The notes under the pieces were generated by a model. The model was not told the DNA's origin. It saw only the letters and a program-made list of their open reading frames with translations, and did no database searches. A stretch of 64,000 nt of DNA from Sanguibacter suarezii NBRC 16159 (GTDB taxonomy: Bacteria > Actinomycetota > Actinomycetes > Actinomycetales > Cellulomonadaceae). Shown here one piece after another: positions 1 to 64,000 of the stretch (positions are counted from its first letter, which is position 1; each line of letters begins with the position of its first letter). Location: NCBI RefSeq assembly GCF_001552735.1, contig NZ_BCRT01000010.1:62001-126000 (forward strand), in the 5' to 3' direction. The translations under genes and the position numbers were made by a program.

Positions 1-1
1 C

Positions 2-988
2 GGGATCTCCCGCTCGGGGCAGTGGGTGCTGGCCGCCGACGACCCCGACCACTGGGCCATCACCGAGGGGCACCTGCCTGAGGTGGTCGCCGACGACTCC
101 GAGGTGCTGCTGCCGATGGCCGTGGGGCAGAGCGCGCTGCGCGAGCTCGTCCCCGGCGAGCTCCCCGCGATCCTGGGCGACGTCGACGTCGTGTTCCCGC
201 TGCTGCACGGGCCCTTCGGTGAGGACGGCACCCTGCAGGGGATGCTCGAGCTCGCCGACGTCCGGTACGTCGGCGCCGGGGTGCTCGCCTCCGCCGTCGG
301 CATGGACAAGCACTTCATGAAGCTCGTGCTGGCCGGTCAGGGACTGCCCATCGCCCCGTTCACGGTCATCCGCCCCGGGGAGTGGGACACCAACCCCAAG
401 GCCTGGACGGAGTCCATCGCGAACCTCGGGCTGCCGGTCTTCGTCAAGCCGGCCCGTGCCGGGTCGAGCCTGGGCATCTCCAAGGTCTCCGACCTGGCCG
501 ACCTGCCCGCGGCGATCGCCGAGGCGCGCAAGCACGACCCCAAGGTCATCGTCGAGGCAGGCGTGGTGGGACGCGAGATCGAGTGCGCGGTGCTCGGTGG
601 CCGAGCCGGCCAGCGGCCCCGGGCCTCGCTGCCCGGCGAGATCGAGGTCACCGACACCGGTCACGACTTCTACACCTTCGAGGCCAAGTACCTCGACGAG
701 GCCAGCGTCGTGCTGAGCTGCCCTGCGGACCTGTCTCCAGAGATCATCGCCGAGGTGCAGGACGTCGCCGTGCGCACCTTCGAGGCGGTCGCCGCCGAAG
801 GGCTGTCGCGGGTGGACGTCTTCGTCACCACCTCCGGCAAGGTCATCGTCAACGAGATCAACACCATGCCCGGCTTCACGCCGTTCTCGATGTACCCGCG
901 GATGTGGGAGAAGAGCGGGCTCGGCTACTCCGACCTCATCACCGAGCTCATCGACCTCGCCCTCGAACGGCCCACCGGGCTGCGCTGA
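2..988 (+). CDS. ddl: D-alanine--D-alanine ligase, 5'-truncated by the window
   Basis: Cytoplasmic ATP-grasp enzyme that joins two D-alanines for peptidoglycan precursor synthesis. The frame is open from base 2, so the start lies upstream; 328 residues are visible against a usual 340-375, so only the N-terminal tip is missing. Visible motifs are HGPFGEDGTLQG, which is typical of the Ddl substrate and nucleotide region, the lysine-bearing VKPARAGSSLG stretch of the ATP-grasp fold, and near the C-terminus VNEINTMPGFTP, which carries the Glu and Asn metal ligands. The stop codon is the first member of a three-fold 17-bp repeat. In many actinobacteria ddl sits close to a DUF3515 gene and thiL, as it does here. 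Confidence 0.95.
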   Translation, partial: GISRSGQWVLAADDPDHWAITEGHLPEVVADDSEVLLPMAVGQSALRELVPGELPAILGDVDVVFPLLHGPFGEDGTLQGMLELADVRYVGAGVLASAVGMDKHFMKLVLAGQGLPIAPFTVIRPGEWDTNPKAWTESIANLGLPVFVKPARAGSSLGISKVSDLADLPAAIAEARKHDPKVIVEAGVVGREIECAVLGGRAGQRPRASLPGEIEVTDTGHDFYTFEAKYLDEASVVLSCPADLSPEIIAEVQDVAVRTFEAVAAEGLSRVDVFVTTSGKVIVNEINTMPGFTPFSMYPRMWEKSGLGYSDLITELIDLALERPTGLR

Positions 989-1036
989 GCGTGCTGGACC
1001 GCTGAGCCTGCTGGACCGCTGAGCCTGCCGGACCGC
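986..1036 (+). repeat. Three tandem 17-bp units beginning with the ddl stop codon
   Basis: Units at 986-1002, 1003-1019 and 1020-1036 differ at one position each. Every unit begins with TGA. Because 17 is not a multiple of three, the three TGA codons fall in the three different forward frames. Confidence 0.9.
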
Positions 1037-1061
1037 TCAGGCCGGCGAGCTCCGGAGGTCG

Positions 1062-1619
1062 TCAGACGCAGCGCTTGGTGACCGGGATCTCGTTCACGGC
1101 GACGGCGAGGTCGACGAGGGCTGCGGTGGGCTGTCCCTCGACCGCGGCGGGCACCTGGACCGTGATGGCAGGGTCGCGGCCGTAGGTGGTGAAGGTCCAC
1201 CCGTTCTCGTCAGAGTCGGTGATCCAGTCGAAGGACGTGTCCACACCGCCGATCGGCACGACGATCTCCTGGCAGTTGCCCACCCCGATGGCCGGCTGGT
1301 CGACGCCGCAGCGCAGCGTGATCGCCGCCCCCGGCTCTCCCCAGGCCGCGGTGGCCTGGCTCGACGCCTTGACCTTGGACAGGCCGCCCACCTCCACGGG
1401 AGTGATGAGCACGGCCTTGGCGCACAGCGGGTTGCCCGCGTCGCTGCCGGCCGGCACGTCGATCGTGGGGCTGCAGGCACCGAGCGCGGCAGCCACCACG
1501 GCCACCAGCGCGAGGCGAGCGCTGCGCGCGCCGGTGAGCCGGCGTCGGGCACCGGTGACGGGGCTGGCGGGGGAGCGGGAGGAGTGGGGCGCCGTGGCCC
1601 GAGAGAGACTGCTGAGCAC
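1062..1619 (-). CDS. DUF3515 family lipoprotein
   Basis: Probable membrane-anchored extracytoplasmic lipoprotein of the actinobacterial DUF3515 family; its function is not known. The 185-residue product has a basic N-terminus, a hydrophobic stretch and a lipobox LGAC with the modified Cys at about residue 49. The start is GTG at 1619, chosen because a TACAGT hexamer (1631..1626) lies exactly 6 nt before it, which suggests a leaderless transcript. An internal GTG at residue 21 would give a more usual signal-peptide length and cannot be excluded. The open frame extends upstream into thiL but that part is antisense shadow. It is divergent from thiL with only 60 bp between starts, and convergent with ddl. 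The family assignment rests on the recognised pattern and on the ddl-DUF3515-thiL neighbourhood. Confidence 0.8.
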   Translation of the reverse strand: MLSSLSRATAPHSSRSPASPVTGARRRLTGARSARLALVAVVAAALGACSPTIDVPAGSDAGNPLCAKAVLITPVEVGGLSKVKASSQATAAWGEPGAAITLRCGVDQPAIGVGNCQEIVVPIGGVDTSFDWITDSDENGWTFTTYGRDPAITVQVPAAVEGQPTAALVDLAVAVNEIPVTKRCV

Positions 1620-1625
1620 GCCTTC

Positions 1626-1673
1626 ACTGTATCTTCCCCGGTATCTTCCCCAGCAACCGCCGCAGGCTAAAGT
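1626..1673. promoter_or_regulatory. Divergent leaderless promoters for DUF3515 and thiL, with an 11-bp direct repeat
   Basis: On the minus strand TACAGT (1631..1626) sits 6 nt before GTG 1619. On the plus strand TAAAGT (1668-1673) sits 6 nt before GTG 1680. Between them the 11-mer GTATCTTCCCC occurs twice, at 1629-1639 and 1641-1651, a 12-bp period that could bind a regulator or be simple duplication. Confidence 0.55.
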
Positions 1674-1679
1674 TGCCAG

Positions 1680-2663
1680 GTGACTGACCAAGAACTCGTC
1701 CGGGACCTCTCGGAGGAGCAGCTGCTCGCCCGCTTCACCCCGCTCCTGCCCACCGCCGGCTCGACCCTCGTCGGCCCAGGCGACGACGCCGCCGTCGTCG
1801 CGGCGCCGGACGGCCGGTTCGTCGTCTCGACCGACGTCCTCGTCGAGGACCGCCACTTCATCCGGACATGGTCGACCGGCTACGACGTCGGCTGGCGTGC
1901 AGCCGTGCAGAACCTCGCCGACTGCGCCGCGATGGGATCACGCGGCACCTCCCTCGTGGTCTCCCTGGTCCTGCCCTCCGACCTCCCGGTGTCCTGGGTG
2001 ACGGATTTCGCCCGCGGTCTCGCTGCGGCCTGCGCAGGTCAGGGCGCAGCGGTCGTGGGCGGTGACCTGTCCGGTGGGGAGAAGATCGTCGTGGCGGTCA
2101 CCGTGCACGGTGACCTGGCCGGGCGCGCGCCGGTGCTGCGCTCGGGGGCGAGTGCGGGCGACGTCCTCGCCCATGCGGGCGTGCTGGGCCGGTCGGCCGC
2201 AGGCCTCGCGCTGCTCACCGCCGGGGTCCCCGAGCTCGACCCGGCGCTCGTGACAGCCTTCCTGCGCCCTGACCCGCCGCTCGACGCCGGCGTGAGCGCG
2301 AGCCTGGCCGGTGCCACCGCCATGCTCGACGTCTCCGACGGCCTGCTGCGCGACGCCGGCCGGATCGCGCGGGCGAGCGGGGTCAGCATCGACCTGCTGG
2401 ACCCGGCTCGGTCGGTGCCCGAGGACCTGGCCGTGCTGGAGGGGGCGGCCACCGAGCTCGGCGTCGACCCGCTCACGTGGATCCTCACCGGCGGTGAGGA
2501 CCACGGCATGCTCGCCACCTTCGCGCCCGGGGCGGTCCTGCCGCAGGGGTTCCGCGTGATCGGCACGGTCAGCGCGGGGGACGGGCCCCGGGCTCCTGGA
2601 CGGGTCACCGTCGCGGGTGAGACGCCCGTCGTCGCGCCCGGGTGGGACCACTTCGCGGGCTGA
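1680..2663 (+). CDS. thiL: Thiamine-monophosphate kinase
   Basis: Phosphorylates thiamine monophosphate to the active cofactor thiamine diphosphate in the cytoplasm, using ATP. The 327-residue length is normal. Family motifs are GPGDDAAVV at residues 32-40 (Mg-ATP aspartates), STDVLVEDRHF at about 50-60, VQNLADCAAMG near 76, GGDLSGG in the middle, DVSDGLLRDA near 220 and GGEDHGML near 265. The start is GTG 1680 with no Shine-Dalgarno; TAAAGT ends 6 nt upstream, so the mRNA is probably leaderless. No TPP riboswitch is visible in the 60-bp upstream gap, which fits a salvage/final-step gene that is not feedback-controlled here. Confidence 0.95.
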   Translation: MTDQELVRDLSEEQLLARFTPLLPTAGSTLVGPGDDAAVVAAPDGRFVVSTDVLVEDRHFIRTWSTGYDVGWRAAVQNLADCAAMGSRGTSLVVSLVLPSDLPVSWVTDFARGLAAACAGQGAAVVGGDLSGGEKIVVAVTVHGDLAGRAPVLRSGASAGDVLAHAGVLGRSAAGLALLTAGVPELDPALVTAFLRPDPPLDAGVSASLAGATAMLDVSDGLLRDAGRIARASGVSIDLLDPARSVPEDLAVLEGAATELGVDPLTWILTGGEDHGMLATFAPGAVLPQGFRVIGTVSAGDGPRAPGRVTVAGETPVVAPGWDHFAG

Positions 2664-2723
2664 GAGAGCGGCCTGCGTGCACCTGCCCTGCTCTGGAGCG
2701 GCGGTACGTCAGGACTGGCGCGA

Positions 2724-3239
2724 TCAGGCGCGGCGGTAGCGGACCTCGGTCAGGCTGGTGCCGCTGTACTCCTCGATCTTCTCGACGCCGTCCGGAGCGA
2801 AGCCGTGTCGGCGGTAGAAGTGACGGGCACGCTCGTTGTCGGCGAGGACCCACAAGGACACGGGCGTCTTCAGGGGAACCTCGCGCAGCAGCGTGCGCAT
2901 GAGGTCACGGGCGACGCCGCGCCCCCAGGCCTCGGGGTCGAGGTAGATCGCGTACAGCTCAAGGTCACCGGGCTCGGCGTCCTCGTCGCGGCTGGGGCCC
3001 AGGCTCGCGAAGCCGACCGTGCGCCGGGCGAACTCGGCGATCCAGGTCTGCCACGTCGGGTCGGCGAGGATGTCCTTCCAGCGCTGCTCGCGCGCGTCGA
3101 CGTCGAGGGAGGACAGATAGTCGTCCGGGATGATCCCGGCGTACGCCTCCCGCCAGGAGGCGACGTGCACACGCGCGATAGACCGCGCGTCGTCGGGGGT
3201 CGCGGTCCGGATCGTCACATCGTCGAATGGGTCCACCAT
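2724..3239 (-). CDS. GNAT family N-acetyltransferase
   Basis: Likely transfers an acetyl group from acetyl-CoA to an amine; the substrate is unknown. The 171-residue protein shows the GNAT N-terminal region (VHVASWREAYAGIIPDDYL, typical of RimI-like acetyltransferases that are often annotated only as GNAT), then the acetyl-CoA loop around YLDPEAWGRGVARDLM near residues 98-113 and the C-terminal ARHFYRRHGF motif near 140. The ATG at 3239 was chosen over longer readings because the homologous domain begins at once and a CAGGCT hexamer lies 6 nt upstream. It is convergent with thiL and stands alone. Confidence 0.85.
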   Translation of the reverse strand: MVDPFDDVTIRTATPDDARSIARVHVASWREAYAGIIPDDYLSSLDVDAREQRWKDILADPTWQTWIAEFARRTVGFASLGPSRDEDAEPGDLELYAIYLDPEAWGRGVARDLMRTLLREVPLKTPVSLWVLADNERARHFYRRHGFAPDGVEKIEEYSGTSLTEVRYRRA

Positions 3240-3332
3240 GGAGTCAGCCTGCCACGAGATGTGCCCAAGGCCAACACTGAAACGGGGCGAGTTGCCCCAA
3301 GTGTCACATCGACGAACCGGTGCGCACAGCAC

Positions 3333-3363
3333 GAAAAGCCCGCCGGACCGAAGTCCGACGGGC
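3333..3363 (-). terminator. Intrinsic terminator of rpmB
   Basis: Read on the minus strand, a 12-bp stem (one G-T pair) closes a TTCG tetraloop and is followed directly by a short T-run. It lies about 30 nt past the rpmB stop codon. Confidence 0.85.
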
Positions 3364-3394
3364 TCGTGTGCTGCGTTCTCCGCGAAGGGAGGAC

Positions 3395-3586
3395 TCAGAT
3401 GTGACGCGTGACCTTGCCAGCCTTGAGGCAGGAGGTGCACACGTAAAGGCGCTTGGGCGCACCGTTGACGATTGCGCGAACGCGCTGGATGTTCGGGTTC
3501 CAGCGGCGCTTCGTGCGCACGTGCGAGTGCGAGATGCTGTGCCCGAAGCTCGGGCTCTTTGCGCAGACTTCGCAGTTGGCAGCCAC
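3395..3586 (-). CDS. rpmB: 50S ribosomal protein L28
   Basis: Small large-subunit ribosomal protein. The 63-residue product starts [10 protein letters not shown], carries the basic [12 protein letters not shown] core and ends VTRHI. Cys5, Cys8, Cys50 and Cys53 form a CxxC-CxxC zinc-binding pair, so this is the zinc-containing (C+) form. Such bacteria often keep a zinc-free paralogue elsewhere for zinc starvation. The ATG follows a CAGGAGAGACC ribosome binding region. It is transcribed alone, divergently from the DAK2-recG-rsmD operon, an arrangement that is conserved in actinobacteria. Confidence 0.97.
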
Positions 3587-3890
3587 GGTCTCTCCTGATC
3601 GTCGTGCACGCCCAGAGGCGCGAATTCAATGGTCTTTGGGTACGGAGCCACCAGTGCCGGCAGAGTGATCTGACCGCTCAAGCTGTGGATCGCGCATGCC
3701 CTGATGAATGCGGGCAACTTCGATAGAGTAGCCGATCCTTGGACCGCTTCTCAACTACGGCCCCGCACCAGGGCTCGCGGGCCCCGCCGACCGGTGGTCA
3801 GAACTCGTCTCCGTGGTCGTCCGGCAGCTCCGTACGTCATCATATGAGGTCGGGGCCGACGAGACGATCGTGGCCGGCGAGGGGAGAGGC
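3587..3890. promoter_or_regulatory. Divergent intergenic region rpmB / DAK2 gene
   Basis: About 300 bp without a gene. On the plus strand TAGAGT at 3724-3729 is a good -10 hexamer with a weak -35 about 17 bp before it, giving a leader of about 155 nt for the DAK2 operon. The GC content drops around 3620-3730, as expected for promoters reading both ways. No conserved riboswitch was recognised. Confidence 0.45.
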
Positions 3891-5693
3891 GTGACCACGA
3901 AGGACGACGGATCCACGGCACCGGTCGACGACCAGCTCACCGTGGCGACGGTACGGACGTGGGTGGTCCTGGCGATGACTCTGCTCACAGCGGCTCGTCC
4001 GGTCATCAACGAGGCCAACGTCTTCCCGGTCGCCGACTCGGACACGGGCACAAACCTCTGCCTGACCCTCGGTGAGGGACGCGACGCCCTGGACGCTCTG
4101 CCTCCCGGGGCCGGCCTCGAGGACGCCCTGCGCGCACTCGCCCGCGGCGCGCTCCTGGGAGCGCGCGGGAACTCCGGCGTCATCCTCAGCGAGTACCTCC
4201 GGGGCTTCTCCCTCGGCGTGGCCGGTGCGCGAGGCAGCGGCGGGGCGATGGTGGACGCTGTCGTCGCCGGGCTCCTGGAAGCCTCGCGCTGCGCCTACGC
4301 CGCCGTCGGGCAGCCGCGGGAGGGCACCATGCTCACCGCCGGCACCGGAGCCGCGCAGGCAGCGGCGCAGATGCGAGCGACGACCCCCGGAGCGGGCGTG
4401 TGCGAGGTCGTCGACGAGGCCCGGGCGGGCGCCCAGGCCGCTCTCGAACGCAGCGTCCACGAGCTGGACGTGCTGCGCAGCGCCCAGATGCTCGACGCCG
4501 GCGCCTACGGCCTGGTCCTCGTCCTCGACGCGCTCGGGCTGGCCCTGGCCGAGGAGACCGAGCCTGCAGGTCAGGTGCGCCCCGCGGCAGCCCCGGCGGC
4601 AGCGTCCGCGGCCGTGCCCGCCGCTGTGTCAGAGGCTGCTGGGACAATCACCCTCATGGACTCGCTCGCCGTGACCGACCTCGTCCGCAGCAGTCCGCGC
4701 TCGGACGCGGCTGCGGGCGGTCAGCACACCGGCCAGGGTGCCGAGCCTGCAGCAGCCCCGGAGCACACAGCGCTGGACGGTGAGTTCGAGGTGATGTTCG
4801 TCGTCGAGCACGTCGCCCCGGTCGAGCAGATCGAGGCGCTCGGGTCCATGTTGCGCGCGCGGCTGGTCGAGGTCGGCGACTCCGTCGTCGTGGTCGGCGG
4901 AGCGGACGAGCCGGGGAGCCGGGACGGCTCGGTGGTGGCTGGGACGTGGCAGGTGCACGTGCACACCGACGTCCCGCTCGAGGCGCTGCGCGCGGCGCAG
5001 GACCTGACCCGGCGCCAGGTCGTGGTCCGCTGCCTGCCCCACCAGGTCGCCGCGCTCGCCCACGGCGCCCAGCCGGCGCGCGGGGTGGTGGCCTGCACCG
5101 CCTCCCCAGGCCTGGTGACCGAGCTCGCCCGCAGCGGAGCCGTGGTGGTGCTGCGCTCGAGCGCGCCGATCGGCGCGGAGGACCTGCGCCGAGGTGCGCT
5201 CGAGACGAGCGCCGCACAGGTGCTGGTGCTGCCGGCCGACCTGGAGACCGCCCAGCACGCCCACGCGCTGGCTGAGGCGACCTCGCCCTGGCTGGAGGTC
5301 GTGGACAGCGTGAGCGACCTGCACGTGGTCGCGGCCGTCTCCGCCTGGGCGAGCGAGCCTGAGACTGCCTCGGAGGACACCGCTGCCCACCGTCCCCACG
5401 CACCCGGGTCCGCGCGCCTGGACGCCGTGCGGGCCGCGGTCGCGTCCCTGCGGGTGACCACCGTGGACGCAGGGGACCTGACAGCCCTGAGCACCGCGGT
5501 CGCCGCCCTCCTGGACACCGTGCGCAGCGGTCCCGACGCGGTGCTCACCGTCCTGGCAGGAGACCTCGTCGAGGAGCCGGCGCTGCACGAGCTCGCTGCT
5601 GAGGCCGCCCGGCGCCGCCCCGGCATCGAGGTCGTCGTGCTCGCCTCCGGCACGGCCACGGCGTCGTTGGTCATGGGGGTGGAGCAGCCGTGA
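3891..5693 (+). CDS. DAK2 domain-containing protein (YloV/FakA-like)
   Basis: Homologue of the DAK2 (dihydroxyacetone kinase phosphatase-like) proteins, which in Firmicutes are FakA, the ATP-binding subunit of fatty acid kinase. The start GTG 3891 has a GGGGAG ribosome binding site 6-10 nt upstream; an in-frame GTG at 3813 would add 26 residues without domain homology. Residues 43-55 carry NVFPVADSDTGTN, the nucleotide-binding aspartates; ARGNSGVILSEYLRGF follows near residue 92. A variable Ala-rich stretch near 230-300 separates DAK2 from the C-terminal half, which resembles the YloV C-terminal region. At about 600 residues it is slightly long. It overlaps recG by 4 bp (GTGA), so the two are translationally coupled. 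No FakB (DegV-family) gene is in the window; the fatty acid kinase role is inference. Confidence 0.88.
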   Translation: MTTKDDGSTAPVDDQLTVATVRTWVVLAMTLLTAARPVINEANVFPVADSDTGTNLCLTLGEGRDALDALPPGAGLEDALRALARGALLGARGNSGVILSEYLRGFSLGVAGARGSGGAMVDAVVAGLLEASRCAYAAVGQPREGTMLTAGTGAAQAAAQMRATTPGAGVCEVVDEARAGAQAALERSVHELDVLRSAQMLDAGAYGLVLVLDALGLALAEETEPAGQVRPAAAPAAASAAVPAAVSEAAGTITLMDSLAVTDLVRSSPRSDAAAGGQHTGQGAEPAAAPEHTALDGEFEVMFVVEHVAPVEQIEALGSMLRARLVEVGDSVVVVGGADEPGSRDGSVVAGTWQVHVHTDVPLEALRAAQDLTRRQVVVRCLPHQVAALAHGAQPARGVVACTASPGLVTELARSGAVVVLRSSAPIGAEDLRRGALETSAAQVLVLPADLETAQHAHALAEATSPWLEVVDSVSDLHVVAAVSAWASEPETASEDTAAHRPHAPGSARLDAVRAAVASLRVTTVDAGDLTALSTAVAALLDTVRSGPDAVLTVLAGDLVEEPALHELAAEAARRRPGIEVVVLASGTATASLVMGVEQP

Positions 5694-8134
5694 GCGCCGA
5701 CCGTACCCCTCGCCCAGAGGTCATCGTCCTGACGGGCCCGCACGGGGACCAGCTGAGTCACGGGGACACGCCCGCTCACGGGAGCAAGTCGAGCCACGCG
5801 ACCACAGAGATGGCGCCGTGGACGGGGACCGCCGCCACCACTCGCCTGCAGGAGCCCTTGACCAAGGTGCTGGGGGAGGCGAAGAACAAGGACCGGTACG
5901 CCAAGCTCGGCCTGGGGACGGTCGGCGACCTCCTGCGGTACTACCCCCGCCGGTACGGCGAGCCCGGGACCATGACGGACCTGTCCAGCCTCGTGGTCGG
6001 TGAGCACGTGACGGTCATGGCGCGGGTGGTCAAGACCTCCGTGCGCACCATGGCCTCGCGCGGTGGGGCGATGCTCCAGGCCGTGGTCACCGACGGCACC
6101 CACGACCTCTCGCTGACCTTCTTCGCCAAGAGCGTGGGCGCCCTGCGCGGGCACGAGTTCAAGCTGCGCCCGGGGCTCACCGGTCTGTTCACCGGGATCG
6201 TCTCGGAGTACCAGCGCACCCGCCAGCTCACCCACCCGGACTACTTCTTCCTCGGGGTAGACACCGAGAACGAGGAGACCGCCCGCGCCCGGGCGAGCCG
6301 GATCATCCCGATCTACCCGGCCAATGCCGCGATCCCGTCGTGGAAGATCGCCCGCTGCGTCTCGGTGGTCCTGGACCCGCTGACCCCTCAGGACGTCCCG
6401 GACCCCATCCCACAGGAGATCCGCCGGCGCCGGCACCTCGTCGACCTGCACCAGGCCTACCTCGACATCCACCAGCCCCAGGACCTCGACCAGGTGGCCC
6501 GCGGCATCCGGCGGATGCGGTACGAAGAGGCCTTCGTGCTGCAGACCGCCCTGGCCCAGCGTCGGTCGCGCGCCTCCCAGCTCGAGGCGGTCTCGCGCCC
6601 GCTGCTGCTCGCCGACGGTGACCGACCCAGCATCCTGCACGACTTCGACGCGGCCCTGCCCTTCACCCTCACCGCCGGTCAGCGCGCGGTGGGCCAGGAG
6701 ATCGCCGAGGACCTGTCCTCCACCCGACCGATGCAGCGCCTGCTGCAGGGAGAGGTGGGCTCAGGCAAGACCGTCGTCGCGCTGCGGGCCATGCTCCAGG
6801 TGGTCGACGCCGGCGGCCAGGCCGCCCTGCTCGCCCCGACCGAGGTGCTCGCCGCCCAGCACGCCCGGACGCTGACCACGCTGCTCGGAGACCTGGCCGC
6901 CGGCGGGCTGCTCGGCGGGGCCTCGCACGGTACGCGCGTCGCCCTGCTCACCGGGTCCCAGAACGCCAAGGACCGCAAGCAGAACCTCCTGGACGCTGCG
7001 AGCGGCGCGGCCGGGATCGTCGTGGGCACGCACGCGCTGTTCAGCGCCGGTGTGCAGTTCGCCGAGCTGGGTCTGGTGGTCGTCGACGAGCAGCACCGTT
7101 TCGGTGTGGAGCAGCGCGACGCGCTCCGGGCCAAGGCGGCCAAGGTCCCGCACCTGCTCGTCATGACGGCCACCCCGATCCCACGGACCGTGGCCATGAC
7201 GGTCTTCGGCGACCTGGAGACGTCCACGCTGCGTGAGATCCCGTCCGGGCGGGCCGGCGTGGTCACCCATGTGGTCCCCGCCGGCAAGCCGTCGTGGATG
7301 AACCGCACGTGGTCGCGGGTCCGGGACGAGATCGCCTCCGGGCGACAGGCCTACGTCGTCTGTGCACGGATCACCGCCGACGACGGCGGCGCCGACGACG
7401 TGGACCTGGACGGCTCGGACATCGAGAGCGAGGACGACACCGCCGGGACCACGGCGCCCGGGCGCACCACGCGTCCGCTGCGGGCGGTCTACGAGGTCGC
7501 CGAGGAGCTGCGCAACCACCCGGCGCTCGCGGGCGTGCGGATCGGCATCCTGCACGGTCAGCTCCCCCCGGCGGAGAAGGAGGCGACGATGGCGGCCTTC
7601 ACGGCCGGGCAGATCGACCTGCTCGTCTCCACCACGGTCATCGAGGTCGGCGTGGACGTCCCGCGGGCGACGGCGATGGTGGTGCTGGACGCCGACCGCT
7701 TCGGGCTGTCCCAGCTGCACCAGCTGCGCGGGCGGGTCGGTCGAGGTGACCACGCCGGCATCTGCCTGCTCGTCTCGGCGATCCCCGAGGAGGAGCTGCT
7801 CCCGGTCGGAGCCAGCCCCGCCGCCTTCGAGGCGGCCTCGCCCGCGAGCCAGCGGCTGGCGACCCTGGCGGGTACCGCCGACGGCTTCGAGCTGGCGGCG
7901 GCGGACATCTCCCTGCGGCGGGAGGGTGACGTGCTCGGCTCCGCCCAGTCCGGGCGGTCGAGCTCGCTGCGCCTGCTGCGGGTGGCCAAGGACGGCACGG
8001 TCATCGAGGCGGCACGCGAGGACGCCAGTGAGATCGTCGACCGCGACCCCGAGCTCGCCGACCACCCCGTGCTGCGTGAGGCGATCGCCGAGCGCCTGCC
8101 GCAGGAGCGTGCCGAGTTCCTCGAGCGCACCTGA
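5690..8134 (+). CDS. recG: ATP-dependent DNA helicase RecG
   Basis: Branch-migration helicase that regresses stalled replication forks and processes Holliday junctions. The order is an N-terminal extension, a wedge/OB domain (about residues 90-200), then two helicase lobes. Walker A GEVGSGKT lies near residue 354, the DEQH box VVDEQHRFGVEQR near 465, and QLRGRVGRG (motif VI) near 681. The 814 residues are at the long end for RecG: about 50 N-terminal residues rich in Ser, His and Gly precede the conserved part, and an acidic insert (DDVDLDGSDIESEDD) sits in lobe two near residue 570. An ATG at residue 41 is an alternative start, but GTG 5690 overlapping the upstream stop supports coupling to the DAK2 gene. 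Confidence 0.95.
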   Translation: MSADRTPRPEVIVLTGPHGDQLSHGDTPAHGSKSSHATTEMAPWTGTAATTRLQEPLTKVLGEAKNKDRYAKLGLGTVGDLLRYYPRRYGEPGTMTDLSSLVVGEHVTVMARVVKTSVRTMASRGGAMLQAVVTDGTHDLSLTFFAKSVGALRGHEFKLRPGLTGLFTGIVSEYQRTRQLTHPDYFFLGVDTENEETARARASRIIPIYPANAAIPSWKIARCVSVVLDPLTPQDVPDPIPQEIRRRRHLVDLHQAYLDIHQPQDLDQVARGIRRMRYEEAFVLQTALAQRRSRASQLEAVSRPLLLADGDRPSILHDFDAALPFTLTAGQRAVGQEIAEDLSSTRPMQRLLQGEVGSGKTVVALRAMLQVVDAGGQAALLAPTEVLAAQHARTLTTLLGDLAAGGLLGGASHGTRVALLTGSQNAKDRKQNLLDAASGAAGIVVGTHALFSAGVQFAELGLVVVDEQHRFGVEQRDALRAKAAKVPHLLVMTATPIPRTVAMTVFGDLETSTLREIPSGRAGVVTHVVPAGKPSWMNRTWSRVRDEIASGRQAYVVCARITADDGGADDVDLDGSDIESEDDTAGTTAPGRTTRPLRAVYEVAEELRNHPALAGVRIGILHGQLPPAEKEATMAAFTAGQIDLLVSTTVIEVGVDVPRATAMVVLDADRFGLSQLHQLRGRVGRGDHAGICLLVSAIPEEELLPVGASPAAFEAASPASQRLATLAGTADGFELAAADISLRREGDVLGSAQSGRSSSLRLLRVAKDGTVIEAAREDASEIVDRDPELADHPVLREAIAERLPQERAEFLERT

Positions 8135-8162
8135 GCCGCGGGGGCGTGGGTAGGCTGGCCCC

Positions 8163-8738
8163 GTGACAAGGATCGTGGCGGGCAGCGTAGGTGGCAGAAC
8201 TCTCGAGGTCCCCCCGCGCGGGACCCGTCCGACCAGCGACCGGGTCCGGGAGGCGATCTTCTCGCGGCTCGAGCACTACGACGTGCTCGACGGCGCCCGC
8301 GTGCTCGACCTGTACGCCGGGTCCGGCGCGCTCGGCCTGGAGGCGGCGAGCCGCGGGGCGGTCGAGGTCGTCCTCGTGGAGGCAGCCGCCTCCGCCGCCC
8401 AGGTCTGCGCCCGCAACGCGGCGACCCTGGGCCTGACGGGCGTGCAGGTGGTCACCGACAAGGCCGAGCGGTTCGTCCGGGGCGACCGGGACCGCGCTTG
8501 GGACCTCGTCTTCCTCGACCCGCCCTACGACGTCACCGACGCCGACGTGGCCACCGTGCTGGCGGGCCTGGAGACCCAGGTCTCGCCCGAAGCGGTCGTC
8601 GTGGTGGAGCGGGCCTCCCGCTCGGGGGCTCCCGCCTGGCCGGCGACATGGCGGCTGATCACAGCCAAGACCTATGGCGACACCACGGTGTACTACGCCG
8701 AGCCGGACCGCGAGGCCGAGGGCGTGACGGAGGCGTAG
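8163..8738 (+). CDS. rsmD: 16S rRNA (guanine(966)-N(2))-methyltransferase RsmD
   Basis: Methylates G966 of 16S rRNA using S-adenosylmethionine. The 191-residue protein opens TRIVAGSVGGRTLEVP, has the SAM-binding LDLYAGSGALGLEA near residue 47 and the catalytic LDPPYD near 117, all diagnostic of RsmD. The GTG start has no ribosome binding site; TAGGCT at 8151-8156 ends 6 nt upstream, so it likely has its own leaderless promoter in addition to read-through from recG (28 bp gap). In most actinobacteria rsmD is followed directly by coaD; here two minus-strand genes intervene. Confidence 0.96.
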   Translation: MTRIVAGSVGGRTLEVPPRGTRPTSDRVREAIFSRLEHYDVLDGARVLDLYAGSGALGLEAASRGAVEVVLVEAAASAAQVCARNAATLGLTGVQVVTDKAERFVRGDRDRAWDLVFLDPPYDVTDADVATVLAGLETQVSPEAVVVVERASRSGAPAWPATWRLITAKTYGDTTVYYAEPDREAEGVTEA

Positions 8739-8777
8739 CTGACGCAGTGGGGCCGGGAGCTGATGGGGCCGGTGGGG

Positions 8778-9161
8778 CTACGAGGCAGCCTTCTCCTCGT
8801 CGGTCAGCAGGGCGACCCACCCCTCGTAGTCACCCTGATGGGTGGTGGCAAGAGCGCGACAGAGGTCCACGCGGTCACGCAGAAAGTCCGGGACCAGCGG
8901 TTGGTCGCGTGCGGCCAGCACGATGGTCCAGTCGGGGATGTCATGACTGGGCGGGACGAGCTCGTGCCGCACGCGGTCAGCGCGCAGGGCTGCTGATGCG
9001 GCGTCGGCGTGCTGCTGGGTCGTGAAACACACCGCGAACTCGCTCTCGCGGGGTGCGGTGACGTCGACGCCCCGAGACTCCAGGCGCGCCAGCTGCGCAG
9101 CGTCGGCCTTGAGCAGCCCATATGGTTCGACGCGCTTCTTTGCGGAAGAGAACAATCCCAT
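8778..9161 (-). CDS. RraB-like (ribonuclease E inhibitor family) protein
   Basis: The 127-residue protein matches the RraB family pattern: LESRGVDVTAPRESEFAVCF, then a Gln-His-Ala-Asp helix (QQHADAASAALRAD), PDWTIVLAA, and the signature RALATTHQGDYEGWVAL near the C-terminus. In E. coli RraB binds RNase E and lowers its activity; in actinobacteria the role is not established. The start ATG 9161 has a TAGCGT hexamer 6 nt upstream (9173..9168), consistent with a leaderless transcript. The N-terminus MGLFSSAKKRVEPYG is basic. Its presence in the same window as rne (23.6 kb) is suggestive but the genes are not linked in an operon. Confidence 0.78.
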   Translation of the reverse strand: MGLFSSAKKRVEPYGLLKADAAQLARLESRGVDVTAPRESEFAVCFTTQQHADAASAALRADRVRHELVPPSHDIPDWTIVLAARDQPLVPDFLRDRVDLCRALATTHQGDYEGWVALLTDEEKAAS

Positions 9162-9241
9162 GTCGCTACGCTAGCCCGCATTGGCCGTCGGGTGGTGCAC
9201 CTCGCGGGGAGGGACGTCCACCCGGGCGAGACCGCCGTCCG

Positions 9242-9994
9242 CTAGCTCTCGGGCAGCAGCCCGACCGGCACGTCCGCGAGGCGCTCCGGCGGGACGAGGT
9301 CCACCCACGCCCCGGCGACCGAGTCGAGGAGCGCGCGGGTGGCCGCGTCGTCGCGCAGGGAGCCCTCCGAGCCGCGCAGGTTCGCCTCGAGGAAGTCCCG
9401 CAGCGGCGGTGCGCTGACGCGCTCGCGGCCGCCGGGACCGGGGGATCCCGCGCGCACCGAGTCGTCGACGTGCAGCGTGACGAGCAGCAGCGCAGGCACC
9501 CGCGGCGCACCAGGGCCCATCCCGGGCTGGAAGTACGGGACGGCGAGCAGCTGTGCGCCGTGACGGGCGTAGAACCGGAGCCGGGCGACCGGGTCGCCGT
9601 GCTCGACGCTCGCGGTGTGATGCTCGGGATGCTCCACCTCGGCCAACACGTAGGCGGGGGAGTGCGCGGCCACCCAGCGGGAGACCGCGCCGTCGAGCAG
9701 CGCTGCGCCGATCCCGCCGCCGCGCTCGCCCGGCGCGATGGCGAGGTAGACGAGCAGCACCACACCGCCCGGGGCTGACCCGGTGCCTACGGCGCCCGCG
9801 ACCACCCGCCCGTCACGGATCACCCCCAGGGCGTACAGCTCACCGCTCGCACACCCCGCGAGCAGGTCATCGAGGTCCATGAGCTCGGCGGGTGGGAAAG
9901 ACGGCGCGAGGACGTCGGAGTGCAGGCGGGTGAGGTCGGCGGGGTCGGTGAGGTCGACCAGCTCGACGGGGGCGGGCGCGGTGGTGTCAGGCAT
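9242..9994 (-). CDS. GNAT family N-acetyltransferase, 250 aa
   Basis: Probable acetyl-CoA-dependent acetyltransferase of unknown substrate. After VELVDLTDPADL, the region VYLAIAPGERGGGIGAALLDGA (about residues 82-103) is the acetyl-CoA binding segment, and ARLRFYARHGAQLL near 150 is the usual C-terminal GNAT strand-helix. The C-terminal 90 residues are longer than a minimal GNAT domain and include a segment that may bind the substrate or a second partial domain. Start ATG 9994 is preceded by GATGAT 6 nt upstream, again a leaderless arrangement. It is divergent from coaD, 46 bp apart. Confidence 0.82.
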   Translation of the reverse strand: MPDTTAPAPVELVDLTDPADLTRLHSDVLAPSFPPAELMDLDDLLAGCASGELYALGVIRDGRVVAGAVGTGSAPGGVVLLVYLAIAPGERGGGIGAALLDGAVSRWVAAHSPAYVLAEVEHPEHHTASVEHGDPVARLRFYARHGAQLLAVPYFQPGMGPGAPRVPALLLVTLHVDDSVRAGSPGPGGRERVSAPPLRDFLEANLRGSEGSLRDDAATRALLDSVAGAWVDLVPPERLADVPVGLLPES

Positions 9995-10040
9995 GCGACC
10001 ATCATCACCGCCTGCCCGCTCGTTGCACTACCGTGAAGGC

Positions 10041-10559
10041 GTGACCATCGCTGTGAGCCCCGGATCGTACGACCCGATCACCCTGGGGCACCTCGACATC
10101 ATCCGCCGTGCCAGCGGCCTCTTCGACGAGGTCGTCGTCGGTGTGGCGAAGAACTCCTCGAAGTCCGCGCTGCTGACCGCTGACCAGCGCCTGGAGCTGG
10201 CCCGGTCGGCCTGCACCGGGATGGACAACGTCCGCGTCGAGCTGGTGCCCGGGCTGCTCGTGGACTTCTGCCGCCAGGTGGGGGCGACCGTCATCGCCAA
10301 GGGGCTGCGCGGGGGAGCGGACTTCGACGCCGAGCTGCCGATGGCGCTGATGAACCGCCACCTCGTGGGCGTGGAGACGGTCTTCATCCCCGGCGACCCA
10401 GCCCTGGCTCACATCGCCTCCTCCTTGGTCAAGGACGTGGCCCGCTACGGCGGCAGCATCGACGATTGTGTGCCCGACGGCGTTTCTTCCGCGGTTCGAG
10501 CGGCCCTGGATGGCACCGTGGTCGCCAGTCGCATCCCCCCGAAACAAGGAGTGTCATGA
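10041..10559 (+). CDS. coaD: Phosphopantetheine adenylyltransferase
   Basis: Catalyses the penultimate step of coenzyme A synthesis, joining ATP and 4'-phosphopantetheine. The 172-residue protein begins TIAVSPGSYDPITLGHLDII, which contains the nucleotidyltransferase TxGH motif, and has IAKGLRGGADFDAELPMALMNR and HIASSLVKDVARYGG, as in all CoaD proteins. The longer open frame upstream is antisense to the GNAT gene and is rejected. GTG 10041 lies 6 nt after TACCGT (10029-10034), so leaderless. Its stop overlaps the next start (ATGA). Confidence 0.97.
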   Translation: MTIAVSPGSYDPITLGHLDIIRRASGLFDEVVVGVAKNSSKSALLTADQRLELARSACTGMDNVRVELVPGLLVDFCRQVGATVIAKGLRGGADFDAELPMALMNRHLVGVETVFIPGDPALAHIASSLVKDVARYGGSIDDCVPDGVSSAVRAALDGTVVASRIPPKQGVS

Positions 10560-11077
10560 GCAGCCACGACGATACCGAGACGTATGTGGAGGGTGAACGC
10601 CTGGGCGTGCCCGCCCTGCTGGAGGCGTTGACCGACGTCATCGAGCGCGCCCGGTCGATGCCCATGTCGTCCTCCGTGCTGGTCAACCGGAACGAGGCGC
10701 TGGACCTGCTCGACGAGCTGCGCGAGGCGCTGCCCTCCCAGCTGTCCCGCGCCGACGAGGTCCTCTCCGACGCCGACCAGGTGCTCCAGGACGCTCACGT
10801 CGAGGCAGAGAACCTCATCACGACCGCGCGCGAGCGTGCGGCCGAGCTGGTCAACGCCGAGCAGGTCGTCCGTCAGGCCGAGGTGCACGCCCGTGAGCTC
10901 ATCGCCCACGCTGAGGCGACCGTGGCCACGCTGCGCCATGAGGCTGACGACTACTGCGACCGCCGGCTGGCCGAGTTCGAGATCGACCTGGGAAAGGTCC
11001 TCGCCCAGGTGCACGCGGGCCGCGACAAGCTGGCCGAACGGCTGGGCGAACCGCGCGAGAAAGAGTCCTTCGAGTAG
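10556..11077 (+). CDS. sepIVA: SepIVA-like DivIVA-family coiled-coil protein
   Basis: A 173-residue, mostly helical protein with long Glu/Ala/Arg heptad-like coiled coil (about residues 60-160: DEVLSDADQVLQDAHVEA, AEQVVRQAEVHARELI). In Mycobacterium the gene in the same place, before the yceD-rnc-mutM block, encodes SepIVA, a DivIVA-like septation factor; sequence character and synteny agree. SepIVA is essential for division in mycobacteria; function here is inference. ATG 10556 follows AAGGAGTGTC, a good ribosome binding site, and overlaps the coaD stop codon, so both are co-translated. Older annotation systems may call it an ATP synthase b-subunit-like protein because of the coiled coil. 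Confidence 0.8.
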   Translation: MSSHDDTETYVEGERLGVPALLEALTDVIERARSMPMSSSVLVNRNEALDLLDELREALPSQLSRADEVLSDADQVLQDAHVEAENLITTARERAAELVNAEQVVRQAEVHARELIAHAEATVATLRHEADDYCDRRLAEFEIDLGKVLAQVHAGRDKLAERLGEPREKESFE

Positions 11078-11091
11078 CCGCTCCCGCGGGT

Positions 11092-11121
11092 TTGGGACCT
11101 CGCGCTTTCATGACGTAGCAT
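11092..11121 (+). promoter_or_regulatory. Predicted promoter of yceD-rpmF-rnc-mutM
   Basis: TTGGGA (11092-11097) and TAGCAT (11116-11121) are 18 bp apart; transcription would start near 11128 and leave a leader of about 50 nt before yceD. Confidence 0.5.
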
Positions 11122-11179
11122 TACCTGTTGGTCCTGCCAGTCACGGCATGCACCTGAGATCTTTCCGTTCGGAACCACT

Positions 11180-11749
11180 GTGGAGCGTCCCATCACTCTC
11201 GATCCTCGTTCGCCACTTGTCCTCGATACCCATGAGCTCAGTCGGCGTCCCGGTTCGATGCGTACGGTCGTCCGCACTGTGTCTGCACCAGCCGATCTCG
11301 GGACTGTGGTGATCGGCATCCCCGAAGGCAGCGAGCTCGACCTTGATCTCAGGGTGGAGGCCGTGATGGAGGGGGTTCTCGTCTCTGGATCCGTAGCTGG
11401 TCAGGCGGTCGGTGAGTGCGTGCGGTGCTTGGATGAGGTTGTCGAGGATGTCGACATCCAGATCCAGGAGCTGTTCGTCTACCCCGAGCGTGCTCAGGCC
11501 GCCGCGGACGACGGTGACGAGGAGGAAGACGTACGTGAGCTCGAGGACGATATGATCGATCTTGAGCCCGTGCTTAGGGATTCGGTGGTCACTGCACTAC
11601 CATTCCAACCGTTGTGTTCACCGGACTGCCCGGGACTGTGCTCCATCTGTGGAGTGCACCTGGCGGATGAGGTTGAGCACAGTCATGACGTAGTCGATCC
11701 CCGGTGGTCGGCCTTGCAGAGCATTATCGACGAGACGAAAGAGAGCTAG
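11180..11749 (+). CDS. YceD/DUF177 family protein
   Basis: The 189-residue protein belongs to the DUF177 family, which almost always lies directly before rpmF and has been linked in other bacteria and plastids to 23S rRNA accumulation. It contains CVRCLDEV near residue 78 and [13 protein letters not shown] near 152-164, cysteine pairs that probably hold a metal ion, and an acidic stretch ([15 protein letters not shown]) between them. Start GTG 11180 is the only good in-frame candidate upstream of the [12 protein letters not shown] segment; the ribosome binding site is weak. It is separated from rpmF by 2 bp, so the two are coexpressed. Base composition is less GC-rich than its neighbours, as is common for genes near ribosomal proteins. 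Confidence 0.88.
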
Positions 11750-11751
11750 CC

Positions 11752-11946
11752 GTGGCTGTTCCGAAGCGCAAGATGTCGCGCAGCAATACCCGTGCGCGCC
11801 GTTCGCAGTGGAAGACCACCGCTGCCAACCTCACCACGTGCCCGCAGTGCAAGGGCGACAAGCTCTCGCACGCTGCCTGCCCCACGTGCGGCACCTACAA
11901 GGGCCGCCAGTACGCAGAAGCAGTGCGTACCGAGCACGCAAACTGA
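11752..11946 (+). CDS. rpmF: 50S ribosomal protein L32
   Basis: Large-subunit protein of 64 residues beginning [19 protein letters not shown]. The [18 protein letters not shown] segment gives four zinc-binding cysteines, so this is the zinc-containing form, like L28 in this window. The start is GTG 11752, immediately after the yceD stop; the longer frame reading back into yceD is rejected because L32 proteins begin at this position. Confidence 0.97.
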
Positions 11947-11953
11947 TCTTCCC

Positions 11954-11974
11954 GGCTCCGTCCATGACGGAGCC
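11954..11974 (+). other. Perfect hairpin in the rpmF-rnc gap
   Basis: A 9-bp perfect inverted repeat (GGCTCCGTC / GACGGAGCC) with a CAT loop lies 8 nt after the rpmF stop and 7 nt before the AAGGAG ribosome binding site of rnc. There is no T-run, so it is not a classical terminator; it may stabilise the rpmF end or serve as a processing site. Confidence 0.7.
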
Positions 11975-11994
11975 ACCAGCAAGGAGTACAACCG

Positions 11995-12723
11995 GTGGGA
12001 TCTCCAGCACAACGCAAGGTCTCCCCGGCTGAAGAACTTCTTGAGAAGCTCGGGGTCCATCTGGATCCCGAGCTTCTCGTGCTTTCCCTGACGCACCGGT
12101 CCTTCGCCCACGAAGCCGGCGGGATCCCCACGAACGAGCGCCTGGAGTTCCTCGGCGACGCCGTGCTCGGTCTCGTCTCGGCTGAGGCGCTCTACCGCCG
12201 GCACCCCGATCGCCCCGAGGGTGACCTCGCGAAGATGCGGGCCGCCTCGGTGTCCCAGCGTCCCCTCGCCGCCGTGGCCCGCGAGCTCGACCTGGGCCGG
12301 TTCATCCTGCTCGGCAAGGGTGAGGCGCGCACCGGCGGCTTCGACAAGGACTCCATCCTCTCCGACACCGTCGAGTCGCTCATCGGCGCGGTGTACCTCA
12401 GCCACGGCCTCGAGGTCGCCCGCGCCTTCGTCCACCGCCTCCTCGACGAGACGTTGGACGCCGCAGCCGAGATGGGCGCAGGCCTGGACTGGAAGACCTC
12501 TCTGCAGGAGGCCGCTGCCGAGATGGGCGCAGGGAGCCCGGAGTACACCAGCGAGGCGACCGGCCCCGACCACGCCCGCCACTTCGTCTCCCAGGTGAGG
12601 ATCGACGGCGAGGTGCTGGGCACCGGTGAGGGCTCAGCGAAGAAGCACGCCGAGCAGATCGCCGCCGAGCAGGCCTATCAGGTGCTGCGCACCCGCGGCC
12701 CCGCCGCCACCGCGCGCGGCTGA
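11995..12723 (+). CDS. rnc: Ribonuclease III
   Basis: Cleaves double-stranded RNA in rRNA maturation and mRNA turnover. The 242-residue protein has the catalytic signature ERLEFLGDAVLGL near residue 48-60, DTVESLIGAVYLSHG near 123 with the second acidic cluster, and a C-terminal double-stranded RNA binding domain (about 162-236; TGPDHARHFVSQVRIDG and GSAKKHAEQIAAEQA). GTG 11995 follows AAGGAG at a 9-nt spacing. It sits in the conserved yceD-rpmF-rnc-mutM order, with 3 bp to mutM. Confidence 0.97.
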   Translation: MGSPAQRKVSPAEELLEKLGVHLDPELLVLSLTHRSFAHEAGGIPTNERLEFLGDAVLGLVSAEALYRRHPDRPEGDLAKMRAASVSQRPLAAVARELDLGRFILLGKGEARTGGFDKDSILSDTVESLIGAVYLSHGLEVARAFVHRLLDETLDAAAEMGAGLDWKTSLQEAAAEMGAGSPEYTSEATGPDHARHFVSQVRIDGEVLGTGEGSAKKHAEQIAAEQAYQVLRTRGPAATARG

Positions 12724-12726
12724 CCC

Positions 12727-13653
12727 GTGCCCGAGCTGCCCGAGGTCGAGACCGTCCGTGACGGTCTGGCCCGCCACGTCCTCGGCGCGGTCGTCGAGTC
12801 GGTCGAGGTGCGCCGCGACTACTCGGTACGGCGCCACACCGGGGGGCCGGCAGACTTCGCCGCCCAGCTGACCGGACACACCTTCACCGAGGCCGTACGG
12901 CGCGGGAAGTACCTGTGGCTGGCCCTGGACGGCAGCGACGAGGCCCTGCTCGGCCACCTGGGCATGAGCGGCCAGCTCCTCGTACGGACCGGCGCCGGGA
13001 TCGAAGAGCTCGCACCCCACCTGCGCGTGCGGCTCCGCCTGCGCGGGTCCGACGGGCAGGAGCAGGCGCTCGACTTCGTCGACCAGCGGACCTTTGGGCA
13101 CCTGAGCGTGTGCGAGCTCGTGCCCACCCCGGACGGGCTCCCCGGAGGCCTCGGCTCCCAGCGCCCCGCCCTGCCCGACGCCGTGGCGCACATCGCCCGC
13201 GACCTCCTGGACCCGGCGCTCGCCCCGGGGACCCCCGGCCGGACGGCACTGGTGGACGCGGTGCGCCGCCGCCGTACCGGGATCAAGCGGGCGCTGCTGG
13301 ACCAGAGCGTGGTCTCCGGCGTCGGCAACATCTACGCCGACGAGGCGCTGTGGCGGGCGCGTACCCACTACGCGCGCCCGACCTCCGGCCTCACCCGCGC
13401 CCAGGTCAGCGCGGTGCTCGACGCGGCCGAGGAGGTCATGCGCGAGGCACTGGTCCAGGGCGGCACGAGCTTCGACGCCCTCTACGTCAACGTCAACGGC
13501 GCCTCGGGGTACTTCGACCGCTCGCTCAACGCCTACGGGCAGGAGGGGCGCCCGTGCCCGCGGTGCGGCACCCCGATCCGGCGCGAGGAGTTCATGAACC
13601 GCTCCTCCTTCCGGTGCCCGGTCTGCCAGCGCGCACCGCGCACCGCCCGCTGA
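12727..13653 (+). CDS. mutM: Formamidopyrimidine-DNA glycosylase
   Basis: Bifunctional base-excision enzyme that removes 8-oxoguanine and formamidopyrimidines and nicks the abasic site. The start [14 protein letters not shown] provides the catalytic Pro1 and Glu2 after Met removal, RRGKYLWL near 57-64 carries the conserved Lys, [18 protein letters not shown] (near 194) is the helix-two-turn-helix, and [21 protein letters not shown] is the C-terminal zinc finger. The 308 residues are slightly more than usual because of inserts around 125-150. In many actinobacteria smc and ftsY follow; here the operon ends at a hairpin. Confidence 0.97.
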
Positions 13654-13672
13654 TCCGGGCCGCTACAGGCAC

Positions 13673-13700
13673 AACCTGCGCCGGTGTCCCGGCGCAGGTT
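13673..13700. terminator. Hairpin between convergent mutM and hydroxyacid dehydrogenase
   Basis: A perfect 12-bp inverted repeat (AACCTGCGCCGG / CCGGCGCAGGTT) with a 4-nt loop, 19 nt past the mutM stop. No T-run on either strand; a bidirectional terminator by position. Confidence 0.6.
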
Positions 13701-13728
13701 CGCGCAGCTCCGCTCGGCGCGGCTCCGC

Positions 13729-14679
13729 TCAGCGCGCGACGACGTTGGTGAGCGGATCTCCGGCGACATAGGCCGCCAGGTTCTTCTCGATGAGCGCCGC
13801 GGCACCCTGGGGGCGGCCCCCGGCCGCGTGCGGGGTGATGATGAGGTTCGGCGCCGTCCAGAGCGGGGAGTCGGCGGGCAGCGGCTCCCGCCGGAAGACG
13901 TCGAGGGCTGCGCCGGCGAGGGTGCCCGAGCGCAGCGCGAAGTCGAGGGCGTCCTCGTCCAGGGTGGAGCCGCGGCCCACGTTGATGACCCACGCGTGAG
14001 CGGGCAGCGCGGTGAGCACGTCGGCGCTGATGGCACCCTCGGTCTCGGGGGTGGCCGGCAGGATCCCGATGAGCAGGTCGGTCTCGGCGAGCCGCTCGGG
14101 CAGGTCGTCGGTGGTGATGACCGGCGTGCTGCCGCGTGTGCCGGCCGTGGTGGCCACACCGACGACGCGGGCTCCCAGAGCGGTGAGCAGCGGAGCGAGG
14201 CGCTGGCCGATCGACCCGAAGCCCCACACGGTGACCTCGGCACCGTCCAGGGTGCCCAGGCCGGGGAAGATCGACGGGTGCGCGGACTGCACGCCGCCGA
14301 GCTCACGTGCCCAGCGCCCGGCGCGCTGCGCGTCGTGCATGAGGTCGAGGCGACGGGCTGCGGTCAGGGCCAGCCCCAGGGTGTGCTCGGCGACCGGGCC
14401 GTCGTGCAGGGAACGGCCCGAGGTGATGACCACCTCGGGTGCGAAGCCGGCGGCGATGATGACGTCCGGCCCGGCGGCCAGGGCCTGGATCCAGCGCAGG
14501 TGAGTCAGGCGGGTAGCGCTGTCGGCGAGCTGGCCGCGGGTGTTGCCCCAGACGACGAGGACCTCGGCGTCGGTGTGCTCCTGCGGGACCGGAAGCGTGA
14601 CATCGTAGGGGACGAACGTGACATCTGCGTGCGTACCAGTCATCTCGAGTGGCAGCGACGTGGGCAGGAGAACCTTCAT
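13729..14679 (-). CDS. D-isomer specific 2-hydroxyacid dehydrogenase
   Basis: NAD(P)-dependent oxidoreductase of the phosphoglycerate dehydrogenase superfamily; the substrate cannot be read from sequence. The 316-residue protein shows the Rossmann motif VWGFGSIGQRLA near residue 150, the catalytic Arg in INVGRGS near 233, Glu in DVFRREPLP near 262, and His in ITPHAAGG near 281. It lacks the ACT/regulatory domain of SerA, so it is not a biosynthetic phosphoglycerate dehydrogenase of the long type. It is divergent from the LuxR-type regulator (80 bp), and convergent with mutM. A CATCGT hexamer 6 nt before ATG 14679 is a weak leaderless candidate. Confidence 0.9.
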   Translation of the reverse strand: MKVLLPTSLPLEMTGTHADVTFVPYDVTLPVPQEHTDAEVLVVWGNTRGQLADSATRLTHLRWIQALAAGPDVIIAAGFAPEVVITSGRSLHDGPVAEHTLGLALTAARRLDLMHDAQRAGRWARELGGVQSAHPSIFPGLGTLDGAEVTVWGFGSIGQRLAPLLTALGARVVGVATTAGTRGSTPVITTDDLPERLAETDLLIGILPATPETEGAISADVLTALPAHAWVINVGRGSTLDEDALDFALRSGTLAGAALDVFRREPLPADSPLWTAPNLIITPHAAGGRPQGAAALIEKNLAAYVAGDPLTNVVAR

Positions 14680-14758
14680 GCCCCCACGATGTCAAAGATT
14701 GTGGCGAATCTCCGGCAGGAGAGCGTTTCTGAGATGCGGCGTTGTCTAAGATGGGGGG

Positions 14759-15430
14759 GTGGAGAGCCTAGAGGGTCAGACTGCCGATGAGCAGATCAGC
14801 GTGATGATCGTTGACGACCACGAGGTCGTCCGTCGTGGGATCGCCGAGGTGATCGACCGGTCCGAAGGAATGGGCATCGTCGCCGAGGCGGGCAGCGTCG
14901 CCGAGGGGATCCGTCGTGCCGAGCTGGTGCACCCGCAGGTCATGCTCGTCGACCTGCAGCTGCCCGACGGCACCGGGATCGACCTCATGCGCGCCGTGCG
15001 CCGCACCCAGCCGAACACCCGGGCCATCGTGCTGACGTCCTTCGACGACGACTCCGCACTCGCCGCCGCCCTCGAGGTGGGCGCAGCCGCCTTCGTGCTC
15101 AAGAGCGTGCGCGGGGCCGAGATCGCCGACGTCGTGCGGGCCGTCGCCGCTGGTCGGGTGCTGCTCGACGAGCGCACCGTGACCCGCCGTCGCCGCGAGC
15201 ACGACGACCCCACCGAAGATCTCACCCCGAGCGAGATGCGCGTCGTCGACCTCATCGGGGAGGGCCTGTCCAACCGTGAGATCGCCGAGCGGCTGAGCAT
15301 CGCAGAGAAGACCGTGAAGAACCACATCACGTCTCTGCTCGCCAAGATGGGGCTGCAGCGCCGCACGCAGGTGGCCGCGTGGGTGGCCGCGCGCCGCCAC
15401 CACGCCTGGGCCCAGGACACCAACCACTGA
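14759..15430 (+). CDS. LuxR/NarL-family response regulator
   Basis: Two-component transcription factor. The receiver domain has the acidic pocket Asp19-Asp20, the phosphoacceptor Asp65 in VMLVDLQLPDG, and Lys in FVLKSVRGA; the C-terminal LuxR helix-turn-helix reads LTPSEMRVVDLIGEGLSNREIAERLSI (given here only as the family core) with KTVKNHITSLLAKMGL after it. Overall shape and length (223 aa) resemble DevR/DosR of mycobacteria. GTG 14759 follows TAAGAT by 6 nt, a leaderless start. The stop codon begins a 12-bp triple repeat. It converges on the GAF histidine kinase at 15.6-16.9 kb, which is the obvious partner, and lies near the cyd operon. Confidence 0.92.
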   Translation: MESLEGQTADEQISVMIVDDHEVVRRGIAEVIDRSEGMGIVAEAGSVAEGIRRAELVHPQVMLVDLQLPDGTGIDLMRAVRRTQPNTRAIVLTSFDDDSALAAALEVGAAAFVLKSVRGAEIADVVRAVAAGRVLLDERTVTRRRREHDDPTEDLTPSEMRVVDLIGEGLSNREIAERLSIAEKTVKNHITSLLAKMGLQRRTQVAAWVAARRHHAWAQDTNH

Positions 15431-15463
15431 ACCAAGCAGTGAATCAAGCACTGAACCAAGCAC
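15428..15463 (+). repeat. Three tandem 12-bp units beginning with the regulator stop codon
   Basis: Units at 15428-15439, 15440-15451 and 15452-15463, each starting TGA and differing by one or two bases. The period is a multiple of three, so the three TGA codons are in the same frame and form a triple in-frame stop. Confidence 0.9.
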
Positions 15464-15498
15464 TGCGCTGGTCCGCTCGCTGACCAGCCCCGGACGCA

Positions 15499-15536
15499 CT
15501 CCGCCCCGGTCACCGTCTGAGGTGGCCGGGGCGGAG
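15499..15536. terminator. Bidirectional terminator between response regulator and kinase
   Basis: CTCCGCCCCGG pairs perfectly with CCGGGGCGGAG, extended inward by a TCACC/GGTGG part-stem; loop GTCTGA. It lies midway between the two convergent stop codons. Confidence 0.75.
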
Positions 15537-15558
15537 GTCTGTCAGGGTCAGCAGGCGG

Positions 15559-16902
15559 TCAGGAGGTCCAGTTCGACCAGCTGGGCCCGGAGGAGCCGGT
15601 GACCTCCGGCGCCACCTGGTCCGTCGACGCGGCGGACGCAGGCTGGGGGAGGATCGGCGCGGTCCACGTCAGCAGGGTGCCCCGGCCGGAGGGAGCGTTC
15701 TCGATCGAGGCCGTGCCGCCGTGCTGACGAGCCCGGGCCATGACGTTCCACGTCCCGGACTTGCGCCCGCTCGGCACGCCCAGACCGATCCCGTCGTCCT
15801 CGACCTCCACGGTCACGGTGCCGGTCGACCCGGGCGCCTGCGGCGACTCTCCGCTGGTGACGTTGACGCGCACAGCCACCGAGGAGGCCTGCGCGTGACG
15901 GGCGGCGTTGGCCAGCCCTTCCCGGACCACCGCGAGGATGTCGTCGGCCAGTGACTGCGAGATGAGCTGGTCGATGGTCTCCTCGTCGTCGTCGATCGCG
16001 CCCAGGCTGCGGTCGTTGAGCGAGATCACCAGCGACGGGGCGAACCCGAGGCCCGTGCGGGCCAGCGACGACTCTCGGCGCAGCCGCTCGATGACCCCGG
16101 TCGCAGCGTCCGGGTCCCGCAGGGAGTGGACGATCGAGCGGATCTCTCGCACGGAGTTGTCCACGTTGTCCAAGGCCTCGTCGAGGATGGCGATGAGACC
16201 GGCCTTGTCCAGCCCGCGTGCCGCCCGGCGCCGGACCGTCTCCAGCTGCATCCCGGTGGCGAACAGCTGCTGGATCGCGAGGTCGTGCAGGTCGCGGGCG
16301 ATACGTTCGCGCTCCTCGACGAGCTTGTTGAGCCCCTGCGCCTGGCGGGCCTCGGACAGCACGAGGGCCAGCGCGGCCTGGTCGGCGAAGGTCGAGGCGC
16401 GCTCGAGGTCCTTGCCGATGAAGGACTCCTCACCGATCTTGCGCAGCAGCACCAGGACGCCGACCGGCTTGTCCGGGGTACCCATGGGCGCGTAGAGGGC
16501 CGGTCCGTACCGGCGCATGGGCGGCAGCTGGAGGTTGCGTGCGCTCTGCAGGGAGGGCACCAGGCGCCCGCGCCCGGTCTGCAGCGCGGTCCACGACAGC
16601 CCGGAGTGCGGCATGGTCAGCCCGAGCAGCTGGTCGGCGCCCCAGCCGCGGACGATCTCCATCACCAGCTCACCCTTGAGCCCGGGCAGGACGAGGGCGG
16701 CGGTGTCGGCGTCGGAGATCTCCCGGGCGACGGAGACGATGTGCTCGAGCACGTCCTCCTCCGGTGCGCCGGAGAGCAGCATCGTGGTGATGTGCGCCCC
16801 CGCGCTGAGCCAGCGTTCGCGTTCGACAGCATCGGCTTCCCGTGGTCTCACTGTGTCCTCAGCTCTTCGGTGTCGTGGTGCTCTGTTGTTGTGGACCTGC
16901 AC
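15559..16902 (-). CDS. GAF domain sensor histidine kinase
   Basis: Probable partner of the convergent LuxR-type regulator. From N to C: a basic lead, a single GAF domain (about residues 35-185: SDADTAALVLPG, GPALYAPMGTPDKPVGVLVLLRK), a HisKA_3 dimerisation box RERIARDLHDLAIQQLFATG with the phosphoacceptor His near residue 206, and HATPase_c with GLANAARHAQA (N box) and EVEDDGIGLG (G box). No membrane segment, so it is soluble. DevS/DosS kinases of mycobacteria have two GAF domains; here only one is seen, and haem binding cannot be inferred. Start: GTG 16902 lies 6 nt after GATGAT (leaderless); GTG 16851 with a GAGGA site 4 nt upstream is an alternative that removes 17 residues. Confidence 0.88.
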   Translation of the reverse strand: MQVHNNRAPRHRRAEDTVRPREADAVERERWLSAGAHITTMLLSGAPEEDVLEHIVSVAREISDADTAALVLPGLKGELVMEIVRGWGADQLLGLTMPHSGLSWTALQTGRGRLVPSLQSARNLQLPPMRRYGPALYAPMGTPDKPVGVLVLLRKIGEESFIGKDLERASTFADQAALALVLSEARQAQGLNKLVEERERIARDLHDLAIQQLFATGMQLETVRRRAARGLDKAGLIAILDEALDNVDNSVREIRSIVHSLRDPDAATGVIERLRRESSLARTGLGFAPSLVISLNDRSLGAIDDDEETIDQLISQSLADDILAVVREGLANAARHAQASSVAVRVNVTSGESPQAPGSTGTVTVEVEDDGIGLGVPSGRKSGTWNVMARARQHGGTASIENAPSGRGTLLTWTAPILPQPASAASTDQVAPEVTGSSGPSWSNWTS

Positions 16903-16948
16903 AGACCTATCATCGCTCAGGCGGCGAAGGTCCAGGGCCGATGCCCCC

Positions 16949-18745
16949 TCAGACCTCGGCCGCGTCTGCGCGGGCGCTCTCGGCGGCGACCGCCTGCGCG
17001 TAGTCGGCGCTGGTGGCGAGGAGGTCCGCGTGGGTGCCACGGGCCCGCACGACGCCGTCCCCGAGCAGGAGCACCTCGTCGCTCGCCCCCAGGGCGCTCA
17101 GCCGGTGCGTGGCCACGACGACGGCACGCGGGCGCCGCGGGTCGGCGCCGAGCCGCAGCAGGTCCGTGACGAGCGCGTCGGCGGTCTGCGGGTCGAGGTG
17201 CTCGGCCGGTTCGTCGACGAGCAGGACCGAGGCGTCCGAGCACAGCGCCCGGGCCAGCAGCAGACGTCGGCGTTCCCCGCCCGAGATGGACGAGGCGTCC
17301 GCGCCGAGCCGGGTGTGGACGCCGTCGGGCAGGGCTGCCAGCCACGCGCCCAGCCCGGCGCGCTCGAGCGCGTCGCGGGCCTCCTCCTCGGTGACGCTGC
17401 CGCGGGCGACCCGCAGGTTCTCCAGCACCGTGGTGTCGAAGACGTGCGCGTCCTCGGCGGTGAAGACGACCTCCTCGGCGGCCTCGTCGTGCGACACCTT
17501 CGACAACGGCACACCGTCCAGGAGCAGGCGGCCCGCGCGCTGGGGGATGAGCCCGGCGAGGGTGAGCAGCGTCGTCGTCTTGCCGGTCCCGCTCGGCCCG
17601 ACCAGAGCGATCGAACGGCCCGGGGTGAGAGTGAGGTCCAGCCCGGTGAGGGTGGGGGTCTGCCCCGGCCAGCCACAGACGAGGTCAGAGGCGACGAGGG
17701 AGACCTGGTCCGTGGTCCGGGTGCGGGGGAGCGCGCGGGTGGGCTGCGCCTCGGAGGACGTTGGTGCCTCGGTGACCGCCGCGGCGTCGAGCAGCGCCAT
17801 GATGCGGGTTGCGGCCTCCCGGGAGCGACGCACCTGGATGGCGGCGGCCGGCAGCACCTGGGTGATCTCGAAGACCGCCAGGGGAGTGAGCACCACGACG
17901 GCGAGGGCGACCTCGGACAGGGCGCCGTCGGTCACCGAGGGGATGGCCAGGACGAGGGCGGCGAGCACCGCCAGACCCACCGACAAGGACGCCACCGCGG
18001 CAGCGAGGCCGGAGGTCCGGGCCCCGGAGTCGGTGGCCGCGGCGAGGCGGGCGTCGGCCTCGCGCAGGGCGGCGCGTCGTGAGTCCAGGGCGCCGGAGAC
18101 GGTGAGCGCCGCAGCGTTGTCGACGATGTCCAAGGAGATCGCGGCCATGTCGGCGCGGGCCTCCGCGGAGCGTCGCTCGGCGGTCGCCGCACCGCGGGCG
18201 GCCAGCCACGGCCCCACCACACCGGAGAGCACCAGGCATGCCGCCAGCGCGGCTGCGGCGCCGACGTGCAGCGTGCCCACCAGGACGACGGACCCGGCGC
18301 CGAGCACGAGGGCGACCGCCGCGGGCAGCAGCCCGCGCACGACGACGTCGCCGACCGTGTCCACGTCGGCGCCCACCCGGGCGAGCAGGTCACCGCGGCG
18401 CAGCGCGGCCACGGACTCGATGCGGCCGGCGGCGAGCTCGGCGTACATCCTCGTGCGCAGGGAGGCCATGCCGCGCAGGGCGACGGCGTGGGAGGCCAGG
18501 CGTTCGAGGTAGCGGAAGACGCCGCGGGAGATGCCGAAGGCGCGGACCGCGACGGTGGCCATGCTCAGCGTGAGCACCGGCGGCATCTGGGAGGCGCGGG
18601 CGATCAGCCAGGCTGACACCGCGGCCAGGGCGATCGCGGAGCCCAGGGCGAGGACCCCGAGGGCGACGGCGCCGGCTGCGCGCCTGCGGTCGATGTCGAG
18701 CAGGGTGATGGCCCGGCGCAGCGGGTCGGAGCGGAAGCGGTTCAT
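16949..18745 (-). CDS. cydC: Thiol reductant ABC exporter subunit CydC
   Basis: Half of the heterodimeric CydDC exporter that moves cysteine/glutathione or haem-related reductant out of the cell and is needed to assemble cytochrome bd. The 598-residue protein has a six-helix ABC transporter membrane domain (to about 310), then an ATPase domain with Walker A GPSGTGKTT, signature SISGGERRRL, Walker B LLVDEPAEHLD and H-loop VVATHRLSAL. The Walker B sequence PAEHLD differs from the usual PTxxLD at one residue. ATG 18745 overlaps the cydD stop (ATGA). Upstream in-frame sequence belongs to cydD and is not part of this gene. Confidence 0.92.
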   Translation of the reverse strand: MNRFRSDPLRRAITLLDIDRRRAAGAVALGVLALGSAIALAAVSAWLIARASQMPPVLTLSMATVAVRAFGISRGVFRYLERLASHAVALRGMASLRTRMYAELAAGRIESVAALRRGDLLARVGADVDTVGDVVVRGLLPAAVALVLGAGSVVLVGTLHVGAAAALAACLVLSGVVGPWLAARGAATAERRSAEARADMAAISLDIVDNAAALTVSGALDSRRAALREADARLAAATDSGARTSGLAAAVASLSVGLAVLAALVLAIPSVTDGALSEVALAVVVLTPLAVFEITQVLPAAAIQVRRSREAATRIMALLDAAAVTEAPTSSEAQPTRALPRTRTTDQVSLVASDLVCGWPGQTPTLTGLDLTLTPGRSIALVGPSGTGKTTTLLTLAGLIPQRAGRLLLDGVPLSKVSHDEAAEEVVFTAEDAHVFDTTVLENLRVARGSVTEEEARDALERAGLGAWLAALPDGVHTRLGADASSISGGERRRLLLARALCSDASVLLVDEPAEHLDPQTADALVTDLLRLGADPRRPRAVVVATHRLSALGASDEVLLLGDGVVRARGTHADLLATSADYAQAVAAESARADAAEV

Positions 18746-20463
18746 GGCATGACCGTGCTCTCTGTGCTCGTGCTCGTGCTCGTGCTCGTGCTGGTGCTCG
18801 TGCTCGCGGTGCCGCGGGCGCTCGAGTGCACCTGGATCACGTCGTCGGCGAGGGCGACGAGAGACGGGCGGTGCGCGACGACCACGACGGTCCGTCCGGC
18901 GGCCCGCAGCGCGGTGATGGTTCGCAGGACCTGGTCCTCGGCGAGGGCGTCCAGGTGCGCCGTCGGTTCGTCGAGCACGACGAGCGGCTGGTCGCCCAGC
19001 AGTGCGGCGGTCAGCGCGACCCGCTGGCGCTGACCCACGCTCAGACCGAGACCGCCCTGACCCAGAACAGTCTCCAGACCGTCCGGGAGGCCCGCGACGA
19101 CGACGTCCAGGCCGGTCAGCGCCATGGCGCGAGCGAGGTCCTGCTCGCTGGGCGCGGACTCCTGGCCGGCGCCGAGCACCTCGCGGAGGGTGCCTGGCGC
19201 CAGGGCGGTGCGCTGGGGCAGCCACGCGATCTGCGACCACCAGCTCGACCGGTCGATGGTCGCCAGGTCCACGCCGTCGGCGCTGACCGTTCCCGCGTCC
19301 GGGGTGACCAGGCCGAGCAGGGCGAGCACCGCCGTCGTCTTGCCGGAGCCGCTCGGGCCCACGAGGGCGACGACGCGCCCCGGGTGGATCTCGGCGGTGA
19401 GCGCGGCCGGGGCGATGACGTCGCGGCCAGGGGCGGCCACGCTCAGCCCGTCCAGGGTGATGGTCGCGCGGGAGAGGTCGGGGGCAGGGGTGGTGCCGGC
19501 GGCCGGGAGCGGCTCGTCGAGCACCTCGAAGGCGCGCGAAGCTGCGGTGATCCCGTCGGTCGAGGCGTGGAACTGCACCCCGATCTGACGGATCGGCAGG
19601 TACACCTCGGGGGCCAGGACGAGCACCGCCAGCCCGGTCTCCAGCCCGATGTCCCCGTGCACGAGCCGCAGACCGATGCCCACGGCGACCAGCGCCACGG
19701 ACAAGGTGGTGAGCAGCTCGAGCACCATGCCGGACAAGAAGGCGACCCGCAGGGTGCTCATGGTGGAGCGGGTGTAGGCGTCGCCGAGCTCACGGACCCG
19801 GGCCACCGGCCCCTTCTCCCGGCCGAAGGCACGCAGCGTCGCGAGGCCGGCGAGGAGGTCGAGCACCTGGGCGCCCAGGCGCTGCATGACGAGCAGCCGG
19901 CGCTGGGAGTAGGTCTGGGTGAGCTGTCCCACGAGGATCATGAACAGCGGGACCAGGGGGATCGTCACGGCGATGATGAGCGCCGAGATCCAGTCGAGGT
20001 CGAGCACCACCACGAGGGTGGCGGGGGTGACGGTGACCGCGAGCAGCAGCTGGGGGAGATAGCGCACGAGATAGGGCTCGAGGTCGTCCAGCCCGCGGGT
20101 GGCCAGGGTCACCACGTCGGTGCCGCGCCCGGTGGACAACCAGCGCGGGCCGAGGGCGGCCGCCCGGGTGACGACCTGCTCACGCAGGTCGGAGACCACC
20201 CGGGTGGCCGCGCGGTGGGCGTAACGCTCCTGGAGCCCGTTGACCACGGCTCGCAGCGCCACGACCGCCGCGAGCCACCACAGGTGGCTCGCGACGTCGG
20301 GCAGGGTCGCGCCGTCGGAGATGACCGGGGCCAGCGCTGCCGCGATGAGCAGCGCCTGCGCGATCACCAGCGCGGCGGTGATGATGCCGAAGGCCGTGGT
20401 GAGCAGCACGTACCCCCGGGCGGGGGCCGCGTACCGCAGCAGCTTCGGGTCGAGAGGTTTCAC
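18742..20463 (-). CDS. cydD: Thiol reductant ABC exporter subunit CydD
   Basis: Partner of CydC; 573 residues with an N-terminal membrane domain and an ATPase domain bearing GPSGSGKTT, LSVGQRQRVAL and VVLDEPTAHLD. GTG 20463 was taken as start because it overlaps the cydB stop (GTGA) and is followed by KPLDPKLLRYA, the usual family N-terminus. The last residues form a repeated Ser-Thr tail (about seven Ser-Thr units) encoded by a GTGCTC-type hexanucleotide repeat at 18764-18805 (plus-strand reading), an unusual low-complexity ending that directly precedes the cydC start. Confidence 0.93.
   Translation of the reverse strand: MKPLDPKLLRYAAPARGYVLLTTAFGIITAALVIAQALLIAAALAPVISDGATLPDVASHLWWLAAVVALRAVVNGLQERYAHRAATRVVSDLREQVVTRAAALGPRWLSTGRGTDVVTLATRGLDDLEPYLVRYLPQLLLAVTVTPATLVVVLDLDWISALIIAVTIPLVPLFMILVGQLTQTYSQRRLLVMQRLGAQVLDLLAGLATLRAFGREKGPVARVRELGDAYTRSTMSTLRVAFLSGMVLELLTTLSVALVAVGIGLRLVHGDIGLETGLAVLVLAPEVYLPIRQIGVQFHASTDGITAASRAFEVLDEPLPAAGTTPAPDLSRATITLDGLSVAAPGRDVIAPAALTAEIHPGRVVALVGPSGSGKTTAVLALLGLVTPDAGTVSADGVDLATIDRSSWWSQIAWLPQRTALAPGTLREVLGAGQESAPSEQDLARAMALTGLDVVVAGLPDGLETVLGQGGLGLSVGQRQRVALTAALLGDQPLVVLDEPTAHLDALAEDQVLRTITALRAAGRTVVVVAHRPSLVALADDVIQVHSSARGTASTSTSTSTSTSTSTESTVMP
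18764..18805 (-). repeat. Hexanucleotide repeat encoding the Ser-Thr tail of CydD
   Basis: Seven copies of a 6-bp unit (GTGCTC on the plus strand), one with a single change (18788-18793). Unit length is a multiple of three, so copy changes keep the frame and alter the protein by two residues each. Confidence 0.9.
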
Positions 20464-21509
20464 GCTGTCGGCTTGCCTGCGGTCTCGCGGGGAGGAGTCA
20501 GCGACGGCAGACCGATCGCCTCCGGGATGTGGTGGGTGCCCAGACGCTTGCGGAACACCCAGAACGTCCATCCCTGGTAGAGCAGGACGAGCGGGACCAG
20601 AGCCACCGCGACCCAGGACATGACCGTCAGGGTGTAGTCCGTGGAGGAGGCGTTGCGGATGTTCAGCGAGTTGGCCGGGTCGAGGGCCGGCATGACGTCG
20701 GGATACATCGAGCCGAAGATCAGCACGACGGCCGCGACGATCGCGAGGGCGGAGAGCGTGAAGGCCCAGCCTTCGCGTCCCATGCCGTTGGCGAGCACCA
20801 CACCCACGAGGGCGACGGCGGCTACGACGACGGCAGCCCAGGTCCACGGCACCGAGTAGGCGATCTGCGCCCACAGGGCCCAGACAGCGGCAGCCACGAC
20901 GCTGGCGACGGACAGGTAGCTGGCGAGGCGGCGGGACCGCTCACGCATGTCGCCCTGGGTCTTGAGGGCCAGGAACACCGACCCGTGCGTGAGGAACAGC
21001 AGCAGCGTCACGACGCCACCGAGCAGCGCGAAGGGGTTGAGCAGCGCCCAGAACCCGCCCACGTACTCGAAGTTCGCGTCCAGCTCGACGCCGCGCACCA
21101 GGTTGGCGAAGGCCACGCCCCACAGGATCGAGGGCAGCCAGGAGCCGATGATGATGCCCTGGTCGCAGCGCTTCTGCCACGTCGGGTCGTTGATCTTGGA
21201 GCGGTACTCGAAGGAGATGCCGCGCAGGATCAGGGCGATGAGGATGATGAACAGCGGGATGTAGAAGCCCGAGAACATCGTCGCGTACCACTCGGGGAAG
21301 GCCGCGAAGGTCGCCCCGCCCGCGGTGAGCAGCCACACCTCGTTACCGTCCCAGACCGGGCCGATGGTGTTGATCATGAGGCGGCGGTCCTTGTCGGTGC
21401 GCCCCAGCACCGGGAGCAGCATGCCGACCCCGAAGTCGAAGCCCTCCAGGACCAGATAACCCGTCCACAGGACGGCGATCAGTACGAACCACAGGATTTG
21501 GAGATCCAT
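20460..21509 (-). CDS. cydB: Cytochrome bd quinol oxidase subunit II
   Basis: Membrane subunit of the high-affinity bd-type terminal oxidase that reduces oxygen with quinol electrons. The 349 residues contain eight or nine hydrophobic helices, the N-terminal WTGYLVLEGFDFGVGML and the conserved GPVWDGNEVWLLTAGGATFAAFPEWYA segment diagnostic of CydB. ATG 21509 follows a purine-rich AAAGGC-type site. The stop overlaps cydD. Part of the cydABDC operon, which is also the order seen in mycobacteria and Bacillus (cydABCD). Confidence 0.97.
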   Translation of the reverse strand: MDLQILWFVLIAVLWTGYLVLEGFDFGVGMLLPVLGRTDKDRRLMINTIGPVWDGNEVWLLTAGGATFAAFPEWYATMFSGFYIPLFIILIALILRGISFEYRSKINDPTWQKRCDQGIIIGSWLPSILWGVAFANLVRGVELDANFEYVGGFWALLNPFALLGGVVTLLLFLTHGSVFLALKTQGDMRERSRRLASYLSVASVVAAAVWALWAQIAYSVPWTWAAVVVAAVALVGVVLANGMGREGWAFTLSALAIVAAVVLIFGSMYPDVMPALDPANSLNIRNASSTDYTLTVMSWVAVALVPLVLLYQGWTFWVFRKRLGTHHIPEAIGLPSLTPPRETAGKPTA

Positions 21510-21542
21510 GTCTGAAGCCTTTCTCGCGCGTTCGGTGGCAGG

Positions 21543-23030
21543 TCAGTAGGCGAAGGACAGCGGACGGTTCTCGTCCTCGTCCTCGGGCAGACGGGCCTCA
21601 GGAGAGTCGTCGTGCACCGTCTCGGGTGCGCCTTCGACCATGTACCGCCAGATCAGGCGGCCCCAGACGATGGTGAGCGCGGTGTACACCAGGGTGAAGA
21701 TGACCATCGAGGCGAGGACGACGCCCGGCCCCTGAGCCGTGGAGACGCCGCGCTCGGTGAGCATGCGGATGGAGTCGATCCCGGTCGGGTTCGGAGCGAC
21801 GATCCAGGGCTGACGCCCGGTCTCGGTGAAGATCCAGCCGAAGGACGAGGCGAGGAACGGCGTCGGGATGGCGATGAGCCCACCGATGGCGAGCCACTTG
21901 TTGTCGCTCACCCGACCCTTGCGGGTCAGCCACAGCGCGAAGACCGCCAGCGCCGCGGACCCGACGCCGAGGCCGATCATCAGGCGGAAGCTCCAGTAGG
22001 TCAGCGCCAGGTTGGGGGCGTAGTCGATCTGGTTGCCCTCGGCGTCGACGTCGCCGTAGCGCTCGGCCATCTGCTCCTGGAGCTCGGGGATGCCCTGGAT
22101 GGTGGAGTCGAAGGTGTTGTCGGCGAGGAAGCTGGTGAGCTTGGGGATCTCGATGAGCCGGGTGACACCGTCACAGTTGTTGGACAGGTCGCCGATGGTC
22201 AGGATCGAGAAGGACGCACCGGTCTCGGTCTCGCACAGCCCCTCGGCGGCGGCCATCTTCATCGGCTGCTGCTGGAACATGAGCTTGGCCTGGAAGTCGC
22301 CGGAGACGGCGATCCCGGCCCCGGAGACGATCATGACGATGAGACCGAAGATCACGGCCGGACGGTAGACGTCGCGAGCCACGTGCTCACGGCCCTTGCG
22401 GATCTCCCGGACCATCCACCAGGCACCGATGCCGGCGACGAAGGTGCCTGCGGTGAGCCAGGCGGCGGTGATGGTGTGGGGGAAGGCGGCCAGGAGCGTG
22501 GAGTTGGTCAGCACGGCACCGATGTCGTTCATCTCGGCGCGACCGGTCTCAGGGTTGTAGATCGCCCCGACCGGGTGCTGCATCCAGGAGTTCGCCGCGA
22601 GGATGAAGAAGGCGGAGAGGTTGGTGGCGATGGCCACGGCCCAGATGCACGCCAGGTGCACCTTCTTGTTGAGCTTGTCCCAGCCGAAGATCCACAGACC
22701 CAGGAAGGTGGACTCGATGAAGAAGGCGGCGAGGGCCTCCATGGCGAGCGGCGCGCCGAAGACGTCACCGACGAAGCGGGAGTAGTCGCTCCAGTTCATG
22801 CCGAACTGGAACTCCTGGACGATGCCGGTGACGACGCCGATCGCGAAGTTGATCAGCAGCAGCTTGCCGAAGAACTTGGTCAGCTTGAGCCAACGCTCGT
22901 TGCCGGTGCGGACCCACGCGGTCTGCATGATGGCGACCATGGGGGCGAGCCCGATCGTCAACGGAACGTAGAAAAAGTGATAGACGGTCGTGATGGCAAA
23001 CTGCCACCTGGCCAGGTCCAGGACGTCCAC
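21543..23030 (-). CDS. cydA: Cytochrome bd quinol oxidase subunit I
   Basis: Haem-bearing subunit of the bd oxidase. 495 residues with LARWQFAITTVYHFFYVPLTIGLA at the N-terminus (given as the core; His18 is a haem ligand), EFQFGMNWSDYSRFVGDVFGAPLA, HPVG near 155, and GWIFTETGRQPWIV in the C-terminal half. The periplasmic Q-loop is short, as in most Gram-positive CydA. The C-terminal tail is acidic (EARLPEDEDENR). Start is GTG 23030 with a CTGGAG site just upstream. The upstream region has a plausible sigma-70 type promoter under a dyad symmetry. Confidence 0.97.
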   Translation of the reverse strand: MDVLDLARWQFAITTVYHFFYVPLTIGLAPMVAIMQTAWVRTGNERWLKLTKFFGKLLLINFAIGVVTGIVQEFQFGMNWSDYSRFVGDVFGAPLAMEALAAFFIESTFLGLWIFGWDKLNKKVHLACIWAVAIATNLSAFFILAANSWMQHPVGAIYNPETGRAEMNDIGAVLTNSTLLAAFPHTITAAWLTAGTFVAGIGAWWMVREIRKGREHVARDVYRPAVIFGLIVMIVSGAGIAVSGDFQAKLMFQQQPMKMAAAEGLCETETGASFSILTIGDLSNNCDGVTRLIEIPKLTSFLADNTFDSTIQGIPELQEQMAERYGDVDAEGNQIDYAPNLALTYWSFRLMIGLGVGSAALAVFALWLTRKGRVSDNKWLAIGGLIAIPTPFLASSFGWIFTETGRQPWIVAPNPTGIDSIRMLTERGVSTAQGPGVVLASMVIFTLVYTALTIVWGRLIWRYMVEGAPETVHDDSPEARLPEDEDENRPLSFAY

Positions 23031-23088
23031 GGTGCTCCAGAGTGCTCGTGTGCGAAGGTGGGGGGAGAGCGGTGTCGAGGTGTTCGAG

Positions 23089-23119
23089 AGACTCTTGATC
23101 TGACGCTATGACGTCAAGA
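23089..23119 (-). promoter_or_regulatory. Predicted cydA promoter with overlapping dyad
   Basis: Read on the minus strand: TTGACG (23117..23112) and GAGTCT (23094..23089) are 17 bp apart. The inverted repeat TCTTGA-N15-TCAAGA spans 23093-23119, so its arms lie on the -35 hexamer and at the -10 edge, centres 21 bp apart. Confidence 0.4.
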
Positions 23120-23567
23120 TTTTTCACGGTAGGACCTTCGTCCCACCCGCCCGGTTCTGGGGAAGGTGGCCGTGTGACTTAGGTCTCCGTCTCGCACTGG
23201 CGGAGGCGCTCTACCGACACTAGTCCTGCCGCCCGGCGCGGGGGCGGTCGGCGGCCCCCTCGGTGTCGACACGCCACCGGTGGACGCGCAGGCCGGTCTC
23301 AGGGCCCCTGTGCGATACTGGACAAGGCTCAAGGACTCCACACACCTCGATGCCGAGATTCAGCTCGTTGCAATCGCGAATCGCGGATTGTGGCGCGCCG
23401 CAGCCGGGAGAATGGCCCGACCGCCTGGCGCCCACCGTCGCTCGCCGCTGCTCCGGGCTGACCGACGACTTCCGTCGCAGCGCATCAGGCGCTCGCGACG
23501 ACTGAACCGCCCTCGGGGCACCGCACGTGTGGGGCGGAGCCCTCAAGGGGCACCTGGAGCACACCAC
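23120..23567 (+). promoter_or_regulatory. Upstream region and long 5' leader of rne
   Basis: No convincing gene in about 450 bp. GATACT at 23313-23318, preceded by TG two bases earlier as part of TGCGATACT, looks like an extended -10, with transcription from about 23325. That would give a 240-nt leader before the rne GTG. The leader has several short GC-rich inverted repeats (for example around 23379-23400). An in-frame GTG at 23280 would translate it, but the predicted peptide is Arg-rich and unlike RNase E. Confidence 0.45.
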
Positions 23568-26500
23568 GTGACGCTCGACAGCTCGAACACACCTGAATCA
23601 TCGACCGAATCGGCTCAGACCCCCGCCAAGAAGGCCCCGCGACGTCGCGTGACCCGGCAGGCGGCCCCGGCAGGCGACACCGCGTCGCCCGCCACCGAGG
23701 CCACCTCGGGGGAGGTCGCCCAGCCGGTGACCACCCAGCCCGACGCCGCGCAGAAGGCCCCGGCACCCGCCGCGGCCCCGGCGAAGAAGACCGGCTCCCG
23801 GCGAGCCCGCACGGCCTCCACGGTGTCCACCACCCCCGCGTCGCTGACCGACGCACCGGTGACCGCACCCACGACGACGACCGCCGCCGCGGCCGCCCCG
23901 ACCCTCGACGTGCTCGCCGAGCTCGACGCGCCCAAGGCTGCCCCGCGCCGCCGTCGGGCGACCTCGGCCGGGACGGTCTCGACCGCGCCGGCACCCGCTG
24001 CTGCTGAGCCGGCACCGACCTCCGACGACGCCCCCGCGCCGCGGACCGCACGCCGGTCCCGCTCGCGCGCCGCGGCCGAGAAGGTCGCCACCGATCACGA
24101 GGCCGAGGTCTCCTCGCTCGACGTGGTCGCCTCGATCGAGGCGATGACGTCCGCCGGTGCGCCGTCGGCCGAGGCCGAGACCCGGCCCGCCACGAAGAGC
24201 CGCCGCAGCCGCAGCGCCTCCAAGCACGCCGGTCCGCCGGCCGGGACGGAGCAGGCCGACAAGGCCGACAAGGCCGCCGCCACCGCGACGACCGCAGCGC
24301 CCGAGGTGACCCCGGCCGCCGAGGAGGCGCCTGCTCCCCGCACCCGCGCCACCGGACGGGCCCGCGCCTCACGCGCAGCCAAGTCCGCTGCCCCCGCGGC
24401 GACGGACAGTGCTAACGGTGCCAACGGTGCCAACGGTGCCGACAGCGCCGTCGAGACCCCTGCTGCTCCGGCCAACGAGCCCGCCGCAGCCGAGCCGCGC
24501 AAGACCCGCTCGCGCTCCGCCCGCGGGTCCCGGAGTGCGGCTCCTGCCGCCGAGGCCGAGCAGGTCGTCGCCGAGACCGTCGCCGAGCCGGTCGCTGAGA
24601 CCGTGCCCGAGGCGGCCCCGCCCGCACGCTCGCGGACCGCGCTGCTCTTCCAGGCTCCGGACACCGAGGCCGCCCCTCCGCGCCGTCGCCGCGCCCAGTC
24701 GCCGGCCGGACCGCCCAAGGCGATCTTCGCCGCGACCGGCGACACCGAGGACAGCGACCAGCTCGACGCCGACGCCGCCGAGGACCTCCCCGCCGAGCTC
24801 TCGCTCGAGACGGACGTGGTCGTCGACGAGGTCATCATCGACGAGGACGCGACCGAGGACGGCTCGGACTCCGACGAGGACAACGACAACGACCACGACG
24901 CCAACGGGGCGCCGCGTCGCCGTCGCCGCCGGGGTGGACGCGGTCGCCGCAACCGCGGTGGCTCCGACAACCAGCGCGACGAGTACTACGACGCCGACGA
25001 CGCCGAGCGCTCCGGTTCCGACGAGGCCTCCGAGGAGACCGCCGAGGAGTCGGGCGACGAAGCAGCACCGGCTCGCTCACGCCGCCGCTCCCGCAGTGCT
25101 GGCAGTGCTGGCAGTGCCGGCACGTCAGCCGCCGAGGCGGAGGACACCACCGGCGACGAGTCTGAGGACTCCGACTCCGACTCCGAGGCCGACGACTCTG
25201 ACGACTCCTCCTCGAGCCGTCGCCGCCGTCGCCGCCGCCGCGGAGCGCGCGGGGGAGAGGTCGAGACGACCACCTCCTCGCCCGCCCCGGCCCGGACCCG
25301 CACCCCGCGCGTCGCCTCCGACGAGGTGACCGCGCTCAAGGGATCCACCCGCCTGGAGGCCAAGCGTCAGCGCCGTCGGGAAGGGCGCGACGCCGGTCGC
25401 CGTCGCTCGATCATCACCGAGGCCGAGTTCCTCGCCCGCCGCGAGGCCGTCGAGCGGTCCATGATCGTGCGCGAGCGGGGCGGCCGGACGCAGATCGCCG
25501 TGCTCGAGGACGGCGTGCTCGTGGAGCACTACGTCTCCCAGCAGTCCCAGGCCTCGATGGCCGGCAACGTCTACCTCGGTCGCGTGCAGAACGTGCTGCC
25601 GAGCATGGAAGCGGCCTTCGTCGACGTGGGCAAGGGCCGCAACGCGGTCCTCTACGCCGGTGAGGTCAACTGGGACGCGGTGGGCCTGGAGGGCCAGCCG
25701 CGTCGCATCGAGCAGGCGCTCAAGTCCGGTGACTCCGTCCTGGTGCAGGTCACCAAGGACCCCATCGGTCAGAAGGGTGCTCGCCTGACGTCCCAGGTGA
25801 CCCTCGCGGGTCGCTACCTCGTCTACGTGCCCGGTGGCGGTATGACCGGCATCTCCCGCAAGCTGCCTGACAACGAGCGGGCCCGCCTGAAGAAGATCCT
25901 GCGCGAGGTGGTCCCCGAGACCGCCGGCGTCATCGTGCGCACCGCCGCCGAAGGAGCCAGCGAGGCCGAGCTCCGCGCGGACATCGCCCGGCTGCAGGCT
26001 CAGTGGGACGCGATCGAGAAGAAGGCGAAGACCGCCTCGGCTCCCGCGCTCCTGCAGGGCGAGCCGGACCTGGCGATCCGCGTCGTGCGTGACATCTTCA
26101 ACGACGACTTCACCTCGCTGACCGTCTCGGGCAACAACGCCTGGGCCGAGATCTCGCAGTACGTCAACGAGCTCGCCCCTGACCTCGCCGAGCGCGTGAC
26201 GCACTGGGTGAGCGAGAAGGACGTCTTCGCCGAGGCGCGGATCGACGAGCAGCTCGCGAAGGGGCTCGACCGCAAGGTCTGGCTGCCCTCGGGCGGGTCG
26301 CTGGTCATCGACCGCACCGAGGCCATGACGGTCGTCGACGTCAACACGGGCAAGTTCACCGGCTCCGGTGGCACCCTCGAGGAGACGGTCACCCGCAACA
26401 ACCTCGAGGCCGCTGAGGAGATCGTCCGCCAGCTCCGCCTGCGCGACATCGGCGGGATCATCGTCATCGACTTCATCGACATGGTCCTGGAGTCCAACCG

Positions 26501-27311
26501 TGACCTCGTGCTGCGCCGTCTGGTGGAGTGCCTGGGCCGCGACCGGACCAAGCACCAGGTCGCCGAGGTCACCTCGCTCGGGCTGGTGCAGATGACCCGC
26601 AAGCGCGTGGGTCAGGGTCTTGTCGAGGCCTTCAGCGAGACCTGCGACCACTGCAACGGCCGCGGGTTCATCGTCCACGACGAGCCGAACGAGAAGCACT
26701 TCCAGGGAGGGTCGGCGCCGTCGAACGCGCAGCTGTCGGCGCACAGCGCACCCTCCGACCACGAGGACAACGCTGACAAGCGCTCACGTCGCAAGCGCGG
26801 CGGTGCCAAGGAGGCCGAGGCCCCCGCGGTGGCCGTGCCGGTGCTCGGGCAGGCGAGCGACGCCGTCAAGGCGACGCTGGCCACCATCGCGGCTGCTGCG
26901 GCACACGCCCACGAGCACGACCACGACGCCGCCCGCCCGGCGACGTCGGAGGTCGAGCTGCTCGACGGCGAGACCGTGGAGGTCGTCGACGTGGTGGACG
27001 CGGACGAGGTGGCTGAGCTTCCTGAGGTCACCGAGGTGACCGAGGTCGTCGAGCTCGTGGAGGTCGACGTCGTCGAGCCCGCTGCCGACGCCCCGCAGGC
27101 CGAGGCGCCTGCCGCCGAGGCCGCCCCGGCGGTCGTCGAGGCGGAGCAGGTCCCCGAGGAGCGTCCCGCGCCGGCCAAGCGGCCAGCACGGACCAGCCGA
27201 CGGGCCACCCGCCCGGCACCGACTCGTGCGGTCCTGGACGTCTTCGCCGAGGTCGAGGCGTCCCAGCGGGAAGCGGCCGGCAACGGCGGCTCCGCAGCGC
27301 CGCAGGACTAG
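23568..27311 (+). CDS. rne: Ribonuclease E/G family protein with extended disordered arms
   Basis: Main endoribonuclease for mRNA decay and rRNA/tRNA processing. The 1247-residue reading starts at GTG 23568 (CTGGAG site upstream). Residues 1 to about 600 are low-complexity: Ala/Pro/Thr with Arg-rich patches (PRRRVTR, RRRRRGARGG), two 9-bp repeat tracts coding Asn-Gly-Ala and Gly-Ser-Ala, and Asp/Glu blocks. The catalytic half follows: S1 domain with GNVYLGRVQNVLPSMEAAFVD near 665, the DNase I-like site with VIDRTEAMTVVDVNTG near 915 and GGIIVIDFIDM near 965 (Mg-binding aspartates), and the zinc link CDHCNGRG near 1024. A second acidic/Ala tail ends the protein. As in mycobacteria, disordered arms flank the core on both sides, unlike E. 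coli where the scaffold is C-terminal. Confidence 0.94.
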   Translation: MTLDSSNTPESSTESAQTPAKKAPRRRVTRQAAPAGDTASPATEATSGEVAQPVTTQPDAAQKAPAPAAAPAKKTGSRRARTASTVSTTPASLTDAPVTAPTTTTAAAAAPTLDVLAELDAPKAAPRRRRATSAGTVSTAPAPAAAEPAPTSDDAPAPRTARRSRSRAAAEKVATDHEAEVSSLDVVASIEAMTSAGAPSAEAETRPATKSRRSRSASKHAGPPAGTEQADKADKAAATATTAAPEVTPAAEEAPAPRTRATGRARASRAAKSAAPAATDSANGANGANGADSAVETPAAPANEPAAAEPRKTRSRSARGSRSAAPAAEAEQVVAETVAEPVAETVPEAAPPARSRTALLFQAPDTEAAPPRRRRAQSPAGPPKAIFAATGDTEDSDQLDADAAEDLPAELSLETDVVVDEVIIDEDATEDGSDSDEDNDNDHDANGAPRRRRRRGGRGRRNRGGSDNQRDEYYDADDAERSGSDEASEETAEESGDEAAPARSRRRSRSAGSAGSAGTSAAEAEDTTGDESEDSDSDSEADDSDDSSSSRRRRRRRRGARGGEVETTTSSPAPARTRTPRVASDEVTALKGSTRLEAKRQRRREGRDAGRRRSIITEAEFLARREAVERSMIVRERGGRTQIAVLEDGVLVEHYVSQQSQASMAGNVYLGRVQNVLPSMEAAFVDVGKGRNAVLYAGEVNWDAVGLEGQPRRIEQALKSGDSVLVQVTKDPIGQKGARLTSQVTLAGRYLVYVPGGGMTGISRKLPDNERARLKKILREVVPETAGVIVRTAAEGASEAELRADIARLQAQWDAIEKKAKTASAPALLQGEPDLAIRVVRDIFNDDFTSLTVSGNNAWAEISQYVNELAPDLAERVTHWVSEKDVFAEARIDEQLAKGLDRKVWLPSGGSLVIDRTEAMTVVDVNTGKFTGSGGTLEETVTRNNLEAAEEIVRQLRLRDIGGIIVIDFIDMVLESNRDLVLRRLVECLGRDRTKHQVAEVTSLGLVQMTRKRVGQGLVEAFSETCDHCNGRGFIVHDEPNEKHFQGGSAPSNAQLSAHSAPSDHEDNADKRSRRKRGGAKEAEAPAVAVPVLGQASDAVKATLATIAAAAAHAHEHDHDAARPATSEVELLDGETVEVVDVVDADEVAELPEVTEVTEVVELVEVDVVEPAADAPQAEAPAAEAAPAVVEAEQVPEERPAPAKRPARTSRRATRPAPTRAVLDVFAEVEASQREAAGNGGSAAPQD
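24409..24445 (+). repeat. 9-bp repeats in rne coding Asn-Gly-Ala
   Basis: Tandem copies of a GGTGCCAAC-type unit code ANGANGANGAD within the disordered arm. A similar 9-bp run (AGTGCTGGC-type, Ser-Ala-Gly) lies at about 25095-25125. Both keep frame. Confidence 0.8.
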
Positions 27312-27362
27312 CAGCACCGGCGCGCGAGCGCGCAGGAACAGCACGACCAGCAGGACCCGTCT

Positions 27363-27410
27363 CAGACGGGCTGGAGGGGCGGACGAGCACATCGTCCGCC
27401 CCTCCAGCGT
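27363..27410 (+). terminator. Large hairpin after rne
   Basis: A perfect 17-bp stem with a 5-nt loop (27370-27408), extended outward by CAGAC/GTCTG with a small bulge. About 55 nt past the rne stop. No T-run follows, so efficiency as an intrinsic terminator is uncertain. Confidence 0.75.
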
Positions 27411-27672
27411 CTGCGGGCCGCGCCGGGCCCTGCGGGCGCCGCCACAGGCCGTGACAGGCCATGACTGCGGCGGGCGTGGCATGAGAACAGCGTCACAGCC
27501 CCAGGTGGTGGCACGTGGTCGCCGAGGGCTTCGAAGTAAGGCATGATTAGCCACGGAGCCCTCGTGGTTTCACTCTGTCCTCAGTTCGCATGTGGTTCGT
27601 CCGCGGTCGTAAGGTTTCACCTGGAACCCGAAGGCGCGATCGGCCCTGCAAGCAGGATGCCCTTGTCGGCAT
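27411..27672. other. Intergenic stretch before the rplU promoter
   Basis: No gene supported. GC content falls after about 27540. Apart from short imperfect dyads (around 27455-27475 and 27555-27570) nothing specific is seen. Confidence 0.5.
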
Positions 27673-27701
27673 TTGACCCTGAGCGCAAGATTCCGTAATC
27701 T
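27673..27701 (+). promoter_or_regulatory. Predicted promoter of rplU-rpmA
   Basis: TTGACC (27673-27678), 17-bp spacer, TAATCT (27696-27701): the best sigma-70 type promoter in the window. A 7-bp hairpin CAAGATT/AATCTTG (27686-27703) overlaps the -10. Confidence 0.7.
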
Positions 27702-27739
27702 TGATCGTCGGCGCGTGACAGTTGCGCGCTGGTCCCCGT

Positions 27740-27771
27740 GTGCTCCCGAGGTTCTTCTCGGTGATGAGCAC
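27740..27771 (+). other. Stem-loop in the rplU 5' leader
   Basis: GTGCTC/GAGCAC outer stem and CGAG/CTCG inner stem with an internal bulge, within the roughly 95-nt leader before rplU. Ribosomal operons often have protein-binding leader structures; whether L21 binds here is unknown. Confidence 0.45.
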
Positions 27772-27802
27772 GCCGCAGAGACTAAGAGAGATGAGCAGCA
27801 AC

Positions 27803-28111
27803 GTGGTGTACGCGATCGTCAAGGCCGGTGGCCGCCAGGAGAAGGTTTCCGTTGGCGACGTCGTCGTCGTCGACCGACTTTCCGGCGACGCTGGCGAGTC
27901 CATCGAACTTCCCGCGCTGCTTCTGGTTGACGGGGAGCAGGTGACCACCGACGCGGCTGCGCTCGCCAAGGTGAAGGTCACCGCTGAGGTCATTCGGGAC
28001 GAAAAGGGCCCGAAGATCGTCATCCTGAAGTACAAGAACAAGACGGGTTACCGCAAGCGCCAGGGTCACCGTCAGCAGCTGACCCGCTTGAAGGTCACCA
28101 GCATCAAGTGA
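27803..28111 (+). CDS. rplU: 50S ribosomal protein L21
   Basis: Large-subunit protein that binds 23S rRNA and contacts L20. The product begins [18 protein letters not shown] and contains [21 protein letters not shown], the conserved C-terminal RNA-binding segment. GTG 27803 gives 102 residues, the usual length, and aligns with the family N-terminus; ATG 27791 four codons upstream is possible but has its purine-rich site too close. First gene of the rplU-rpmA unit, which is expressed from a strong promoter at 27673-27701. Confidence 0.93.
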
Positions 28112-28186
28112 TTTCTCGTCGCGGCGGGCCTTCCTGCTGCGAGCGACTTTCGTCTAACACTTCTCAGCAGGAAAGCAGGTTCCGCC

Positions 28187-28444
28187 ATGGCACACAAAAA
28201 GGGTGCGAGTTCCTCGCGCAACGGTCGCGACTCGAACGCTCAGCGCCTCGGTGTCAAGCGTTTCGGTGGCCAGGTCGTCAGCGCGGGTGAGATCATCGTC
28301 CGTCAGCGCGGCACGCACTTCCACCCGGGCAACAACGTGGGCCGTGGCGGAGACGACACGCTCTTCGCGCTGACCGCGGGTGCTGTCCAGTTCGGTACGC
28401 GTCGTGGCCGCAAGGTCATCGACATCGTCGAGGCTGGCGTCTGA
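28187..28444 (+). CDS. rpmA: 50S ribosomal protein L27
   Basis: Ribosomal protein whose N-terminus reaches the peptidyl transferase centre. 85 residues starting [19 protein letters not shown], followed by [22 protein letters not shown]. It has no cleavable Firmicute-type N-terminal extension. The gap to rplU is 75 bp and contains no promoter that I can see; cotranscription is expected. Confidence 0.98.
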
Positions 28445-28470
28445 CCTATAGATGCACCGCAGTTCTTGGG

Positions 28471-28504
28471 AGAGGGGCGCACCGCACGGTGCGCCCCTCT
28501 TCTT
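28471..28504 (+). terminator. Intrinsic terminator of rplU-rpmA
   Basis: A perfect 13-bp stem (AGAGGGGCGCACC / GGTGCGCCCCTCT) with a GCAC loop, followed by TCTTCATT. Located 27 nt after rpmA. Confidence 0.9.
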
Positions 28505-28587
28505 CATTCACGCTTTATCCTGCTGCCAGGAGCTGACCACCGAACCGGTGAGCCAGGACCTGACAGCGCTACATGATTGGTAGATCG

Positions 28588-30114
28588 ATGGCTTCGTTCG
28601 TAGACCGGGTAGTCCTGCACGCCTCTGGCGGGAACGGTGGCAACGGATGCGCCTCGATCCGCCGAGAGAAGTTCAAGCCCCTCGCCGGCCCTGACGGCGG
28701 CAACGGCGGCAACGGTGGCAGCGTCATCCTGCGGGTCGACCCCCAGGTGACCACGCTGCTCGACTTCCACCACCTCCCGCACCGCCACGCGTCCTCGGGT
28801 ACCCAGGGTGCCGGCGACCACCGTGAGGGTGCCAACGGTGAAGACCTCATCCTGGGCGTGCCCGACGGCACCGTCGTCAAGGACCCTGAGGGCAACATCA
28901 TCGCCGACCTCGTCGGCCTGGGTGCGGAGTACGTCGTCGCCGAGGGCGGGCACGGCGGGCTCGGCAACGCCGCCCTCGCCTCCAAGCGGCGCAAGGCCCC
29001 CGGCTTCGCGCTGCTCGGTGAGCCCGGCCACGAGGCAGACGTCGTCCTCGAGCTCAAGACGATCGCGGACGTCGCCCTCGTGGGCTACCCGAGCGCCGGC
29101 AAGTCCAGCCTCATCGCCGCGATCTCTGCCGCCCGGCCCAAGATCGCCGACTACCCCTTCACCACCCTGGTCCCGAACCTCGGCGTGGTCCAGGCCGGCG
29201 GCTCGCGCTACACCGTCGCAGACGTGCCCGGCCTCATCGCCGGTGCGAGCGAGGGCAAGGGCCTGGGCCTGGAGTTCCTGCGCCACATCGAGCGCTGCGC
29301 GGTGCTCGTGCACGTCATCGACTGCGCGACCCTGGAGCCGGGCCGCGACCCGCTGAGCGACCTCGAGATCATCGAGGCCGAGCTCGCGGCGTACGCACCC
29401 GACCTCAGCTCCGACGGCCAGCGGATCCCGCTGACCGAGCGCCCCCGTCTCATCGTCCTCAACAAGATCGACGTCCCCGAGGCCCGTGAGCTCGCCGAGC
29501 TGGTCCGTCCGGACCTGGAGGCGCGCGGCGTCAAGGTCTTCGAGGTCTCCGCCGCGAGCCACGAAGGCCTCAAGAAGCTCACCTACGAGCTGGCCGAGTA
29601 CGTCGAACGTGCCCGCAAGTTCGCCCCCAAGCCGGGTGCCGCCCGCACCGTCATCCGCCCCAAGGCGGTCGACGACGCCGGCTTCACGGTCCAGCGCAAG
29701 GAGTCCGGCGGACGTCCCTTCTACGAGGTGCGCGGTACCAAGCCCGAGCGCTGGGTCCGCCAGACCGACTTCTCCATCGACGAGGCCGTCGGCTACCTCG
29801 CCGACCGTCTCGGCGCCCTCGGCGTGGAGAAGGCCCTGTTCAAGGCTGGCGCGGTCGCCGGCGACGAGGTCCGGATCGGCCCCGAGCACAACTCTGTGAT
29901 CTTCGACTGGGAGCCCACGCTCATCACCGGTGCCGAGCTGCTCGGCGGTCCCCGCGGGACCGACGCGCGCATCTCGGAGTCGCTGCGCCCCACCCGCGAG
30001 GACAAGCGCCGCGACTACACCGAGCGGATGGACGCCAAGGCCGAGGCCCGCGCCGAGCTGTGGACCGAGCGCGAGGCCGGCGTGTGGATCGACCCTGAGG
30101 TGGACGGGAAGTAA
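28588..30114 (+). CDS. obgE: GTPase Obg
   Basis: Essential ribosome-assembly and stress-linked GTPase. From N to C: the glycine-rich Obg fold ([29 protein letters not shown]), the G domain with [10 protein letters not shown] near residue 168, [16 protein letters not shown] near 212, NKID near 292, and a C-terminal OCT domain (about 345-430), then an acidic/charged tail. ATG 28588 ([11 protein letters not shown]) matches the family N-terminus; ATG 28573 five codons upstream is the alternative. 508 residues is normal for actinobacteria. Follows the rpmA terminator and leads into proB after 31 bp. Confidence 0.96.
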
Positions 30115-30145
30115 GGCACCCCACGATCTGAGCGAGAATGGTCCT

Positions 30146-31297
30146 GTGAGCTCTCCTCAGGTCCTGACCCAGTCCCGCGACCATCTGCGCACCGCGCACC
30201 GGATCGTCGTCAAGGTCGGGTCCTCCTCGCTGACCGCACCGGACGGGCGCCTCGACGTCCTCGCGCTGCGCGCGCTCGTCGACGTGCTCGCCGCGCGCCG
30301 CGCCGAAGGTCACCAGGTCGTCCTGGTGACCTCCGGCGCGATCGCGGCCGCGCTCGGCCCGCTCGGGCTGCCGGCCCGCCCCAAGGACCTCGCGACCGCT
30401 CAGGCCGCCGCCTCGGTGGGGCAGGGCCTGCTCGTCGCCCGGTACACCGAGGCCTTCGCCGCCCACGGCCTGCGGGTGGGGCAGATCCTGCTCACCGCCG
30501 AGGACACGGTGCGTCGTGGGCACTACCGCAACGCCCAGCGCTCCCTCGAGCGCCTGCTCGACCTGGGAGTGGTGCCCGTCATCAACGAGAACGACGCGGT
30601 GGCCACCGACGAGATCCGCTTCGGGGACAACGACCGCCTCGCCGCGCTCGTCTCCCACCTCGTGCGAGCAGATGCGATGGTGCTGCTGACCGACGTGGAC
30701 GGGCTGCACGACGGCCCTCCCTCGCGTCCGGGCTCCCGCCGCATCGCGCAGGTGGACGGCCCCCGGGACATCGAGGGGATCGAGGTCACCGCCCGCGGCA
30801 GCGCGGTCGGCACCGGAGGCATGGTCACCAAGCTCGAGTCGGTCTCGATCGCGACGGCGTCGGGCATCCCTGTGGTGCTGACCAAGGCGAGCAACGTTGC
30901 CCAGGCGCTGGCGGGGGAGGACGTGGGCACGTGGTTCGTGGCCACCGGCCGCCGCACCACGCGCCACCGGCTGTGGCTCGGCTACGCAGCCAAGGCCCGC
31001 GGCCGCCTCGTGCTCGACGACGGCGCCGTGCGGGCCGTGCTCGCCGGCACCGCGTCGCTGCTGCCGGCCGGGATCGTCGGCGTCGAGGGAGACTTCGAGT
31101 CGGCCGACCCGGTCGAGCTCGTCGACACCGAGGGTCGCGTCGTGGCTCGGGGGCTGACCTCCTACGACGCGAGCGAGATCCCCGACCTCATGGGCCGCTC
31201 GACCGGGGCGCTGCGCGACGAGCTGGGCGCCGGCTACGACCGCGCCGTCGTGCACCGCGACGACCTCGTCCTCGTCCGCAGCCACCGCAAGCGCTGA
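30146..31297 (+). CDS. proB: Glutamate 5-kinase
   Basis: First step of proline synthesis: phosphorylates glutamate to gamma-glutamyl phosphate. 383 residues: an amino acid kinase domain (VVKVGSSSLT near 19, LVTSGAIAAALG near 62, VINENDAVATDEIRFGDNDRLAALV near 150 as the core pattern) and a C-terminal PUA domain (from about 285). The start is GTG 30146; the longer frame overlaps obgE in another frame and is rejected. GAGAAT ends 6 nt before the GTG, a possible leaderless start. Product inhibition by proline is typical of the family. Confidence 0.96.
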   Translation: MSSPQVLTQSRDHLRTAHRIVVKVGSSSLTAPDGRLDVLALRALVDVLAARRAEGHQVVLVTSGAIAAALGPLGLPARPKDLATAQAAASVGQGLLVARYTEAFAAHGLRVGQILLTAEDTVRRGHYRNAQRSLERLLDLGVVPVINENDAVATDEIRFGDNDRLAALVSHLVRADAMVLLTDVDGLHDGPPSRPGSRRIAQVDGPRDIEGIEVTARGSAVGTGGMVTKLESVSIATASGIPVVLTKASNVAQALAGEDVGTWFVATGRRTTRHRLWLGYAAKARGRLVLDDGAVRAVLAGTASLLPAGIVGVEGDFESADPVELVDTEGRVVARGLTSYDASEIPDLMGRSTGALRDELGAGYDRAVVHRDDLVLVRSHRKR

Positions 31298-31371
31298 CCG
31301 CACGCCGGCCGGGCGGGTCCGGTCAGCGGGACGTGGGTGACTCCCCGCGTGAAGGTGACTAGCCTGGGGAG

Positions 31372-32691
31372 ATGACTCAGGTTGCAGATCAGGCTGGTGT
31401 GACAGGTTCCGACGTCTCGGAGGCCGTCCTGGAGACCGCCCGACGGGCGAAGATCGCCTCGCGGACGCTCGCCACGGCGACCCGCGCGACCAAGGACGCC
31501 GCGCTGCATGCCCTCGCCGACGCCCTCGTGAGGGCCACCGACGAGATCGTCGCGGCCAACGACGTCGACACCGCGCGCGGACGCGCCAACGGCACCTCGC
31601 CCGGTCTGCTGGACCGGCTGGCCCTGACCCCGGAGCGGATCGTGGCCATCGCCGACGCCCTGCGCGAGCTCGCCGCCCTGCCTGACCCGGTCGGTGAGGT
31701 GGTGCGCGGCTCGACCCTGCCCAACGGACTGCGCCTGCGCCAGATCCGCGTGCCGATGGGCGTGGTCGGGATGATCTACGAGGCTCGCCCCAACGTCACC
31801 GTCGACGCCGCCGGGCTGGCGCTCAAGAGCGGCAACGCCGTGATCCTGCGCGGTGGGAGCGCCGCGGCCAGCTCGAACGAGGTGATCGTCCGGGTGCTGG
31901 GGGAGGCGCTGACCACCTGCGGCCTGCCGGCCGACCTCGTGCAGTCCATCGACGCCTACGGCCGTCCCGGCGCCGTCGCGCTCATGCACGCCCGCGGCCT
32001 CGTCGACGTCCTCGTGCCCCGCGGTGGGGCGGACCTCATCCAGACCGTCGTGCGGGAGTCGACCGTGCCGGTGATCGAGACCGGGGTGGGCAACTGCCAC
32101 GTCTACCTCGACGCCTCCGCGCCGCTCGAGCGGTCCATCGACATCGTGCTCAACTCCAAGACGCACCGGGTGGGGGTGTGCAACGCCGCCGAGACGCTGC
32201 TCGTGCACGCCGCTGCGGCCCCGCAGCTGCTCCCGGGGGTGCTGGCGGCGCTCGGCGCGGCCGACGTCGTCGTGCACGCCGACGCTGCGACCACGCGGCT
32301 GGCCGAGGCCAGCGGGCTCACCGCCGAGGATCTGACCGTGGTGGCAGCGACCGAGGAGGACTGGGCCACGGAGTACCTCTCCCTCGATCTCGCCGTGCGC
32401 GTGGTCGAGGACCTCGACGAGGCGATCGACCACATCCGCACGTGGACGTCGGGGCACACCGAGGCGATCGTCACCCAGGACCTAGGATCCTCCGAGCGCT
32501 TCGTCGCCGAGCTGGACTCCGCCGCGATCATGGTCAACGCCTCCACCCGGTTCACCGACGGAGGCCAGTTCGGTCTGGGCGCGGAGATCGGCATCTCGAC
32601 GCAGAAGCTGCACGCCCGCGGACCCATGGGTCTGGGGGAGCTGACGACCACCAAGTGGGTCGTCAACGGAGACGGCCAGACCCGCTCCTGA
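31372..32691 (+). CDS. proA: Gamma-glutamyl phosphate reductase
   Basis: Second step of proline synthesis, NADPH-dependent reduction of gamma-glutamyl phosphate. 439 residues with [22 protein letters not shown] near 123, and the catalytic Cys in [15 protein letters not shown] near 268. Start ATG 31372 is 6 nt after TAGCCT (31360-31365), so the gene probably has its own leaderless promoter besides read-through from proB (74-bp gap). Confidence 0.97.
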
Positions 32692-32849
32692 CCCGCTCCT
32701 GCGGTGCCTCGGAACCGGCGTCTTGTGCTCACCTGCGCAGACACGACCGAGGCGCCGAGCGGTCCGCGGACCAAAGTCGCCCGGCGCGCGGCTGAAGTTT
32801 CAGGTTCGTGGTGCCGACAGAGAACGTGAGACACTGGGCGCCAAGAATC

Positions 32850-32907
32850 TGCTCGCCGACGGCGGGCAGCGCCGGTGCAACAAAGGCTCGTGTCACGAGC
32901 GTTTTTT
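32850..32907 (+). terminator. Two tandem hairpins, the second with a T6 run
   Basis: First stem TGCTCGC/GCGGGCA with loop CGACG (32850-32868); second stem GCTCG/CGAGC with loop TGTCA (32886-32900) followed by GTTTTTT. The second directly precedes the ribosome binding site of the 50-residue gene, so it may end proA transcription or act as an attenuator. Confidence 0.65.
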
Positions 32908-32919
32908 CTGGAGGATGAC

Positions 32920-33072
32920 GTGCTCACTACAGTTCTGGCCGCTGCTGAAGAGTCTGGGGTCGTCAACCACCTCCCGATCCACCCGGTCGCCTACGGCGTC
33001 GTCACCTTCGTCGTCCTGACCGCGCTGCTCGTGGTCACCTACGCCTTCCGCAGCGTGTGGACTCGTCACTGA
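32920..33072 (+). CDS. Small single-pass membrane protein, 50 aa
   Basis: Not recognised as a named family, but short hydrophobic proteins occur at this place, between proA and nadD, in related actinobacteria. The product has an amphipathic N-terminus ([21 protein letters not shown]), one strong transmembrane segment ([16 protein letters not shown], about residues 27-43), and a basic end RSVWTRH. GTG 32920 is preceded by GGAGG at a 7-nt spacing, a strong ribosome binding site that supports real translation. The nadD start is 35 bp downstream, so coexpression is likely. Confidence 0.72.
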
Positions 33073-33107
33073 CGAGTCGGGCAGCTGACCTCAAGGAATC
33101 GAGACCG

Positions 33108-33722
33108 ATGACCGTGCAGCGACGCCGGGTGGGTGTGATGGGTGGGACGTTCGACCCCATCCACAACGGCCACCTCGTCGCTGCCAGCGAGGTCGCCGCA
33201 CAGTTCGACCTGGACGAGGTGGTGTTCGTGCCGACCGGCGCGCCCTCGTTCAAGCAGCACCAGGACGTGAGCCCGGCGGAGCACCGCTATCTCATGACCG
33301 TGATCGCCACCGCGTCGAACCCCCGGTTCACCACGAGCCGGGTGGACATCGACCGGCCAGGGCTGACGTACACCGTCGACACGCTGCGGGACCTGCGCAG
33401 CCAGCGCCCGGACGACGACTTCTTCTTCATCACCGGTGCTGACGCGATCGAGCAGATCGCCACGTGGAAGAACGCCGACGAGCTGTGGGGCATGGCCCAC
33501 TTCGTGGCCGTCACCCGACCCGGGCACGTCCTGACGGTCGACGCCCTCCCCGCCGCTGTGGTCAGCGTGCTGGAGATCCCGGCGTTGGCGATCTCCTCCT
33601 CCGACTGCCGGGCGCGAGCCAAGGCAGGCAACCCGGTCTGGTACCTCGTGCCGGACGGCGTCGTGCAATACATCACGAAGTATGGACTGTATCGGGAGCC
33701 AGCTGTGAAGGTCGCGTCATGA
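33108..33722 (+). CDS. nadD: Nicotinate-nucleotide adenylyltransferase
   Basis: Makes deamido-NAD from nicotinate mononucleotide and ATP. 204 residues with the [12 protein letters not shown] nucleotidyltransferase motif at about 12-23, [11 protein letters not shown] near 45, [14 protein letters not shown] near 118 and [27 protein letters not shown] near the C-terminus (core given). ATG 33108 has an AAGGA site; an in-frame ATG 51 bp upstream overlaps the previous gene and is less likely. The stop overlaps the next start (ATGA). Confidence 0.96.
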
Positions 33723-35248
33723 CGAATCCCACCGACGGTGCACCCCTGACCCGCCGACAGCTCCGTGAGCTGGCGGCGGCGCAGGCAGCCGGGCAGAGCC
33801 CAGCCCCGGCCGGAGAGACCCCGACGCCGCAGACGCCGCAGGCCGCTCCCGCGCCGCAGGCAGCCCCTCAGCCGGCAGCTCCGTCCCGGCCGGTGCCCCC
33901 GGCCGGTCCAGCCCCCGCAGGCCCGGCGACCACGGGCCGCCCGGCGACCCCGCCGATGCGGACCCGGTCCGTCCCGACCCCGGTCACCCCCTCCGAGGGC
34001 TTCGCCCCGGCGGGACCGGGCGCGGGACCCCAGACCCCCCTCGCCAGCCGCCGCTCGGCGATCCCCGGCCTCGTGCCGGACGACGCGGGCACCCCGGCGA
34101 GCCCGTCTGCCGGCCCCCGGACGAGCGCGCCCAGCCCGTCTGGACCGTCGAGCCCCGGGCGCGGCGCCGGCTCCGCACCGTCCGCCGGACAGGCAGGTGT
34201 GCCCTCACGCCGGTCCCTGCGGGAGCAGACCGCCTCGCACCGCGTGGTCATCGTCCCGCCCACCCAGTCGAGCGCGATCCGCACCATCGACGAGACCGGT
34301 GAGCTCTCCGGTGTCCTCGACCTCGGGTCAGGCCGCCCGGCGATGTCCGCACGCCAGCAGCCCGCTCGCACCACCGACGCGGCCCCCCGCCTGCAGCGAC
34401 TCTCGGTCCAGCAGGCACCCGGTCAGCGGGGACCAGCCCAGCAGGCACCTGCTCAGCAGGGCGCGCCGCAGCAAGCGCCCCAGCAGGGCGCGCCGCAGCG
34501 GTTGTCCGCCCAGGGGCTCGCCGGACAGCAGCAGCCCGGGGGAGCGCAGCAGACCTCGTGGTCGGCCCGTCCCGGCGTCACGCCGGCCGGCGACCGCCCG
34601 CAGACCTTCATGCCCCAGCGCCCTGCCACCCCCGGCGCCTCGCCGGTCCAGCCTGTCGACCCGGCCCAGGCACCGCTGCTGCGTGAGCAGGCAGCGCGCG
34701 AGCAGGCCATGCGGGAGCAGACGGCCCGTGACCAGGCGGCCCGGGCCGCCGCCGCGGGCGGGCTCCCGGCCTCGTGGCAGCCGACCACCCCACCCGCAGG
34801 CAGGCCCCAGGCGCCTCAGCCCGTGCAGGGTGCGCTGCGCCCGGCCGCGCCGCCGGCCGAGGACGCCCCGGCCCAGTTCCGCCAGCGCATCACGGCCCCC
34901 GGCTTCGAGCCGGTCCCCGCGCTGCAGCTTCCCGCGTCGAACGTGCCGGTGGCCGAGCTCGCCGAGGCGCTGCCCCAGTGGGAGGCCATCACGACGCCAC
35001 CACCTGCACCAGCGCGTGCGGTGGACGACGAGTACGACGACGATGACGACTTCGACGACGACGACGAGCCGGACCACAAGTACACCTGGTTGCACTATCT
35101 GATCCTTGTCGCGGTAGCGTTCGTCCTGGGGCTGATCATCTGGAAGGTCGGCCTGGAGGATCGCGGCGCCGCGTCGCCTGCCGATTCGGCTGCGAGTGTC
35201 GGCGTCGTCTTCGACGCCCCGAACGCGCCACACGACCATTACCTCTAA
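33719..35248 (+). CDS. Pro/Gln-rich single-pass membrane protein
   Basis: No named family recognised. The 509 residues begin [22 protein letters not shown], then about 350 residues are Pro, Ala and Gln rich with repeats of QQAP and QQGAPQ type (34430-34500), predicted disordered. An Asp cluster ([17 protein letters not shown]) leads to one transmembrane helix near 455-478 ([21 protein letters not shown]) and a 30-residue tail. Located between nadD and rsfS with ATGA coupling, a position often occupied by a poorly conserved LTRRQLREL-type membrane protein in Micrococcales. The long N-terminal part is probably cytoplasmic; function unknown. Confidence 0.75.
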
Positions 35249-35256
35249 GGAGAGCT

Positions 35257-35703
35257 GTGCCTGCAACTGAACGTGCCATCGAACTGGCGATCACCGCGGC
35301 CCGCGCCGCCTCGGACCGCAAGGCTGCCGAGATCATCGCCCTCGACGTCAGTGAGCAGCTCGTCCTCACGGACGTCTTCCTCATCGCGTCGGGGAACAAC
35401 GAGCGCCAGGTGTCGGCGATCGTCGACGCCGTCGAGGAGGCCCTGCACAAGGAGGGCGTCAAGCCCATCCGCCGTGAGGGCAAGGGCGAGTCGCGCTGGG
35501 TCCTCATCGACTTCGGCGACATCGTCGTCCACGTCCAGCACGCCGAGGACCGCGTCTACTACGCCCTCGAGCGCCTGTGGAAGGACTGCCCGGTCATCGA
35601 GCTGCCTGAGGACGCCCGTGGCGGCGACGGCACCGCGCCCGAGTACGAGCCGGACGACTACGGCTACCCGCTCTCGGGGACGGACGTGGACGACGCCGTA
35701 TGA
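35257..35703 (+). CDS. rsfS: Ribosomal silencing factor RsfS
   Basis: Binds L14 on the 50S subunit and prevents subunit joining, slowing translation under starvation. 148 residues: AITAARAASDRKAAEIIALDVSEQL, then DVFLIASGNNERQVSAI and DFGDIVVHVQHAEDRVYYALERLW, the family core. An acidic C-terminal tail of about 35 residues follows. GTG 35257 follows TAAGGAG. The stop overlaps the next start (ATGA). Confidence 0.96.
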   Translation: MPATERAIELAITAARAASDRKAAEIIALDVSEQLVLTDVFLIASGNNERQVSAIVDAVEEALHKEGVKPIRREGKGESRWVLIDFGDIVVHVQHAEDRVYYALERLWKDCPVIELPEDARGGDGTAPEYEPDDYGYPLSGTDVDDAV

Positions 35704-36380
35704 GCGTCGGCTCTGTCATCTTCCTGCGGCACGGCCGGACGGCGTACAACGCGGTCGGCCGGCTGCAGGGGCAGGTGGACATCCCCCTCGACGAGGTGGG
35801 GCTGTGGCAGGCTCAGCACGGCGCCGAGGCGCTCGCTCGCATGCACGCCCCGTCCAAGGTCATCTCTTCTGACCTCGTCCGCGCCTGGGTCACGGCGGAG
35901 CACTACGCAGCCGCCGCCGGTGCGGTCGTGGTCGCCGAACCTCGCGTCCGTGAGCGCAGCTTCGGCGTGTGGGAAGGCCTGACCCGCGAGGAGATCGCGG
36001 CTGGATGGCCGGCCGAGTTCGAGCAGTGGCGGGGCGGAGCAGACCCGGTCGGGGTCGAGGCTGAGCCCCGGACCGCAGTGGCCGCCCGGGTCGCCGCTGC
36101 GGTGGACGAGCACGGGGCGGACCTGTCGTCGGGGGACACCCTCGTCGTCGTCGCGCACGGTGCGGCGATCACGCTGGGGATCACCGCGCTGCTCGGGCTG
36201 GACCCGGACACCTGGCGCGGGATCAGCGGGCTGAACAACGTCCACTGGAGCCACCTGGAGCGTTCGCGGGCCGGTTCGACGAGCAGCTGGCGGCTGGCCG
36301 CGCACAATGTGGGGGCCGGATTTCCGCTGGATCACTGGGACAGTGGGCCCGATTGGAATTTAGAGCCAACTTCGTTCTAA
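35700..36380 (+). CDS. Histidine phosphatase family protein
   Basis: Phosphoglycerate-mutase-like phosphatase of unknown substrate, in the rsfS operon as in many actinobacteria. 226 residues; the catalytic His11 lies in FLRHGRTAYN, RERSFGVWEGLTREE carries the acid residue near 85, and the second His is in VVVAHGAAITLG near 155. Its stop TAA at 36378-36380 is inside TAAGAT, which may be the -10 of the tRNA-Ala gene immediately downstream. Confidence 0.92.
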   Translation: MSVGSVIFLRHGRTAYNAVGRLQGQVDIPLDEVGLWQAQHGAEALARMHAPSKVISSDLVRAWVTAEHYAAAAGAVVVAEPRVRERSFGVWEGLTREEIAAGWPAEFEQWRGGADPVGVEAEPRTAVAARVAAAVDEHGADLSSGDTLVVVAHGAAITLGITALLGLDPDTWRGISGLNNVHWSHLERSRAGSTSSWRLAAHNVGAGFPLDHWDSGPDWNLEPTSF

Positions 36381-36426
36381 GATAACGATGCTTCGCCAAG
36401 CGGAGCGCAGGATCGAAGTCGGTTCT

Positions 36427-36499
36427 GGGGCTGTGGCGCAGCTGGTAGCGCACCTGCATGGCATGCAGGGGGTCAGGGGTTCGAGTCCCCTCAGCTCCA
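36427..36499 (+). tRNA. tRNA-Ala (GGC), copy 1
   Basis: Complete cloverleaf of 73 nt: acceptor GGGGCTG/CAGCTCC, D arm GCGC..GCGC, anticodon arm CCTGC/GCAGG with loop ATGGCAT (anticodon GGC, reads GCC), T arm with GGTTCGAGTCCC core, discriminator A. The next bases are CAT, so CCA is not encoded. Confidence 0.97.
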
Positions 36500-36511
36500 C
36501 ATCACGCACGA

Positions 36512-36545
36512 GGCTCGGACACTTCCCACGGGAAGAGTCCGGGCC
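36512..36545 (+). terminator. Terminator of tRNA-Ala copy 1
   Basis: GGCTCGGAC / GTCCGGGCC stem with inner CTTCC/GGAAG and CACG loop, followed by TTGTCT. Confidence 0.8.
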
Positions 36546-36889
36546 TTGTCTGCTTCCCGGGGATAACCCCACCCCCCACCCACGCCTCACCCCCACCCCA
36601 CGCCTCCACTTGCCGAACTCGTGAGCCAGGCCGGTGTCGCGGGCGAGAAAACGCCTCTCTCACGAGTTGGGCTGGGTGGGTCCCCTCGTGGGGGACTGGC
36701 CGTCGCCGTCGCCGCGGAGGTCTTCCGGCAGGGCATCAGGCTGCGCGACGACGCCCCGGGGACCGCCTGATCGGTGAACCCGGCGCAGTGACCTGGTGCC
36801 CGCGCCGTCACGGATTGGGACCAGAACGAAGTTTGGCCTACGATTACCAACGCTCCGGAAACGGGGTGCAGGAGCTCTTCGGAGATCCT
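36546..36889 (+). other. Region between the two tRNA-Ala genes
   Basis: No gene supported in about 340 bp. It contains a pyrimidine-rich run (about 36568-36608), a perfect 10-bp inverted repeat AACTCGTGAG (36616-36625) and CTCACGAGTT (36659-36668) that extends to 13 bp with one mismatch, and a promoter for the second tRNA: TTGGGA (36815-36820), 18 bp, TACGAT (36839-36844). Confidence 0.6.
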
Positions 36890-36962
36890 GGGGCTGTGGC
36901 GCAGCTGGTAGCGCACCTGCATGGCATGCAGGGGGTCAGGGGTTCGAGTCCCCTCAGCTCCA
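36890..36962 (+). tRNA. tRNA-Ala (GGC), copy 2
   Basis: Identical in all 73 positions to the copy at 36427-36499. Here the following bases are CCA (36963-36965), so the 3' CCA is encoded. Separate promoter and terminator, so the two copies are independent transcription units. Confidence 0.97.
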
Positions 36963-36967
36963 CCATC

Positions 36968-37013
36968 AGAGAAGTCCGAATCTCCCCGGCTCCGGGAAGG
37001 TTCGGACTTCTCT
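36968..37013 (+). terminator. Terminator of tRNA-Ala copy 2
   Basis: Perfect 13-bp outer stem AGAGAAGTCCGAA / TTCGGACTTCTCT with an inner CCCGG/CCGGG stem, starting 3 nt after the encoded CCA; followed by CGTTTCC. Confidence 0.85.
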
Positions 37014-37096
37014 CGTTTCCGCGAGCGGTTCCTCGTCGTCCTGACCGTTCCTCGAGCGCGATAGTGTCGTCACAGATCCCTGACGAAGGAGGCTGC

Positions 37097-38545
37097 GTGA
37101 GCACTGTCGAGGCGAAGACTGTGGCAGGGCGGGTCCGTGGCCGGTGGCACGGTGAGTGTGCGGTCTTTCGGGGCATCCCCTTTGCGGAGCCGCCGGTGGG
37201 TCCCCTCCGGTTCGCCGCGCCGGTGCCGCACGCCCCGTGGGACGGGGTGCGTGACGCTCTCGAGAACGGGGCGACGGCGCAGCGCGGGGGAGACTCCGAG
37301 CCCACGCTGATCCCAGAACCTTCGATCCCCGGACCGTCGACGCTCAACGTCAACGTCTTCACCCCGTCGCCGGGGACTGACGCCGCTCTGCCTGTCCTCG
37401 TCTACATCCACGGCGGGGGGTTCTTCGCCGGCTCGCCCGCGAGCCCGTGGTACGACGGCACAGCCTTCGCCCGGGACGGGGTGGTGACCGTCGTCATCTC
37501 CTACCGCCTCGGCTTCGAGGGTTTCGGATGGATCGAGGGAGCCCCGCACAACCGTGGCGTGCTCGACTGGATCCTGGCCCTGGAGTGGGTGCGGGACAAC
37601 ATCGCCTTCTTCGGCGGTGACCCTGGACGCATCACCATCTCGGGACAGTCCGCCGGGGGAGGAGCGGTCCTCACCCTGCTCGGGATCCCCAGCACGCACC
37701 ACCTCTTCCACGCCGTCTGCTCCATCTCGGGGGCGACGGCAGACATCGCTGCCGAGCGAGCCCAGGACTACGCGCGCGATCTGGCGGCGCGGGCCGAGGT
37801 CGCCCCAGACCGGGCAGGCTTCGAGTCGGTCCCCGAGGAGAGGCTCTTGGCGCTGCAGAAGCAGGCGATGGAGATCTCGGGCAAGCCCCTCGACGCGTTG
37901 CGGTCGCTGACCCAGGACGGGCTCAGCCTCGGCCCGGTCGTCGACGGCGAGCTCATCACGCGTCCGACCATCGACTCGATCCGGGCGGGCGCCGGCTCGC
38001 AGATCCCGCTCGTGCTGGGTGCCACCGACGACGAGTTCTCGAGCGTCGTGGCCTCGGCCGCGAAGCAGATGCGCTGGATCCCGGCCTCCCTGATGCTGGG
38101 CATGATCGGGCTAGGCGGAGCACGACGCCGCAGCTACCTGGCGGGCAACACGGAGGTCCGTCGCACAGGCACCGCCGCGGTGCTGGGCAGGTATCTCACC
38201 GACGCCGTGTTCCGCTCGGCCGTCCCGCGGATCGCCGAGACCCGCGGGGACGCACCCACCTGGGTCTATCGCTTCTCGTGGCGTTCGCCGGTGAACGGCC
38301 TCGCCACCCACTGCCTCGACGTGCCCTTCTTCTTCGACTGCCTCGGTGCGGAGCGGGTGGCGCAGGTCGCGGGGGAGAACCCGCCGCAGGCCCTGGCCAC
38401 CGAGGTCCACGACGCAGCCGTTCGTCTGGTCACCGCAGGCGACCCTGGCTGGCCGCGCTACGGAGCAGCCGGGACAACCCGCGTCTTCGACACCCCGGGT
38501 GGGGTGATCGAGGACGGCTACGCCTCGGTCCGGCCTCTCGTGTGA
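37097..38545 (+). CDS. Type-B carboxylesterase/lipase family protein
   Basis: Alpha/beta-hydrolase that likely hydrolyses carboxylic esters. 482 residues: GIPFAEPPVGPLRFAAP and NVNVFTPSP at the N-terminus, the oxyanion HGGGFFAGS near 100, nucleophile Ser in ISGQSAGGG near 187, acidic residue in GATDDEFSS near 313, and His in LATHCLDVPFFF near 410. No signal peptide, so cytoplasmic. GTG 37097 has a near-perfect AAGGAGG site; TAGTGT at 37061-37066 is a likely -10. The frame is open upstream through the tRNA, which is not coding. Single gene, convergent with the UvrA-like gene. Confidence 0.92.
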   Translation: MSTVEAKTVAGRVRGRWHGECAVFRGIPFAEPPVGPLRFAAPVPHAPWDGVRDALENGATAQRGGDSEPTLIPEPSIPGPSTLNVNVFTPSPGTDAALPVLVYIHGGGFFAGSPASPWYDGTAFARDGVVTVVISYRLGFEGFGWIEGAPHNRGVLDWILALEWVRDNIAFFGGDPGRITISGQSAGGGAVLTLLGIPSTHHLFHAVCSISGATADIAAERAQDYARDLAARAEVAPDRAGFESVPEERLLALQKQAMEISGKPLDALRSLTQDGLSLGPVVDGELITRPTIDSIRAGAGSQIPLVLGATDDEFSSVVASAAKQMRWIPASLMLGMIGLGGARRRSYLAGNTEVRRTGTAAVLGRYLTDAVFRSAVPRIAETRGDAPTWVYRFSWRSPVNGLATHCLDVPFFFDCLGAERVAQVAGENPPQALATEVHDAAVRLVTAGDPGWPRYGAAGTTRVFDTPGGVIEDGYASVRPLV

Positions 38546-38566
38546 GCCCGCCGCGTTGCCGGGCTC
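38544..38566. terminator. Hairpin between convergent esterase and UvrA-like genes
   Basis: GAGCCCG / CGGGCTC stem with a 9-nt loop, beginning inside the esterase stop codon and ending 7 nt before the stop of the minus-strand gene. Short bidirectional terminator by position. Confidence 0.5.
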
Positions 38567-38572
38567 TGCACG

Positions 38573-41134
38573 TCACGGTGTAGGGCCAGGTCCAGCGCCA
38601 GCGGCAGGTGCTGCGGCGAGGACGTCGGCGAGATAGCGCCCGGTCACGCTCTCGGCGACGCGGGTGATCTGCTCCGGGGTCCCGGTGGCCACGACGCGTC
38701 CCCCGGCGGTGCCGCCACCCGGGCCGAGGTCGATCACGTAGTCGGCGTTGGCGATCATGTCGAGGTCGTGCTCGATGACGACGACGGTGGCCCCGTGGGC
38801 GCGCAACCGCTCCAGCACGTCGAGCAGGACGCGGACGTCGAGGGGGTGCAGCCCGACGCTGGGCTCGTCGAGGACGAAGAGCGTGTCGGACTGGTCGCGC
38901 CCGAGCTCGCCCGCGAGCTTGAGCCGTTGAGCCTCCCCGCCCGAGAGCGCTGGGGTGTCCTCGCCCAGGGTGAGATAGCCCAGGCCCAGGTCCACCAGCG
39001 TCTGCAGCGTGCGTCGCGTACGGGGACGGTCCGCCAGCATCGTCACGGCCTGCCGGGTGGTCACCGACAGCAGTGCGGGCAGCGAGACCGGGTCGCCCCC
39101 GGAGACGGACAGCACGAGCTCCCGGCTGGCGGGGCCGTACCGGGTGCCGTCGCAGTCCGGGCACGGGATGTCGACGTCGGGCAGGAACTGCACGTCGAGG
39201 ACCACCTGCCCGGTCCCCTCGCACCGGGGGCACCGCAGGGACCCGGTGTTGTAGGAGAAGTCGGCGGCTGTCAGCCCGCGCGCGACGGCCTCGTCGGTGG
39301 CGGCGTAGGCGCGACGCAGGTCGTCCATGACACCGGAGTAGGTGGCCACGGTGGACCGGACGTTGATCCCGATGGGGGTCGCGTCGACGACGTCGACCCG
39401 GGCGATGCCCGGTGCATGCAGCGTGCGCACGTGCCTCGGCGCCTCCCCATGACCGCTGTGCGCCTGCAGCGCGGGGACCAGGCTGTCGAGGACGAGGGTG
39501 GTCTTGCCCGACCCCGACACCCCCGTGACCGCAGTGAGCCGGCCGACGGGCAGACGCACGTCGAGGGCGTGGACGGTGTGGATCGGGGTGGTGACCAGAT
39601 GGATGCTGTCGCTGTCGCGCACCTGCGCCTCACTCGCGCGCTCGCGGACGATGACGGGCTCGCGCCCGGCGAGGAAGCCGCCGATCAACGACGCCGGGTC
39701 CGCGCTGACGTCCTCGACGGTGCCGGTCGTCACGATGGTGCCTCCCTCGGCGCCCGAGCCCGGACCGATCTCGATCACCCAGTCCGCCTCCCGCAGCACC
39801 TGCACGTCGTGGTCGACCAGCACCACGGAGTTGCCGTCGGTCAGCAGGTCCTGCATGACGCCGACCAGTCCGTCGACGTTGGCCGGGTGGAGCCCGATGG
39901 ACGGCTCGTCGAGCACGTACAGCACGCCTGTGGTCTGGTTGCGCACGGCACGGGCGAGTTGGACCCGCTGGCGCTCGCCGGTGGAGAGGGTCGAGCTGGC
40001 GCGGTCGAGGGTGAGGTACCCCAGCCCGAGCTGGACCAGGCGCTGGGCCATCTCGGTGAACTGGTCCACGATCATGAGGGCCATCGGGTGCATCTCGCCC
40101 GGGAGCGTGGCGACCACGCTGCGCACCCAGGAGACGGCGTCGTCGAGCGTCTGTGCGCTCGCCTGGGCGAGGTCTATGCCTGCGACCTGGGTGCTGCGCG
40201 CTGCCGTGCTCAGGCGCGTGCCGTGGCAGTCCGGGCAGGTCTGAGCGGTGATGAACCTGTTCACCCGAGCCAGGCCCTTCTCGCTCGTGGCGTTCTTGAG
40301 CGCCTCCTGGACTGCGAGGCGGGCGTTGCGGTACGTGAAGTTCAGCTCGAACAGCTTGCCGGACTTGGACGGCACCGAGATGTGCTTCTTCTCCGAGGGG
40401 CCGTCCAGGACGATGGCCCGCTCAGCGTCGGTGAGATCGGCGTAGGGGACGTCGGTGCGCACCCCGAGCTCGGCGACCACCTGCGGCATGACCGTCAGCC
40501 CGAACATCGCCCAGGGCGCGACCGCCCCGCCGGCGATCGTCTTGGACGGGTCAGGGACAAGTGCGGCGTCGTCGACGTCCCGCACGACGCCGGTGCCTGA
40601 GCAGGTGGGGCACGCGCCGTCGGAGTTGAAGGCCAAGGACTCGGCGCCGGGCGGGGAGAACTGCGCGCCGCAGACTGGGCACACCAGGTCCAGGTCTGCC
40701 GCGACGTCGATGGTGGGGGACAGGCGGTGGCCGTTGGGGCACAGGTGGGACCCCAGGCGCGAGAACATCACCCGGAGCACGTTGAGCAGCTCGGTGGACG
40801 TGCCGAAGGTCGAGCGCACCCCCGGCACCCCCGGGCGCTGGCGCAGCGCGAGGGCAGCCGGGACGTGCGTGACACTGTCCACCGCGGCGCGAGAGGCCTG
40901 GGACATCCGGCGGCGGGTGTAGGTCGACAGCGCCTCGATGTAGCGGCGTGAGCCTTCGGCGTACAGCACTCCCATCGCCAGGGACGACTTGCCGGAGCCA
41001 GACACCCCGGCGATCGCGACGAGCTGGCGCAGGGGGATGTCGACGTCGACGTTCGTGAGGTTGTGCACCCGTGCGCCGCGGACCTGGGTCGCCAAGGGCG
41101 CGGTCGGATGGGTGCCGTCAGCCAGCCTGGCCAT
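38573..41134 (-). CDS. UvrA-like ABC ATPase, class II (UvrA2/DrrC type)
   Basis: 853-residue member of the excinuclease UvrA family. Two ABC modules: GVSGSGKSSL near 44 with LSTGERQRVQLARA and LYVLDEPSIGLHP, then GVSGSGKTTL near 500 with LSGGEAQRLKLAGEL and LFVLDEPSVGLHP. Zinc modules CPVCGAQF/CPTCSGTG/CPDCHGTR and CPRCEGTG/CPDCDGTR are present. Canonical UvrA has about 950 residues, so this shorter form fits UvrA2, which in actinomycetes is linked to DNA-intercalator tolerance (DrrC) rather than standard repair. No uvrB or uvrC is adjacent. ATG 41134 has AAGGAG 6 nt upstream; a perfect palindrome at 41154-41173 precedes it. Confidence 0.88.
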   Translation of the reverse strand: MARLADGTHPTAPLATQVRGARVHNLTNVDVDIPLRQLVAIAGVSGSGKSSLAMGVLYAEGSRRYIEALSTYTRRRMSQASRAAVDSVTHVPAALALRQRPGVPGVRSTFGTSTELLNVLRVMFSRLGSHLCPNGHRLSPTIDVAADLDLVCPVCGAQFSPPGAESLAFNSDGACPTCSGTGVVRDVDDAALVPDPSKTIAGGAVAPWAMFGLTVMPQVVAELGVRTDVPYADLTDAERAIVLDGPSEKKHISVPSKSGKLFELNFTYRNARLAVQEALKNATSEKGLARVNRFITAQTCPDCHGTRLSTAARSTQVAGIDLAQASAQTLDDAVSWVRSVVATLPGEMHPMALMIVDQFTEMAQRLVQLGLGYLTLDRASSTLSTGERQRVQLARAVRNQTTGVLYVLDEPSIGLHPANVDGLVGVMQDLLTDGNSVVLVDHDVQVLREADWVIEIGPGSGAEGGTIVTTGTVEDVSADPASLIGGFLAGREPVIVRERASEAQVRDSDSIHLVTTPIHTVHALDVRLPVGRLTAVTGVSGSGKTTLVLDSLVPALQAHSGHGEAPRHVRTLHAPGIARVDVVDATPIGINVRSTVATYSGVMDDLRRAYAATDEAVARGLTAADFSYNTGSLRCPRCEGTGQVVLDVQFLPDVDIPCPDCDGTRYGPASRELVLSVSGGDPVSLPALLSVTTRQAVTMLADRPRTRRTLQTLVDLGLGYLTLGEDTPALSGGEAQRLKLAGELGRDQSDTLFVLDEPSVGLHPLDVRVLLDVLERLRAHGATVVVIEHDLDMIANADYVIDLGPGGGTAGGRVVATGTPEQITRVAESVTGRYLADVLAAAPAAGAGPGPTP

Positions 41135-41153
41135 GGTGGGCTCCTTTCCGTCG

Positions 41154-41173
41154 GACCGGTCATGACACCGGTC
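41154..41173. promoter_or_regulatory. Palindrome upstream of the UvrA-like gene
   Basis: GACCGGT-CATGAC-ACCGGTC, a perfect 7-bp inverted repeat with 6-nt spacing, 19 bp before the ATG at 41134. Candidate operator in the 150-bp divergent region shared with the deaminase gene. Confidence 0.5.
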
Positions 41174-41283
41174 GCGCCTGCCCTTCACCATGCCCCCTGA
41201 GGTATCGTGGCGCTCGCCCTGGGCCTGCCCCGCCCGCCCGCCGGGAGGCACGGGTCTCACCCGATCCATGATTGGGTGGTGCC

Positions 41284-41775
41284 ATGACGACTTCTTCACC
41301 GCTCACCGCCCTGGACCGCGACCACCTGCGCCGATGCGTCGACCTGGCCCGAGAGGCGCTCGACGCAGGAGACGAGCCCTTCGGTTCGATCCTCGTCGAC
41401 GACACCGGGGTCGAGGTGTTCGCGGACCGCAACCGGGTGTCCGGCGGTGACCACACCCAGCACCCGGAGTTCGCGATCGCCCGCTGGGCTGTCACTCACC
41501 TCACGCCCGCGCAACGCGCCCAGGCGACGGTGTACACCTCCGGCGAGCACTGCCCCATGTGCTCGGCTGCGCACGCCTGGGTCGGTCTGGACCGGATCGT
41601 CTACGCCAGCAGCAGCGAGCAGCTCTCCCAGTGGCACCGCGAGTGGGGGATCCCGGCGGGCCCGGTCGCCTCGCTCCCGGTGAACGCGGTGGCGCCCGCG
41701 GTCCCCGTCTCCGGGCCCGACGACGAGCTGAGCGAGCAGGTGCGGGCGCTCCACGCACGACTGCTCGGCGTCTAG
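41284..41775 (+). CDS. Nucleoside/nucleobase deaminase (zinc-dependent CDA fold)
   Basis: 163 residues of the cytidine-deaminase-like superfamily. The zinc site is TQHPEFAIARWA (His plus catalytic Glu) near residue 60 and SGEHCPMCSAAH near 89 (two Cys). The pattern HPE..CPMCSAA resembles guanine deaminase or tRNA-adenosine deaminase relatives; with GDEPFGSILVDD at the N-terminus guanine deaminase-like activity is the best guess. ATG 41284 is preferred to GTG 41272. Divergent from the UvrA-like gene. Confidence 0.88.
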   Translation: MTTSSPLTALDRDHLRRCVDLAREALDAGDEPFGSILVDDTGVEVFADRNRVSGGDHTQHPEFAIARWAVTHLTPAQRAQATVYTSGEHCPMCSAAHAWVGLDRIVYASSSEQLSQWHREWGIPAGPVASLPVNAVAPAVPVSGPDDELSEQVRALHARLLGV

Positions 41776-41791
41776 CGGGCGGCTCGCTGAG

Positions 41792-42388
41792 TCAGGCGAC
41801 GTCCTGGCCGCGCGCGCCCAAGACCGCGTACCGGTGCATCGTCACACCGCCCTCGAAGGAGCGCTGCTCGAGGAGGTCGAGCTCGACGGGGTCGACCGGC
41901 TCGTCGAAGAGCGGCCGGCCTGACCCCAGGATCACCGGGTGCGTGAAGAGCAGCAGCTCGTCGAGGAGCCCCGCCCGCAGCAGCTGCGTCGCCAACGTGG
42001 CGCCCCCGACGCCGACGTCCCCGTCGCCCTCGGCCCGGATCTTCGCGAGCTCGTCGATCGCGTTCTCGCTGATGATCCGGTCGGCGTGCTCGGCGCTCGT
42101 GCGGGTGCGTGAGACGAGGATCTTCGGGGTCGACAGCCAGATCTCGCCGTACTCACGGAGGTAGTCGGGCAGGCTCTCGTCCGCGGGCGCCGCGGGCCAG
42201 AACTCCTCCATCGTCTCGTAGATCGTGCGGCCCTCGACATCGAGGGTCATGGCGCGCGCCCGCGCGTTGAACTCGCGGTGCAGCTCCTCGCCGATCCGCA
42301 TCCAGCTCCCGCCGCCCTGCTCGTCGAGGTTGTGCTCGATCAACAGATCGAGCGACACGTTCATCCAGTACACGAAGCGAGCTGACAT
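41792..42388 (-). CDS. Dihydrofolate reductase-fold (RibD C-terminal type) protein
   Basis: 198-residue protein of the DHFR superfamily, often annotated as dihydrofolate reductase family protein; it is probably not the folate enzyme. Visible: FVYWMNVSLDLLIEHN at the N-terminus, RTIYETMEEFWPA near 65 and the NADPH-site GDGDVGVGGATLATQLLRAGLLDELLLF near 137-164 (pattern VGGATLA), then HPVILGSGRPLF. ATG 42388 matches the family N-terminus and has GGGAG upstream. Convergent with the deaminase. Confidence 0.88.
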   Translation of the reverse strand: MSARFVYWMNVSLDLLIEHNLDEQGGGSWMRIGEELHREFNARARAMTLDVEGRTIYETMEEFWPAAPADESLPDYLREYGEIWLSTPKILVSRTRTSAEHADRIISENAIDELAKIRAEGDGDVGVGGATLATQLLRAGLLDELLLFTHPVILGSGRPLFDEPVDPVELDLLEQRSFEGGVTMHRYAVLGARGQDVA

Positions 42389-42483
42389 GGGAGTCTCCCG
42401 GTGGTCGCGCCATGGTCGGGTCCGTCTGCGCCGATCGTAGGCACCGACGCCCCGGTGCCGCACCCTGTCTGGTCCGCAGCGGC

Positions 42484-43077
42484 CTAGGCGGGAGTCTCCC
42501 GCGGGTGCGGCACGTCCCCGGCCGCGAGCATCGCGACGAGCTTGGCCAGCCGCCGGGCGCGGGTGGTCTCGTTCGGGGCGGTGACGATCCGGTGCAGCAC
42601 GGCGTAGCGGTTGGTCGAGTCGAGGCCGGCGAAGGCGGCGGCCGCGGCGGGGGAGGCGGCCAGCGCCGCAGTCAGGTCCTCGGGCACGCCCATGGTCGCC
42701 GGGCCGGCGTACGCGCGGTCCCACCGGCCGTCGGCCTGGGCGGCGAGCACCTCGGCGCGCCCGCGGTCCCGCATCCGCCCCTCGGCCTCGAGCCGGGCGA
42801 CGTAGCCCACGTTGCGCGCCGACCAGATCGACCCAGTACGCCGTGGGGTGAACCGTTGGAGGAATGTCACGGCGTCGAAGGACCGCCGCTGCCCGTCGAT
42901 CCAGCCTGAGCACAGGGCCTCGTCCAAGGCCTCGGCGTAGGTGAGCGTCGTCGGCGTCGTGGTGCCCTTCTTGGCCAGGACGAGCCACACCCCGGCCGGC
43001 TCGTCCTCGTGCGCGTCCAACCAGGCCCGCCACGCGGGAGCGTCAGCGACGACGAACGGTTCGGGGACCTGGGGCAC
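42484..43077 (-). CDS. YdeI/OmpD-associated family protein
   Basis: 197 residues matching the actinobacterial YdeI/OmpD-associated family: AWRAWLDAHEDEPAGVWLVLAKKG, then LTYAEALDEALCSGWIDGQRRSFD and RFTPRRTGSIWSARN, all conserved in the family, and a C-terminal NETTRARRLAKLVAMLA segment. The biochemical role is unknown. GTG 43077 starts 3 bp after the stop of the upstream membrane-protein gene, so they form an operon. Confidence 0.88.
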   Translation of the reverse strand: MPQVPEPFVVADAPAWRAWLDAHEDEPAGVWLVLAKKGTTTPTTLTYAEALDEALCSGWIDGQRRSFDAVTFLQRFTPRRTGSIWSARNVGYVARLEAEGRMRDRGRAEVLAAQADGRWDRAYAGPATMGVPEDLTAALAASPAAAAAFAGLDSTNRYAVLHRIVTAPNETTRARRLAKLVAMLAAGDVPHPRETPA

Positions 43078-43080
43078 GCG

Positions 43081-43398
43081 TCAGTCCTGAGCAGCGACGG
43101 CTGCGTCAGCCAGGACGTGCGAGGCCGCACCTGCGGCGACGGCGACCGTCAGCACGGAGGGCCACGCACCGATCCGCTTGGCGAGGGGGTGGGACAGCCC
43201 GAAGGCCGCGACGTAGATGCCGGCCAGCGCGGCGGTCTGGGGGATGCCAGCGCGCACCCACGTGCGTCCGGCGGCAACCCCAGCGGCCGCCAGGACGGCG
43301 CCCCCGAGCGGGCGGACGCCGGTGAACCGGGCCACGGCGTAGCCGCCGACGAGGCCGGCGGCGGTCAGAGCGGACGAAGGGATCGAGGGAGTCGTCAT
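43081..43398 (-). CDS. Small hydrophobic protein, 105 aa
   Basis: Not recognised. Ala/Gly/Val-rich, with three or four weak membrane helices (SALTAAGLVGGYAVARF, GAVLAAAGVAAGRTW, TAALAGIYVAAFGLSH, VLTVAVAAGAASHVLADA). ATG 43398 is chosen because TAGGCT (43411..43406) lies 7 nt upstream, the leaderless pattern; an upstream in-frame start would prepend an Arg-rich peptide. Cotranscribed with the YdeI-like gene. Confidence 0.7.
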   Translation of the reverse strand: MTTPSIPSSALTAAGLVGGYAVARFTGVRPLGGAVLAAAGVAAGRTWVRAGIPQTAALAGIYVAAFGLSHPLAKRIGAWPSVLTVAVAAGAASHVLADAAVAAQD

Positions 43399-43486
43399 GG
43401 ATCTGAGCCTACGACGCCTGCGACACGCGCGGCGCAAGGACGTTCATCCCGTCGCCGGGCGAGTCGCCTCAGGCAGGATGGGCGCC

Positions 43487-44104
43487 ATGACGATCCGACC
43501 GCTCATCGCCTCCGTTACCGCCCTCCTCGCTGGCTCCCTCGTCCTCGCAGGGTGCGCCGGCGCGACCGGCGACGCCCCGTCGGCCACCACGGCCGCGCCC
43601 ACCCAGGCAGCGTCCGCGGAGCAGACCGCCGCGCTGCTGGCCGAGTACGGCCTGACCGGCATGGACGCCCAAGACATGATCGAGCACCTGGACCGCCTCG
43701 GCGGCGACGAGCGTCCCTCCGACCTCATGGCCTCGATCCGGACCGACGAGCTGCTGCTGGCGGCCGACGGCGTCGAGACCACCCTCGAGATGCCCGAGGA
43801 CAGCTTCTACGTCTCGATCGCGCCCTACCTCACCCAGACCCACGACTGCTTCTTCCACTCCCTGACCACCTGCCAGGGCGAGCTGGTCGGTGCGGACGTG
43901 CAGGTCACCGTCGTCGACGACGTGACCGGTGAGACGGTCGTGGACGAGGAGACCACCACCTACGAGAACGGCTTCGTCGGGCTGTGGCTGCCGCGGGAGA
44001 TGACCGGGACGCTCACGGTGACCCATGACGGCGCGTCGGTCGAGTCCCCGATCAGCACGACCGCGGACAGCGCGACGTGCCTGACGACCCTCAAGCTCGC
44101 CTGA
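43487..44104 (+). CDS. cueP: CueP family copper-binding lipoprotein
   Basis: 205 residues. Signal peptide with lipobox LAGC (Cys23), then a mature domain matching CueP: GLTGMDAQDMIEHLDRLGGDERPSDLMASIR, LTQTHDCFFHSLTTCQGEL, NGFVGLWLPREMTG and ATCLTTLKLA (cores). CueP of Salmonella is a periplasmic copper protein that supplies SodC and helps copper resistance; the HDCFFHSLTTC and final Cys are the metal/disulfide positions. In this Gram-positive it would be anchored outside the membrane. ATG 43487 lies 7 nt after CAGGAT. Its last 14 bp overlap the convergent ABC ATPase gene. Confidence 0.9.
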   Translation: MTIRPLIASVTALLAGSLVLAGCAGATGDAPSATTAAPTQAASAEQTAALLAEYGLTGMDAQDMIEHLDRLGGDERPSDLMASIRTDELLLAADGVETTLEMPEDSFYVSIAPYLTQTHDCFFHSLTTCQGELVGADVQVTVVDDVTGETVVDEETTTYENGFVGLWLPREMTGTLTVTHDGASVESPISTTADSATCLTTLKLA

Positions 44105-45689
44105 GCTCCTCCCACGCACCGCGGCGGGCTGCGAGCAGCTCGCGGGTGAAGGGGTGCTCCGGGTCCGTGAAGACGTCCTCGACCGCCCCCCGCTCGACGA
44201 CCTGCCCCTCCCGCATGACGAGCACCGTGTCGCAGACCTGACGCACGACCGCCAGGTCGTGGGAGACCACGACGATCGACAGCCCACGCTCGCGCTGCAG
44301 CCCCACGAGCAGGTCGAGGATCTCGGCCTGCACCGTGACGTCGAGGGCGGAGACCGGCTCGTCGCACACGAGCACCTCCGGCTCCAGGGCCAGCGCCCGG
44401 GCGATCGCGAGACGCTGACGCTGCCCCCCGGACAGGCTCCGCGGCCGGCGGGTGAGCACCGCAGCGGGCAGGTGGACGGCGTCGAGCAGGTCCTGCGCGC
44501 TCGCGGTCGACCGGCCCCGCGCCAGTGCCTCGCGCAGGATCCGGCCCGCGGTGTACCGGGGGTCGAAGGATCCCAGCGGGTCCTGAGGGACCAGCTGCAC
44601 CCGCCCGCGGCGTCCTTGGCGGCCGCGGACCCCCGCGGCGCTCCACGGTGCGCCGTCGAGGGTGACCTCACCGGCGTCGGGCGCGTCCGCGGCGAGGAGC
44701 AGCCGCGCAAGGGTGGTCTTGCCCGAGCCGGACTCCCCGACGAGGCCGAGCACCTCACCGCGGCGCAGGTCGAGGTCGACGTCGTCGACCGCTCGGACGT
44801 GGCCGCCGCCGGGGATGGGAAACGTCCGGGAGACGCCCCGGGCGGACAGCACGACCGGGCCGAGGGTCGCGGCTGGTCCGGGCTTGGGCCCGCGCGGCAC
44901 CGCCGCGGCGAGCCGCTGGGTGGTGGGGTGCTCGGGCGCGGTGAGGACCTGGGCGGTGGGGCCGTGCTCGACGACGCGGCCGGCGTCCAGCACGACGACG
45001 CGGTCCGCGATCTGCGCGACGGCGGCCAGGTCGTGGCTGACCAGCAGCAGGGCCGTGCCGGCGTCACGCAGCCCGGCCAGGGTGTCCAGGACCCGGGCGG
45101 CGACGGTCGCGTCGAGGGCCGTCGTCGGCTCGTCCAGGACGAGCAGCGGCGGGGCGGCGACGAGGGCTGAGGCGATGAGGGCACGCTGGCGCATCCCGCC
45201 GGAGAGCTGGCCCGGGCGCTGGGCCAGGCGCAGCTCGGGGGAGTCCAGGCCTGCTGCCGTCAGGGCGGCGAGCACCCGCTCGCGGCGCTGCGCCCGCGGC
45301 ACCTTGCGCAGTGCGAGGGTCTCGACGACCTCAGCGCCGACGGTGCGCAGCGGGTCGAGGGAGGCGAGGGCGTCCTGCAGCACGAGCCCGACGCGTGAGC
45401 CGCGCAGCGCCCGCCAGCGGCGCGCGGAGAGCCGGCGCACGTCCGTGCCGCCCACGGTGAAGCGGTCCGCGCTGACCTGGGCGGTCGTGCCACCCTCGGA
45501 GGCGAGGCCGAGCACGGACCGGACCAGGACCGACTTGCCGGAGCCGGACTCGCCCACGACGGCGACGCACTCCCCGCGGGCGACGGTGAGGTCCACCCCG
45601 CGCAGCACCTCACCCACCCCGGCGAAGGACACCCGCAGCCCGGCGACGTCGAGGGCCGGCTGGTCAGCGTTCATACCGGCCGCGCTCAT
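44091..45689 (-). CDS. Fused dual-ATPase of a peptide/nickel-type ABC importer
   Basis: 532 residues containing two ABC ATPase domains, equivalent to DppD plus DppF in one chain. First: GESGSGKSVLVRSVLG near 44, QLSGGMRQRALIASAL, LLVLDEPTTALD. Second: GESGSGKTTLARLLL near 320, SLSGGQRQRLAIARAL, VLVCDEPVSALD. Energises uptake through the two permeases encoded upstream. ATG 45689 overlaps the permease stop (ATGA). The 3' end overlaps cueP by 14 bp on the other strand. Confidence 0.93.
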   Translation of the reverse strand: MSAAGMNADQPALDVAGLRVSFAGVGEVLRGVDLTVARGECVAVVGESGSGKSVLVRSVLGLASEGGTTAQVSADRFTVGGTDVRRLSARRWRALRGSRVGLVLQDALASLDPLRTVGAEVVETLALRKVPRAQRRERVLAALTAAGLDSPELRLAQRPGQLSGGMRQRALIASALVAAPPLLVLDEPTTALDATVAARVLDTLAGLRDAGTALLLVSHDLAAVAQIADRVVVLDAGRVVEHGPTAQVLTAPEHPTTQRLAAAVPRGPKPGPAATLGPVVLSARGVSRTFPIPGGGHVRAVDDVDLDLRRGEVLGLVGESGSGKTTLARLLLAADAPDAGEVTLDGAPWSAAGVRGRQGRRGRVQLVPQDPLGSFDPRYTAGRILREALARGRSTASAQDLLDAVHLPAAVLTRRPRSLSGGQRQRLAIARALALEPEVLVCDEPVSALDVTVQAEILDLLVGLQRERGLSIVVVSHDLAVVRQVCDTVLVMREGQVVERGAVEDVFTDPEHPFTRELLAARRGAWEELRRA

Positions 45690-46534
45690 GCCTGCACCAC
45701 CCGTCCGAGACGTCGACCGAGCACCGTCAGCGCCGCGGCCGTGAGCGTGATCGCCAGGCCCGGGGCCAGGGTCAGCCACCACGCCCGCACGAGGTAGACG
45801 CGCCCGCCGTTGACCATCGCGCCCCACTCCGGTGAGGGTGGGAGCGCGCCGAGGCCCAGGAAGCTCAGCGCGGCGACCCACACGATCGCCTGCCCGACGC
45901 CGAGGGTCGCGATGGCCACGAGCGGCCACAGCGCGTTGGGCGCGATGTGGCGACCGAAGACCCGCAGGGCGGGCTGGCCCTCGAGGCGCGCGGCCTCGAC
46001 GTAGGCGCTGGAGGCGACGGACCGGACCTGGGAGCGCAAGATGCGCGCGTAGCCCGGGGCCGTAGCCAGCCCCACAGCGACGAGCGTGGGCGTGACCCCC
46101 GTGCCCATGACGGCGACCAGCAGCAGCGCCAGGACGAGGGAGGGCAGGGAGAAGAGGACCTCGATCACGCGGCTCAGCGCGGAGTCGAGGATGCGCGGCC
46201 CGAGGCCGGCGAGCATCCCGATCGCCAGACCGATGCTGACGCCGATCGCGGTCGCCGCCGCGCCGATGCCCAGGGACTGCCGGGTCCCGTGGATGACGCG
46301 GGTGAAGACGTCACGGCCGGACTCGTCGGTCCCGAACCAGTGCCCGGGGCCCGGGGCGGTGAAAGCGGCGCGCGGGTCGATCGCGTCCGGGTCGCCCGGG
46401 GCGAGCAGGGCAGGCCAGGCGGCGGCCACGACCATGAGGAGGACGGCCGCCAGGGCGACGGCGCCGGCGATGCCGAGGCTCCAACGCCGGCCCGTCACGG
46501 GGCTGAGGGCCGGGCCGGTGGTCAGCGCGGTCAT
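45686..46534 (-). CDS. ABC importer permease (DppC/NikC-like)
   Basis: 282 residues, six predicted membrane helices, with GTDESGRDVFTRVIHGTRQSL near 67 and the inner-membrane EAA loop YVEAARLEGQPALRVFGRHIAPNAL near 176, typical of the OppC family. ATG 46534 overlaps the upstream permease stop (ATGA). Longer in-frame readings run through the upstream gene and are rejected. Confidence 0.93.
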   Translation of the reverse strand: MTALTTGPALSPVTGRRWSLGIAGAVALAAVLLMVVAAAWPALLAPGDPDAIDPRAAFTAPGPGHWFGTDESGRDVFTRVIHGTRQSLGIGAAATAIGVSIGLAIGMLAGLGPRILDSALSRVIEVLFSLPSLVLALLLVAVMGTGVTPTLVAVGLATAPGYARILRSQVRSVASSAYVEAARLEGQPALRVFGRHIAPNALWPLVAIATLGVGQAIVWVAALSFLGLGALPPSPEWGAMVNGGRVYLVRAWWLTLAPGLAITLTAAALTVLGRRLGRVVQA

Positions 46535-47595
46535 ACGATCGCCTTCTCTGTGCGCGGGGACTGCTCTGCCGGGGCGTCGGTGCTGCTCCTGGCGCCGCTT
46601 CCCGTGCCGCTGTCGGTGGGACGGTTCTCTGGGCGGTCGGTGGCTCGGGCCGACCCGCGCGGGCGCGGGTCGACGAGCCGCTCCACGCCGTCGGCGACCG
46701 TCATGACCACCGTGTAGGCGACGGCGACGACGAGCACGACGGCCACCACGACCGGCACGTCGCGCGCGTTGGTCGCATCGAGCAGCAGCCGTCCCATCCC
46801 CGGTCGCCCGAACAACGACTCGACGACGACCGCGCCGCTGAGCAGCGACCCGAAGGACCACCCCGACAGGGAGATGGCAGGCAGGGCTGCGTGACGCAAG
46901 GAGTGCCGCCACAGGATGCGCGACTCCGAGGCGCCACGGGCGCGGGCCGTCGTCGCGAAGGGCGACGCCGCAGCCTCGGCGAGACCGTCCCGCATGACCT
47001 GGCCGAGGAAGCCCGCGGTCGGGATCGCGAGGGTGACCACGGGCAGCACGAGGCCGGCCGGGGCCGCCCCGACGCTCGTGGCCGGGAACCAGCCGAGACT
47101 GGAGGAGAAGACGAGGATGAGCACCGCTCCGAGCCAGAAGTGCGGCACGACCGTCGCGACCACCTCACCGGCCTGGATCGTCGCGGCGACGGCCCGCCCG
47201 GCGAGCCCGTGAGCGCGGGTGGCCACGGTCGCCAGCGTCAGGGCGATGACCCACGCGAGCACCAGGGCGCAGACGGCGAGCAGCATGGTCGAGCCGAGCT
47301 GGGCGCCGACAAGCTCGGCGACCGGGGTCTTGCGGGCGTAGGAGTCGCCGAGCTGGAGGGTGACGATCCGTTGCATCTGCACGAGGTACTGCACGACGAG
47401 CGGCTTGTCGAGGCCGTAGTCCGCGCGGGCCTGGGCGACCGCCTCCTCACCGGCCTGGGAGCCAGGGCCGCCCAGGATCGCCTCGGTCGGGTCGCCGCCT
47501 GCGATGCGCAGGGCGAAGAACACGACGGTGGTGACGACCCAGGCGACCAGGGCGGCGGCCCCGACCCGTCCCAGACCCCAGCGGAGGATGTTCAT
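46531..47595 (-). CDS. ABC importer permease (DppB/NikB-like)
   Basis: 354 residues with the OppB-type pattern: a short N-terminal helix, GDSYARKTPVAELVGAQLGSTM, and the EAA loop ATTARARGASESRILWRHSLRHAALP. The C-terminal 45 residues are Ser/Thr/Arg-rich and disordered (GSARATDRPENRPTDSG), an unusual tail for OppB proteins. It is separated from the binding-protein gene by 26 bp. Confidence 0.92.
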   Translation of the reverse strand: MNILRWGLGRVGAAALVAWVVTTVVFFALRIAGGDPTEAILGGPGSQAGEEAVAQARADYGLDKPLVVQYLVQMQRIVTLQLGDSYARKTPVAELVGAQLGSTMLLAVCALVLAWVIALTLATVATRAHGLAGRAVAATIQAGEVVATVVPHFWLGAVLILVFSSSLGWFPATSVGAAPAGLVLPVVTLAIPTAGFLGQVMRDGLAEAAASPFATTARARGASESRILWRHSLRHAALPAISLSGWSFGSLLSGAVVVESLFGRPGMGRLLLDATNARDVPVVVAVVLVVAVAYTVVMTVADGVERLVDPRPRGSARATDRPENRPTDSGTGSGARSSTDAPAEQSPRTEKAIV

Positions 47596-47621
47596 GCGAG
47601 GAGGCTCACGCGTGCCGGCTC

Positions 47622-49271
47622 CTAGGAGGCGAGGCGGGTGTCGAGGAAGGTCGGGGTCGAGACCGTGTGCAAGGTCCGGATCCCCGTCGTGCCGCGGCTG
47701 AGGAAGTGGTTCTGCTGGTCGTAGAGCGGCAGCAGGTAGAAGCCCTCAAGCACGGTCTGCTGGGCCTGGGCGTACAGGGCTGCGCGCTCGGCCGGGTCGG
47801 TCGTGGCGGCGGCGCGGTCCAGGGCGTCGTCGAGGGCCGGGTCGGTGATCTTGGCGTGGTTGGCGAAGTAGCCGCTGGGGGCGGGGATGATGCCGTCGGA
47901 GTGGTAGAGGATGCGCAGCACGTCCGGACCGACCTTGGTGTAGGGGGCGCTGACGATCTCATACTCGTCAGCGGCGAGGGCGCCGTACCAGCCGCTGAGG
48001 TCGAGCGGGGTGATGACCACCTCGAAGCCGACGCTGCGAGCGTTGGCCTGGATCTGCTCGAAGAGCGACTGCTCGGCGGCCACCGACTGGTTGGTGCTCA
48101 CCGGGAAGCGCAGCGTGAGGCGGGCGCCGTCCTTGGTGCGGTAGCCGTCGCCGTCGCGCGCGGTCCAGCCAGCCGCGTCGAGCAGGGCGTTCGCGGCGTC
48201 GGTGTCGGTGCCGAAGAGGGAGTCGTCGGAGGTGGCCAGCGGCTCGCTGCTGGACAACGGGGAGTACGAGCGCGTCACGGTTCCCGCGTAGAGGGTCTCG
48301 ATGCCCGGGTCGACGTCGGCAGCACGGATGAACGCCTCGCGGACGCGGACATCGTCGAAGGGGGCCTGGCCGGAGTTGAGCTCGATGCGGTTGACCGATC
48401 CGGGACGCGGGGCGTCGATGTCGGTGATGTCCCCGCCGGCCTGGGCGGAGGCGACCGCGTCGGGCTGGGGGTTGTCGATGACGTGGACCTCGCCTGACTG
48501 CAGGGCGGCGTAGCGGGTCGCGGCGTCGGGGATGAAGCGCCAGACGATGCGGTCCAGGTAGGCGGGCCCGGCGTGCTCGGCCTCGGGGGCGACGGTCGTG
48601 TAGTCGTCGTTGCGGACGAGGTCGACCTGCTGCTGCGGGGTCCAGCTCTCCACGACGAAGGGCCCGGTGCCCACGGGGGCGGCGCAGTTCGCCTCGGTGC
48701 CGCGAGCGATCCCGGCCGGGGACTGGATCGCGGTCCACTGCTGGCTCAGGGACTCCAGCAGGGCGGAGTCCGGCTCGCTGAGGTGGAAACGGGCGTGGGT
48801 GGCGTCCACGACCTCGACCTCGGCCACCTTGGCCAGAGCCAGGTAGCCGGTCGAGGACCCGGTGGCCGGGTCCTGCAGGTGGGCGACGTTGACCTTGACT
48901 GCCTCGGCGTCGAAGGGCGTGCCGTCGGTGAAGGCGACGTCGTCGGCGAGGGTGAAGTCCCAGGTGAGCGCGTCCGGGCTGACCTCCCAGGCGGTTGCGA
49001 GCCAGGGCAGGATCTCCCCGTCTGCGTCACGCCCGACCAGCGGCTCGAGGACGTGGGTGCTGATGAGCGCCTGCGGGTAGTTGCCGCCCACGTGCGGGTC
49101 CAGGCAGCTGGGCTCGGCGTCGCCGGTCGCGTAGACGAGGGTGCCGCCGTCGCGAGGTGTCGTGCTGGCAGACTCGGCGGGATCGCTCGCGCAGGAGGCG
49201 AGGACGAGGACGGGGACGAGCGCGGCGAGCGCGGCTCGCCGCCGGGTGAGGGCGCGACGGGCGGCGAGCAT
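47622..49271 (-). CDS. ABC importer substrate-binding lipoprotein (SBP family 5)
   Basis: 549 residues. Signal peptide with Arg-rich start and lipobox LASC (Cys27), then the family-5 fold: GGTLVYATGDAEPSCLDPHVGG, LISTHVLEPLVGRDADGEILPWLATAWEV, PVGTGPFVVESW, and a C-terminal YYDQQNHFL-like region (LLPLYDQQNHFL). The ligand may be a peptide, nickel chelate or other small molecule; sequence alone does not decide. ATG 49271 has AGGAG upstream. First gene of a four-gene operon, divergent from a TetR regulator. Confidence 0.92.
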   Translation of the reverse strand: MLAARRALTRRRAALAALVPVLVLASCASDPAESASTTPRDGGTLVYATGDAEPSCLDPHVGGNYPQALISTHVLEPLVGRDADGEILPWLATAWEVSPDALTWDFTLADDVAFTDGTPFDAEAVKVNVAHLQDPATGSSTGYLALAKVAEVEVVDATHARFHLSEPDSALLESLSQQWTAIQSPAGIARGTEANCAAPVGTGPFVVESWTPQQQVDLVRNDDYTTVAPEAEHAGPAYLDRIVWRFIPDAATRYAALQSGEVHVIDNPQPDAVASAQAGGDITDIDAPRPGSVNRIELNSGQAPFDDVRVREAFIRAADVDPGIETLYAGTVTRSYSPLSSSEPLATSDDSLFGTDTDAANALLDAAGWTARDGDGYRTKDGARLTLRFPVSTNQSVAAEQSLFEQIQANARSVGFEVVITPLDLSGWYGALAADEYEIVSAPYTKVGPDVLRILYHSDGIIPAPSGYFANHAKITDPALDDALDRAAATTDPAERAALYAQAQQTVLEGFYLLPLYDQQNHFLSRGTTGIRTLHTVSTPTFLDTRLAS

Positions 49272-49321
49272 GGTTCTCCTGGTGGCGGCGGTGGGACTGC
49301 GCGGAGCACGGCTCCGACGAG

Positions 49322-49342
49322 TTGTTGGACTGCGTCCCACAA
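49322..49342. promoter_or_regulatory. TetR-type operator palindrome
   Basis: TTGTTGGAC-TGC-GTCCCACAA, an inverted repeat matching at 8 of 9 positions per arm, in the 108-bp region between the ABC operon and the tetR gene. A minus-strand TATTGT (49344..49339) inside it could be the -10 of the ABC operon. Confidence 0.65.
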
Positions 49343-49379
49343 TAGGCTGGGTGTGGGGGTGGGTGAGTACGATCGGGGC

Positions 49380-49988
49380 ATGCCCGCATCCCCTCCGCCG
49401 CAGCGCTCAGCAGGGCGTCCGCGCGCCTCCTCCCGCGAGATCCTTGAGGAAGCGGCCGGTGAGCTCTTCCTCGAGCGCGGATATGCGGCCACGTCCGTGG
49501 CGGACATCACAGCGCGGGCGGGTGTGAGTCGCAACACCTTCTTCAACTATTTCGGTGCCAAGAGCGACCTGCTGTGGTCGACCTTCGACGCCGCGGTCAG
49601 CTCCCTGCCCGATGCCCTCATTAGTGCGGAGGCCGGTGAGACCCGCGAGCAGGGAGTCGGGGCGGCTGTCCGCGCGGCGCTGCGCCACGTCGCCCGGGAC
49701 CTCGCCCCGGGCAACGTGGCACTGGCCTTCATGCAGGCCGAGCCGATGGGCCTGACCGACGAGCTGCGCCGGGCCGCCGCCGTGCGCGCGAGCGACGTCG
49801 CCGGGGTGCTCGCCACCTTCGCCCAGGCCCACGGCGTCGATCCGCTGCGCGCGGAGGTGGCCGGAGCGGCCTACGCCGGCGCCCTCGTCGCCGCGGTGCG
49901 AGCCTGGTCGCGCGCCGGCGCCCCGCGGACGTCGTTGCTCGACGTGCTCGACGCCGCCCTCGAGCCGGTCCGCGACGCGCTGCCCTGA
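49380..49988 (+). CDS. TetR family transcriptional regulator
   Basis: 202 residues. N-terminal helix-turn-helix: EILEEAAGELFLERGYAATSVADI then TARAGVSRNTFFNYFGAKSDLLW, the classic TetR DNA-binding region (residues 18-62). The C-terminal ligand domain is Ala-rich and not specific. ATG 49380 follows TACGAT by 6 nt (leaderless). By divergent position and the palindrome at 49322-49342 it likely represses the ABC importer and itself. Confidence 0.92.
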   Translation: MPASPPPQRSAGRPRASSREILEEAAGELFLERGYAATSVADITARAGVSRNTFFNYFGAKSDLLWSTFDAAVSSLPDALISAEAGETREQGVGAAVRAALRHVARDLAPGNVALAFMQAEPMGLTDELRRAAAVRASDVAGVLATFAQAHGVDPLRAEVAGAAYAGALVAAVRAWSRAGAPRTSLLDVLDAALEPVRDALP

Positions 49989-50037
49989 CCCTCGCGGCCT
50001 GCGCGGTTCGACGCCCGATCAGCGCAATGATGGAGGG

Positions 50038-50625
50038 GTGAGCAGCAGCCCGTCCCGCAGCGACGCACCGAAGGAGCCTGACGACGCGCCCTCAGCCCGG
50101 CGCGTCGACGACGCCACCGCGCACGTCCGGACCGTCCTCGCCCGTGCGGTGGACCGCCTCAGCGCCGCGGGCGCTCGGGACGAGGTGCTCGCTGAGTACG
50201 TCGAGGCGCGCAAGGTCCTTGGCCTCACCCGTCAGGCGGTGCTGCGTCCGGTGGCGCGGGCCTGGCGGCTCGGAGCGCTCCTGCTCGGCCGGGACGGCAC
50301 CCTGTACGCGACCGGGTCCATCGTGCGGGCGGGCGAGGCGGGCGTGCGCAACTATCAGTCGCAGTCCGCCGAGGACCGTCGCGACCTGCGGGCCGCAGCG
50401 CTGCGCGGGAAGGTGGCTCCGGGGGAGACCGTCAACCACGGCTGGAGGGTCCTCGACCCGGCATCGATCTTCAGGGCGGCCTCGACCGACGTGGTCTTCG
50501 GCGCCGCGGACGGCACCGTCCGGGTCCGGTGGAACGCCGCCCTCGGCGACGACGCCTCCCGCGAGCTCGGCGCCTACATCGACGAGCGCGTCGGGCTGCT
50601 CGTCGACCCGCTCGACATCCCGTGA
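50038..50625 (+). CDS. Uncharacterised actinobacterial protein, 195 aa
   Basis: Not recognised. Soluble; an N-terminal Ser/Pro lead of about 30 residues is followed by a helical stretch (VRTVLARAVDRLSAAGARDEVLAEYVEARK) and a mixed region with GALLLGRDGTLYATGSIVRAG and NHGWRVLDPASIFRAAS. Some resemblance to proteins of unknown function found next to tetR or phnA-like genes. GTG 50038 has AATGAT 6 nt upstream and a GGAGGG purine run, so either leaderless or conventional initiation is possible. Confidence 0.75.
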   Translation: MSSSPSRSDAPKEPDDAPSARRVDDATAHVRTVLARAVDRLSAAGARDEVLAEYVEARKVLGLTRQAVLRPVARAWRLGALLLGRDGTLYATGSIVRAGEAGVRNYQSQSAEDRRDLRAAALRGKVAPGETVNHGWRVLDPASIFRAASTDVVFGAADGTVRVRWNAALGDDASRELGAYIDERVGLLVDPLDIP

Positions 50626-50664
50626 GGGCGGCCGCGCCGCACCGGCCTCCTCTACGATGACCCC

Positions 50665-51033
50665 GTGACTGACGACCTGACCTCGCTGCCTCCCTGCCCG
50701 CTGTGCTCGAGCCCGTACACCTACGAGATGGGCGCTCTGCTGGTGTGCCCCGAGTGTGCGCACGAGTGGTCGGCCGACGCCTCCGACGCACCCGAGACCT
50801 CAGGTGGCTCAGTGAAGGTCATCAAGGACGCCGTCGGCAACGTGCTGGCCGACGGCGACACCGTCACGGTCATCAAGGACCTCAAGGTCAAGGGCAGCCC
50901 GACGGCCATCAAGGTCGGCACCAAGGTCCGCGGCATCCGGCTGATCGAGGGCGTCGGCGACCACGACATCGACTGCAAGGTGGACGGGTTCGGGCAGATG
51001 CAGCTCAAGTCCTCTGTCGTGAAGAAGGTCTGA
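50665..51033 (+). CDS. yjdM: Zinc ribbon protein YjdM (formerly PhnA)
   Basis: 122 residues. An N-terminal zinc ribbon [27 protein letters not shown] (four Cys, cores CPLC and CPEC) and the conserved C-terminal PhnA_C domain [27 protein letters not shown] with [17 protein letters not shown]. Old names link it to phosphonates, but it is not phosphonoacetate hydrolase; role unknown. GTG 50665 lies 6 nt after TACGAT. Confidence 0.94.
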
Positions 51034-51080
51034 CGCGGCTTCTGGTGGCAGATGCCCGAGTGAGGACTAATGTCTGAGAC

Positions 51081-51497
51081 ATGGTGCGCTTGCTGATCCG
51101 GGCAGTGATCTTCCTCGTCTCAGCGGCCCTCGGGCTGCTCGTCGCGTCGTGGATCCTGGACGACTTCACGGTCACCACCACGGGCTTCGCCCTGACGGTG
51201 GTGATCTTCGCGGTCGCGCAGTCCGTGCTGGCGCCCTTCATCGCGAAGATGACCAACCGCTACGCGCCGGCCTTCCTCGGCGGCATCGGTCTCGTCTCCA
51301 CCTACGTCGCTCTCCTCATCGCCAGCCTCGTCGGTGACGGCCTGCAGATCGACGGTGCCCAGACGTGGGTCCTGGCGACGTTGATCGTCTGGCTGGTGAC
51401 CGCGCTGGCCACCTTGATCCTGCCGATGATCTTCATCCGCAACAAGGTCCAGGGTCGTCAGGGCAAGAGAGACAACCCTCAGGTTCCTCAGGTCTGA
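51081..51497 (+). CDS. Phage holin-like four-helix membrane protein
   Basis: 138 residues with four hydrophobic segments: LLIRAVIFLVSAALGLLVASWIL, GFALTVVIFAVAQSVLAPF, GGIGLVSTYVALLIASLV and WVLATLIVWLVTALATLILPMIFI. It matches the general pattern of the phage-holin-IV (Mycobacterium-type) family that is chromosomal in many actinobacteria and not tied to phage. ATG 51081 is 7 nt after TAATGT. Basic C-terminal tail. Confidence 0.75.
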   Translation: MVRLLIRAVIFLVSAALGLLVASWILDDFTVTTTGFALTVVIFAVAQSVLAPFIAKMTNRYAPAFLGGIGLVSTYVALLIASLVGDGLQIDGAQTWVLATLIVWLVTALATLILPMIFIRNKVQGRQGKRDNPQVPQV

Positions 51498-51507
51498 TGA
51501 GCTGGCG

Positions 51508-51546
51508 GCAGGGACGGGCCACGGAGCATCCGAGGCCCGTCCCTGC
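51508..51546. terminator. Bidirectional terminator between holin-like gene and abfA
   Basis: Perfect 13-bp stem GCAGGGACGGGCC / GGCCCGTCCCTGC with a 13-nt loop, 11 nt after the plus-strand stop and 48 nt beyond the minus-strand stop. Confidence 0.75.
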
Positions 51547-51594
51547 TGGGAGGTGCGCGGCGCTGACGGCGTCGACGTGGGGACGTCGCTGACG

Positions 51595-53136
51595 TCAGGC
51601 GGTGGTGACCTCGAGCTGTACGACTGCCCACGACAACGGCGGCAGTGTGAGCTCCACCCCAGCGTCGACCAAACGCACGCCGTCGAGCGGCCTCAGACCG
51701 ACCTGCTCGCCGCTGTCGAGGGTGTTCGCCGTGAAGCGGTCCTGCCCGTCGGCGGCAGCGAGCACCTCGGCTCGGATCACCTTCGCTCCCGAGAAGCCCC
51801 GCAGGACCGCCTCGACATAGGCCGCCTCGTCGAGACCGCGGTTGGCGAGGAAGAACGCGACCGTCCCGTTCTCCTCGTCCCAGGTCGTGCTCACGTCGAC
51901 GAGGTCGGCGTCACCGAACTTCGCTGTCGAATAGCGGTCTGAGGTGACTGCCGTGCGCAGGATCTGGCCACGGGCGAGAGCGGCCATCCGGGCGAAGGGC
52001 CAGAAGATCGACTGCCGCCACGCGGGGCCGTTCTCCTCGGAACGGATCGGCGCGATGACGTTGACGAGCTGCGCTTGGTTCGCGATGCTCACTCGGTCAC
52101 CGTGGCGGAGCAAGGAGTTGAGCAAGGTCCCTACGACCACGGCATCGGTCACGTTGTAGGCGTCTTCGATGATCCGCGGGTGCTCGCGCCACCGACCACG
52201 GGCGCTGATGTTGTGCGGTTGGTCCTCGGTGTCCAACCCGCTCGCGTACCAGACGTTCCATTCGTCGAAGGAGAGATTGATGTGCTTGCTGTGCTTGCCC
52301 TTGGCTCGCACCGCGTCCGCAGTCGAGACCACCGACTCGATGAAGTAGTCCATGTCGACGGCGCTGGCGAGGAAGCTCGCGTGGTCGCCTTCGTGCTCCT
52401 GGTAGTAGGCGTGCAAGGAGATGTAGTCGACCTCTTCGTAGGTGTGGCCCAGGACAGTCTGCTCCCAGGCGCCGAAGGTCGGCATACCGGAGTTGGAGCT
52501 GCCGCAGGCAACGAGCTCGATGGTCGGGTCGACAAGCCGCATGGCCTTGGCGGCCTCCTGAGCAAGCCGTCCGTACTCATCGGCTGTCTTGTGGCCGATC
52601 TGCCACGGACCGTCCAGCTCGTTGCCCAGGCACCACAGCTTGATGTCGAAGGGCTCATGCGCGCCGTGCGAGCGGCGGAGGTCGGACAGGTACGTGCCGC
52701 CCGGATGGTTGGCGTACTCCACGAGCTGCCGTGCGGCGTCGACCCCTCGGGTGCCGAGGTTGACCGCCTCCATCACTTCGACGCCCGCGCGGCGGGACCA
52801 TCCGACGAACTCGTGCAGGCCAAAGGCATTCGTCTCCAGGGTGTGCCACGCGCCGTCGAGCCGGCGCGGACGGTCGGCGACCGGGCCGACACCGTCCTCC
52901 CAGTTGTAGCCGGAGACGAAGTTCCCGCCTGGGTACCGCACGACGGTTGCGCCGAGTTCTCGGACCAGGTCGAGCACGTCCTGGCGGAAGCCCTCCTCGG
53001 TGGCGGTGGCGTGACCCGGCTCGTAGATGCCGGTGTACACGCACCGTCCCATGTGCTCAACGAAGGAGCCGAACAGCCTGCGCGGTACCTCACCGATGGT
53101 GAACTCCCGGTCGATCGTGATCCGTGCGCGCGTCAT
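51595..53136 (-). CDS. abfA: Alpha-L-arabinofuranosidase, GH51
   Basis: Releases terminal arabinofuranose from arabino-oligosaccharides. 513 residues, no signal peptide, so cytoplasmic and acting on imported oligomers. FGSFVEHMGRCVYTGIYEP at the N-terminus, acid/base Glu in CLGNELDGPWQIGHK near 173, nucleophile Glu in SFDEWNVWYAS near 291, then a C-terminal beta-domain ending LPPLSWAVVQLEV, all as in GH51. ATG 53136 follows a GAGG site; a 23-codon upstream extension is not supported. Last gene of the four-gene sugar operon. Confidence 0.96.
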   Translation of the reverse strand: MTRARITIDREFTIGEVPRRLFGSFVEHMGRCVYTGIYEPGHATATEEGFRQDVLDLVRELGATVVRYPGGNFVSGYNWEDGVGPVADRPRRLDGAWHTLETNAFGLHEFVGWSRRAGVEVMEAVNLGTRGVDAARQLVEYANHPGGTYLSDLRRSHGAHEPFDIKLWCLGNELDGPWQIGHKTADEYGRLAQEAAKAMRLVDPTIELVACGSSNSGMPTFGAWEQTVLGHTYEEVDYISLHAYYQEHEGDHASFLASAVDMDYFIESVVSTADAVRAKGKHSKHINLSFDEWNVWYASGLDTEDQPHNISARGRWREHPRIIEDAYNVTDAVVVGTLLNSLLRHGDRVSIANQAQLVNVIAPIRSEENGPAWRQSIFWPFARMAALARGQILRTAVTSDRYSTAKFGDADLVDVSTTWDEENGTVAFFLANRGLDEAAYVEAVLRGFSGAKVIRAEVLAAADGQDRFTANTLDSGEQVGLRPLDGVRLVDAGVELTLPPLSWAVVQLEVTTA

Positions 53137-53176
53137 TGTGCACCTCGCGTTGTGTGATGAGTGATGGCCAAGGGCA

Positions 53177-54085
53177 CTACTTGCCCCCGAACCCGGTGGT
53201 CGCAACGCCCTTGATGATCTGGCGCTGGAAGAACAGGAAGACGATGATCAGCGGAGCCGCTGCGAGCAGCGCGGATGCCATGTTCTGTGCGTACTGGACG
53301 CCGTAGGCGCTCTTGACGGTCTGCAAACCCACGGGCAGTGTCATGAGCGAGGAGTCGTTCGTGACGATGAAGGGCCACAGGAAGTTATTCCACGCTCCGA
53401 TGAACACGAAGATCGACACGGCGGCGAGGATCGGCCGCGACAGTGGCAGGACGATCGACCAGAACACCCGCATCCGGCTTGCGCCATCCATCCTGGCGGC
53501 GTCCTCGAGCTCTTCGGGGATCTGATCGAAGAACTTCTTGAGGATGAAGACCATGGCGGGGGCGATGGTCTGCGGAAGGATGATGCCCCAGTAGGTGTCG
53601 ACCATGTTGAGGGTGAGCATCTGGTAGAACAGCGGCACGATGAGCACCTGCGGTGGGATGACGATCGAGGCGATCACGACGACGAACAGCCACCGCCGAC
53701 CCTTGAAGCTCAGCCGGGAGAAGGCATAGCCGGCGAGAGCCGAGATGACCACCGTGATGACGGTGATGGCCGTAGCCGTCAGCAGGGAGTTGAGCGTCCA
53801 CCGCGGGATGTTCCCCTCGGAGAGGACCTTCGTGAAGGCATCGAGCTGGAACCCGCCTGCCGGGAGCCACGTCACCGGGGTGGCCCCGGCGTCGGCCTCG
53901 GACTTCAGCGAGGTGACGACCGCCCAGGCGAAGGGGACGAGCCAGGTGACCGCCAGGACGATCAGCACGACGAGGGCGGCGATGCGGCCTCCGGTGACCT
54001 TGCGGCGCCTGCGGCGGGCGGGGGTGGCGGGTGCGTCGGGGTGGACCCCCAGGGGAGGGGTCAGGACCTGTGCAGACATCATCAT
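53177..54085 (-). CDS. Carbohydrate ABC transporter permease (MalG type)
   Basis: 302 residues, six helices, with the EAA loop EELEDAARMDGASRMRVFWSIVLPLSRP near 199 (core EDAARMDGAS). The N-terminal 35 residues are basic and disordered. Three consecutive ATG codons (54085, 54082, 54079) follow AAGGAG at spacings of 3, 6 and 9 nt; the first overlaps the upstream stop (ATGA), the second has the best spacing. Partner of the permease encoded immediately upstream. Confidence 0.94.
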   Translation of the reverse strand: MMMSAQVLTPPLGVHPDAPATPARRRRRKVTGGRIAALVVLIVLAVTWLVPFAWAVVTSLKSEADAGATPVTWLPAGGFQLDAFTKVLSEGNIPRWTLNSLLTATAITVITVVISALAGYAFSRLSFKGRRWLFVVVIASIVIPPQVLIVPLFYQMLTLNMVDTYWGIILPQTIAPAMVFILKKFFDQIPEELEDAARMDGASRMRVFWSIVLPLSRPILAAVSIFVFIGAWNNFLWPFIVTNDSSLMTLPVGLQTVKSAYGVQYAQNMASALLAAAPLIIVFLFFQRQIIKGVATTGFGGK

Positions 54086-55029
54086 GAGCTCCTTCGGGCG
54101 GTCACCCGGAACTGCACGAGTGAGACGATGACGATGATGGCGAAGAAGATGTAGGAGATCGCTGCGGAATAGCCGAAGCGATAGCCGGTGAACCCGGCTT
54201 CGAAGATGTACTGGACGATCGAGCGGGTCGAGCCGTTGGGTCCGCCGTTGGTCATCATGTAGATCTGGTCGAATACCTTGAGCGATGCGATGACCTGCAA
54301 GATGACGATGAGCGCCGTCGTCGGTCCCAGCTGCGGGATGGTGATCGAGAACAGCTGGCGCCACTTCCCGGCGCCGTCGATCGCGGCTGCTTCGTACTGC
54401 TGCTCGGGGATGTTCTGCAGGGCTGCGAGGTAGAGCAGGAAGTTGAAGCCCACGGTCCACCACAGGGTCGTGACGACGACCGAGATCATCGCCCACTTCT
54501 CGTCCTGCAACCAGGCGATCGGCTCGACGCCGAAAGGTTCGAGCATGCTGTTGATGAGGCCGAGCTGCGGGTTGTACATCCACGTCCAGAACAGGGCGAC
54601 GACCGTGGATGCGAGAAGGAAGGGCATGAAGAAGGACAGTCGCCACAGCCATTGGCCGGGAAGGCCAATGTTCACCAGGAGAGCCAGGGCGAGGGCGACG
54701 AGGACGAGCGGCACCGTCGACAGGACCGTGAAGAGCGCAGTGTTGCCGAGGGACTTCCACATGACGGGGTCAGAGAGCGCCTCGCTGTAGTTCGCCAGGC
54801 CGATCCAGCTGCCGCCGGCGCCGGTGAGGGACTGACCGGTGAAGCTCAGGTAGAACCCGTGCACGATGGGCCACACCAGGAACATGATGAAGAAGAAGAG
54901 GAAGGGGGCGGCGAAGGCCCAGCCGGCCCGGTTGTCTCGTGAGATGCGTGCAGCCCGCCCGGGCCGGTCCTCGGCCGCTTGCGCGGCCGGGGTCCTCGAC
55001 ACTTCTCCTTGTGCTACCTCAGTGGACAT
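54082..55029 (-). CDS. Carbohydrate ABC transporter permease (MalF/UgpA type)
   Basis: 315 residues, six helices after a 35-residue disordered lead; WAFAAPFLFFFIMFLVWPIVHGFYLSF begins the membrane part (core given) and the EAA loop is YEAAAIDGAGKWRQLFSITIPQLGP near 230. ATG 55029 has AAAGGAG upstream. No ATPase gene lies in the operon; such systems commonly share a MsmK-type ATPase encoded elsewhere. Confidence 0.94.
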   Translation of the reverse strand: MSTEVAQGEVSRTPAAQAAEDRPGRAARISRDNRAGWAFAAPFLFFFIMFLVWPIVHGFYLSFTGQSLTGAGGSWIGLANYSEALSDPVMWKSLGNTALFTVLSTVPLVLVALALALLVNIGLPGQWLWRLSFFMPFLLASTVVALFWTWMYNPQLGLINSMLEPFGVEPIAWLQDEKWAMISVVVTTLWWTVGFNFLLYLAALQNIPEQQYEAAAIDGAGKWRQLFSITIPQLGPTTALIVILQVIASLKVFDQIYMMTNGGPNGSTRSIVQYIFEAGFTGYRFGYSAAISYIFFAIIVIVSLVQFRVTARRSS

Positions 55030-55077
55030 GATCAGACTCCTTTGTCTTTCATGGGACCGCAGGGCCGTCGGTGAGCG

Positions 55078-56421
55078 TCAGTCGGTGACGGGGTTGGGCT
55101 TGGCCATCAGCGCATTGAGCCGCCTGACGAACCCTTGGACGCCCGATGCGGCGTCGGCCTGTCCCATCAAGACGTTCTGGATGTTCTCGGCGAAGTAGTT
55201 CTGGAAGTCGCTCCCGGAGCCTGAGAACCAGGCTTCCGGGTCGTAGTTGATGAGGGTGGCGGCGTCGGCGTAGTGCGCCTGCGGGATGAGTTCGGCGTAC
55301 TCCGGGCTCTCGACGATGGGCAGGTAGCCGGGTATGTGGCCCGCCCCGGCCCAGACCAACGAGCCCTTGAGCAGCTCGGACACGAAGCGGTACACCTCGC
55401 GGCGCTTGTCTGGGTCAGGGGAGGACTGGTGGGGGAGGACAAAGGCGTGGGAGTCCCCGTACACCGCCGGTGTACCGAAGAGCGTCGGGATGGTGCGCGC
55501 ATCGAAGTTGATCCCTGAGTTCTTCATGGTCGGCAGCTCCCACACGCCAGTGAAGAAGAGCCCGCTCTCGCCGTTGAGGAACTCGGCGAGTGCCGTGCCG
55601 TAGTCGCCGGTCTTGGCGGCCACCGTGCCGTCGAGCAGCTGGGTCATGTACTCGAGGGATGAGACGGCGGCGGCTTCGTCGATGACGACTCTGGACCCGG
55701 TGAGGTCCATGTCCGCGCCCATCTGCTTGTAGAAGGTGTAGAACAGTCGCCACATCTGCGCGCCGTCGCCCAGGTACCCATAGGACAGGCCGTGCTTTCC
55801 GGTCACCGCCTGCATCTTGAGCGCAACCTCGATGAAGGCTTCCGGGCTGGAGATCTCTTGCAACTGCCCGTCTGGCCCCAGGACCCCGGCCTCGGCGGCG
55901 ATGTCCGTGTTGTACATGAGGATGAAGGGATGGGCGTCGAGGGCGATGGAGTAGAGCTTGCCGTCGACGAAGCCCTTGGTCCAGATCGCCTCGGGGAAGT
56001 CCGCCTCGGTGACGTCGAACTCGGCCAGCTGGTCCAGGTCCCACGGGTCGAGCAGGCCACCCGGGGCGTACCCGAAGATCCGGGACGCGTGCATGATCGC
56101 GACGTCCGGGCCGCGGCCGCCGGCGCTCGCCATGGCGAGCTTCGTGTAGTACGGCGTGCCCCAGGCGAGGACTGTCTGGTGGGCGTCGAAGCCCTGGGTG
56201 TCATTGACGGACTCGACGATGTTGGCCATCGTGATGCCGTCGCCTCCGGAGAGGAGGTGCCAGTACTTCAGGGAGATGTTCTGAGACTGCGCACTGCTCG
56301 AACAGCCTGAGAGCGCGGGGAGGGCGAACATCCCGCCGATGACGGCGAGGCTGCCGGTGAGCATCTGACGACGGGTGATTCCGCCGTTTATGCGGCTTTC
56401 GTCTGCTGACAATGGTTCCAC
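55078..56421 (-). CDS. Carbohydrate ABC transporter substrate-binding lipoprotein (SBP family 1)
   Basis: 447 residues. The N-terminus carries a twin-arginine motif TRRQMLTGS (Arg17-Arg18) and a lipobox LSGC (Cys40), so it may be exported by Tat and lipidated. Mature part: SLKYWHLLSGGDG, GRGPDVAIMHASRIFGYA, YSIALDAHPFILMYNTDI, and GESGLFFTGVWELPTMKNS, all typical of sugar-binding proteins. GTG 56421 has AAGGAG at 9-nt spacing; GTG 56430 is too close to that site. First gene of the operon, directly under the LacI/CRP-like control region. Likely substrate: arabino-oligosaccharides, inferred from GH51. Confidence 0.92.
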   Translation of the reverse strand: MEPLSADESRINGGITRRQMLTGSLAVIGGMFALPALSGCSSSAQSQNISLKYWHLLSGGDGITMANIVESVNDTQGFDAHQTVLAWGTPYYTKLAMASAGGRGPDVAIMHASRIFGYAPGGLLDPWDLDQLAEFDVTEADFPEAIWTKGFVDGKLYSIALDAHPFILMYNTDIAAEAGVLGPDGQLQEISSPEAFIEVALKMQAVTGKHGLSYGYLGDGAQMWRLFYTFYKQMGADMDLTGSRVVIDEAAAVSSLEYMTQLLDGTVAAKTGDYGTALAEFLNGESGLFFTGVWELPTMKNSGINFDARTIPTLFGTPAVYGDSHAFVLPHQSSPDPDKRREVYRFVSELLKGSLVWAGAGHIPGYLPIVESPEYAELIPQAHYADAATLINYDPEAWFSGSGSDFQNYFAENIQNVLMGQADAASGVQGFVRRLNALMAKPNPVTD

Positions 56422-56435
56422 GTCGTTCACTCCTT

Positions 56436-56451
56436 TGTGATCGTGGTCACA
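56436..56451. promoter_or_regulatory. CRP-family box at the arabinoside operon
   Basis: TGTGA-TCGTGG-TCACA, both 5-mer arms identical to the CRP/GlxR consensus. It lies just downstream of the -10 hexamer, over the expected transcription start. Confidence 0.7.
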
Positions 56452-56478
56452 CATTACAGCGTTGAAATGAAAGTGCAA
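56451..56478 (-). promoter_or_regulatory. Promoter and LacI-type operator of the arabinoside operon
   Basis: Minus strand: TTGCAC (56478..56473), 16 bp, TAATGT (56456..56451), start near 56444. The CG-centred near-palindrome CATTACAGC-GTTGAAATG (56452-56469; 7 of 9 pairs match) covers the spacer and -10, as expected for a LacI-family repressor site. Confidence 0.7.
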
Positions 56479-56517
56479 TGGCTTCTGGAGGCACGTTTTC
56501 CCGGCGGAACAGTGCCG

Positions 56518-57567
56518 TCAGCGTGCTGGCAGGGTGCGCGCCCCGGTGCTGGCCCGGACGAGGATCGTGTGATCGATCGTGGCTCGGCGCACCGGGGCCT
56601 CGGAGGAGTTCATCCGCTCGACGAGCATCGTCAGCGCCGTCTCCGCGAAGGACCGCTTGTCGAAGGAGACTGTGGTCAGCGGCGGGATGGAGTGGCGCCC
56701 GTCGGCGATGTCGTCGAAGCCGGCCACCACGGTGTCGTTCGGGACCGTGTACCCCATGGACCACAGCGCACCCAGCGTGCCCAGGGCCATCGAGTCGGTG
56801 AAGCAGAAGAAGGCGTCGGGGAGGTCATGCGTGGCGAGGTAGCCGCGCACGGCCTCCGCGCCGCCGTCGGCCGTCCAGCCGTCCCAGCGGACCTCGAGCG
56901 TGGGGTCCGGGGCGATGCCGGCCTCCCGCAGGGCCAGCCGGTAGCCCTCCAGGCGCAGCCGCGCAGTCGCACGGCTGACCTCGGCCGGCGCGCCGACGAC
57001 GGCGATGCGCCGGTGCCCCAGGCTCAGCAGGTGCGCGGTCATGTCCCGGGCGGCGGCGACCGAGTCGACCCACACCTGGTCCACTCGGTCCTGCTCGACC
57101 TCCCCGATGAGCACGACCGGGGGGAGCGGGCCGGAGTCGGCGATCGCGCTCTCAGCCAGGTCCACCGGGTTGAGCACGAGGCCGTCCACGAGGTGCGCGC
57201 GGGCGCGGGAGAGCAGGTTCCACTCGCGGGTGGTCTGCGTCCCGGTCTCCTCGATCTGCACGGCCCAACCCTGCTCGTGCGCCACCTCGACAAAGTGGTG
57301 GGCGAGCTCGGCGGAGTAGGCGGTGGCCAGGTCAGGCAGGGCGAGGGCGATCACCCCGGAGCGGCCGTTGCGCAGCGCGCGAGCGCTGAGGTTGGGGACG
57401 TAGGCGAGCTCCTCGAGGGCCTTCTCCACCCGCGCGCGCGTCTCCGGGCGCACGAAGATGCCGCCGTTGATGACGTTGGACACCGTCTTGGGGGAGACCC
57501 CAGCATGCTGGGCGACGTCTTTGACCGTTGCTCGCACGGGCCTGCCTCTCACTGAGCGTGGCTCCAT
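56518..57567 (-). CDS. LacI family transcriptional regulator
   Basis: 349 residues. N-terminal helix-turn-helix TVKDVAQHAGVSPKTVSNVI (residues 15-34), hinge NLSARALRNGRSGVIAL, and a periplasmic-binding-protein-like ligand domain ending TTVSFDKRSFAETALTMLVERM. ATG 57567 is chosen; the frame runs 200 codons upstream through the YchJ-like gene in antisense and is rejected. It lies immediately upstream of, and in line with, the sugar operon, so it is the likely repressor acting at 56452-56469. The inducer would be an arabinose-containing sugar by context. Confidence 0.94.
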   Translation of the reverse strand: MEPRSVRGRPVRATVKDVAQHAGVSPKTVSNVINGGIFVRPETRARVEKALEELAYVPNLSARALRNGRSGVIALALPDLATAYSAELAHHFVEVAHEQGWAVQIEETGTQTTREWNLLSRARAHLVDGLVLNPVDLAESAIADSGPLPPVVLIGEVEQDRVDQVWVDSVAAARDMTAHLLSLGHRRIAVVGAPAEVSRATARLRLEGYRLALREAGIAPDPTLEVRWDGWTADGGAEAVRGYLATHDLPDAFFCFTDSMALGTLGALWSMGYTVPNDTVVAGFDDIADGRHSIPPLTTVSFDKRSFAETALTMLVERMNSSEAPVRRATIDHTILVRASTGARTLPAR

Positions 57568-57639
57568 TATCCATGTCTGCCGTCTCGGCCGGTCAGCTGC
57601 CGTGGCACAGCCGTGGCCGGCGCAGCGCAGAATGGTGGG

Positions 57640-58068
57640 GTGACGACGCCCCAGACCTCCGTGACCGCCGACCGCCCTGACGCACCCTGCCCCTGCGGGA
57701 CCGGTCTGACCTATGCCTCCTGCTGCGGAGCGGTCCATGACGAGCTGCTCGCCGGTGGCCCGGGTGCAACCACCGCCGAGGCCCTCATGCGCTCGCGGTT
57801 CACCGCCTTCGCGCTGGGTCTGACGGAGTACCTCCTGGCGACGTGGCACCCGTCCACCCGCCCGGCGGACCTCGAGGTCGACCCGGCCACCACCTGGACC
57901 CGGCTGCGCATCCTCGACCGCACCGGCGGCGGCCCGACGGAGGCGACGGGCACTGTCACCTTCCGGGCGCACTTCGTCCACGACGGAGAGCGCGGCGCCC
58001 AGAGCGAGACCAGCCGCTTCGTGCGCGACGACGGCCGGTGGGTCTACCTGGACGGTGACGTCGGATAG
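57640..58068 (+). CDS. YchJ/SEC-C family protein
   Basis: 142 residues. An N-terminal SEC-C zinc motif PCPCGTGLTYASCCG (residues about 18-32) is followed by the NTF2-like YchJ domain: ALMRSRFTAFALGLTEYLLATWHPSTRP, ATGTVTFRAHFVHDG and SRFVRDDGRWVYLDGDV. Function unknown. GTG 57640 lies 6 nt after CAGAAT. Divergent from the LacI gene. Confidence 0.9.
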   Translation: MTTPQTSVTADRPDAPCPCGTGLTYASCCGAVHDELLAGGPGATTAEALMRSRFTAFALGLTEYLLATWHPSTRPADLEVDPATTWTRLRILDRTGGGPTEATGTVTFRAHFVHDGERGAQSETSRFVRDDGRWVYLDGDVG

Positions 58069-58160
58069 GTCCCCGCGCAGGCCAGGGTCGCTGGGAGCGC
58101 GGGCTGGACGCACGGGAGCAAGAGCTAGATTGGAGTCTCCCGACCGAAAGGCGTCAGACC

Positions 58161-59186
58161 GTGGCACTGCCTTCCTCGCCCACCCGCGAGTTCATCACCG
58201 GCCTCCCCAAGGCCGAGCTCCACCTGCACCTCGAGGGCACCCTCGAACCCGACCTCAAGCTGGCCCTGGCCGAGCGCAACGGGATCGAGATCCCGCAGAA
58301 GACCGTCGAAGAGGTCGAGGCGAGCTACCAGTTCGACTCCCTCGCGAGCTTCCTGGCCGTGTACTACCCGGCGATGGACGTCCTGGTCACCGAGCAGGAC
58401 TTCTACGACCTCGCCCACGCCTACCTGCTGCGCGCCGCAGCCGACGGCGTCCGCCACGTGGAGATGTTCTTCGACCCCCAGGCGCACACCGTGCGCGGGG
58501 TGCCCTTCGCCGACGTCGTGCGCGGCTACCACCGCGCGGCCGTGGACGCCGCGGACTTCGGCGTCGACGCCGAGCTCATCATGTGTTTCCTGCGTGACCA
58601 CACCGCCGAGAGCGCCGCCGCGACCCTCGAGGAGTCCGTGCCGTTCCAGGACCTCATCGTGGGCGTCGGTCTGGACTCCGACGAGCGGGACAACCCGCCG
58701 GCGAAGTTCGCGGAGGTCTTCGCGCGGGCCCGCGAGCTGGGTTACCTGCTGACGATGCACTGCGACATCGACCAGGTGGGCAGCATCGAGAACATCCGCC
58801 AGGTCATCGAGGACATCGGCGTGGACCGGATCGACCACGGGACCAACATCGTGGAGAACCCGGAGCTCGTCGAGATGGTCCGTGAGCGCGGGCTCGGGCT
58901 GACGACCTGCCCCGTCTCCAACAGCTTCGTCACCTCGGACATGAAGGCCACCGAGATCGTCGACCTGCTGCGGGCCGGGGTCAAGGTGACCATCAACTCC
59001 GACGATCCCGCGTACTTCGGCGGCTACGTGTCGGCGAACTACATCACCCTGGCTGAGCACGCGGGACTGTCCACGGAGGAGGTCGTCACCCTGGCGAAGA
59101 ACTCCTTCGAGGCGTCGTGGATCACCGACGAGGACAAGGCGTCCTACCTCCAGGAGATCGACGAGTACGTCGCGGACTTCTCCTAG
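58161..59186 (+). CDS. Adenosine deaminase family protein, probably adenine deaminase
   Basis: 341 residues. Zinc and catalytic motifs: AELHLHLEGTLEPDL (His21, His23 region), HVEMFFDPQAHT near 95, MHCDIDQ near 199 (zinc His), DHGTNIVENPEL near 225, and NSDDPAYFGGYVSANY near 277. The DDPAYFGGY form is characteristic of the adenine deaminase branch, whereas adenosine deaminases usually have DDP followed by a different loop, so hypoxanthine production from adenine is the better guess. GTG 58161 has GAAAGG upstream; TAGATT near 58124 may be the -10. Convergent with the esterase, 7 bp apart. Confidence 0.9.
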   Translation: MALPSSPTREFITGLPKAELHLHLEGTLEPDLKLALAERNGIEIPQKTVEEVEASYQFDSLASFLAVYYPAMDVLVTEQDFYDLAHAYLLRAAADGVRHVEMFFDPQAHTVRGVPFADVVRGYHRAAVDAADFGVDAELIMCFLRDHTAESAAATLEESVPFQDLIVGVGLDSDERDNPPAKFAEVFARARELGYLLTMHCDIDQVGSIENIRQVIEDIGVDRIDHGTNIVENPELVEMVRERGLGLTTCPVSNSFVTSDMKATEIVDLLRAGVKVTINSDDPAYFGGYVSANYITLAEHAGLSTEEVVTLAKNSFEASWITDEDKASYLQEIDEYVADFS

Positions 59187-59193
59187 TCCGTCG

Positions 59194-59823
59194 CTACCGA
59201 GGAAGGTTCGCCCGCAGGAACGCCGCCACCTGCTCGATCTCCTCAGCGGTGATCCCGTGGCCCAGGCCCGGGTACACGACCTCCGTGGTCGTGGTGTGCT
59301 GAGGGAGCCAGGCGCTCGTGCGGGCGAACGCCTCGTCGGTGATGATCGGGTCGCGGTCGCCGCGGCCGAAGAACACCGGCGGGGCGAGCTCGGCGAGGCG
59401 CTCGTCGCCGGGGACCGCGGTGTCGGCGACGAAGCCGGAGAGCACCACCCCGGCGAAGAACCGCTCCGGCCGGGTGCGCATGAGGTGGGTGACCATCAGC
59501 CCGCCCTGGGAGAAGCCCAGCAGGGCGACCGGGGTCGTGGCCGGGACGGCGTCGTCGAGCCAGCGCAGCACGGCGTCGGCGGCCTCTTGGGTGGCGGCGG
59601 GGTCGGGGCGCCCCGGGTCGACGATCGGCACCCAGGCATAGCCCATCCCGGCCGGCAGCGGCGCCTGGACCGAGACGGTCACCAGCTCGCGCGGCAGGTG
59701 CGGCACGAGGCCCAGGAGGTCCTTCTCGTGGGAGCCGTAGCCGTGCATGAGGACGAGGAGCGGCTGGTCGGGGCGGGGTGCGCCGGACCAGATGGCGGCG
59801 TCGGCAGCGAGGGAGAGCGTCAT
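59194..59823 (-). CDS. Alpha/beta hydrolase (phospholipase/carboxylesterase type)
   Basis: 209 residues of the small carboxylesterase family. LLVLMHGYGSHEKDL near 23, the nucleophile Ser in LLGFSQGGLMVTHL near 103, Asp in FFGRGDRDPIITDE near 155 and His in YPGLGHGITAEE near 187 complete the triad. No signal peptide. ATG 59823 lies 6 nt after TAGAGT (59835..59830), a leaderless arrangement. Confidence 0.93.
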   Translation of the reverse strand: MTLSLAADAAIWSGAPRPDQPLLVLMHGYGSHEKDLLGLVPHLPRELVTVSVQAPLPAGMGYAWVPIVDPGRPDPAATQEAADAVLRWLDDAVPATTPVALLGFSQGGLMVTHLMRTRPERFFAGVVLSGFVADTAVPGDERLAELAPPVFFGRGDRDPIITDEAFARTSAWLPQHTTTTEVVYPGLGHGITAEEIEQVAAFLRANLPR

Positions 59824-59864
59824 CCCAGCACTCTACGACGTCGCGTCGTGGCGATCCTCGCTGG

Positions 59865-60311
59865 TCAGACCCCAGCCGAGGCTGTGATCAGCGCGAGCAG
59901 CGCCTGGGCGTAGGCGTCTGCGGGCTCGTGGTCGGTGAACTCCTTCGGGTGGTCCTCCAGGAGGATCTCCACGCAGAACTGCGGCTCCGCCGTCGCCCAG
60001 GTGTCGGCGCTGCGACGCGCTTCCAGACGACGCAGCGTGCGGAAGGTGCCGCCAAGCAGCGTGCGCAGCTGGGCCTCGGAGGGCAACCACAGCGTCTGGT
60101 CGATGCTCACCGAGTCCAGCGCCCACTCGGTCGTGCCGTTGAACCGCAGGATCGTCTCGTCGGGGTAGGTGTGCACCTCGATGGTCACGTCGCTGACCGT
60201 GAAGACCACGTCCTCGAGCTCTTCGGCCTGGATCGAGAACCGGTCCCCGGCAGCCGGGTGCCAGGTGAGCCCGCTGAGGGCCAGTGCGCGGGCGAGGTCG
60301 TGAGAGATCAT
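59865..60311 (-). CDS. Conserved actinobacterial protein of unknown function, 148 aa
   Basis: Recognised only as a conserved actinobacterial type: MISHDLARALALSGLTWHPAAGDRF, VSDVTIEVHTYP, LRFNGTTEWALDSV, and LWLPSEAQLRTLLGGTF. Relatives are sometimes labelled pilus assembly protein CpaE, but no ATPase or receiver motif supports that. Soluble. ATG 60311 has GAGACT 6 nt upstream. Divergent from the PadR regulator. Confidence 0.78.
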   Translation of the reverse strand: MISHDLARALALSGLTWHPAAGDRFSIQAEELEDVVFTVSDVTIEVHTYPDETILRFNGTTEWALDSVSIDQTLWLPSEAQLRTLLGGTFRTLRRLEARRSADTWATAEPQFCVEILLEDHPKEFTDHEPADAYAQALLALITASAGV

Positions 60312-60381
60312 GCCACCAGTCTCGGTCGAGGAGGGCGAGTGCGCACACGGGGAGGGGTGGAAGACTTGCAGGAGAGTTACA

Positions 60382-60414
60382 TAGACAGCCTGTCTAGTTA
60401 GGCGTACTGTCTAG
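60382..60414 (+). promoter_or_regulatory. padR promoter and putative PadR operator
   Basis: TAGACA (60382-60387), 17 bp, TACTGT (60405-60410), start at the ATG 60417 (leaderless). A perfect 15-bp palindrome TAGACAG-C-CTGTCTA (60382-60396) covers the -35, and its half CTGTCTAG recurs at 60407-60414 over the -10 edge, a typical autorepression layout. Confidence 0.65.
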
Positions 60415-60416
60415 CC

Positions 60417-60785
60417 ATGGAACACCCCGTGAACGACCCTGGATGGCCAGGAGAGTGGTTACGAGGAGTGCTCGGCATCTGCGTCCTGGGCATCCTGCAG
60501 TCAGGACCCACCTATGGCTATGCCATTGCCGCAGCGCTGGCCGAAGGAGGCCTCGGCACCATCAAGGGCGGGACCCTCTACCCCCTGCTCGGCAGGTTGG
60601 AAGAGGCGGGGCTGGTGACCGTCGAGTGGCGCGCAGGTGATGGCGGACCGGGACGGAAGTACTTCTCCCTCACCCCGGCCGGCACCGCCGAGCTCGCACG
60701 CCAGGCTGCGCACTGGCAGGCCTTCACCGAGGTCACCCGGTCCTTCGTTGATTCGCACACCCACCCGGAAGAGAGCCCGTCATGA
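60417..60785 (+). CDS. PadR family transcriptional regulator
   Basis: 122 residues, single winged helix domain: LRGVLGICVLGILQSGPTYGYAIA, then TIKGGTLYPLLGRLEEAGLVTVEW (recognition helix and wing) and GRKYFSLTPAGTAELARQ, as in short PadR proteins. The stop overlaps the next start (ATGA). PadR-HAAS pairs are common and usually control membrane protein or exporter genes. Confidence 0.94.
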   Translation: MEHPVNDPGWPGEWLRGVLGICVLGILQSGPTYGYAIAAALAEGGLGTIKGGTLYPLLGRLEEAGLVTVEWRAGDGGPGRKYFSLTPAGTAELARQAAHWQAFTEVTRSFVDSHTHPEESPS

Positions 60786-61504
60786 CCATCTCTAGCCTGA
60801 CGAAGAAGTGGCGGGACGCCTTCATCATGGAGTTGCGCCTGCGCGGGGCGACCGGGGCGCAGATCGGCGACGAGCTGGCGCTCGTAGAGTCGCACTGCCT
60901 CGACGCGGGCACGCAGGCCCAGGAGGCGTTCGGTGACCCGGTCGACTATGCGCGGTCGGTGGTCGTGTCGGCGACCGGTGGATCGCGCCAGGTCGCCGCC
61001 AGCTATGGGCGTGCGCTCGTCGCGCGGACCATCGCTCAGACGGTCGGTCTCATGACGGTGCTCAATGTCGTCCCGGCGGTGCGGAAGGGCGGCGAGGTCT
61101 CGTTCACGCTGGTCGACGTCGTGCTCGTGCTCATCCTCGCGACCTTCGTCGTTGTCCTGGTGGCCAAGAGTGAGGCGGTGATGCGTTACGTCGTCACGGG
61201 CTCGATCCTCGTGGTGGGCTTGAGTGCCGCCGTGCTCGTCGGACTGCTGGTGCTTGTCGGGTTCATCCCCGCGATCTTCTCTGTCGCGGTCCCGACGGGG
61301 CCTGCGGCCGCCGCCGGCATCGCGCTGCTCGTCGTGCCCTCGCTGTTCGGGTGGCCACCGGCCGTCGACGACGCCATCGTCGAGCCGCTGGCGCAGGAGC
61401 AGGGGCATGGGACAACCACGCGGAGCGCCTCGGCGGCGTTGCTGCGCTGGTTCGTCCCGGCCGCCGGGCTCGTCATGTGCGCGGTCCGGTGGTGGGTGCC
61501 CTAG
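60782..61504 (+). CDS. HAAS/DUF1700-like membrane protein
   Basis: 240 residues. The N-terminal 60 residues (LTKKWRDAFIMELRLRGATGAQIGDELALVESHC, then EAFGDPVDYARSVV) match the HAAS signalling domain that sits beside PadR regulators; five hydrophobic helices follow (VDVVLVLILATFVVVLVA, YVVTGSILVVGLSAAVLVGLLVLVGFIPAIF and others). Probably a membrane partner in the PadR circuit; no enzymatic motif seen. Translationally coupled to padR. Confidence 0.82.
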   Translation: MTISSLTKKWRDAFIMELRLRGATGAQIGDELALVESHCLDAGTQAQEAFGDPVDYARSVVVSATGGSRQVAASYGRALVARTIAQTVGLMTVLNVVPAVRKGGEVSFTLVDVVLVLILATFVVVLVAKSEAVMRYVVTGSILVVGLSAAVLVGLLVLVGFIPAIFSVAVPTGPAAAAGIALLVVPSLFGWPPAVDDAIVEPLAQEQGHGTTTRSASAALLRWFVPAAGLVMCAVRWWVP

Positions 61505-61601
61505 GGCCCGGCGCCTCCGCAGCCCCGTCGGCGCAACCGCGGAAAATGGTAGGTTGCAAGCAGAGGCGACCTCGGCTGACGACCTGAAGGGGCGATGACC
61601 A

Positions 61602-62243
61602 GTGAGCGACTCCGGGTATGGCGACTTCGAGTTCGAACGACGCTTCGTCGTCGATGCTCTCCCCGCGGCTGCGCTCACCGAGCCGGACCCCATGTTCATC
61701 ATCCAGAGCTACTACCTCGCCGCCGAGGGGTATGCGATGCGGCTGCGGGTGCAGTCGAGCAGCATCCTGCTGCCGCTGGACGGGACCGAGGACGAGCTCG
61801 AGATCATGTCCGACCTCGCCTCGGAGTTCGAGTTCTGCGCCATGACCGTCAAGGGCCCCATGAACGGCGGCACCCGGTACGAGGCCGAACGCGAGATCGA
61901 CGTGAACGTCGGTCTGCAGATGATCCGCCTCGGTGGTCAGCGCGTCATCAAGAACCGGTACTCGATGTGGCTGGACGGCGACGGCTGGGTGGTCGACGTC
62001 TTCGGCGGGGCCAACCGCCCGCTGATCATCGCCGAGTGCGAGCGAGGTGGTCCGGTGACGGACCTGACCATCCCCACCTTCTGCGTCACCGAGGTCACCG
62101 ACGACCGCCGGTTCTCCAACGAGTCGCTCTCCCAGGAGCCCTTCGGTCGCTGGGCCGAGGACTACGCCGCCGAGCTGGCCGCTCAGGGCCCGCGCTTCCT
62201 GCAGGGCTTCGGCCACAACACGATGGGCACCGAGGCCCCGTAG
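61602..62243 (+). CDS. CYTH domain protein
   Basis: 213 residues. The N-terminal FEFERRFVVDALP contains the ExExR form of the CYTH signature, followed by AMRLRVQ, AMTVKGPMNGGTRYEAEREI, KNRYSMWLDGDGWVVDVFGG and LIIAECE, giving the alternating Glu/Arg/Lys tunnel of triphosphate-binding enzymes. Likely inorganic triphosphatase or nucleotide-related; cyclase activity is not implied. GTG 61602 has GAAGGGG 9 nt upstream; TAGGTT (61549-61554) may be the -10. Confidence 0.85.
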   Translation: MSDSGYGDFEFERRFVVDALPAAALTEPDPMFIIQSYYLAAEGYAMRLRVQSSSILLPLDGTEDELEIMSDLASEFEFCAMTVKGPMNGGTRYEAEREIDVNVGLQMIRLGGQRVIKNRYSMWLDGDGWVVDVFGGANRPLIIAECERGGPVTDLTIPTFCVTEVTDDRRFSNESLSQEPFGRWAEDYAAELAAQGPRFLQGFGHNTMGTEAP

Positions 62244-62303
62244 CCCACGCCTGCACGCCTTCGTCCGGGCACCCGAACTCCAGGCACGAGAGCGGGACGG
62301 CGC

Positions 62304-62813
62304 CTACGGGCGTGGATCGGGGCCGCTCTCGGAATCCAGGAGCGTTGCCATCCGCAGCAGGAAGTCGGCCACGGCGGGGCGCGACGCGGCGGGGACGCCC
62401 ACTGCGACCTCCCGCATCGCTGCGTGCATGCGCTTGAGCCGTCCACGGATCTCGTCGTGCGCATGATCGGTGGCGGTGATGACCAGCGCCCGGCGGTCGC
62501 TCGGGTGCGGGTGGCGTTCCAGGTGCCCGGACGCGGTCAGCCGGTCGAGGAGCTTGGTCGTCGAGGCGGTCGAGATCCCCAGCGCGGTGCTCAGGTCACG
62601 AGGCGTGACCAGGCGCTTGCTCTGCTCCGCGGCGATGACGATCTGCAGCGCCTGCAGATCGGTCTCGTTCATGTCCATGTCGGCGCTCATCCGGCGTCGC
62701 ATCTCCTGGTCGCTGCGCCGGAACCGTCTCAGCGCGTGCAGAATCTGTACAACTGAGTCATTGTCGGCGTACCAGTAGTTCTCATGTTCGCCGCTCTCCG
62801 CGATGCTGTCCAC
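62304..62813 (-). CDS. MarR family regulator, CrtR-like candidate
   Basis: 169 residues with the winged helix TPRDLSTALGISTASTTKLLDRLTASGHLERHPHPSDRRAL (cores GISTASTTKLLDRL and DRRAL) between helical dimerisation segments. Divergent from idi-crtE, the same arrangement as the GGPP-responsive CrtR regulator of carotenoid genes in Corynebacterium, so it probably represses the cluster here. Start chosen as GTG 62813 because TAGCAT (62825..62820) lies 6 nt upstream; ATG 62819 would add two residues. Confidence 0.85.
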   Translation of the reverse strand: MDSIAESGEHENYWYADNDSVVQILHALRRFRRSDQEMRRRMSADMDMNETDLQALQIVIAAEQSKRLVTPRDLSTALGISTASTTKLLDRLTASGHLERHPHPSDRRALVITATDHAHDEIRGRLKRMHAAMREVAVGVPAASRPAVADFLLRMATLLDSESGPDPRP

Positions 62814-62819
62814 GCACAT

Positions 62820-62909
62820 ATGCTACCTTGACTATTAACTAGCCTGTCTAGCAACCTTGAATCGTCGACGCGGGACACGACCGACCCCGCAGATACCAGG
62901 AGGTCACCG
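62820..62909. promoter_or_regulatory. Divergent control region marR / idi-crtE
   Basis: An AT-rich 90-bp region with CTAG-N5-CTAG (62838-62851), the 11-mer AGCCTGTCTAG (62841-62851) also found in the padR promoter, TTGACT at 62828-62833 and TAGCAT (minus strand, 62825..62820). The CTAG dyad is the best operator candidate for the MarR protein. Confidence 0.5.
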
Positions 62910-63497
62910 ATGACACACACGAGCGGTCCTCCGCCCACTCCCGCAGCCCCGCGCCCAGCAGACGACGACCACGTCGTCCTCCTGGACCCGGCCGGCTCCC
63001 CGATAGGCACCGCGCCACGAGCGAGCGTGCACTCGACCACCACGCCCCTGCACCTGGCGTTCTCCTGCTACCTGCTGCGCAGCACCGGAGAGGTGCTCGT
63101 CACCCGGCGCGCGCTGAGCAAGCGCACCTGGCCGGGAGTGTGGACCAACTCCTTCTGCGGCCACCCCCGCAGCGGCGAGACCCTGCCCGAGGCCGTCGCC
63201 CGCCATGCCCAGCACGAGCTGGGCATCACCGTCCACGACGTCGAGCTGGTGCTGCCGGACTTCCGGTACCGCGCGGTGGACGCCTCGGGCGTCGTGGAGA
63301 ACGAGATGTGCCCCGTCCTCATCGCCACCACGGACGACGACGCGGTCCCCAACCCGGATGAGGTCATGGACCTCGTGTGGGTCGACCCCGAGGCCCTCGG
63401 CCGGTCCATCACCGCGACCCCGTGGGCCTTCAGCCCGTGGATGGTTCTCCAGCTCGAGCAGCTCGGCAGGATCGAGCTGCCCGGCGGTGTCTCATGA
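62910..63497 (+). CDS. idi: Isopentenyl-diphosphate delta-isomerase, type I
   Basis: Interconverts isopentenyl and dimethylallyl diphosphate to prime isoprenoid synthesis. 195 residues with a disordered Pro/Ala lead, then LHLAFSCYLLRSTGEVLVTRRALSKRTWPG (core), catalytic Cys in NSFCGHPRSGE near 84 and Glu in VVENEMCPVLIA near 131, Nudix fold. ATG 62910 has CAGGAGG upstream. The stop overlaps crtE (ATGA), so this copy is dedicated to the carotenoid cluster. Confidence 0.96.
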   Translation: MTHTSGPPPTPAAPRPADDDHVVLLDPAGSPIGTAPRASVHSTTTPLHLAFSCYLLRSTGEVLVTRRALSKRTWPGVWTNSFCGHPRSGETLPEAVARHAQHELGITVHDVELVLPDFRYRAVDASGVVENEMCPVLIATTDDDAVPNPDEVMDLVWVDPEALGRSITATPWAFSPWMVLQLEQLGRIELPGGVS

Positions 63498-64000
63498 CCA
63501 GCCAGATCACGCCGCAGCGGGTGCAGCAGACCTATGCCCAGCCCTACGCGGTGATGGTCGACGCGATCCTCGACGACTTCTTTCGTCGAGCGATCGACCG
63601 GTCCAGCTCCTACGGCGCTGACTACACCGAGCTGTGGGCCAGCCTGCAGCGCGCCTCGCAGGGCGGCAAGCGATTCCGCCCTGCCCTGCTGACCGGCATC
63701 TACCAGCACCTCGGCGGTACCGACGAGACGCTGGCCTGCACGGTCGCGGCGGCCGTGGAGCTGCTGCACACCGCCTTCGTCGTGCACGACGACGTCATCG
63801 ACCACGACGAGCTGCGCCGGGGCCGCCTCAACGTGACCGGGACCTTCGCCCAGAGCGTGCGCACCGCCGGTGGTGACCCGGACCGGGCCGCGACCCTCGG
63901 CGCGGCCGCCGGTATCCTCGCCGGCGACCTGGCGCTGACCGGCGCCCACCGCCTCGTCGCGTCCAGCACCGCCGCGCCCACCACCCGCGAGGAGCTGCTG
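63494..64000 (+). CDS. crtE: Polyprenyl diphosphate synthase (GGPP synthase type), 3'-truncated by the window
   Basis: Condenses isopentenyl units to geranylgeranyl diphosphate, the carotenoid precursor. The first 169 residues are visible. GGKRFRP at 57-63 is the pyrophosphate-binding motif and HDDVIDHDELRRG at 98-110 is the first Asp-rich motif (DDxxD form, Asp99, Asp100, Asp103). The N-terminus MTSQITPQRVQQTYAQPY is as in actinobacterial CrtE. Translationally coupled to idi by ATGA. Rest of the gene, and probably crtB/crtI, lie beyond 64000. Confidence 0.93.
   Translation, partial: MTSQITPQRVQQTYAQPYAVMVDAILDDFFRRAIDRSSSYGADYTELWASLQRASQGGKRFRPALLTGIYQHLGGTDETLACTVAAAVELLHTAFVVHDDVIDHDELRRGRLNVTGTFAQSVRTAGGDPDRAATLGAAAGILAGDLALTGAHRLVASSTAAPTTREELL

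Follow-up and report, generated by a model that had tools for sequence, protein, structure and literature searches.

The window analyzed here, a 64,000-nucleotide stretch of the Sanguibacter suarezii genome, carries on its minus strand an operon in which an ABC sugar-binding protein gene is followed by two permease genes and then by an arabinofuranosidase gene, whose product we take to be a GH51 enzyme. A lacI-family regulator gene lies upstream, and the promoter is located between it and the GTG start of the sugar-binding-protein gene (Table 1). A spacer of 16 bp separates TTGCAC from TAATGT. The LacI-type operator, TTTCAACGCTGTAA, overlies the spacer and half of the −10, while the CRP/GlxR-type box, TGTGACCACGATCACA, shares one base with the −10 and adjoins the Shine-Dalgarno sequence at its other end. 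A strict sigma-70 scan did not call the window promoter. The arabinoside operon promoter TTGCAC-N16-TAATGT that a preliminary description had placed here is nevertheless borne out, with the ABC importer and arabinofuranosidase genes following it on the minus strand.

Table 1. Features of the operon and its promoter region (window coordinates)
Feature	Coordinates	Strand	Basis or detail
lacI-family regulator gene	56518..57567	−	upstream of operon, co-directional; HTH VKDVAQHAGVSPKTVSNVI; PF00356, 61.4 bits
Predicted −35 hexamer, TTGCAC	56473..56478	−	sequence; TTG position kept in relatives
LacI-type operator	56454..56467	−	CG centre; 5/7 symmetric pairs
Predicted −10, TAATGT	56451..56456	−	first three bases within operator, last base within CRP box
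Perfect CRP/GlxR-type box	56436..56451	−	10/10 match to TGTGA-N6-TCACA; predicted −7 to +9
Predicted transcription start, A	56444	−	7 nt after −10; inferred from −10 position
TCAC-N6-GTGA around Shine-Dalgarno AAGGAG (56435-56430)	56427..56440	−	sequence and leader comparison
ABC sugar-binding protein gene	55078..56421	−	GTG start at 56421; PF13416, PF01547
ABC permease 1	54082..55029	−	ORF and profile match
ABC permease 2	53177..54085	−	ORF and profile match
Arabinofuranosidase gene	51595..53136	−	NF051901 arabinosylfuranosidase ArfA, 721.8 bits vs cut-off 625

The operator is conserved well beyond the window. From 80 homologous loci we used 62 (L009-L020, L039-L088), which reduce to 53 distinct promoter segments, the window included; the 18 left out (L021-L038, 44-51% identity) constitute a subgroup that is further removed and differs in its operator sequences. 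The sequence TTACAACGATGTAA is matched at 11 or more of 14 positions in 49 of the 53 distinct promoters, window included, and L048, L060, L069 and L082 lack an operator at that threshold. Full 7/7 operator symmetry occurs in 11 of the 62 close loci. Variants at the same place include TTACA[A/T]CGATGTAA and others. In these relatives the operator sits between a TTG −35 and a −10 whose start is formed by the operator's last three bases, and the bases after the TAA of the −10 are variable. In 45 of 49 distinct promoters the TTG precedes the operator by 11 or 12 bases, which makes the spacer 16 bp (24 cases) or 17 bp (21) long. We presume that the genera carrying the motif belong to the Cellulomonadaceae, Microbacteriaceae and Micrococcaceae.

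A LacI homolog accompanies the operon in 43 of the 62 loci, upstream and co-directional in 41, including the window, and divergent in two. Its helix motif reads SPKT[V/I]SN in 32 of the 43, AKTVSN in seven and MKTVSN in two, with two unreadable by pattern. No LacI homolog was found at the other 19 loci, some of which offer little upstream DNA while in others 5 kb was searched; those lacking one despite 5 kb upstream include S. suaedae, six Arthrobacter-type loci and more. Excerpts of PMC4052901 give an even palindrome with a central CG as the hallmark of LacI-family operators. TTTCAACGCTGTAA is such a palindrome, and a conserved lacI gene is adjacent to it. The CG-centered LacI operator described earlier over the spacer and −10 thus agrees with its recurrence in the 49 promoters, and we regard it as very probable that a LacI-family repressor acts through this predicted operator at the window promoter.

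The pattern TTNCANCGNTGNAA has three sites in the S. suarezii genome, against none for the control. One is in the operon promoter, one lies over the start codon of another arabinofuranosidase gene and one comes before an MFS gene. At the second of these (L091, 1501-1514) the operator overlaps the start codon of the arabinofuranosidase gene (PF06964, 114 bits), and at the third (L090, 1501-1514) the operator-like TTACAACGATGGAA lies just 5′ of the transporter gene (PF07690). A second LacI-like palindrome, approximately TTGTG-NN-CGCTAACAA with small variations, is present upstream of the −35 in all eleven Arthrobacter-type promoters considered below. In the distant group, six loci with the same transporter (L026, L028, L029, L031, L032 and L035) have a divergent LacI with the motif SWKTVSN and AACGTTG-centered repeats near the gene, which suggests that LacI helix and operator changed together.

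Perfect TGTGA-N6-TCACA boxes number five in the 3.8-Mb genome versus none for a reversed control, and with at most one mismatch the counts are 37 versus 8. Within the 64-kb window the operon box is the only perfect match, and there is one further match with one mismatch; at this one-mismatch setting, two or more matches arose in 13 of 100 window shuffles. Two of the four other perfect boxes (L004 and L006, 1501-1516) stand before a family 2 glycosyltransferase gene and an OsmC-like gene, and the frames tested next to the remaining two (L007, L008) gave no Pfam match. A family search placed Crp-type helix-turn-helix domains at three positions in the genome, one of them in a 230-aa open frame. 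This frame matches M. tuberculosis CRP entries as well as 4cyd, 4byy and 3r6s, identifying it as a GlxR ortholog; we take the three structures to be C. glutamicum GlxR. The QLVGASRETVNKALADFA stretch of the protein is identical to M. tuberculosis CRP. Of the five further genomes of the genus, four have GlxR at 91-98% identity, and all seven genomes examined have a class III cyclase domain. The operon box is plausibly a candidate GlxR site.

Boxes scoring at least 8/10 were sought from 4 bp before to 100 bp after the operator end in the 49 distinct promoters, and ten promoters have one. In eight of these it lies at +2 from the operator end (the window and seven Arthrobacter-type promoters), in one at +10 (S. 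suaedae) and in one at +18 (Cellulomonas sp. PhB143, in which GlxR at 81% identity is present together with the box); seven of the eight promoters with the box at +2 have related sequences. Among the 16 named Cellulomonas loci, PhB143 is the only one whose 300 bp upstream include a box scoring 8/10 or more, L060 ending at a contig end. The Arthrobacter-type promoters number eleven (L061, L063, L068, L070, L071, L072, L074, L076, L077, L081 and L083); L068, titled Sporosarcina beigongshangi, is counted here on account of its promoter and of a matching genome in the genus group of the others. In these eleven, +2 gives the best mean box score among 144 placements (7.36; mean 2.47, sd 1.00), followed by a placement over the −35 at 6.73. 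Five of them, grouped after the boxes had been seen, keep 7 of 10 half-site columns invariant, compared with 0 of 38 columns that follow. Operator and Shine-Dalgarno are 88-140 bp apart in these five, and the box is therefore tied to the promoter there. The remaining six show similar conservation in half-site and middle columns (0.82 vs 0.83), and in two of them little of the box is left.

We also searched for the strict stacked pattern, an operator plus a box 0-24 nt apart. It occurs in 4 of 396 genomes of the order, a set that does not include S. suaedae, against 1 in the control. One of the four matches is the window locus. Two others are genomes from a single further genus, where the match sits in AT-rich sequence, and in the fourth the box is 20-odd nt away; in the stretches examined none of these three is the operon of interest, at which the pattern thus occurs only in S. 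suarezii itself among the 396 genomes. In a second family, presumably the Micrococcaceae, 8 of 295 genomes match, versus 2 in the control. Four of these have a 2-bp gap and all lie at the homologous operon, while the other four show scattered gaps and lie elsewhere. The 2-bp-gap matches are not independent evidence, since their promoters are the same as L061, L068, L071 and L083.

A doubly repressed catabolic promoter is, in our assessment, the best explanation of this arrangement and a fairly probable one. The neighboring LacI-family protein would bind the CG-centered operator in the spacer and −10 and block RNA polymerase, and an arabinose-type inducer would free the operator from it; we infer both the repression and the inducer. 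The cAMP-loaded GlxR/CRP ortholog would occupy the box over the predicted start and block initiation or escape, interference being the likely effect of box occupancy because of the promoter geometry. For GlxR binding, its sign and the cAMP logic at this operon we draw on C. glutamicum and M. tuberculosis, and with these as analogs repression by GlxR at the predicted box appears reasonably likely. Full expression would need both an inducer to remove LacI and low cAMP to remove GlxR. Should cAMP levels on glucose be high, as they are in C. glutamicum, the operon would be on only with inducer present and glucose absent.

The palindrome may instead be incidental, with TCACA belonging to a TCAC-N6-GTGA leader element, TGTGA having arisen by chance or drift, and LacI acting as the sole regulator. 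Of 42 distinct leaders, 32 retain TCAC before the Shine-Dalgarno, with operator and Shine-Dalgarno 14 to 92 bp apart, compared with 48 of 331 in a leader control that includes the leaders of interest. All ten leaders without TCAC are Arthrobacter-type; L081, which the Shine-Dalgarno pattern missed, was excluded from the 42 and also has no TCAC. Among 25 distinct leaders of the strict form TCAC[AG][AG]AGGAGTG, a box of at least 8/10 occurs in the window's alone, leaving 24 without one, and TCACRARGGAGTGA occurs once in the S. suarezii genome. Because TCAC is kept beside the Shine-Dalgarno without a CRP box, the TCACA half has a CRP-independent reason to exist, and half of the window's box may be incidental. 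S. suaedae, the nearest relative, adds to this case. Its perfect box also stands beside the Shine-Dalgarno, 8 bp further from the promoter than in the window, and so follows the Shine-Dalgarno rather than the promoter; the assembly, rated 99% complete, has no GlxR match at E≤0.001, and no LacI homolog was found within 5 kb upstream of its operon. A search for the glxR neighborhood in the terminal stretches of its 23 contigs, up to 20 kb long, gave only weak matches of 34-43% identity. Gene loss, or an assembly gap that took the neighbors too, would be possible reasons for the missing GlxR match. Yet TGTGACCAC-N-ATCACA is kept in both Sanguibacter species despite an adjacent 8-bp indel and diverged flanks, and the Arthrobacter-type boxes stand in the window's register without a link to the Shine-Dalgarno. 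We judge an incidental palindrome to be somewhat unlikely.

The same leader element could act at the level of RNA, with UCAC pairing with GUGA around the Shine-Dalgarno so that the leader controls translation. Predicted folds of the window, S. suaedae, Cellulomonas and Clavibacter leaders do pair UCAC with GUGA in a stem that leaves the Shine-Dalgarno in its loop. However, the folds of five leader pieces are at best slightly more stable than those of shuffles (z −1.29 to +0.37), and the window leader from its predicted start reaches −5.1 kcal/mol (z −0.45), or −9.4 if begun 3 nt too far upstream. No compensatory changes in the TCAC/GTGA stem were seen among the leaders compared, where TCAC hardly varies, and Arthrobacter-type leaders break the stem; control of this kind is very improbable. 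It is also improbable, to a lesser degree, that TCAC is an old gene-specific leader element, a protein or RNA site, to which Sanguibacter added TGTGA, so that a GlxR start-site box reuses its bases. The gene-specific TCAC-N6-GTGA around the Shine-Dalgarno is the least explained part of the promoter region. As for the sign of a GlxR effect, excerpts of PMC4254451 present GlxR of C. glutamicum as activating in most cases, and it might activate the window promoter or another one from the box. Here the box shares sequence with the −10 and extends to the Shine-Dalgarno, there is no fitting promoter downstream, and lacI, the gene upstream, is co-directional. CRP activation from this box was rejected on this geometry, and we consider an activating role highly unlikely.

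For double repression, the reading we prefer, several related systems can be compared. In portions of PMC2230225, PMC4254451 and PMC7999487, repression of gntP/gntK and aceA/aceB by GlxR is reported for C. glutamicum, as are higher cAMP levels on glucose than on acetate. The window promoter resembles gntP, gntK, aceA and aceB in pairing a cAMP-CRP ortholog with a consensus site, and the gnt genes combine GlxR repression with the specific regulators GntR1/GntR2 (PMC2230225, PMC7999487, in the portions consulted). Unlike at gnt, the specific regulator here would be a LacI-family protein, with its predicted operator placed right next to the box. For CRP-Mt, the M. tuberculosis ortholog, sections of PMC4117774 describe sites clustering at −60 to −40 and +1 to +20, and binding near the start that goes with repression, frdA included. 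The frdA case is similar to ours in having an orthologous protein and a box over the start, which in the window is predicted; it differs in that a LacI operator is not mentioned in those sections. Excerpts of PMC5928203 likewise predict that the LacI-family proteins AbfR and AauR of Bifidobacterium control arabinofuranosidase and ABC transporter genes; unlike our proposal, the excerpts name no CRP layer at these genes, and the likeness is one of regulator family and target genes. In the open-access literature searched, nothing among the matches listed concerned the operon, regulation in Sanguibacter or a LacI operator next to a GlxR box at genes for arabinoside use.

These comparisons support the preliminary description in part. 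Its perfect TGTGA-N6-TCACA is present at 56451-56436 with 10/10 matches, and the start that it was said to cover (56444) is a prediction. Its proposal that a CRP-family protein would block rather than activate is favored by the geometry, which speaks against activation, and by the CRP-Mt analogy, from which the sign at the box is drawn. Of its two layers of repression the LacI layer stands, whereas the CRP layer is weaker, as TCACA is tied to the TCAC beside the Shine-Dalgarno and the S. suaedae box is shifted and has no GlxR match to go with it. The promoter joins known parts in a sound but fairly ordinary way and adds one more instance to kinds of control already known. For the LacI-family arabinoside regulator, the comparison supplies an operator motif, TTACA[A/T]CGATGTAA. 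If the double repression is true, this compact promoter would depend on the presence of inducer and the absence of cAMP-GlxR, and CRP would serve as a catabolite repressor, not an activator, of a plant-sugar operon.
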